Source: a virus. Taken from it: 21,217 nt of DNA. The notes beneath the pieces are model-generated. The model saw only the letters and a list, made by a program, of their open reading frames with translations. It was not told the DNA's origin and searched no databases. The translations under genes and the position numbers were made by a program. Shown here one piece after another: positions 1-21,217 of this stretch; position 1 is the first letter of the stretch; every line of letters begins with the position of its first letter. Where the stretch lies: IMG/VR virus record IMGVR_UViG_3300020469_002629, positions 1 to 21,217 of that record; one strand, 5' to 3'.

Positions 1-555
1 TGCGGTAGCATTTTGTTTTGTTACAATACCAACACCTGCTGCTTCTTCGTTTTTATTTTTCTTAGGGAATAATTTTTTCTTTTTCTTAGGGTTAGTAGAT
101 GCATTAACACTATCACTTGGCTCTGAAGTTATTGCATTCGCCGCACCTTTAGCAATCATCGCCCTTCCGGCAATGCCGAGTGCCGCTCTGGCGGCCATCG
201 CAGGTATAATCTCATCAACACGTTCTTCATTAACTTCTTTTTTATTTTTGTTCTTCTCGTATTTTTCAACAGACTTTTTAGCTGACTTTATCATTGCTTT
301 TTCATGTGCAGCTAATTGGCGTTGTGTTTTTTCTCTTTGATCATCAGCATACCCTTCTGATTTTTTCTTTGTAGGTAAACCTTTGTGCTTTGTTTTAGCA
401 AAGTCTTTTACATCAGACACTTTCATATCTTTAGCAACTTCTCCAGCTTCACCGCCTTTTTTCATGTCGCCCTTTTGCATAGCTCTTACTATACCAAAGA
501 ACTGTTGTTGCTTTTTGCTTACTGCTTTTTCAGATACAAATTCAAATGATCTCAT
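1..555 (-). CDS. DUF3008-like phage protein, C-terminus cut by window edge
   Basis: The frame is open from an ATG at 555 down to base 1, so 185 codons are visible and the stop lies outside. Residues from about 10 to 65 (KAVSKKQQQFFGIVRAMQKG, then a DVKDFAKTKHKGLP stretch) match what I know as DUF3008, a short family of unknown function common in T4-like marine phages. The rest is unusual for that family: a Lys/Glu-rich, probably helical stretch, an Ala-rich segment (PAMAARAALGIAGRAMIAKG) that could be a short hydrophobic helix, and a PKKKKK basic tail. The start overlaps the upstream stop as ATGA. The N-terminus MRSFEFVSE loosely resembles a T4 capsid-targeting leader. The function is unknown; the DUF3008 match is from memory of the motif. 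Confidence 0.75.
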   Translation of the reverse strand, partial: MRSFEFVSEKAVSKKQQQFFGIVRAMQKGDMKKGGEAGEVAKDMKVSDVKDFAKTKHKGLPTKKKSEGYADDQREKTQRQLAAHEKAMIKSAKKSVEKYEKNKNKKEVNEERVDEIIPAMAARAALGIAGRAMIAKGAANAITSEPSDSVNASTNPKKKKKLFPKKNKNEEAAGVGIVTKQNATA

Positions 556-752
556 ATCGGTTTCTCACCTGTAAACTTAGGTAATGAAAACCATAACTTA
601 AACCATTCAGGGGTGCCTGGTTCAATCTTATGCTTTTTCATTAGTTCTCCCTTCTCATTACCGCTAATACTAATATTGCTGCCTTCCCAAGGAGTGTATC
701 CTTTGAATTCATTTATACCGGCAAGTCTAACAATATCGTCTAGTTCAGTCAT
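552..752 (-). CDS. conserved small phage protein, 66 aa
   Basis: A 66-residue ORF sits between two others: its ATG overlaps the upstream stop (TAATG) and its TGA overlaps the next ATG (ATGA), so it is almost surely translated by coupling. The sequence is soluble and rich in Trp/Gly/Pro (FKGYTPWEGSN, then PGTPEWFKLWFSLPKF). I see no catalytic motif, membrane segment or signal peptide. It looks like the small conserved hypotheticals next to head genes in marine T4-like phages, but I cannot name a family. The function is unknown. Confidence 0.7.
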   Translation of the reverse strand: MTELDDIVRLAGINEFKGYTPWEGSNISISGNEKGELMKKHKIEPGTPEWFKLWFSLPKFTGEKPI

Positions 753-1258
753 TACATCTTAACGCAGTTGTCTACAGTCTTGCCACCTTTTTTCTTAGTA
801 CCCATACGCTTGTAGCCTTTCCAACATACCTTGCCGTCAACACCTTTTTGCTTTGCTTCATTGACACTTTCGTACTGTTGTCTAATGCTTTCCGGCATCA
901 TTACAAATCTTGGTTTAGCACACTCTGGACATATTGATTCATCTTTCTCTTCATGTCCTGGCTTATCCATATCTGGGTTATCAGGTGGATTTTTAACTTT
1001 ATCTAAAACGTCTTTTTGACTCTCTGCCCATTTCATTAACTTCATTATTTTTTCTTGTGGCAGTTTACAACGTTTAACTAGTTCGTCAATATTACGAGCA
1101 CCACCTGGTGCACCATAACGTGTTAACTCGTCACCTACTCTTGAAAGCACTAATGACAATGCATCATCTTTAGTAGTGACAGCTTTGTCCATAAGGATCC
1201 TACCAATTCTAGATAGTGTCGCTCCTTGTGGATGATCATATGCTGATTCTTTATTCAT
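752..1258 (-). CDS. conserved phage protein with four-Cys C-terminal part, 168 aa
   Basis: I place the start at the ATG at 1258 (MNKESAYDHPQG) rather than the frame's earliest ATG at 1351, because a GGGG Shine-Dalgarno core lies six bases upstream and the longer version would overlap the nucleotidyltransferase by about 100 bp. A second ATG at 1261 is possible. The N-terminal 80 residues look helical. The C-terminal part has C110-x2-C113 (CPECAK) and later C145 and C165, within a basic stretch (GYKRMGTKKKGGKTVDNC) of a type seen in several marine phage proteins. The four cysteines could bind zinc; this is inferred from spacing only. It ends TAATG with the next gene. The function is unknown. 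Confidence 0.75.
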   Translation of the reverse strand: MNKESAYDHPQGATLSRIGRILMDKAVTTKDDALSLVLSRVGDELTRYGAPGGARNIDELVKRCKLPQEKIMKLMKWAESQKDVLDKVKNPPDNPDMDKPGHEEKDESICPECAKPRFVMMPESIRQQYESVNEAKQKGVDGKVCWKGYKRMGTKKKGGKTVDNCVKM

Positions 1259-1871
1259 CATTTTCCCCTGTGTTATCATTGATCCCCATACCTTTTCTAA
1301 CCGCAGCATATAATTCATCTGCGTGTTCGCCTGCACCGGTATGTTGTGCAAATTTGTTTATATCTCCATTAGCAGCATCAGCTCTTGCCATTGTACCACT
1401 AATACCTTCAACACCATCGGAACCGTCTTCACGTTGCCCACTGGAGTTAAAATTCATTGTTTCGAATTTATAGTAACCGTGTCCTTTACCTTCGACACCA
1501 TTATAATCTTTTATAAGTTTTGACATCATGTCAAGTCTATCACTACCTGCAACAAACGTTATATGGTTAAAGCCTCTTTCATGTAGTGAAGTACAAATCT
1601 TAGGTAGTGTATTCATGTCTGTATTTTCTACAACATTGTTTGCAAACTCAGGATGTATATTTCTAATGAAACTTACTTTGGTTGAATAATCTAAAGGATT
1701 CTTCTTTGCGTCTTGTGTTTGACTAGTGTATATTTCCATTTCGCCACCAGTCTTTTGCATTGCCTTAAAAACTTGTTTATGACCTAGCGTTGGTGGATTG
1801 AACCTACCAAAGCAAAATGTCATATGCTTATCACCGTCGTCTTCAGTTAAAAATATTTCGTTAATTCTCAT
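1251..1871 (-). CDS. nucleotidyltransferase (NMN adenylyltransferase / cytidylyltransferase fold), 206 aa
   Basis: This is a predicted enzyme that transfers a nucleotide (AMP or CMP) to a phosphate-bearing substrate with release of pyrophosphate. Signature elements seen are GRFNPPTLGH at residues 22-31 (the (T/H)xGH nucleotide-binding motif), VAGSDR at 107-112, and ISGTMAR at 157-163, matching the ISSTxxR phosphate-binding motif of the superfamily. The size fits NadM/NadR-like adenylyltransferases, so NAD salvage is one possibility, but substrate cannot be read from sequence. The first 14 residues (MRINEIFLTEDDGD) precede the catalytic fold and resemble T4 capsid-targeting leaders with an L-x-E site. 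The gene overlaps its upstream neighbour by 11 bp and runs slightly into the next. Confidence 0.9.
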   Translation of the reverse strand: MRINEIFLTEDDGDKHMTFCFGRFNPPTLGHKQVFKAMQKTGGEMEIYTSQTQDAKKNPLDYSTKVSFIRNIHPEFANNVVENTDMNTLPKICTSLHERGFNHITFVAGSDRLDMMSKLIKDYNGVEGKGHGYYKFETMNFNSSGQREDGSDGVEGISGTMARADAANGDINKFAQHTGAGEHADELYAAVRKGMGINDNTGENDE

Positions 1872-2199
1872 AGTCGCCGTTCTCTAAATGCATCTCTTGT
1901 TCTTTGGCAATTTGTCTTGCTAACGAAATCATATTTCCTCTAGAAAACTTTTCTTCTGGCTTTTGAACATCAAACTTTTTACAATACATATCACAACAAC
2001 TTTCTACAGGCTTAATATAAAGTTTATAAGCATCTGGGTGACCTCTGTATTTTTCGTGTTTCTTTATTGCTGGAAACATCACATTAGACATCACTTCATT
2101 ATCATTATCGATAAAGACTTTTAAATCGTCATGCCAGTTGATATCATTCTCTTGATCATTTGGTGCACCAACAGGAGAGAAAAGTTCTTTTAATAACAT
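1861..2199 (-). CDS. conserved phage protein, 112 aa
   Basis: The start is set at the ATG at 2199 (MLLKELFSPVGAP), one base after the upstream stop. An AGGAAA Shine-Dalgarno lies about 7 nt before it, and the longer frame back to 2328 would be an out-of-frame shadow of the upstream gene. The protein is acidic and soluble. Seen features are a FIDNDNEVMSNVMFPAIKKH helix, a KYRGHPDAYKLYIKPVESC stretch, cysteines near the middle (SCCDMYC) and an acidic C-terminus ending GDYEN. I recognise the general pattern (MLLKELFSP..., FPAIxKHE...GHPxAYK) from marine T4-like phages as an unnamed conserved protein. No enzyme motif was seen. Confidence 0.8.
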   Translation of the reverse strand: MLLKELFSPVGAPNDQENDINWHDDLKVFIDNDNEVMSNVMFPAIKKHEKYRGHPDAYKLYIKPVESCCDMYCKKFDVQKPEEKFSRGNMISLARQIAKEQEMHLENGDYEN

Positions 2200-2200
2200 A

Positions 2201-2587
2201 TTACCATTTCCTACATGACCAGTAACGTGCTTTAGTACGTGGTCCTGGGTTTGAACAATTATGTCTAGCACGGAAACTTTTACGTCTCTTTGGGTTAGAC
2301 TTCTTAATACGCATATTAGGATCACCAAAATTTACTTTCTTAATGTTTTTAGTTTTGGGATCTCTTACATACACTTTAAACTTTTTGACATCACCTCTAG
2401 TTGGCTTGCCAAGTGAAACTTTACGCCCTTGATATTCTGCTTCTTCTACAGGAACATCTTCGTGCCACGGCAGATAGCCGTAGTACTCAAAGAACTCTTC
2501 ACCATTAAAGGTTTGCTCTTCAAGATCAGACATCTCTGTTACAGTTTCATTTTCAATTGATTCTAATAATTTCAATAGATCGCGCAT
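2201..2587 (-). CDS. DUF5872-like basic phage protein, 128 aa
   Basis: The protein has two parts. Residues 1-58 are acidic (MRDLLKLLESIENE, later PWHEDVPVEEAEYQG), while residues 60-128 are strongly basic and match what I know as DUF5872: KKFKVYVRDPKTKNIKKVNF, then GDPNMRIKKSNPKRRKSFRA, RHNC and a C-terminal ARYWSCRKW. This domain is common in T4-like marine phages and often sits among head genes, but its role is not established to my knowledge. The charge suggests nucleic-acid contact. A late-promoter-like CTAAATAC lies 30 nt upstream, so this is probably the first gene of a late transcription unit running to the left edge. The leader contains L-L-E at residues 7-9. Confidence 0.85.
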   Translation of the reverse strand: MRDLLKLLESIENETVTEMSDLEEQTFNGEEFFEYYGYLPWHEDVPVEEAEYQGRKVSLGKPTRGDVKKFKVYVRDPKTKNIKKVNFGDPNMRIKKSNPKRRKSFRARHNCSNPGPRTKARYWSCRKW

Positions 2588-2616
2588 AGTATACCTCTCT
2601 TTACAAGATTATACTG

Positions 2617-2624
2617 TATTTAGC
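2617..2624 (-). promoter_or_regulatory. T4-type late promoter candidate (GCTAAATA)
   Basis: On the minus strand GCTAAATA followed by C lies in the 51-bp gap before the DUF5872-like gene, 30 nt upstream of its ATG. It differs from the T4 late box TATAAATA at the first two positions but shares the TAAATAC core and spacing with the three other candidates in this window. There is no -35 element, as expected for late promoters. Confidence 0.5.
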
Positions 2625-2638
2625 GTTATTAATCAAAC

Positions 2639-2995
2639 TTAGTAGTTATAAAGGACCTGGACTATTTGTCCGTCTTGAACGTTATGACCCACTCTTAGCC
2701 ATATAAATTTGCCTGTAAACGTCTGTGTACCTATGTAATCTTCTATTCCTTGGCCGTAATAAGCACTATCACCACCCCATTCTATTACATCTACCCAGTC
2801 ATTTTCACCTGGCTCTTCTTCTAGTGTGCCTTGCACTTTAATAGCACCCTGAAAGGCATTGACATAGTACGCAACCGTATGCACACCGTCATTGTTTTTA
2901 TGATATCCTGCACCCTTCTTCTTGCTGCCATATGTATAGGCTGAATCGGATACAATTGAAGTTACAGGACCTAATAGTTGTCTACTCTCGCTCAT
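2639..2995 (-). CDS. conserved phage protein, probably beta-rich structural, 118 aa
   Basis: There are no membrane segments or catalytic motifs. The composition (many Gly, Tyr, Val, Thr; alternating hydrophobics in AFQGAIKVQGTLEEEP, DWVDVIEWGG, FTGKFIWLRVGHNVQDG) suggests a small beta-sandwich. The pattern 'GxIKVQGTL...DWVDV...FTGxFxWLRV' is one I associate with unnamed conserved, possibly virion-associated, proteins of marine phages, where it looks like a jelly-roll or discoidin-like fold. That is inference. The start ATG at 2995 lies 4 bp after the upstream stop. The gene is followed by a 51-bp gap, so it probably ends a transcription unit or is read through. Confidence 0.75.
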   Translation of the reverse strand: MSESRQLLGPVTSIVSDSAYTYGSKKKGAGYHKNNDGVHTVAYYVNAFQGAIKVQGTLEEEPGENDWVDVIEWGGDSAYYGQGIEDYIGTQTFTGKFIWLRVGHNVQDGQIVQVLYNY

Positions 2996-2999
2996 ACTA

Positions 3000-3707
3000 C
3001 TATTTACCTGTTTTTATATATTTACGCACAGTGCCTAAGAGGTCGTTACAGCGCAATCTAAGCATCAGTAGTGTACTTTCCGTATCAACGTATATCCAAC
3101 GTCTAGTGTTGTATACATCGCGTTTAAGAAGCCAGTTATACGTAGCATCGGTAAATGCAATAGCAGGCTTCCTTGACTTACACCATTCTGCTAAACTTAC
3201 AAGTTCATTATACTTTAACGATGTAGGAGTTTTAAGATCTACTTGATAATTGTACATGCTGTGTGGTAATTCTTTTACAAATATTTCTTGATTGCTATCA
3301 AGCAAAGTGTCTTTCATACCAGGAGCAGGCTCGTGCCTGTTTCTAGTTATATCCGAAAACTCATAACAAAGTGTTTTGTAGAGTGTTTTGTTATTTGTAT
3401 ACACGTCTAGTATATTTGTTTCAATTCGAATAGTTGCTTCATTCTTTGGTACTGTATTAATAATACCTAAAAAAGATATCCATGTTTTCCCATGCTTTAA
3501 TATTGAATGAGCATTCTTTGTTCGCCAAGATTGGGTAGTAAACATAGCATCATCTGACTGTGGAGGTGGTCGTAAACCAGTCGCAAAGTCCAAGATCTCT
3601 TGATGTCCTAGTGTACGTAAAGCATACGCACCTTCTAATCGTAAGCTAACCTTGTAGATATACTTGTTATAAAACTTCTTTTTAGTTTGTTTTGCTGTCT
3701 TAAGCAT
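3000..3707 (-). CDS. unknown phage protein, 235 aa
   Basis: This is a well-formed gene whose ATG overlaps the end of clpA by 8 bp, implying coupled translation. The N-terminus is basic (KTAKQTKKKFYNKYIYKVSL) followed by RLEGAYALRTLG. The middle contains HGKTWISFLGIINTVPKNEA, and the C-terminal half (SLAEWCKSRKPAIAFTDATY, then RRWIYVDTESTLLMLRL) looks alpha/beta. I see no Walker, nuclease or metal-binding motif. The opening 'KKFYNKYIYKVSLRLEG' is a pattern I have seen in uncharacterised marine phage proteins. Its place directly after clpA makes an adaptor or substrate of the unfoldase conceivable, but nothing in the sequence shows that. Confidence 0.8.
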   Translation of the reverse strand: MLKTAKQTKKKFYNKYIYKVSLRLEGAYALRTLGHQEILDFATGLRPPPQSDDAMFTTQSWRTKNAHSILKHGKTWISFLGIINTVPKNEATIRIETNILDVYTNNKTLYKTLCYEFSDITRNRHEPAPGMKDTLLDSNQEIFVKELPHSMYNYQVDLKTPTSLKYNELVSLAEWCKSRKPAIAFTDATYNWLLKRDVYNTRRWIYVDTESTLLMLRLRCNDLLGTVRKYIKTGK

Positions 3708-6024
3708 CTTTACCAGCCTTGGCGGCTAGCTTTTGTGCCTTCTTCTCTTCTTTAGTTAGAGGCTTAGGCATAGGTGTAACTGTAAATGCAGGTTCGTTAT
3801 TTTCAATGTGAACAGCAACTTTACCACCGTCAACTAAATCTCCAAACAATACTCTTCTACTTAAAGGTGTCTTTATAGTTTTGTCAATCAGTCTGCTTAA
3901 TGGTCTTGCACCCATCTTAGGATTGTAACCTTTTTTGGTTAACCAGTTAATAGCGTCTTCATCAAGTTTAATTGCAATGTGTTTTTCTTTTAACTGTGTA
4001 TTCAATTCACCAATAAACTTATGAACAATACTCTTAACATTGCTAGTAGATAATTTAGCAAATTTAATTGTGCCGTCTAATCTATTTCTAAATTCAGGAG
4101 CAAAGTATTTTTTAACTGCTTTATCATCTTCAGAATCTTTTTCATTATCAGCAAAGCCAATTAATTTAGATTCGTTATCAGCAGCACCTAAGTTACTTGT
4201 CATAATAAGAATAGTGTTACGGCCATCTGCACGTTTGCCATTTGACCCTGTAACAAAACCGTTATCCATAAACTGTAACAAAATATTTGATACATCTTTA
4301 TGTGCTTTTTCAATTTCGTCTAGCAATAAAATAGCATTTGGTGTTTCTTGCAACTTGTTAATAAGTTGCCCAGCATCATCATCAAATCCTACATAACCTG
4401 GAGGTGCACCAATCAATCTTGCAACACTGTGCTTCTCTTGATACTCACTCATATCAAAGCGTATCAATGTCATGCCCATTTTGTTTGCAAGTTGTTTTGC
4501 TGTTTCTGTCTTACCTGTACCAGTTGGACCTAAGAATAAAAAACTACCGATTGGCTTATCAGGATCTTTCATTCCACTTTGTGCAACAAAGATCTTATCA
4601 AGAATAGTATCAACTGCTTTGTCTTGGCCAAACACTGCGTCTTTCATAGCAGTATCAAGTCCAGCAAGATTATTACTTTCTTTTTGTGATATAGTTTCAA
4701 GAGGCATACTAGTCATTTTAGCAAGTTCGTATGTTACTTGTTCAATATCAACAATCTGTACAACTTCTTCTGTTTCTTCAGTTTCGTTTAACTTGTATCT
4801 TGCTGAAGCACAGTCAAGAATATCAATTGCTTTATCTGGCAACTTCTTATCAGCCATATACTTAATAGATAAGTTTACTGCTTGTTGTATTGCTTCATTT
4901 GTAATTTTAACATTATGATGCTGTTCGTAGTACTTACGCAATCCTTTAAGGATTTTTACTGTAAGTTCTGGTGTTGGCTCGTCAATAGTTACACGTTGGA
5001 ACCTACGCATTAATGCTCTATCTTTTTCAAAGTACTTTCTATACTCTTCCCAAGTAGTTGAAGCAATAACTTTCATGTTTCCTTTTGTAAGTGCAGGCTT
5101 TAACATGTTAGCAAGATCGTTTGATCCTTGACTTGCTGAACCAGCACCACTCATCATATGTGCTTCGTCAATGAATAATATAATTTTACCTTTACGCTCA
5201 AGTGCCATTAGTACTGCTTTAATACGTTCTTCAAAGTCACCTCTGTACTTACTACCAGCAACTAAAGAACCAATATCTAAACTAAACACTAAATGATCTT
5301 GAATAAACTTAGGTACTTTCTTTTCATGAATCTTACGTGCAAGTCCTTCAGCGATAGCAGTTTTACCAACACCTGGATCACCAACCATAAGTACGTTTGC
5401 TTTGCTACGTCTTGCTAATACTAATTCAATCTTTTCAATTTCATCGTCACGACCAATAACAGGATCAATAACTCTTTGTTTTGCTTTCATAGACAAGTTA
5501 ACACAGAATTGATTAATAATTCTATCTAACTGATCTGGACTTAGATTGATTTCTTCGTCACCGCCAGGCCCATCATACATCTCTTCTCCGATGTGATGTG
5601 CTTGGAAATGCTCTACAAACTTCTGCTTATCAATACCGCCCTTTGCTAAGAAGTAAAATGCAAAAGAATTTTTCTCGCTCATAACACTAATGATTACATC
5701 AGCAACTTCGATTTGGTTACGACCGCTAAACAAAACCTGTGTAAAGCATCTATTCAATACACGTTCAACTGATGCAGTTTTCTTAGGATTTATATTCTTA
5801 TCCTTAGAAACTATATCACCTAAGTTATTTTTTAAGTAATGCTCTAAGTTCTTTTTAATAAAGTCAACGTCAGCACCAAATTCTTTAAGTCCGCCCGATG
5901 TATCTGGGTCAGCAAAAATTGAGTACACCAAATGCTCGATAGTAATATGCGTGTGCGTATGGTTTTGCGCAACTACTACAGAGGCATCAAAAATCTTTTG
6001 TAATTGTTTACTAGGTTCAATCAT
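3700..6024 (-). CDS. clpA: ClpA-like AAA+ protein unfoldase, 774 aa
   Basis: This is a hexameric ATP-driven unfoldase of the Clp/Hsp100 family, full length compared with E. coli ClpA (758 aa). Order: Clp N domain, residues 1-145 (THITIEHLVYSIFAD); D1 AAA+ with Walker A GDPGVGKT (215-222), pore loop KYRG (259-262), Walker B FIDEA (284-288) and arginines 340-341; D2 AAA+ with Walker A GPTGTGKT (499-506), pore loop GYVG (543-546), Walker B LLLDE (566-570) and sensor-2 GARPL (705-709). IGF at 622-624 sits where ClpA/ClpX carry the loop that docks ClpP. There is no ClpB-type coiled-coil insert between D1 and D2. No clpP is present, so host ClpP would be the partner (inference). The tail is Lys/Ala-rich. 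The start directly abuts the deformylase stop (TAAATG). Confidence 0.97.
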   Translation of the reverse strand: MIEPSKQLQKIFDASVVVAQNHTHTHITIEHLVYSIFADPDTSGGLKEFGADVDFIKKNLEHYLKNNLGDIVSKDKNINPKKTASVERVLNRCFTQVLFSGRNQIEVADVIISVMSEKNSFAFYFLAKGGIDKQKFVEHFQAHHIGEEMYDGPGGDEEINLSPDQLDRIINQFCVNLSMKAKQRVIDPVIGRDDEIEKIELVLARRSKANVLMVGDPGVGKTAIAEGLARKIHEKKVPKFIQDHLVFSLDIGSLVAGSKYRGDFEERIKAVLMALERKGKIILFIDEAHMMSGAGSASQGSNDLANMLKPALTKGNMKVIASTTWEEYRKYFEKDRALMRRFQRVTIDEPTPELTVKILKGLRKYYEQHHNVKITNEAIQQAVNLSIKYMADKKLPDKAIDILDCASARYKLNETEETEEVVQIVDIEQVTYELAKMTSMPLETISQKESNNLAGLDTAMKDAVFGQDKAVDTILDKIFVAQSGMKDPDKPIGSFLFLGPTGTGKTETAKQLANKMGMTLIRFDMSEYQEKHSVARLIGAPPGYVGFDDDAGQLINKLQETPNAILLLDEIEKAHKDVSNILLQFMDNGFVTGSNGKRADGRNTILIMTSNLGAADNESKLIGFADNEKDSEDDKAVKKYFAPEFRNRLDGTIKFAKLSTSNVKSIVHKFIGELNTQLKEKHIAIKLDEDAINWLTKKGYNPKMGARPLSRLIDKTIKTPLSRRVLFGDLVDGGKVAVHIENNEPAFTVTPMPKPLTKEEKKAQKLAAKAGKDA

Positions 6025-6543
6025 TTATTTTTGTCTCTTTTTTAATTTCTTCATAGCTAATTGTAACTTCAACCGACTCACTTTGTCAACAAAACAAATG
6101 CCATTTAGGTGATCTAATTCATGCTGAAAGCATTTAGCAAGATACCCTTCAACTTTTGCTTCTTTCGTTTCGCCTTTTGAGTTTTGATATTGTGCAACTA
6201 TCATCTTAGGTCTTTGCAAATGTAACCATAAACCCGGAAAGCTCAAACAGCCTTCTTTATCTAACACTTGTTCTTCACTTGCTTCTAAAATGACAGGATT
6301 AAAAACACAGAACGGTTCTGGAAAACCTGGTACGTTTTTTGATCCTATAGCAAACACTCTCTTTTTAATATTTAACTGGTTAGCAGCAAGACCAATGCCG
6401 TTGTGATTTAGCATAAAGTTACACATATCAAACTCTAATTTTTCTGGGTCTAACTCTTCTTTATCAAAATCCCATACTTCACTAGATTCATTTAGTGCTT
6501 TGTGTAAGCCTAACTTATAATCTAAATCTAATTTATAGTCCAT
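6025..6543 (-). CDS. def: peptide deformylase, 172 aa
   Basis: This cytoplasmic metalloenzyme removes the N-formyl group from nascent proteins. All three family motifs are intact: GIGLAANQ at 49-56 (motif 1), EGCLS at 97-101 with the metal-binding Cys99 (motif 2), and QHELDH at 140-145 with the HExxH histidines and catalytic Glu (motif 3). The length is normal for bacterial enzymes; most viral deformylases are shorter, lacking the C-terminal helix, while this one retains a basic C-terminal helix (VSRLKLQLAMKKLKKRQK). The N-terminus overlaps dnaJ by 11 bp and the stop abuts clpA, so the three are translationally linked. Deformylases are common in marine phages, where they are thought to process phage or photosystem proteins. 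Confidence 0.97.
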   Translation of the reverse strand: MDYKLDLDYKLGLHKALNESSEVWDFDKEELDPEKLEFDMCNFMLNHNGIGLAANQLNIKKRVFAIGSKNVPGFPEPFCVFNPVILEASEEQVLDKEGCLSFPGLWLHLQRPKMIVAQYQNSKGETKEAKVEGYLAKCFQHELDHLNGICFVDKVSRLKLQLAMKKLKKRQK

Positions 6544-7342
6544 GTTTTATTTCCATAATCTTTTTACGTTGTTCGTCTGTGTATTCTCTTGGCATTAGTG
6601 CTTTAATTCTTACTAACAAGTTTCCTTTCTTCTTTGTTCTTATATTTGGCAAGCCTTCACCGTTACAACTTAGTGTAGTATCGGGTGGTGTGCCTGCTGG
6701 TACGTTTAATTTAATTTGTTTGCCTGAAAGAGTTGTAACGACTGCGTGTGTGCCTAACATTAAATCCCATATAAGGATTTTTTCTTCACATAGTATATTA
6801 TCTCCGTAGCGTTGGAACCTGGGGTGATTGCGAACACGGATATGTACCATTAGGTCACCTGGTGGAACGTTTTGGACAGAATTATCTCCCATACCGGCAT
6901 ACCTTACAGTTTGACCTTCTTCAACTCCTGCCGGAACATTAATATCGATCAGTTTAGTTCTGCCTGTAGGAAGTTGTACTTCCATAGCAATTTGTTTACC
7001 GTTGTAAACATCTTCCATTGTTACATCAAGAGCAAGATCAATTTGTCTGTTCTGTGGTCTACGTTGCCCCATGTTAAAACCAAAGTTTCTAAATAGGTCT
7101 TCAAACCCGTTAGGATTCATTCCTTCAAACCCACCTGGACCGAATCCTTGTGGTTGAGGGTTATCATACTGCTGTCTTTTTTGCGGATCTTTTAGAGTTG
7201 AATATGCTTCGTTGATTTGCTTAAACTTTTCTTCGTTACCACCCCTGTCAGGATGATGTTGCATACTTGCTTTCTTGTATGCTGATTTAAGTTCCTTGTC
7301 CGAAGCATCTCTATTGACACCTAGTATAGAATAGTAGTCCAT
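6533..7342 (-). CDS. dnaJ: DnaJ/CbpA-like Hsp40 cochaperone, 269 aa
   Basis: This predicted cochaperone would stimulate host DnaK ATPase and deliver substrates. The J domain is at 1-62 with the essential HPD at 30-32 (MQHHPDRGG) and a KQINEAYSTLKDPQKRQQYD helix IV. A Gly/Phe/Asn-rich linker spans about 65-95. Two substrate-binding beta domains span about 98-250 (VQLPTGRTKLIDINVPAGVE; GKQIKLNVPAGTPPDTTL). The CxxCxGxG zinc repeats of DnaJ proper are absent, so it is a type II (CbpA-like) Hsp40. No strong Shine-Dalgarno precedes the ATG at 7342, and no clear promoter is visible in the 29-bp gap upstream. It heads the dnaJ-def-clpA run. Confidence 0.96.
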   Translation of the reverse strand: MDYYSILGVNRDASDKELKSAYKKASMQHHPDRGGNEEKFKQINEAYSTLKDPQKRQQYDNPQPQGFGPGGFEGMNPNGFEDLFRNFGFNMGQRRPQNRQIDLALDVTMEDVYNGKQIAMEVQLPTGRTKLIDINVPAGVEEGQTVRYAGMGDNSVQNVPPGDLMVHIRVRNHPRFQRYGDNILCEEKILIWDLMLGTHAVVTTLSGKQIKLNVPAGTPPDTTLSCNGEGLPNIRTKKKGNLLVRIKALMPREYTDEQRKKIMEIKHGL

Positions 7343-7371
7343 ACTAGTACTTATTTGTAATGCTTAGTGGG

Positions 7372-7680
7372 CTACTTCTTACTGGTTCCAGCGTATAAAC
7401 CAAACCATGCAGCACCAGCACCAACTACAACTGAAACAAGTCCTGACTGTTCCATAGTAGCAGCCGTTCCTAATCCCATGTACCAATGTACAACCTGATA
7501 TAACAAAACAATATACACTGTAATAAACAGTCTTGGAAATATTCTCCAACTGTCTACAGCTTTTGCAAGGTCAATCCAAGTTTGATATTTGTTCTTAGAA
7601 CTGTCAACAACATTGGTATCTACTTCAAGTTCAATGTTTACTTTTTTAGTTTGAGTTTCACTCATCTTCTCATCACTCAT
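7372..7680 (-). CDS. two-TM phage membrane protein, 102 aa
   Basis: The N-terminal 40 residues are charged and cytoplasm-like. Two hydrophobic helices follow at about 47-68 (RIFPRLFITVYIVLLYQVVHW) and 80-97 (GLVSVVVGAGAAWFGLYAGT). The ending 'SVVVGAGAAWFGLYAGT' is a pattern I recognise from unnamed conserved membrane proteins of T4-like marine phages. With an endolysin and spanin genes nearby, it is a holin candidate, but T4 holin (gpT) is single-TM with a periplasmic domain, so the role is open. An AGGAG lies 10 nt before the ATG at 7680; a second in-frame ATG is at 7665. Confidence 0.8.
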   Translation of the reverse strand: MSDEKMSETQTKKVNIELEVDTNVVDSSKNKYQTWIDLAKAVDSWRIFPRLFITVYIVLLYQVVHWYMGLGTAATMEQSGLVSVVVGAGAAWFGLYAGTSKK

Positions 7681-7697
7681 TTTCTTATCGCTCCTGT

Positions 7698-7895
7698 TTA
7701 TTTACTTCCGATATATCCTGCTATAATACCGATCAATCCTGTAAGTGCCATTTTCATAAGAGTAATAACACTTTCGTCTACTGGTCTATTTTCTTGTAAC
7801 GCTACATAGTAGTCGCCAATAATGATTACACCTAATAGTGATAGTACTCCTATTACAAGCATCATTATAATTAAGTCTTTAAGATTCTTAATCAT
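7698..7895 (-). CDS. small two-TM membrane protein, 65 aa
   Basis: Hydrophobic helices lie at about 5-27 (LKDLIIMMLVIGVLSLLGVI) and 46-63 (LMKMALTGLIGIIAGYIG), separated by a short polar loop (ALQENRPVDESV). The C-terminal 'MALTGLIGIIAGYIGSK' is glycine-rich, as in small phage pore proteins. The ATG overlaps the upstream stop as ATGA. Size, topology and position make it one of three holin candidates in this region, with no direct evidence. The family is not recognised. Confidence 0.75.
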   Translation of the reverse strand: MIKNLKDLIIMMLVIGVLSLLGVIIIGDYYVALQENRPVDESVITLMKMALTGLIGIIAGYIGSK

Positions 7896-8176
7896 TTCTT
7901 TTTACCTTCCAGCTTTGCTAGTCTATTTTCTAACTCGTCGATTTTTGATGTGATCTTAGGATACTTAACACGCCAAGCATCTGGATCATCTTGTAACCAA
8001 GTCCAACCCCAACGTACTGCTAGATAAGCAAGAAAGTTATCAAACTTTGCTACTGCCCATGTTGCCATTTTTGTGTCTTTAAACCAAAACAAGAATGCTG
8101 CGCCAAGTAGAGAACCTGCGATTGCTGTGTAAATCCACAAGCGATCAGTCGCCATTCTTTCTATCATTTCCCACAT
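7892..8176 (-). CDS. one-TM phage protein with C-terminal coiled coil, 94 aa
   Basis: A single clear transmembrane helix lies at about 13-32 (LWIYTAIAGSLLGAAFLFWF). An amphipathic Trp-rich stretch follows (LAYLAVRWGWTWLQDDPDAW), then a short heptad-like tail (KIDELENRLAKLEGKKK). A late-promoter-like AATAAATAC lies 26 nt upstream, so this is probably the first gene of a late unit of membrane proteins (7372-8176). Unknown function; possible holin, antiholin or membrane-anchored assembly factor. Confidence 0.75.
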   Translation of the reverse strand: MWEMIERMATDRLWIYTAIAGSLLGAAFLFWFKDTKMATWAVAKFDNFLAYLAVRWGWTWLQDDPDAWRVKYPKITSKIDELENRLAKLEGKKK

Positions 8177-8201
8177 ATTCGCTCCTAGTTAATTATAGTA
8201 G

Positions 8202-8209
8202 TATTTATT
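8202..8209 (-). promoter_or_regulatory. T4-type late promoter candidate (AATAAATA)
   Basis: On the minus strand AATAAATA followed by C lies 26 nt upstream of the ATG at 8176. One base differs from the T4 late consensus TATAAATA. Its last base on the plus numbering overlaps the stop of the small lipoprotein gene. Confidence 0.5.
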
Positions 8210-8370
8210 TAAAATGCACAATTAACTTCAGCTTTGGGCTTGACGTTAGGTAGTTGTTTGGTATTTGTTGATTCGATGCTTACATCTACGCCAGGTTTAA
8301 GTTTACAGCGTAGTTGTTGACAGGAGGCAAGCATAACTAAACATGCTATTATGATCGCCCTTGTTAGCAC
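8209..8370 (-). CDS. tiny lipoprotein, 53 aa, GTG start
   Basis: A 54-codon frame begins at a GTG at 8370 that shares its G with the upstream TAG stop, and ends with TAA at 8209-8211. It has a textbook lipoprotein signal: a short basic start (LTR), hydrophobic core (AIIIACLVM) and lipobox LASC with the acylated Cys at residue 17. The mature part is only about 37 residues, with two more cysteines and Pro/Lys-rich sequence (LPNVKPKAEVNC). Size and location next to an Rz-like protein recall Rz1-type o-spanins. Without an ATG it is easily missed by gene callers. The start assignment and function are inferred. Confidence 0.65.
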   Translation of the reverse strand: MLTRAIIIACLVMLASCQQLRCKLKPGVDVSIESTNTKQLPNVKPKAEVNCAF

Positions 8371-8750
8371 TATTTTTCTTCGGCAGTTTCGCTTTCGTAG
8401 TACTCTTTATAAGCATCAATGATTTTGTTTTGCTTGATCATGTATGCACGGATTTGTGCATAATTTTTTCTGAAGTTTTCGTAATCTTCGTCTGTTAATC
8501 CTATGATAACAGGATCAATGTTATTCTTTTCTAAGTCTGTAAATACTTGTTCTGCGTTTTCGCGATTAATTATGATCCAGCGAACTTGTTCTAGTGCTGC
8601 TGGTTCAGGTAAAGGTAAGTTTAATGGTCTGCGTTCAACTTCTGTTTTAAAAACTTCTAACGGCTTAATCGTACTACAACTAGTAAGTAACGTAGTTAGG
8701 ATTAGCAAGTTCAGGACAAACAGAATTGACCTTTGACTTCTTTGTAGCAT
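8370..8750 (-). CDS. Rz1-like lipoprotein, candidate outer-membrane spanin, 126 aa
   Basis: The signal peptide ends in lipobox LLTSC (Cys25), predicting an outer-membrane lipoprotein with a mature region of about 100 residues. That region starts with a Pro-containing stretch (VERRPLNLPLPEPAALEQVR) and becomes helical (YENFRKNYAQIRAYMIKQNK). It overlaps the 3' end of the coiled-coil membrane gene by 71 bp in another frame, the classic arrangement of Rz/Rz1 spanin pairs, which fuse inner and outer membranes in the last step of lysis. The mature protein is larger than lambda Rz1. Which of the two adjacent lipoproteins is the true o-spanin cannot be settled from sequence. Confidence 0.8.
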   Translation of the reverse strand: MLQRSQRSILFVLNLLILTTLLTSCSTIKPLEVFKTEVERRPLNLPLPEPAALEQVRWIIINRENAEQVFTDLEKNNIDPVIIGLTDEDYENFRKNYAQIRAYMIKQNKIIDAYKEYYESETAEEK

Positions 8751-9165
8751 TTAACTCCTCTTCAGTTAACGGAGAACCGCCTATAATTTCAAAGCAACGT
8801 CTCTCGTGAACTTCATCTTTATTTAAAATTCTTTCAATGGACTTTGGTCTAGTTACTGATAAAGCCCCAATATCTCTCTTATCACCTGCTGCATTTAGTT
8901 TATTAAATTTTTCATTTAGGTTTCTATTTGCAGTTTCTAGTACTCTATTTAAGTCCTCAAGGTCATTTCGGACTTTAATAATGGCTTCAAAATCTTTTTT
9001 CTGCTGTTCAATTACAGCCTTTTGCTCATTGATGCCATCTTCTAGTTTAACAATGTTTGCTTTTGCTGTGTCAAGATCTTTTTGTAATGCTTTCACATAC
9101 ATAAATCCGCCACCTGCCGCAGCAAGTACAACTAGAATCATTGCTATTCTAATACTACTGAACAA
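8680..9165 (-). CDS. Rz-like coiled-coil membrane protein, candidate inner-membrane spanin, 161 aa, TTG start
   Basis: An N-terminal membrane anchor (residues about 5-27) is followed by a long predicted coiled coil to about residue 100 (ALQKDLDTAKANIVKLEDGI, KKDFEAIIKVRNDLEDLNRV) and a Cys-containing C-terminal part (RRCFEIIGGSPLTEEELNAT). Topology and length fit i-spanins of the Rz type. The start is a TTG at 9165, chosen because GGAG lies 7 nt before it; the next candidate, ATG at 9141, has no Shine-Dalgarno. It overlaps the ACP-like gene by 11 bp at its start and the lipoprotein gene by 71 bp at its end. Confidence 0.8.
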   Translation of the reverse strand: MFSSIRIAMILVVLAAAGGGFMYVKALQKDLDTAKANIVKLEDGINEQKAVIEQQKKDFEAIIKVRNDLEDLNRVLETANRNLNEKFNKLNAAGDKRDIGALSVTRPKSIERILNKDEVHERRCFEIIGGSPLTEEELNATKKSKVNSVCPELANPNYVTY

Positions 9166-9385
9166 TGTTCTTCTCCACCTCGTTTAGTAAGTCTTGTACT
9201 GTTTCAATGTTAAATGTATCTTCTTCTGGAATATTGATTTCTAATTTTTTACAAACTTGATCAGTAACATCAACAATGTCAAAATCATCTCCATCTAAAT
9301 CATCAATGAAATGACTTGCTTCAGTGATCTCTTTTCCAGTACCGAAATGTCTTTCCAGTACTTGCATGACTTGCTCTTTCCACAT
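9155..9385 (-). CDS. acyl-carrier-protein-like protein lacking the pantetheine serine, 76 aa
   Basis: Length, acidity and pattern match ACPs: a helix I region, HFIDDLDGDDFDIVDVTDQV (25-44) and KKLEINIPEEDTFNIETVQD (46-65), which align with the ACP features DLGADSLDxVEL and IPDEDAxxxxTVGD. The position of the phosphopantetheine-bearing serine (DSL) is Asp34 here (DDF), so it should not carry an acyl chain on the usual residue. The gene has an exact T4 late box 29 nt upstream and overlaps the spanin-like gene by 11 bp. It may be an ACP mimic or an acidic regulator. ACP-like genes occur in some marine phages, but the role is unknown. The fold call is pattern-based. Confidence 0.8.
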   Translation of the reverse strand: MWKEQVMQVLERHFGTGKEITEASHFIDDLDGDDFDIVDVTDQVCKKLEINIPEEDTFNIETVQDLLNEVEKNIVQ

Positions 9386-9388
9386 AAT

Positions 9389-9532
9389 TTAATCCTCGTT
9401 AGTTTGTGCTTCGTATTTATACCTTGGATATTGACACACTACTATCTCTATTGGCTTATTGTCTCCATCCTTAAATGTTTCGACTAATCGGCCTTCGTGT
9501 TCTCTTCCACAGTTTTGACAAACTCCGGACAT
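9389..9532 (-). CDS. small Cys-containing protein, 47 aa
   Basis: ATG at 9532 is one base after the endolysin stop, with GGAG a few bases upstream; TAA is at 9389-9391. The N-terminus MSGVCQNCGREHEGRLVE carries C5-x2-C8 followed by a His at 12, and a further Cys at 33 precedes QYPRYKY. This is the shape of a small zinc ribbon (CxxCG...C), although a fourth ligand is not obvious. It fills an otherwise unexplained 148-bp gap between endolysin and the ACP-like gene. The late box for the ACP-like gene lies inside its coding region. Function unknown. Confidence 0.65.
   Translation of the reverse strand: MSGVCQNCGREHEGRLVETFKDGDNKPIEIVVCQYPRYKYEAQTNED
9414..9421 (-). promoter_or_regulatory. T4-type late promoter (exact TATAAATA)
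   Basis: On the minus strand TATAAATAC is an exact match to the T4 late-promoter octamer, 29 nt before the ATG of the ACP-like gene. It probably drives ACP-like, i-spanin-like and lipoprotein genes together. Recognition would need gp55/gp33-type factors, not seen in this window. Confidence 0.65.
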
Positions 9533-9533
9533 T

Positions 9534-10373
9534 CTACTCCATCAACTTAGCAAGGGTCTTAGGACCTACAATGCCGTCTGCAACTAAACCATTTTTGGTT
9601 TGCCACTCTTTAACAGCCTTTTCAGTACCAGGACCAAAGTCGCCGTCTGCTGCAATACCAAGTTTCTCTTGCATTTGCATAACTGCTGCACCTTTTGCTC
9701 CTACTCTTAAAATACCAACAACTGGTGCTGGTGCTTTACTAGGATCAAAGTTTCCACCTAATACATCTAAGAAATGTTTAAAATGTTTTTTACGATCTTC
9801 AAGGCCTACTGTTCCGCCGTTAACCTTTTTACTCATAGCAACAATATCTTGATTGTCAGCCATAGCATTAATATTTCTTGTGTCCCAGAACCAACATGCA
9901 CTTTCTAATGCACCTTTGATAGTAGTTACATAATCAATTACTTCTTCAGCAGTCATGCCAATTGTTTTACCAAAGTCAGCATAGTTAGCACGACCAGTTA
10001 ATTGAATAACACCTCTACCACGGAAACGCCAACCATCTCCTGATGCTGTATCTCCATTACCAATTCTATTTGCGTATGTTACGTTTGCAATTTTTTCTGG
10101 TTGTCTTGCATATTCGTTTGCATCTCTGCCACCACGTGCAAAGTATTTTCCAAATACTGCATCTAATGCTTTTGCACTATAGTTTAAATTTTCTTCAAGT
10201 ACTCTAAAGTTAAGACTTTCGTGAGCGCATTGTGCTAAAAATCCTGCTGCTCTATCGACAGTATCAATTTCATACTTAGGAAGCATCTCAAGAAGTGCTT
10301 CATACCATTCGTCTACTTTACTGTTACCGTGCAATACTTCTGCACACATCTCTTTTGTAAACTCAAATTTCAT
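9534..10373 (-). CDS. endolysin: GH19 chitinase-like muramidase with C-terminal peptidoglycan-binding domain, 279 aa
   Basis: The predicted lysis enzyme cuts the peptidoglycan glycan strand. Residues 1-205 form a GH19-type catalytic domain: LAQCAHES with catalytic-type Glu52, VLEENLNYSA with Glu60/61, WRFRGRGVIQLTGRANY (about 115-131) and a KKVNGG segment at 182-187. Residues 221-278 form a PG_binding_1 domain (LRVGAKGAAVMQMQEKLGI, then DGDFGPGTEKAVKEWQ and DGIVGPKTLAKL). There is no signal peptide, so release would depend on a holin. The start shares a base with the upstream stop (TAATG). It lies upstream of the ACP-like and spanin genes, forming the lysis block. Confidence 0.95.
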   Translation of the reverse strand: MKFEFTKEMCAEVLHGNSKVDEWYEALLEMLPKYEIDTVDRAAGFLAQCAHESLNFRVLEENLNYSAKALDAVFGKYFARGGRDANEYARQPEKIANVTYANRIGNGDTASGDGWRFRGRGVIQLTGRANYADFGKTIGMTAEEVIDYVTTIKGALESACWFWDTRNINAMADNQDIVAMSKKVNGGTVGLEDRKKHFKHFLDVLGGNFDPSKAPAPVVGILRVGAKGAAVMQMQEKLGIAADGDFGPGTEKAVKEWQTKNGLVADGIVGPKTLAKLME

Positions 10374-11125
10374 TATTCAATCCTTTGTAATATCATGGAC
10401 TTCTGTCCATTAGTAAATACGAAGTCAGCGCCAACTTTATTAATATTATAGTCGCCTAGTACTTTGCTTAACCAAAATGTTTCAGCAGAAGCATCTAAAC
10501 CAATATCTGAAGTTGCATCAAGACCTTCGATTATATCTTTTGTTGCGCCCTCTTTAATCCATTTCATTTTAATAACATTACCGAAGGGCTTATAAAATGT
10601 AATGATATCATCTTTAAGTTCTAAGTTATCCATAAGTGTTTTAGTAAAGAAAGACTTAACTTCGTCTGTTCTTACTTGGGCTAACTTTGCTTCATACATT
10701 TGTTTGTCTGAAGGAATAACTTTGCTTAAATTTTCTGTTGTTGCTAACATCTTGTCGTTGTCTTTATAGTACTGAAACTTCCAATCTTCTATACCAGTTA
10801 GTTTAGTTACACCGTACAATAAATCTTTAATGTTTTCTGCTATTTTTTTATTTCTTTCAATCTCTACAAATACAGAATATTCACCTTCTTCGTTTTCACC
10901 TGAGCTAACATCTGCATCAAGTACAAATGAAAATCCTTTTTCGATAAACTCCATTAAATCTCTTGCTGGGTATCTATCTTTTGCTTGGAATGTTACAACG
11001 CATACATCTCTATCCTCTCCCATCTTTGATCTAAACTTATCTACTTCAAACATAGGATATACTAGATCTACTAAATCATTTTTACGTAGACCTTCTTCTA
11101 ATACTTTATTGTGCTGCTGTGTCAT
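10373..11125 (-). CDS. conserved phage protein, 250 aa
   Basis: This is a soluble, acidic protein. Seen stretches are HNKVLEEGLRKNDLVDLVYP, DVCVVTFQAKDRYPARDLME, FVLDADVSSGENEEGEYSVF and EIERNKKIAENIKDLL. The opening and the 'FIEKGFSFVLDADVS' region are familiar from unnamed conserved proteins of T4-like marine phages. No catalytic or binding motif was detected. It overlaps the next upstream gene by 20 bp and shares a base with the endolysin start, so it is co-translated with both. The late promoter at 11673-11680 probably drives it. A structural or assembly role is plausible but unsupported. Confidence 0.8.
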   Translation of the reverse strand: MTQQHNKVLEEGLRKNDLVDLVYPMFEVDKFRSKMGEDRDVCVVTFQAKDRYPARDLMEFIEKGFSFVLDADVSSGENEEGEYSVFVEIERNKKIAENIKDLLYGVTKLTGIEDWKFQYYKDNDKMLATTENLSKVIPSDKQMYEAKLAQVRTDEVKSFFTKTLMDNLELKDDIITFYKPFGNVIKMKWIKEGATKDIIEGLDATSDIGLDASAETFWLSKVLGDYNINKVGADFVFTNGQKSMILQRIE

Positions 11126-11642
11126 CTGCTGGCGCCTCTTGTTGAGCTGCTACTTCTTGTGCTGGCTCAAGGTTCATATTAACTGCATTGTTCGCTAAGA
11201 TATCATCTACTTTATTTCTATCAAGGTTCTTATAACCGCGATCAATATTCTTCATTAAACGTTTTGGCATGGCAATTTTAACCATCCAAATGTTATCGTA
11301 GTCGATTTTACCTTTTCTTGTACCAGGTCTAATATCGTCTACTGCTTTAATCTTTCTAACCTTAGCAATAGCAGATTCTGCAAAGCCTACTTTACAACCG
11401 TATTCTTTTAATCTTTTACCGCCTTGTGGCTCAGGCATATTTTCATATGGCCACATAAAAGTACATTCAACAAAGTATCGTGATTCGTTAGGACCAGCGA
11501 CTAATTCACCATCTAGCCAGCCATCATAAACATATACATCTAACTCATCTAAAACACGTTCAAAGTCTTTTAGTATATTTAGGCTGTTATTTGAACCATA
11601 AATTTGTTCAATGTTTCCAATAATATCTTTAGTAGTTGCCAT
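11106..11642 (-). CDS. conserved phage protein, 178 aa
   Basis: First gene of the minus-strand unit reading away from PhoH. The N-terminal half contains SLNILKDFERVLDELDVYVY, DGWLDGELVAGP, and a Trp/Pro-rich FMWPYENMPEPQGGKRL. A basic region (RKIKAVDDIRPGTRKGKIDY) precedes KIAMPKRLMKNID. The C-terminus is low-complexity Ala/Gln/Glu (EVAAQQEAPADDTAAQ), so probably disordered. A CATAAATAC late box lies 31 nt upstream and an AGGAGA follows before the ATG at 11642. The sequence pattern recurs in marine T4-like phages as an unnamed protein. No function can be read. Confidence 0.8.
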   Translation of the reverse strand: MATTKDIIGNIEQIYGSNNSLNILKDFERVLDELDVYVYDGWLDGELVAGPNESRYFVECTFMWPYENMPEPQGGKRLKEYGCKVGFAESAIAKVRKIKAVDDIRPGTRKGKIDYDNIWMVKIAMPKRLMKNIDRGYKNLDRNKVDDILANNAVNMNLEPAQEVAAQQEAPADDTAAQ

Positions 11643-11805
11643 TTGAGATTTCCTGTTCTCCTATTGTTATTGTATTTATGCTCAAATTTAAACTAAGAGC
11701 TTTATATATGAATATATCGAGTAAATATTAGTATGTTCGAACACGGACTTAACATCGCTAATATAGGTATAACTCTGTGTTTGAGCCCAACAAAGCACGG
11801 AGGAA
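11643..11805. other. divergent intergenic region between minus-strand block and PhoH
   Basis: This 163-bp AT-rich gap is one of the two places where transcription diverges in the window. It holds the late box at 11673-11680 for the minus-strand unit and a 10-nt perfect palindrome TGTTCGAACA at 11734-11743. On the PhoH side there are only weak -10-like hexamers (TAATAT at 11759, TATAAC at 11768) without a good -35. GTAAATATT at 11721-11729 is a possible degenerate late box. I see no tRNA or stable RNA in it. Confidence 0.6.
11673..11680 (-). promoter_or_regulatory. T4-type late promoter candidate (CATAAATA)
   Basis: On the minus strand CATAAATAC lies 31 nt upstream of the ATG at 11642, in the divergent intergenic region. 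One base differs from the T4 late octamer. It probably drives 11642 leftward through the endolysin. Confidence 0.6.
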
Positions 11806-12531
11806 ATGCTTAATATGAAGAGTAAAAGAAAACAATCTCACCACTCACAAAACTTCAACAACGTAATAAACATTAATGAAAAGACACGCAAACGTGTAGT
11901 CCTAACTCCAAAAAACAAAGCTCAAGAAACATACTTAGAAATGCTGAACAATGCAGATTCACATATTGTATTTGCATGTGGTCCAGCAGGTACGGGTAAA
12001 ACCATGCTAGGTGTACAATGGGCTATTGATGCTTGGAAAGATGGAAACTTTGAAAAAATTATTGTTACGAGACCAGCAGTTAGTGTAGACGAACAACATG
12101 GCTTTTTACCAGGAGATCTTAATGAAAAGATGGCTCCATGGACAAGGCCAATATTTGATGTCTTTTCCGATAACTTCTGTCAACGTGAAGTCGAGCGACA
12201 AATGAGAGAAAGTATTCTGGAGATTAGTCCTTTAGCATATATGCGAGGAAGAACCTTTAAAAACTCTGTAATAATTGCAGATGAAATGCAAAACGCAACG
12301 CCTAGTCAAATGAAAATGCTTCTCACAAGATTAGGTGAAGGATCTAAGATGGTGGTAACCGGTGACTTGCAACAGGCAGATCGCCCTAGCAACAACGGCT
12401 TACTTGAGTTCCTTGGGTTATATAATAACTTCCGTAACCATCAATATGTTGATATATGTCAGTTTGACAAAACGCATATTGAAAGGCATGAAGCAGTAAA
12501 AGAGATTCTAGAGATCTACGGAGATCAGTAA
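11806..12531 (+). CDS. phoH: PhoH-like P-loop ATPase, 241 aa
   Basis: This is a PhoH family ATPase, widespread in marine phages; linked to phosphate stress in E. coli, with an RNA-helicase-like role suggested for the family. Walker A GPAGTGKT at 59-66, TRP at 88-90, Walker B IIADEMQNA at 156-164 and the TGDLQQ motif at 185-190 are all present. The N-terminal 30 residues are basic and His/Asn/Lys-rich. Start: GGAGG at 11799-11803 is only 2 nt from the first ATG (11806) but 11 nt from the second (11815); the longer form is listed, and the second start may be the one used. It is one of two plus-strand genes and ends at a hairpin terminator. Confidence 0.95.
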   Translation: MLNMKSKRKQSHHSQNFNNVININEKTRKRVVLTPKNKAQETYLEMLNNADSHIVFACGPAGTGKTMLGVQWAIDAWKDGNFEKIIVTRPAVSVDEQHGFLPGDLNEKMAPWTRPIFDVFSDNFCQREVERQMRESILEISPLAYMRGRTFKNSVIIADEMQNATPSQMKMLLTRLGEGSKMVVTGDLQQADRPSNNGLLEFLGLYNNFRNHQYVDICQFDKTHIERHEAVKEILEIYGDQ

Positions 12532-12534
12532 AAG

Positions 12535-12560
12535 ATAAGGGAGCGTAAAACCTCCCTTAT
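12535..12560. terminator. bidirectional hairpin terminator after PhoH
   Basis: A perfect 9-bp stem ATAAGGGAG / CTCCCTTAT with an 8-nt loop sits 3 nt after the PhoH stop. On the minus strand it is followed by CTTTT; on the plus strand by a T-rich but broken tract. The TAA of the convergent 37-aa gene (12557-12559) is inside the stem, so one element serves both convergent units. Confidence 0.8.
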
Positions 12561-12670
12561 TCTTCTTGGAATCTATCGCGGAGTGAGTCTAAAAGCTCAA
12601 TAAGCTCGTCTATGAGATTTTGATCTTGTTGTTGAGCTGTGTCAACTTCTACTTCTATTTTGATTTTCAT
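12557..12670 (-). CDS. acidic small protein, 37 aa
   Basis: The ATG at 12670 shares a base with the ferredoxin stop (TAATG), and the TAA at 12557 falls in the terminator hairpin. The product is [15 protein letters not shown] followed by a helical acidic part (LIDELIELLDSLRDRF) with leucine-type spacing. It is the last gene of the minus-strand replication/metabolism block. It fills the gap neatly and has normal codon use, but such a short frame could be chance. Function unknown. Confidence 0.55.
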   Translation of the reverse strand: MKIKIEVEVDTAQQQDQNLIDELIELLDSLRDRFQEE

Positions 12671-13020
12671 TAGTCTATTTGTACTGCGGGTATAGCTTTA
12701 AATAATTTTGTTTTATCTTCTTTGTAGTTCTCTTTTGCAAAGTCTATATAGTCTTCCATAGGTGGTTGTTCGTCTGCAATGTTTGGCCAGTTAGCGTCAT
12801 TAGAAAAATATTGATTATGCTTAAACCATTTGTTATCTTCGTCATCAGTTTGCCATATTGCATCTTCAGGACATTCAGGAACACACACTCCGCAATCAAT
12901 ACATTCATCAGGATTAATTACTAGCATGTTTTCACCCTCATAAAAACAATCTACAGGGCAAACACTTACACAGGTTGTGTGTTTACAGTTAATACATTTG
13001 TCGTCAACTACATGAGTCAT
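12670..13020 (-). CDS. fdxA: 7Fe ferredoxin, [3Fe-4S][4Fe-4S], FdxA type, 116 aa
   Basis: This is a small electron carrier. The first 52 residues track Azotobacter ferredoxin I with an offset of one: C9, C17 and C50 correspond to its 3Fe-4S ligands (C8, C16, C49), and C21, C40, C43 and C46 to its 4Fe-4S ligands (C20, C39, C42, C45). The free cysteines C12 and C25 are conserved too. Motifs are [20 protein letters not shown] and [18 protein letters not shown]. The C-terminal 60 residues are the usual FdxA extension ([17 protein letters not shown]). All ligands are present, so it should be functional. It lies between a 3-TM gene and a 37-aa gene in the clamp-loader operon. The electron partner is unknown. 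Confidence 0.96.
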
Positions 13021-13021
13021 T

Positions 13022-13267
13022 TTATACTAGCCAATTATATATAGCCCTTAATGCTAATAATAGATACATACCTTCCATTAATGCCCTAGGTATATCTTTA
13101 TCTTTAATACCAAAGTAAATCCACATTGCACAACTAACTGTAGCAACTGCCCAGCCTATCCATTGTGTTTCTGGATTAGCGTCTGAAAGAATAAAAGCAG
13201 CAATAATTGCAAGTAAGAAACCAACCCACCTAGGACCATCTATGTCGTGGTAGTATCTTATCTTCAT
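13022..13267 (-). CDS. three-TM small membrane protein, 81 aa
   Basis: Predicted helices lie at about 14-29 ([16 protein letters not shown]), 35-53 ([19 protein letters not shown]) and 61-79 ([19 protein letters not shown]). The three-helix layout and size resemble half of a PnuC/SWEET-type transporter, and the window also holds a NadM-like enzyme, but there is no clear PnuC signature, so this is only a thought. The ATG overlaps the clamp-loader stop (ATGA) and its own stop is 1 bp from the ferredoxin start, so all three are co-expressed. Confidence 0.75.
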
Positions 13268-14178
13268 AGTCTTGCTAACTTAATTAATGTTGCAGCCAAG
13301 TTAATCTCTGGATCAGCAACAAGTGTATGATCTACTAGTCCTTGTTTAATAACAATTACTGCTGTGTCTTGTTTTTCTTCTTCACCGAATATTTCTAAAT
13401 TATCATAAAGCCAACGATAGATCTCTTCCATTTCCTCAGCACGTACTTTACCACAAAGCAGTTTACGTGCTTGTGTAATCTTACCTTCTTTAAATAGTTC
13501 AACCATTTCAAACTTCCAGTCAGCTTCACCTTCGTCACCTCTAGTAGGCGAACTTAGTTTAGTACCACTGACGTTTTGTTGCACCATATTAATACATTTA
13601 CGTAAGTCTGGGTATGCTACCTTAACATAATTATCAAGTGTATCTAATTCAAACTCTATGTTTTCTTCAACAAGAATAGTTGCAACCCTTGCAGTAAATT
13701 CTGTCTGATCAATCTTCTCAATATGAAAGCCTTGACACCTGCTGTGAATAGCAGGAATAATTCTATTAGGGTAGTTACAAGTTAAAACAAATCTTGATGT
13801 GCTATGATATTCTTCCATAACACCACGCAATGCCGCTTGTGCATTAGGCGACAAGTAATCAGCCTCATCTAATAGTACAACCTTAAATGGACCAAATGGA
13901 ATAGTTTGTACAAAGCCTGTAATCTTATCTCGAATTTCATCAACAGAGTTATTTCTACTAGCATTAAGTTCTAGTACATCATATCCTTCAATGCCTAGTT
14001 CATTAACAAGCATCTTTGCCATAGTAGTTTTACCGATACCGGCTGCGCCACTAAACAACAAATGCGGAATACTTTCATCTTTGACCCATGCTTGTACCTG
14101 TGCTTTCTGATGATTGTCTCTAAAAACATAATCTTCAAGTTTCTTAGGACGATACTTTTCTACCCATAACTCTTTCAT
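13264..14178 (-). CDS. 44: sliding-clamp loader ATPase subunit, T4 gp44 / RFC small-subunit type, 304 aa
   Basis: This AAA+ ATPase opens the sliding clamp and loads it on primer-template DNA for phage replication. It starts with the RFC-box motif WVEKYRPKKLEDYV, then Walker A GAAGIGKT (44-51), Walker B VLLDEAD (101-107), TCNYPNRII and the SRC motif with the trans-acting arginine (146-148). The C-terminal collar domain (about 230-304) is helical. The length is close to T4 gp44 (319 aa). The partner gp62 and clamp gp45 are not in the window. It overlaps both neighbours by 4 bp (ATGA). A short Ser/Thr/Gly loop (GTKLSSPTRGDEGEADW) precedes the collar. Confidence 0.96.
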   Translation of the reverse strand: MKELWVEKYRPKKLEDYVFRDNHQKAQVQAWVKDESIPHLLFSGAAGIGKTTMAKMLVNELGIEGYDVLELNASRNNSVDEIRDKITGFVQTIPFGPFKVVLLDEADYLSPNAQAALRGVMEEYHSTSRFVLTCNYPNRIIPAIHSRCQGFHIEKIDQTEFTARVATILVEENIEFELDTLDNYVKVAYPDLRKCINMVQQNVSGTKLSSPTRGDEGEADWKFEMVELFKEGKITQARKLLCGKVRAEEMEEIYRWLYDNLEIFGEEEKQDTAVIVIKQGLVDHTLVADPEINLAATLIKLARL

Positions 14179-14585
14179 TCCGACTCCTTAATGCGTTTTC
14201 TCAAATTAGTTGTACTAAATGAGTGTTGTCTTTTATTATAGTGTATTTTAATATTTTTGTCAACACATATTTGTTTGGCAGTAAAGTCTTTATCTTTGTA
14301 TTCTTCACCAATAAAACGTATATCTATTCCGTATGTAAGAAAAATGTCCGTTAAGTCTTTTTCGGATTCATAAGGAATAATTTCGTCAATATACTTACAA
14401 CCTTCAAGTTGTACATAACGCTCAAACACACTTTGGATTGGCTTATTCTTATTGGGTCTATCGATTGTAGGATCTGTTTGCAAACCAACAATCATATAGT
14501 CGCAGTTTGCTCTTGCTTCTTTAAGCATAGCAACATGTCCACTATGGAACAAGTCAAATGATGATGCTGTAAACCCTCGTGTCAA
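14175..14585 (-). CDS. TagD-like cytidylyltransferase, 136 aa, TTG start
   Basis: The nucleotidyltransferase superfamily signature is seen as FDLFHSGH at 10-17, a RYVQLEGCKYIDEIIPY region (56-72) and STTNLRKRI at 124-132. The length matches glycerol-3-phosphate cytidylyltransferase (about 130 aa); related enzymes activate sugars or lipid heads with CTP. Substrate is uncertain. The frame has no ATG near its beginning: the start is a TTG at 14585 that overlaps the upstream TGA (TTGA), and it places the catalytic motif at the normal distance from the N-terminus. It lies between MazG-like and clamp-loader genes. This is the second enzyme of this superfamily in the window. Confidence 0.9.
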   Translation of the reverse strand: MTRGFTASSFDLFHSGHVAMLKEARANCDYMIVGLQTDPTIDRPNKNKPIQSVFERYVQLEGCKYIDEIIPYESEKDLTDIFLTYGIDIRFIGEEYKDKDFTAKQICVDKNIKIHYNKRQHSFSTTNLRKRIKESE

Positions 14586-14986
14586 AGATCACCTTCTTGT
14601 CTGTTTTCTGAATAGTGAACATCAAACTCACCACCCGGATAACGCTTCTTTAATTTGTTAACATTCTCTGCTACGACCTCATTAGGATCCAGCCCCAATG
14701 CACGGCAACTATTGACCCAATACCAAATAATATCGCCAAGTTCTCGTTTAGCATGAAACTTAGTTTCATCGTCCATAGGTTTACCTTGAAATATACATTT
14801 CTTAACAATTTCTGCAAATTCGCCTCCTTCTGATGCAATACCAATAGCACCTGTCATTAATAATGAAATATTAACTTCGTCATTTAATTCATGTAAACGA
14901 GCCTGTGTATAAGCCCAATCGTTTGATTCTTCTGATGTTACTTCTTTTACAAAGTCTTTATACTTGTTTAGATCTACTGTAGACAT
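14582..14986 (-). CDS. mazG: MazG-like nucleotide pyrophosphohydrolase, 134 aa
   Basis: An all-alpha NTP pyrophosphohydrolase that would hydrolyse (d)NTPs to monophosphates; phage versions are thought to tune nucleotide pools. Metal-binding residues are in SEGGEFAEIVKK (Glu57, Glu60) and KRELGDIIWYW (Glu82, Asp85), the ExxE...ExxD pattern of the family. NVNKLKKRYPGGEFD is the usual ending. It is the first gene after the sigma70 promoter at 15015-15043 with AAAGGA before the ATG, so it is likely expressed early and heads the unit 12557-14986. Confidence 0.9.
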   Translation of the reverse strand: MSTVDLNKYKDFVKEVTSEESNDWAYTQARLHELNDEVNISLLMTGAIGIASEGGEFAEIVKKCIFQGKPMDDETKFHAKRELGDIIWYWVNSCRALGLDPNEVVAENVNKLKKRYPGGEFDVHYSENRQEGDL

Positions 14987-15014
14987 CTATATTTCCTTTA
15001 CTGTTTATTGCTTT

Positions 15015-15043
15015 ATTATATAATAGTACTTTATACTTGTCAA
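15015..15043 (-). promoter_or_regulatory. perfect sigma70 promoter for the mazG-clamp loader unit
   Basis: On the minus strand TTGACA (15043-15038) and TATAAT (15020-15015) are both exact consensus, separated by 17 bp. The -10 lies about 28 bp before the mazG-like ATG. Its strength and host-type sequence suggest early transcription by unmodified host RNA polymerase. Confidence 0.85.
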
Positions 15044-15096
15044 CCCCTAAGGTAAATATTTTTAACAGCATTCGCTGGTTAACAGGAGAACAACCC

Positions 15097-15285
15097 ATGA
15101 TTAGAAATCTTTCACTAAACCTTGAAGTAGGACAAGAAATCCTTGTCGGTAAAAACAATAAACGTGCTAGAATTACGAAAATAGAGTTCCATGAAAAATC
15201 AGGGGAAGTTACAATTAATACGACCCAAGGCCCACGTAAGGCCTTGACGTTTAGATTAATGCCGGATTTAGAATACGCTTATTGA
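15097..15285 (+). CDS. small unknown protein, 62 aa, plus strand
   Basis: The start is set at the ATG at 15097 (MIRNLSLNLEVGQEIL), which has AGGAG 8 nt upstream; the longer frame from 15037 would begin inside the promoter of the divergent mazG unit. The protein is probably a small beta barrel (VGKNNKRARITKIEF, GEVTINTTQGPRKALTF). No known motif. Its 3' end overlaps the convergent GroES-like gene by 7 bp. A degenerate late box GGTAAATA lies 38 nt upstream. It is one of only two plus-strand genes here. Confidence 0.75.
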   Translation: MIRNLSLNLEVGQEILVGKNNKRARITKIEFHEKSGEVTINTTQGPRKALTFRLMPDLEYAY

Positions 15286-15674
15286 GCACCGAAGTCACCT
15301 GCGTCAAATGTAGCAGTGTCACCATCGCTATAATGTTGTCCCCAGTAGGCTAATTCAGGTTCAAAGTCGTCTGTACCAACAGCAAGAATTGCAGACTTTT
15401 CAACTTTTTGTATCTCGACCTCACCTAGGTCGGGATCGTCTACCTTTATCTTTCTTGTCCAACGACCATGTTCAATTAAGATCCAATCGTTTTTTTGGTA
15501 ATCGTCTTTGTTCTCAGAACCTTTATCATAGACTTTTGCCCAACGACTTTTAACACCGTGTGCTTTTGCATCGTCAGCGGCCATGATAATACCGCCTTTA
15601 GTTTTAGTTTCACCGAAATGCATTCCGTATACTAAAACATCATCGTGGAGGGGAGTGAGTTTACCTTTGATCAT
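15279..15674 (-). CDS. GroES/gp31-like cochaperonin, 131 aa
   Basis: A predicted lid for the host GroEL chamber. The N-terminus follows the GroES pattern: PLHDDVLVYGMHFGE (PLxDRVLV in GroES), then a mobile-loop region KTKGGIIMAADDA with the GGIIM tripeptide area that contacts GroEL, then GVKSRWAKVYDKGS (cf. GEVVAVG) and QKNDWILIEHGRW (cf. VGDxVLF). It is longer than GroES (97 aa) and close to T4 gp31 (111 aa), with an acidic C-terminal tail (DTATFDAGDFGAQ). T4 gp31 is needed to fold the major capsid protein. No GroEL is encoded here. The fold call is by pattern and I consider it likely. Confidence 0.85.
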   Translation of the reverse strand: MIKGKLTPLHDDVLVYGMHFGETKTKGGIIMAADDAKAHGVKSRWAKVYDKGSENKDDYQKNDWILIEHGRWTRKIKVDDPDLGEVEIQKVEKSAILAVGTDDFEPELAYWGQHYSDGDTATFDAGDFGAQ

Positions 15675-15696
15675 TTGCCTTGTCCTATCTAAAAAT

Positions 15697-15918
15697 TTAT
15701 TTTTTTCTACTTACAATTTCTTCTTTGATTGCTCTTGGATTCTGCTTATAGTAATCTGATAGAACTTCTTCTCTTGTTCTAACAATTTTTCCACCTGCGC
15801 CTAACTCGTCGCCACGTGCATTTACTTTAGCATTACCAACTGCTGGAAGTTCTTCATTTTTGAGATTAAGTTTCTCCATGTCAACTTCCTTACCTCTCAT
15901 ACTTCTTACTAGTGCCAT
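15697..15918 (-). CDS. conserved small phage protein, 73 aa
   Basis: This basic, probably partly disordered protein begins MALVRSMRGKEVDMEKL and contains AVGNAKVNARGDELGAGGKI, a stretch I recognise as strongly conserved in T4-like cyanophages and related marine phages, though unnamed. The C-terminal part is helical (EEVLSDYYKQNPRAIKEEI). Its ATG shares a base with the upstream stop (TAATG). Its high conservation suggests a structural or assembly role, but nothing in the sequence defines it. Confidence 0.8.
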   Translation of the reverse strand: MALVRSMRGKEVDMEKLNLKNEELPAVGNAKVNARGDELGAGGKIVRTREEVLSDYYKQNPRAIKEEIVSRKK

Positions 15919-16391
15919 TATATTTCTCCTTTAAAGAATTCATTTAGTGGTATATTGTATTTAATACTATCTACCTTGTGTACCCCCATTAAATAGAGTA
16001 CAAAACTAGCAACACTACTACCTCTACCAACACCCCAAACAATATTCTTTTCTCTAAGTGTATCTATTATATATGCCATCTGTTTGAGTAGCGGAAATAA
16101 ATCTCGCTTCTCATACTCTGCTAGTTCTATATTTACACGTTCCACCTCAGTATCATTCGAACATTTGGCTAACAAATGTTGCTTAATGTCCATGTCTTGA
16201 TATTTGTAAGGAAGGAACCAATTGGTAGAATCTATTGATTGTTTAGGAAGAGGATAGTTAAGAAACTCTTTTTCTATCTTATTTTTGTATTTGCTTAGAT
16301 CATCATTGCACACACAGTTCTCAAGTATGTCAGGGCCATACTTAACTATGCCTTTAATTAGTTGATCAGTAGTATTATTCTCAGTCCACAT
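15918..16391 (-). CDS. small protein resembling a fragment of DNA polymerase III alpha (DnaE), 157 aa
   Basis: Residues 116-149 (IVWGVGRGSSVASFVLYLMG, then VHKVDSIKYNIPLNEFF) match the conserved GxGRGSAxGSLVxYLLGIxxxDPxxYxLLFERF region of bacterial DnaE palm domains. Upstream helices (YEKRDLFPLLKQMAYIIDTL) match the segment before it. The catalytic aspartates of DnaE come after this motif and are absent, since the protein ends at residue 157, and the PHP and finger domains are missing. It is therefore not a polymerase. Similar stand-alone proteins occur in other T4-like marine phages. It overlaps the coiled-coil gene by 11 bp. Confidence 0.75.
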   Translation of the reverse strand: MWTENNTTDQLIKGIVKYGPDILENCVCNDDLSKYKNKIEKEFLNYPLPKQSIDSTNWFLPYKYQDMDIKQHLLAKCSNDTEVERVNIELAEYEKRDLFPLLKQMAYIIDTLREKNIVWGVGRGSSVASFVLYLMGVHKVDSIKYNIPLNEFFKGEI

Positions 16392-16617
16392 TTATTAGTT
16401 GATCCAAATCTTTCTCTTGTTCTTCGTCAAATTTTGCTTGTATTGCTCTCTGACGTAGTTCATTTCTATATATTGTAACAAAAGTTTGAAGTTGTGTCAA
16501 CAGTTGATTGTTCCCTAAACGCTGGGCTTGGTAATATTTTTTGTTCAATTCGCTTAGTTTAAGCTCTACATCACTAGTAGATACTTCGGATAAGTTTTCT
16601 TCTAATGGATGAAACAT
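16381..16617 (-). CDS. conserved helical phage protein, 78 aa
   Basis: Mostly helical with heptad character: VSTSDVELKLSELNKKYYQA, LLTQLQTFVTIYRNELRQRA, then an acidic end DEEQEKDLDQLINVD. The opening MFHPLEENLSE and closing DLDxLINV are familiar from a small conserved protein of T4-like cyanophages. No enzyme motif. ATG at 16617 is one base after the structural gene's stop, and its 3' end overlaps the DnaE-fragment gene. Unknown function, perhaps an assembly or virion component given the structural genes upstream. Confidence 0.8.
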   Translation of the reverse strand: MFHPLEENLSEVSTSDVELKLSELNKKYYQAQRLGNNQLLTQLQTFVTIYRNELRQRAIQAKFDEEQEKDLDQLINVD

Positions 16618-16618
16618 A

Positions 16619-17233
16619 TTAACTAAATGTGCCCAAATGCCTCATGTAAATGAACTCTTGGCTGTGTCGCCAAACTTCAATAAACACAGGATCTGTGGTA
16701 GAAGTTAATGTAAGTGATGCTGGAAAAGCACTATCTTTCTTAATTACAGTGCCGCCTGTAGTTGTAAATGTTACTGCTCTGTCACCAACACCTGAAGCGT
16801 ATAGTTCCAAAGTTACTTTACTTACTCCACCTTGTGCTGTTGTTTCTTCACCATTTGCAGGATCTCCTGCAAAGTTTGTGAACTGTAAGTTAAGTGCAGA
16901 TGATGCGTTAATAATAAAATAAGAGCCAGTTTGGTAATCAATTTCTGTCGTTGTTCCGCCAACAAGTGGTACTGTACCCAAATTATTAGTTTTATCTCTG
17001 TTATTTGCCATAACAGCTCTAGTAACTTGATTAAGTTGAAAGTCATTAATGTATGACCCACCGCCTGGATTGGATAATCTAGCGGCAGTTGACTCAAGAC
17101 TAGTAATTTCAGTCTTGGCTGTGTTTAAACTTGTTTTAATAGTATCGAAATTATCCCTGAATGTTTGGGTGTCGTTATCGGCACCTGCTACAGGAAAGTT
17201 TTCGTTTATGCTCAAATAATTTATATTACTCAC
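16619..17233 (-). CDS. phage structural / tail-fibre-type protein, 204 aa, GTG start
   Basis: The N-terminus (INENFPVAGADNDTQTFRDN, then FDTIKTSLNTAKTEI) is a helical adaptor pattern common in marine phage tail proteins. The remainder is beta-rich Thr/Gly/Ser sequence (GGTTTEIDYQTGSYFIINAS, DRAVTFTTTGGTVIKK) typical of fibre or baseplate-attached proteins. It ends with EVWRHSQEFIYMRHLGTFS. The start is a GTG at 17233 overlapping the TGA of the 824-aa gene (GTGA). No enzymatic motif. Probably a virion protein, exact place unknown. Confidence 0.75.
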   Translation of the reverse strand: MSNINYLSINENFPVAGADNDTQTFRDNFDTIKTSLNTAKTEITSLESTAARLSNPGGGSYINDFQLNQVTRAVMANNRDKTNNLGTVPLVGGTTTEIDYQTGSYFIINASSALNLQFTNFAGDPANGEETTAQGGVSKVTLELYASGVGDRAVTFTTTGGTVIKKDSAFPASLTLTSTTDPVFIEVWRHSQEFIYMRHLGTFS

Positions 17234-19704
17234 GGTTTCTTTTCTCCACGTTGCGGGAATACAAAGTATTTATCCTCAATTTGTCCGTCAACTATATCTA
17301 TTATATAGCGATCTGCAACAAAGTTAATAGACTTAAAATCAAACGCTTTTTGCTTGATTCTAGCTAAAATACTGTCGGCCTTCCCTGGTTTTGTATAACA
17401 CAATACTAGTGCTTTGGTAAATCCAAGTTCATAAGTCTTTGTTTCTTGGATACTTCTCATCCATAAAGGCAAAAACTCTCTGTCTCTTTCCCCAACAGTT
17501 TGTATTCTCTTTCTCATGTTATTTACTGAATTAGGAAAAATTCTTTGATGATCTGAATCACTAACTAACGGAATATCGCTATCAATGCTAATACTGTCGT
17601 AACTAACAATAATTTTACTGTTAATATTGTCTTTTAGTTCTATTACTTGTGATATGCTTTTACCGTTCTTTTCAAGATCGTCAATTAGATCAACATAGAC
17701 AACTTCATATAAAGTTGATTGTGTAGTTGGATCTTTAGCTACTGCTTTTTTAACATCGCCAAACGTAAAGCGTTTGTTATAGTGATTTTGGCCCATTGCA
17801 GAAACAAACGTTTGTGCTGTATTACTTTCAATACCTGCAAATAGTAATGCTGTTAGTTCACTTTGTACTCCGTAATTTTTATCACCATAACGATATATGT
17901 CATCAGGTTTAAAAACAGTAGAGTCGGTAATAAAGTTAAACCATGATAATCTTTTCTCTTTCGTTTGTAATGCTCTAACAAGTATGTTTGAGAATACTGT
18001 TTGATTATCAGCAACAACTTTTATTTTAAACTCTCTTAATGCTTCAGCAAAGTTTGCACCGTCTTGGGCTTTTATTGTAAACTTAAACTCTTTGTCAAAC
18101 GATGTTCTTTCTTGATCAAATACTAAACTAAAATTTTTAGAACGAGTTGAAGAATCTTCGCCAGCACTATCTTTTTCATAAAATCTAGTTAAGCCTAACC
18201 CTTTATTGTCTTCAAATTGTTTTACTTTACCTTGTATAAGTCCTGTAGGCAAAAATTCTAAACCTTCAGGTAACTTTCCGCTCTCTAATGTATATAATAT
18301 TCTACCGCCGTACAGTAAACTTTTTGCTTCGACGTATAAGTTACTAGGCTCATTGGGTTTAATACTTCCTCTGTCTGAAGGAGTTATCCATTCAATCGAA
18401 CTTTCGATGTCACCAATAATATCTACATTGAATGTTCTTTCAACTGTTGAAACACCTGGTACCCAAAAATCACTATCTGTAGGCAATCTGTTTTGGTTTT
18501 GCACAGTAGCAATGTATATAATACCATCATAAACAATTGCTTCATTAACATTATAAATTCTAGTGCTACTCCAATCACCTACAAGTGTGTAATTAATTGT
18601 TGCTAAGTTTGCAGGAAAGTTTACAGCTCTCATGGTGAACTGATAGTTTTTAGTTACTGCTGCTTGATAAGGAACTTTACCAGAAAGGTCACCTGTTACT
18701 GTGTCAAGTGTAAGTCCAGGTGGTATAGCACTTGCAGTACCGTCTGGATTATTATCAACCAAGAAATAAGTTATTGTACCTGACAACGTAGGTGGATCGT
18801 AAACATCTAATGCAATAGTTACAAAGTTATTTGCTCTATACCTACCTAAGTAAGGATCTGTGATCCATAACGGTTGTCTGTTACCACTGTTGTCTGCTTG
18901 GAATAAATTTGTATCAACTTGTAGTAATGTGTTATCTGCTTTTAAAAATTCTTCAGTAACAACATAAATTTTAAATGTTCTATGTATAGCGTTAATGCCG
19001 TCAGTGACTGCAATACTAAAAGTATATTCTCTACTTAACTTTCTAGGTATCTGACTTCCTTCTGCATAGTCAAATCGTTGTGTGTCGTAAAAGTACGTAT
19101 CAAACCCTGTTGATGTATTTTTTGCAATATCGAGAGGAACAGTATCAAAAGAATGTGTATCGTATGCACCAGTGTTAGCTGCATTGTACTCTACAGCCTG
19201 CACAGGCTCCGTAAAACCGCTGATCTTTCCTGTTTGGGACAATGACAAGCCAGGAGGTAAAAGACCGCTGTTAGGCACCAAATAATAGCTTAGAACCTCC
19301 CCTGCTGTAATATCTTTGTCTGTTGCTTGTAATTGAAAATCTATCTTAGAATCGTCAAGTGCAAAGTATGCTTCGCCAAGCCCGACATTTAAATATCCTC
19401 TTTCTGTAATCCATTCTGGAAAGTCTGCACCAGTAATTGACATACTAAATGTTCTATCCATACAGCCACCAGTAGTGTCATCTGCTCTAATAACAAATTT
19501 CTTAGTTGTATGTTTTGTAACTTCTCCAGGCGCACCTTTGATGACACCATCGGATAATACACAGCCTGTAGGAAGTGTACCAGCAATTATAGAAAATGTG
19601 ATTGGGTTAGAAGTATCTGTAGATGCCTCTATTGGAATGTTGACTGTGATCCTTTCTTCGAAAGTACCTAAGTCTCCTGCTGGCGTTATCCAAGTAATTG
19701 CCAT
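17230..19704 (-). CDS. large virion protein with Ig-like (He_PIG-type) repeats and a chitin-binding-like module, 824 aa
   Basis: Four Ig-like repeats are seen, each with a 'LPxGLxLxxxGxIxG' turn: LPTGCVLSDGVIKGAPG (44-60), LPPGLSLSQTGKISGF (149-164), IPPGLTLDTVTGDLSGKVP (327-345) and LPEGLEFLPTGLIQGKV (478-494), each closed by a strand such as DRTFSMSI, HRTFKIYVV, ERTFNVDII or LREFKIKVV. Residues 376-417 (VGDWSSTRIYNVNEAIVYDG to FWVPG) match a CBM5/12-type sugar-binding module set inside the third repeat. The C-terminal 250 residues are not recognised. Such proteins are typically tail- or fibre-associated and may bind surface glycans; the binding role is inferred. Confidence 0.85.
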   Translation of the reverse strand: MAITWITPAGDLGTFEERITVNIPIEASTDTSNPITFSIIAGTLPTGCVLSDGVIKGAPGEVTKHTTKKFVIRADDTTGGCMDRTFSMSITGADFPEWITERGYLNVGLGEAYFALDDSKIDFQLQATDKDITAGEVLSYYLVPNSGLLPPGLSLSQTGKISGFTEPVQAVEYNAANTGAYDTHSFDTVPLDIAKNTSTGFDTYFYDTQRFDYAEGSQIPRKLSREYTFSIAVTDGINAIHRTFKIYVVTEEFLKADNTLLQVDTNLFQADNSGNRQPLWITDPYLGRYRANNFVTIALDVYDPPTLSGTITYFLVDNNPDGTASAIPPGLTLDTVTGDLSGKVPYQAAVTKNYQFTMRAVNFPANLATINYTLVGDWSSTRIYNVNEAIVYDGIIYIATVQNQNRLPTDSDFWVPGVSTVERTFNVDIIGDIESSIEWITPSDRGSIKPNEPSNLYVEAKSLLYGGRILYTLESGKLPEGLEFLPTGLIQGKVKQFEDNKGLGLTRFYEKDSAGEDSSTRSKNFSLVFDQERTSFDKEFKFTIKAQDGANFAEALREFKIKVVADNQTVFSNILVRALQTKEKRLSWFNFITDSTVFKPDDIYRYGDKNYGVQSELTALLFAGIESNTAQTFVSAMGQNHYNKRFTFGDVKKAVAKDPTTQSTLYEVVYVDLIDDLEKNGKSISQVIELKDNINSKIIVSYDSISIDSDIPLVSDSDHQRIFPNSVNNMRKRIQTVGERDREFLPLWMRSIQETKTYELGFTKALVLCYTKPGKADSILARIKQKAFDFKSINFVADRYIIDIVDGQIEDKYFVFPQRGEKKP

Positions 19705-19718
19705 TTAGACTTCGCTCC

Positions 19719-20294
19719 CTATATGCCGCCAACATCTAAATTGATTCCTGAATCATACGTTAGTGTACCAAAATCAATATTAGATCCTTGCAGTGCTAAT
19801 TGTATGGCATTTTCAAATCCTGAAGCTCCAACAGGTCCGAAATCGTATGTTGTTAAGTACTCAGTTACAGGTACAATAGTTTTAAATTTAATAGTACTAC
19901 CTACAGCGGTAACTTCAATATCTTTGAAACCGTTTTCTGATTGTGGCGCACTAGTACCTTCTAGAGTAATTTGTTGATGCACGTTTGCCAACATACTACC
20001 ACTGTCTGTATCAATTCTTGTAAATGCATCTGGTGCTGTACTAGCAACTATAATTGCCTCAGGACCTTCATCAAGTTGCATTTTAGCGCCAGCTACTAAT
20101 TTTCTAAAGTTTAAGTTCGAACCAACTTTATCTGCAAACACACTAACACCATTAGCACCTGTATTGGTTGCTGTAATTGTTAGTTCTGCTTCTAGTGTAG
20201 AGAAGTTTGTATTGACTTTCTGGAACGCTGTTCGTAGATCGTCACCTAGCCCATCGTTTACAATATTACCTATGTTTATTAATTGTACTGCCAT
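19719..20294 (-). CDS. tail-fibre-associated structural protein, 191 aa
   Basis: The N-terminus LINIGNIVNDGLGDDLRTAF followed by QKVNTNFSTLEAEL is the NDGxGDxLRxAFxKxNxNF adaptor found on many marine phage tail proteins, and is shared with the next gene upstream. The rest is beta-rich, low in charge and rich in Gly/Thr/Ser, ending ALQGSNIDFGTLTYDSGINL. No enzyme motif. It lies between a small adaptor protein and the 824-aa Ig-like protein, so a joint fibre or baseplate complex is likely. Confidence 0.8.
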   Translation of the reverse strand: MAVQLINIGNIVNDGLGDDLRTAFQKVNTNFSTLEAELTITATNTGANGVSVFADKVGSNLNFRKLVAGAKMQLDEGPEAIIVASTAPDAFTRIDTDSGSMLANVHQQITLEGTSAPQSENGFKDIEVTAVGSTIKFKTIVPVTEYLTTYDFGPVGASGFENAIQLALQGSNIDFGTLTYDSGINLDVGGI

Positions 20295-20303
20295 TTGTCA
20301 CTC

Positions 20304-20558
20304 CTAATGTAGATCCGCCCAGCCTGCTGTACTGTCACCGTTTGCATCAGCAGCGTATCCTTGAAACTTTCCTGTTGTTGTATTATAGATCATCATACCT
20401 AACACTGGTGTAAGTGCATCTACTTCAGTCTGTGTTAGTTGTGGTGGCCCAACATATAATTCTGTAAAGTTAGAATTAATTTTTTCAAACGCCCCACGTA
20501 GAGTATCGCCTGTTCTATCGTTTGCGGATGTTCCAATGTTTACTGTAAGTTTTGCCAT
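20304..20558 (-). CDS. small tail-fibre adaptor protein, 84 aa
   Basis: Residues 4-36 (LTVNIGTSANDRTGDTLRGA, then FEKINSNFTELY) repeat the N-terminal adaptor of the neighbouring 191-aa protein. The C-terminal part PVLGMMIYNTTTGKFQGYAA to GWADLH is the short 'GMxxYNTTTxKFQGY...GW' motif often seen at the ends of phage tail fibres. It therefore looks like a minimal fibre protein: adaptor plus tip motif with no shaft. Gaps of about 10 bp on both sides indicate one operon. Confidence 0.8.
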   Translation of the reverse strand: MAKLTVNIGTSANDRTGDTLRGAFEKINSNFTELYVGPPQLTQTEVDALTPVLGMMIYNTTTGKFQGYAADANGDSTAGWADLH

Positions 20559-20568
20559 CTATCCGCTC

Positions 20569-21217
20569 CTATACCCAACCGCCGATTGCAATTCTGCCCC
20601 AGCCCGTACTCTTGCGGACATAGACATAACTGTCATCAACTCTAATTTCGCCAACTTCTGCTGCTTCTGTTTCTGAACCTGGAGCAGCACTGTTCGGTGC
20701 AATCTTACCTGTAACTGTGCCTGTTGCACCATCAATTACTACAGAAGAGTCATCACCAAATACTGAACCTCTAATATCAATAGTTGCAGTACCATTTAGC
20801 ACTGCTGCTGGTATTGTGCTGCTAACAGCGTCTATTAGTAATGTACTATCATCGCCAAACACACTACCTTTAATGTCAGTTACAGGACTTCCTGTGTACG
20901 ATACTTCGCCTGTTGTAGCATTGTACATTAGCATAGTTGTACCAACTGCATTTCTAACTGGTTTAACTATAAACTCGCCTGTTTGAGTTGTGTTTAATTC
21001 AGTCTCTGTTTGGGCATTAATCACAATTGTATTTGCGTGTTGATTTAAGTGACCGGCTCTTTCACCAATTGCGATTGCATTTCCGCCTTGGCCTGATTGA
21101 CCCGCTTCGTCACCAATTGCAATTGATGATGCCGCCTGGTTTGTTTCACCTGCTTGATGGCCGATTGCTACTGCTTCTTCGGCTTGTGAATTATATCCTG
21201 CTTGATAGCCAATTGCA
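20569..21217 (-). CDS. tail fibre with YadA-head-like repeats, N-terminus cut by window edge
   Basis: The frame stays open from the TAG at 20569-20571 to the right edge, giving about 215 visible residues. The edge-proximal part has four 16-residue AIGxxAG units like the head repeats of trimeric autotransporter adhesins. Then come INAQTETELNTTQTGEF, a YNATTGEV motif, and two copies of D-I-(K/R)-GSVFGDDS about 33 residues apart. The C-terminus (VGEIRVDDSYVYVRKSTGWG, then RIAIGGWV) is a typical fibre tip. A GTG at 21024 is not the real start because the repeats run through it. It is probably a trimeric receptor-binding or long-fibre part. Confidence 0.85.
   Translation of the reverse strand, partial: AIGYQAGYNSQAEEAVAIGHQAGETNQAASSIAIGDEAGQSGQGGNAIAIGERAGHLNQHANTIVINAQTETELNTTQTGEFIVKPVRNAVGTTMLMYNATTGEVSYTGSPVTDIKGSVFGDDSTLLIDAVSSTIPAAVLNGTATIDIRGSVFGDDSSVVIDGATGTVTGKIAPNSAAPGSETEAAEVGEIRVDDSYVYVRKSTGWGRIAIGGWV
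20713..20877 (-). repeat. two GSVFGDDS modules, 99-bp period, in the fibre gene
   Basis: DIKGSVFGDDSTLLIDAVSS and DIRGSVFGDDSSVVIDGATG are offset by 33 codons in the same frame. The similarity is at protein level over about 22 residues. This module is frequent in marine phage fibres, where it may form repeated beta-prism-like units; the structural reading is inference. Confidence 0.7.
21025..21216 (-). repeat. four tandem 48-bp (16-residue) AIGxxAG repeats
   Basis: Units are AIGYQAGYNSQAEEAV, AIGHQAGETNQAASSI, AIGDEAGQSGQGGNAI and AIGERAGHLNQHANTI, each exactly 16 residues. The array runs into the window edge, so the copy number is at least four. The DNA has diverged between copies more than the protein, so this is an old, selected repeat rather than a fresh duplication. 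Confidence 0.85.

Follow-up and report, generated by a model that had tools for sequence, protein, structure and literature searches.

Phages that act on host proteolysis are generally portrayed as inhibiting or hijacking the Clp machines of the host. One of the known systems nearest to the locus analysed here is that of Sinorhizobium phage Phosso (PV764938), where the exact trio is annotated in the order DnaJ-PDF-ClpA and where ClpP and a further ClpP-like protein were matched along with ClpS, although its ClpA is 39.8% identical to ours and the downstream neighbours differ. In Agrobacterium phage Atu_ph07, for which ClpP, ClpS, ClpX and ClpB of its own are reported (PMC6102473, 2018), dnaJ lies directly upstream of clpA and our search of the genome matched ClpP and ClpS; the 490 kb genome gave no deformylase match and its ClpA is 38% identical to that of the window. 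In Pseudomonas phage PA5oct (NC_071039), the annotation places DnaJ immediately upstream of ClpA within a set of structural proteins, and ClpA carries the tripeptide IGF, but there is no def in between, the J-protein is shorter (229 aa) and ClpA sits on a long branch. Moraphages, jumbo phages having ClpA as a core gene, also carry DnaJ and, in some cases, DnaK and HSP20, while the description at hand does not mention ClpP, ClpS, deformylase or a dnaJ-(def)-clpA order (Perez-Hernandez 2025, PMC12619734). Single components are also described: Rki of the T4-related phage RB43 is a J-protein acting on host DnaK, although called an ORFan and given no def or clpA link in the available description (PMC3486835), and the phage-encoded PDF of Vp16 is active in vivo but, by its description, is the smallest PDF and lacks the C-terminal region (PMC5591237). 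Most parts of the module have been reported piecemeal (Atu_ph07 in 2018, moraphages in 2025).

The features considered in the window, i.e., the whole 21,217-nucleotide stretch of viral DNA analysed, are listed in the table. The trio and its overlaps, as proposed by the first-pass annotation, were confirmed by ORF and Pfam analyses: dnaJ and def share 11 bp (6533-6543) and the def stop abuts the clpA start (6025/6024). An additional overlap of 8 bp between clpA and ORF235 had escaped that annotation.

Table. Features of the gene run and of its surroundings in the window.
Feature	Position	Strand	Description
dnaJ	6533-7342	(-)	269 aa; type-B zinc-finger-less J-domain protein, HPD motif, C-terminal domain
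def	6025-6543	(-)	172 aa; peptide deformylase (predicted), motifs GIGLAANQ, EGCLS, HELDH
clpA	3700-6024	(-)	774 aa; two-ring AAA+ unfoldase, N-domain, both Walker A/B pairs, pore loops
ORF235, fourth gene of the run	3000-3707	(-)	235 aa; overlaps clpA by 8 bp
Cpn10/gp31-like co-chaperonin	15279-15674	(-)	outside the run; Pfam Cpn10 and structure model
Endolysin	9534-10373	(-)	upstream of the run; phrog_181, 235.8 bits; lysis context
Virion structural protein	10373-11125	(-)	phrog_13138, 116.8 bits; structural context
Virion structural protein	11106-11642	(-)	phrog_12928, 99.9 bits; structural context

The window DnaJ (Pfam DnaJ 83.7 bits, DnaJ_C 133.6 bits) has the features of class B Hsp40/DnaJ proteins, namely a J domain with HPD, a C-terminal client domain and no zinc repeats. 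Indeed, HPD was found in all 86 DnaJ rows covering the site (the other 6 of 92 being gapped there), and no CxxCxGxG zinc repeat was found in any of the 92 rows. Assignment to class A was rejected, the TIGR02349 score being 216.5 bits against an NCBI cut-off of 377 and zinc repeats being absent. The product of def is, on its sequence, a predicted peptide deformylase (Pep_deformylase 133.2 bits; TIGR00079 127.1 bits, above the cut-off of 103.95) with all three motifs (GxGxAAxQ, EGCxS, HExDH); EGCLS is present in 76 of 77 deformylase rows, with one gap, and HExDH in all 77. In ClpA, Pfam recognized Clp_N (29.1 bits, cut-off 20.7), AAA_2 (189.4 bits), AAA (107.9 bits), AAA_lid_9 (94.3 bits) and ClpB_D2-small (89.4 bits), and alignment with E. 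coli ClpA (1ksf) runs over residues 10-745 with 678 bits. An N-domain, two AAA+ rings, intact Walker A/B motifs and an end-to-end alignment with the E. coli protein are therefore all present; the NCBI ClpA equivalog, the best-scoring family, gave 896 bits and so fell short of its cut-off of 993, which is a curator's score threshold and not a structural feature.

The carriage of an Hsp40 together with a full-length ClpA by a phage had previously been annotated as uncommon, which was not supported: at least 599 stretches of viral contigs, out of 600 candidates, code for a relative of ClpA, and nearly all of the nearest ones that could be tested have dnaJ upstream. Gene order was counted in the best 80 of these at least 599 relatives, i.e., those nearest the window, of which 13 were set aside for having less than 1.5 kb of upstream DNA and a few contigs entered twice (L001/L090 and L003/L084). 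Among the 67 testable loci so obtained, dnaJ lies directly upstream of clpA in 66 and def is found in between in 54, in line with a conserved dnaJ-def-clpA synteny; after clustering at 85% ClpA identity, the values are 46 and 39 of 47, respectively. Deformylase is absent from some phages, and RaK2-type phages have clpA alone. In the bacterial control, neither dnaJ nor def was detected upstream of clpA at any of 68 testable loci, where clpS is found instead, with profiles built from the phage DnaJ and PDF, which some bacterial homologs may escape. Comparison of the window with four relatives gave dN/dS values of 0.02-0.10 for dnaJ, def and clpA, which are, as estimated from these alignments, under purifying selection, and the distances of the three genes are correlated (Mantel r 0.81-0.90). 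The dnaJ-(def)-clpA run is a real phage module, with a dnaJ-clpA core and an optional def, because its order is kept in relatives, is missing in bacterial loci and is annotated in cultured phages; the strong synteny and the correlated distances bear out its previous description as a true phage proteostasis cluster. The nearest contigs suggest large tailed phages as carriers, as judged from their polymerase, portal and head-protein families, which we take to be T4-type.

That the run might be host DNA or a chimeric assembly, the latter being one of two conditions under which the first-pass annotation would have been refuted, is most improbable, and no supporting sign of it was found. Over 20,984 bp the window agrees at 99.9% with a contig of 77 kb from IMG/VR, and its gene order recurs in contigs bearing other IMG/VR sample numbers. 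A host origin is also opposed by the bacterial clpA loci, with clpS and without an upstream dnaJ or def, and by the ClpA tree, which took in 19 of 75 bacterial loci and where the sampled bacterial ClpA form one clade (100% support) with phage ClpA outside it.

The window ClpA carries IGF at the position that we take to be the ClpP-docking tripeptide (IGL/IGF type). The same site reads IGF in 78, VGF in 18 and IGV in one of 97 ClpA rows, a tally that omits L098 (a phage record whose DNA looks host-like, with clpS-clpA) and L099 (IGV), and xGF in 20 of 20 bacterial ClpA rows. In 14 further phage rows IGF is found throughout, save for RaK2, PBECO4, GAP32 and Vibrio phage 2.275, cultured phages having clpA without an annotated dnaJ alongside, where IGV (two cases), IGM and LGM were read. 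ClpA linked to dnaJ thus looks of cellular type, because it keeps the tripeptide that is altered in these four dnaJ-less phages.

Possible partners of ClpA were searched for in longer genomes, the 21 kb window, which gave no clpP match and no clpS by annotation, being too short to speak for the whole genome. A sister contig (G025) runs colinear with the 77 kb contig, nucleotide identities being mostly in the range of 84-94%, and codes for ClpP and a further ClpP-like protein as well as for ClpS and Hsp20. Its ClpP aligns with solved ClpP across the regions of the Ser-His-Asp triad, which is present and presumably catalytic, and its ClpS aligns with E. coli ClpS, with residues to which we assign the N-degron pocket roles; some of these residues differ in the Atu_ph07 ClpS. 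The second, divergent ClpP-like protein might be a head protease. Among 23 long records (21 viral contigs, chosen mainly as long or near, plus the Phosso and Atu_ph07 genomes), many of them fragments, ClpP was found in 8 and ClpS in 7, both genes lying far from clpA. Neither clpP nor clpS was detected in a 270 kb contig (G006), whereas clpS without clpP was found in a 217 kb contig (G007) and clpP without clpS in a 231 kb one (G022). DnaK scored above its cut-off in 1 of the 23 records and in 2 of a set of 9, with clpS and dnaK spaced by no more than 0.8 kb in three long contigs, and no Leu/Phe-transferase was found in the 23 records. In the reciprocal search, 7 of the 36 contigs chosen as long out of 129 found via ClpP or ClpS hold clpA, with dnaJ directly upstream in all seven, and the other 29 did not show it; clpA is present in all four ClpP-found contigs above 200 kb, the query's own excluded.

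We consider it somewhat probable that the module belongs to a ClpAP(S) machine encoded by the phage and backed by chaperones, going beyond the mere redirection of host ClpP, because the sister contig and relatives encode ClpP and ClpS and the dnaJ-linked ClpA keeps the docking tripeptide. The J-protein and ClpA, encoded back to back with def usually between them, would work with phage partners encoded elsewhere, i.e., ClpP, ClpS, Hsp20, Cpn10 and, in some phages, DnaK. Unfolded or aggregation-prone proteins would be held or presented by Hsp20 and by DnaJ, the latter together with the DnaK of the host or of the phage, while irrecoverable or ClpS-marked ones would be unfolded by ClpA and threaded into phage ClpP; the phage proteins may form a ClpAP(S) complex, J-protein and ClpA may share clients, and deformylase could provide extra capacity for nascent N-termini during massive protein synthesis. 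The module may be expressed late, as the lysis and structural genes in its neighbourhood suggest. Against a phage ClpAP(S) count the non-universal clpP and clpS, distant from clpA, the 29 of 36 ClpP- or ClpS-found contigs without clpA, the solitary clpA of RaK2-type phages, the equivalog shortfall, the lack of Leu/Phe-transferase and the absence of def in some phages. It appears that a widespread group of phages supplies its own unfoldase, protease, adaptor and chaperones, and the order of the core pair is conserved between distant phages, among them the cultured Phosso, Atu_ph07 and PA5oct, so that why a phage needs its own ClpAP is now a directly testable question.

The first-pass annotation suggested instead the redirection of host machines, with the J-protein recruiting host DnaK, ClpA docking host ClpP and Cpn10 capping host GroEL. 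The few relatives with phage DnaK, the action of RB43 Rki, the cellular-type tripeptide of dnaJ-linked ClpA and some long contigs missing clpP are in accordance with this proposal, which nevertheless appears rather unlikely as the best reading, given the ClpP and ClpS encoded by the sister contig and by a number of relatives. We also regard as unlikely that ClpA acts without ClpP, unfolding or translocating proteins while virions (tails) are assembled, and that DnaJ is a chaperone of this assembly. Such a role is suggested for ClpA in the consulted part of a jumbo-phage review (PMC7824862) and fits both the position of clpA among virion structural and tail-sheath genes in RaK2, PBECO4, GAP32 and PA5oct and the vicinity of the window run to endolysin and structural genes; it may hold in RaK2, PBECO4, GAP32 and Vibrio phage 2.275, whose tripeptide is altered. 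However, the site is kept as IGF, VGF or IGV in 97 of 97 dnaJ-linked ClpA, which would be unneeded without ClpP, and clpP is present in a number of these phages. Far less credible is a counter-defence function, in which the J-protein (and ClpA) would disrupt chaperone-dependent host immunity: host DnaJ is required for bNACHT25 sensing, according to the portion seen of that report (PMC12169576), and the idea is raised in the available text by the moraphage authors (PMC12619734), but the fixed clpA linkage, clpP, clpS and hsp20 would be left unexplained.

A bolder version of the phage ClpAP(S) reading, which we deem doubtful, is that of a self-sufficient N-degron/quality-control network taking over triage at host-synthesis shut-off and actively remodelling the host proteome late. 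Here PDF would finish N-termini, ClpS read them, ClpA/ClpP destroy, and DnaJ/DnaK/Hsp20/Cpn10 fold.

The GroES-like gene pointed out earlier outside the run was corroborated. Its product gave 27.6 bits with Pfam Cpn10 (cut-off 21.1), and its structure model best matched 1p3h (Z 8.8, 89 residues, rmsd 2.9), with T4 gp31 (1g31) at Z 7.3; the 13 top structural rows are all Cpn10 or gp31, and clearly unrelated ones begin at Z 5.4. By this model the protein is predicted to have the Cpn10 fold, and it may well use host GroEL.

Regulatory signals were scanned as well. The motif TATAAATA, which we take to be the T4 late promoter, occurs once in the window, where 2.6 matches would be expected; the match precedes an ORF by 29 bp and is conserved in eight scanned close relatives (L081-L085 and L087-L089, L081 lying on the 77 kb contig); two of eight more distant loci scanned, among which L003 is the contig of L084, have it at other places. 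The match was discounted as late-promoter evidence because it seems to lie within the end of the upstream reading frame. Sigma-70-like sites were fewer than in shuffled sequences (24 versus 31.6) and terminator-like sites about equal (6 versus 4.7).

The structure model of ORF235 is of high confidence and has no convincing solved relative, nothing being retrieved by Foldseek against PDB at E 0.001. A ClpS-like ClpA adaptor was considered and rejected, the hhalign probability versus ClpS being 0.12%; its second half weakly resembles ClpS in structure (7d34, Z 4.3; 1mg9, Z 3.8), to an extent equalled by many unrelated rows. Against viral models, Foldseek returned eight matches at E 0.001, each to an uncharacterised protein of a phage, and a relative of ORF235 is found downstream of clpA in 70 of 79 testable loci among the best 80 of at least 599 ClpA relatives.

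The 21,217 bp viral record holds a run of dnaJ, def and clpA followed by a fourth ORF, ORF235. As the first-pass annotation had claimed, ORF calls place the three genes in overlapping or abutting order, dnaJ and def sharing 11 bp and the def stop abutting the clpA start, and the gene it had termed GroES-like is predicted to have a matching fold. By motif alignment, the J-protein has the HPD motif and the C-terminal domain and lacks the zinc repeats, and the deformylase (PDF) shows all three family motifs. The alignment of ClpA to its E. coli counterpart spans residues 10 to 745 (678 bits) and shows no long insertion; IGF stands where E. coli has IGL, a site we take to be that of ClpP docking. 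The 77 kb contig G015 matches the window at 99.9% over 20,984 bp. Comparison of the window with four relatives (L083, L085, L087 and L089) gave dN/dS values of 0.08-0.10 for DnaJ, 0.02-0.04 for PDF, 0.05-0.08 for ClpA, 0.15-0.28 for ORF235 and 0.08-0.13 for Cpn10.

Proteostasis genes of the window and of its sister contig G025
Feature	Record	Position	Strand	Remark
dnaJ	window	6533-7342	minus	family match along length
def	window	6025-6543	minus	family match along length
clpA	window	3700-6024	minus	family match along length
ORF235	window	3000-3707		8 bp overlap with clpA
Cpn10-like gene	window	15279-15674		Cpn10 fold in its model
ClpP	G025	97388-97975		open frame
divergent ClpP-like protein	G025	41315-41908		open frame
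ClpS	G025	54546-54908		open frame
Hsp20	G025	54912-55379		open frame

A ClpA-seeded scan of viral contigs gave at least 599 relatives, the best 80 of which were used as loci, and upstream order was counted in the 67 having at least 1.5 kb upstream of clpA. Among these best 80 of at least 599, dnaJ lies directly 5' of clpA on the same strand in 66 of 67 loci, with def between them in 54, so the synteny whose conservation the first-pass annotation had left to be searched for is found in other phages; the sole exception, L054, has def adjoining clpA and dnaJ about 2 kb further upstream. Within the same best 80, an ORF235 relative follows clpA in 70/79 loci, and clustering at 85% ClpA identity left dnaJ in 46/47 and def in 39/47. 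When the scan was seeded with DnaJ, clpA followed dnaJ in 14 of 15 loci (two on contigs counted before). Gene distances were correlated for DnaJ-ClpA (Mantel r 0.873, n=71), PDF-ClpA (0.845, n=57), DnaJ-PDF (0.808, n=56) and ORF235-ClpA (0.897, n=62), the observed r being reached in 0 of 999 permutations for every pair. Cultured phages are annotated with DnaJ-PDF-ClpA (Phosso) or DnaJ-ClpA (Atu_ph07 and PA5oct); no dnaJ is annotated near clpA in RaK2, PBECO4, GAP32 and Vibrio phage 2.275.

As a control, 80 genome-collection loci were considered, five phage-looking ones being set aside and 75 kept. In the latter, clpS was present within the fetched stretch in 73 and directly 5' of clpA in 66, neither dnaJ nor def was found upstream of clpA in the 68 loci with 1.5 kb upstream, and two loci carry a gene resembling dnaJ downstream, on the opposite strand. 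The five others (L282, L283, L284, L285 and L286, in cellular MAGs of Neomarinimicrobiota, Pelagibacter, Pacearchaeota, Rickettsiales and Halobacteroidaceae) hold ORF235 in five cases, dnaJ in four and def in two, L286 beginning at clpA; judging by their phage-type ClpA and ORF235, they probably come from phages and were placed in these MAGs by binning. A rapidly built ClpA tree (92 rows) sets the window's phage group (65 rows, 98% support) apart from the sampled bacterial ClpA, which form their own group (20 rows, 100% support), and from the cultured jumbo phages, the branching order among phages being unsure because of long branches. No recent host capture of ClpA was seen in these 92 rows, sampled without alphaproteobacterial ClpA.

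Positions 1-37 kb of the 107 kb contig G025 run parallel to 35-77 kb of G015, its distal part, through 18 blocks totalling 30.7 kb, mostly at 84-94%, some at 65-78%, with at least one lying off the shared order. G025 is also colinear with the trio-holding contig G020 over 27 kb at 90-94%. Given this colinearity, ClpP, ClpS and Hsp20 are likely carried by the window's own phage too. G025 ClpP scored up to 260 bits against solved ClpP, with conserved Ser, His and Asp regions, whose roles we assume, and its ClpS scored 64 bits against that of E. coli. Contig overlaps suggest, by our own estimate from contigs of different samples, a lineage genome above 200 kb. In G014, of the same lineage, the polymerase, the portal protein and the major head protein belong to PHROG families 262, 213 and 138, presumably T4-type. 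Runs of cysteine-rich ORFs, radical-SAM-like by eye, were also seen in this lineage (L263:8593-14238; L271:2071-10919).

Across 23 records (21 viral contigs, Phosso and Atu_ph07), ClpP exceeded the cut-off in eight, seven matches being strong and full-length (211-279 bits) and that of G002 of the divergent type only; deformylase was found in 21, ClpS in seven, Cpn10 in five, DnaK in one and Leu/Phe transferase in none. Nine further records gave ClpS in four and DnaK in two. Among 36 contigs found via ClpP or ClpS, clpA was not seen in 29; in each of the seven that hold it, dnaJ precedes clpA and an ORF235 match follows it (at just 25 bits in one case), and three of them have def. ClpP-found contigs above 200 kb held clpA in 4/4, the query's own not counted. 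Counting against the partner pattern, neither clpP nor clpS was found in G006 (270 kb), clpS but no clpP in G007 (217 kb), and no clpS in G022 (231 kb). In three contigs (G005, G023 and G026) clpS lies at most 0.8 kb from dnaK. G005, the 364 kb contig of L044, has a second proteostasis cluster, clpS-hsp20-dnaK (L126:4512-7264, minus), as well as heme oxygenase-like and curlin-like ORFs by eye (L126:3674-4228 and 3-248, both minus); curli genes are known from pelagimyophages, according to the available part of PMC7029224. A divergent ClpP-like paralogue, possibly an additional proteolytic subunit or else a head protease, accompanies canonical ClpP in G025, G005 and Phosso (L265:1315-1875, minus; L121:1003-1572, minus; L096:990-1667, plus).

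The docking tripeptide was IGF, VGF or IGV in 97/97 ClpA rows of a first alignment; in a second, seven ClpP-found and four MAG-binned phage rows all read IGF, and bacterial rows xGF in 20/20. Isolates with dnaJ beside clpA (Phosso, Atu_ph07, PA5oct) have IGF, whereas RaK2, PBECO4, GAP32 and Vibrio 2.275 have IGV, IGM, LGM and IGV, respectively (ClpA genes L362, L363, L365 and L099). From these readings, ClpA linked to dnaJ seems to retain docking to a ClpP, of phage or host; in ClpA without that linkage, docking may be less strictly conserved, judging from only four isolates.

In the parts of the sources available, Atu_ph07 is listed with seven Clp proteins and DnaJ (PMC6102473, which we take to be Attai 2018), ClpP, ClpS, DNAJ and ClpA are each noted separately in jumbo phages, phage ClpS being supposed to serve host ClpAP (PMC7824862, presumably Iyer 2021), moraphages have ClpA in their core genes, with DnaJ, DnaK and HSP20 also noted (PMC12619734), and chaperones and Clp protease are mentioned for bS21 phages (PMC9723584). 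A term search of the text of PMC7162821 found deformylase named and ClpP, DnaJ, DnaK, GroEL and chaperone not named. Within the portions of open-licence full texts covered, no description of the dnaJ-def-clpA order was met, and no phage other than Atu_ph07 had ClpA, ClpP and ClpS named together.

The first-pass annotation had proposed redirection of host DnaK, GroEL and ClpP. We favour a phage-encoded ClpAP(S) machine, whose clients would be supplied by J-protein/Hsp70 and Hsp20. Deformylase would be an optional add-on to it, since 12 of the 67 loci counted (from the best 80 of at least 599 relatives) have no def between dnaJ and clpA, and a deformylase search matched neither the Atu_ph07 genome nor contig G012 (328 kb). 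The endolysin and structural genes near the trio suggest late expression of the run.

Elsewhere on the minus strand of the window, a small ORF adjoining lysis genes (9155-9385) is acyl carrier protein-like by eye, and the ORF at 12670-13020 is 4Fe-4S ferredoxin-like (phrog_8732, 104.7 bits; ferredoxin phrog_16249, 32 bits). An open-ended ORF (20569-21216) has repeated AIGYQAG-type motifs resembling by eye a trimeric-adhesin head, its product being possibly part of a tail fibre.
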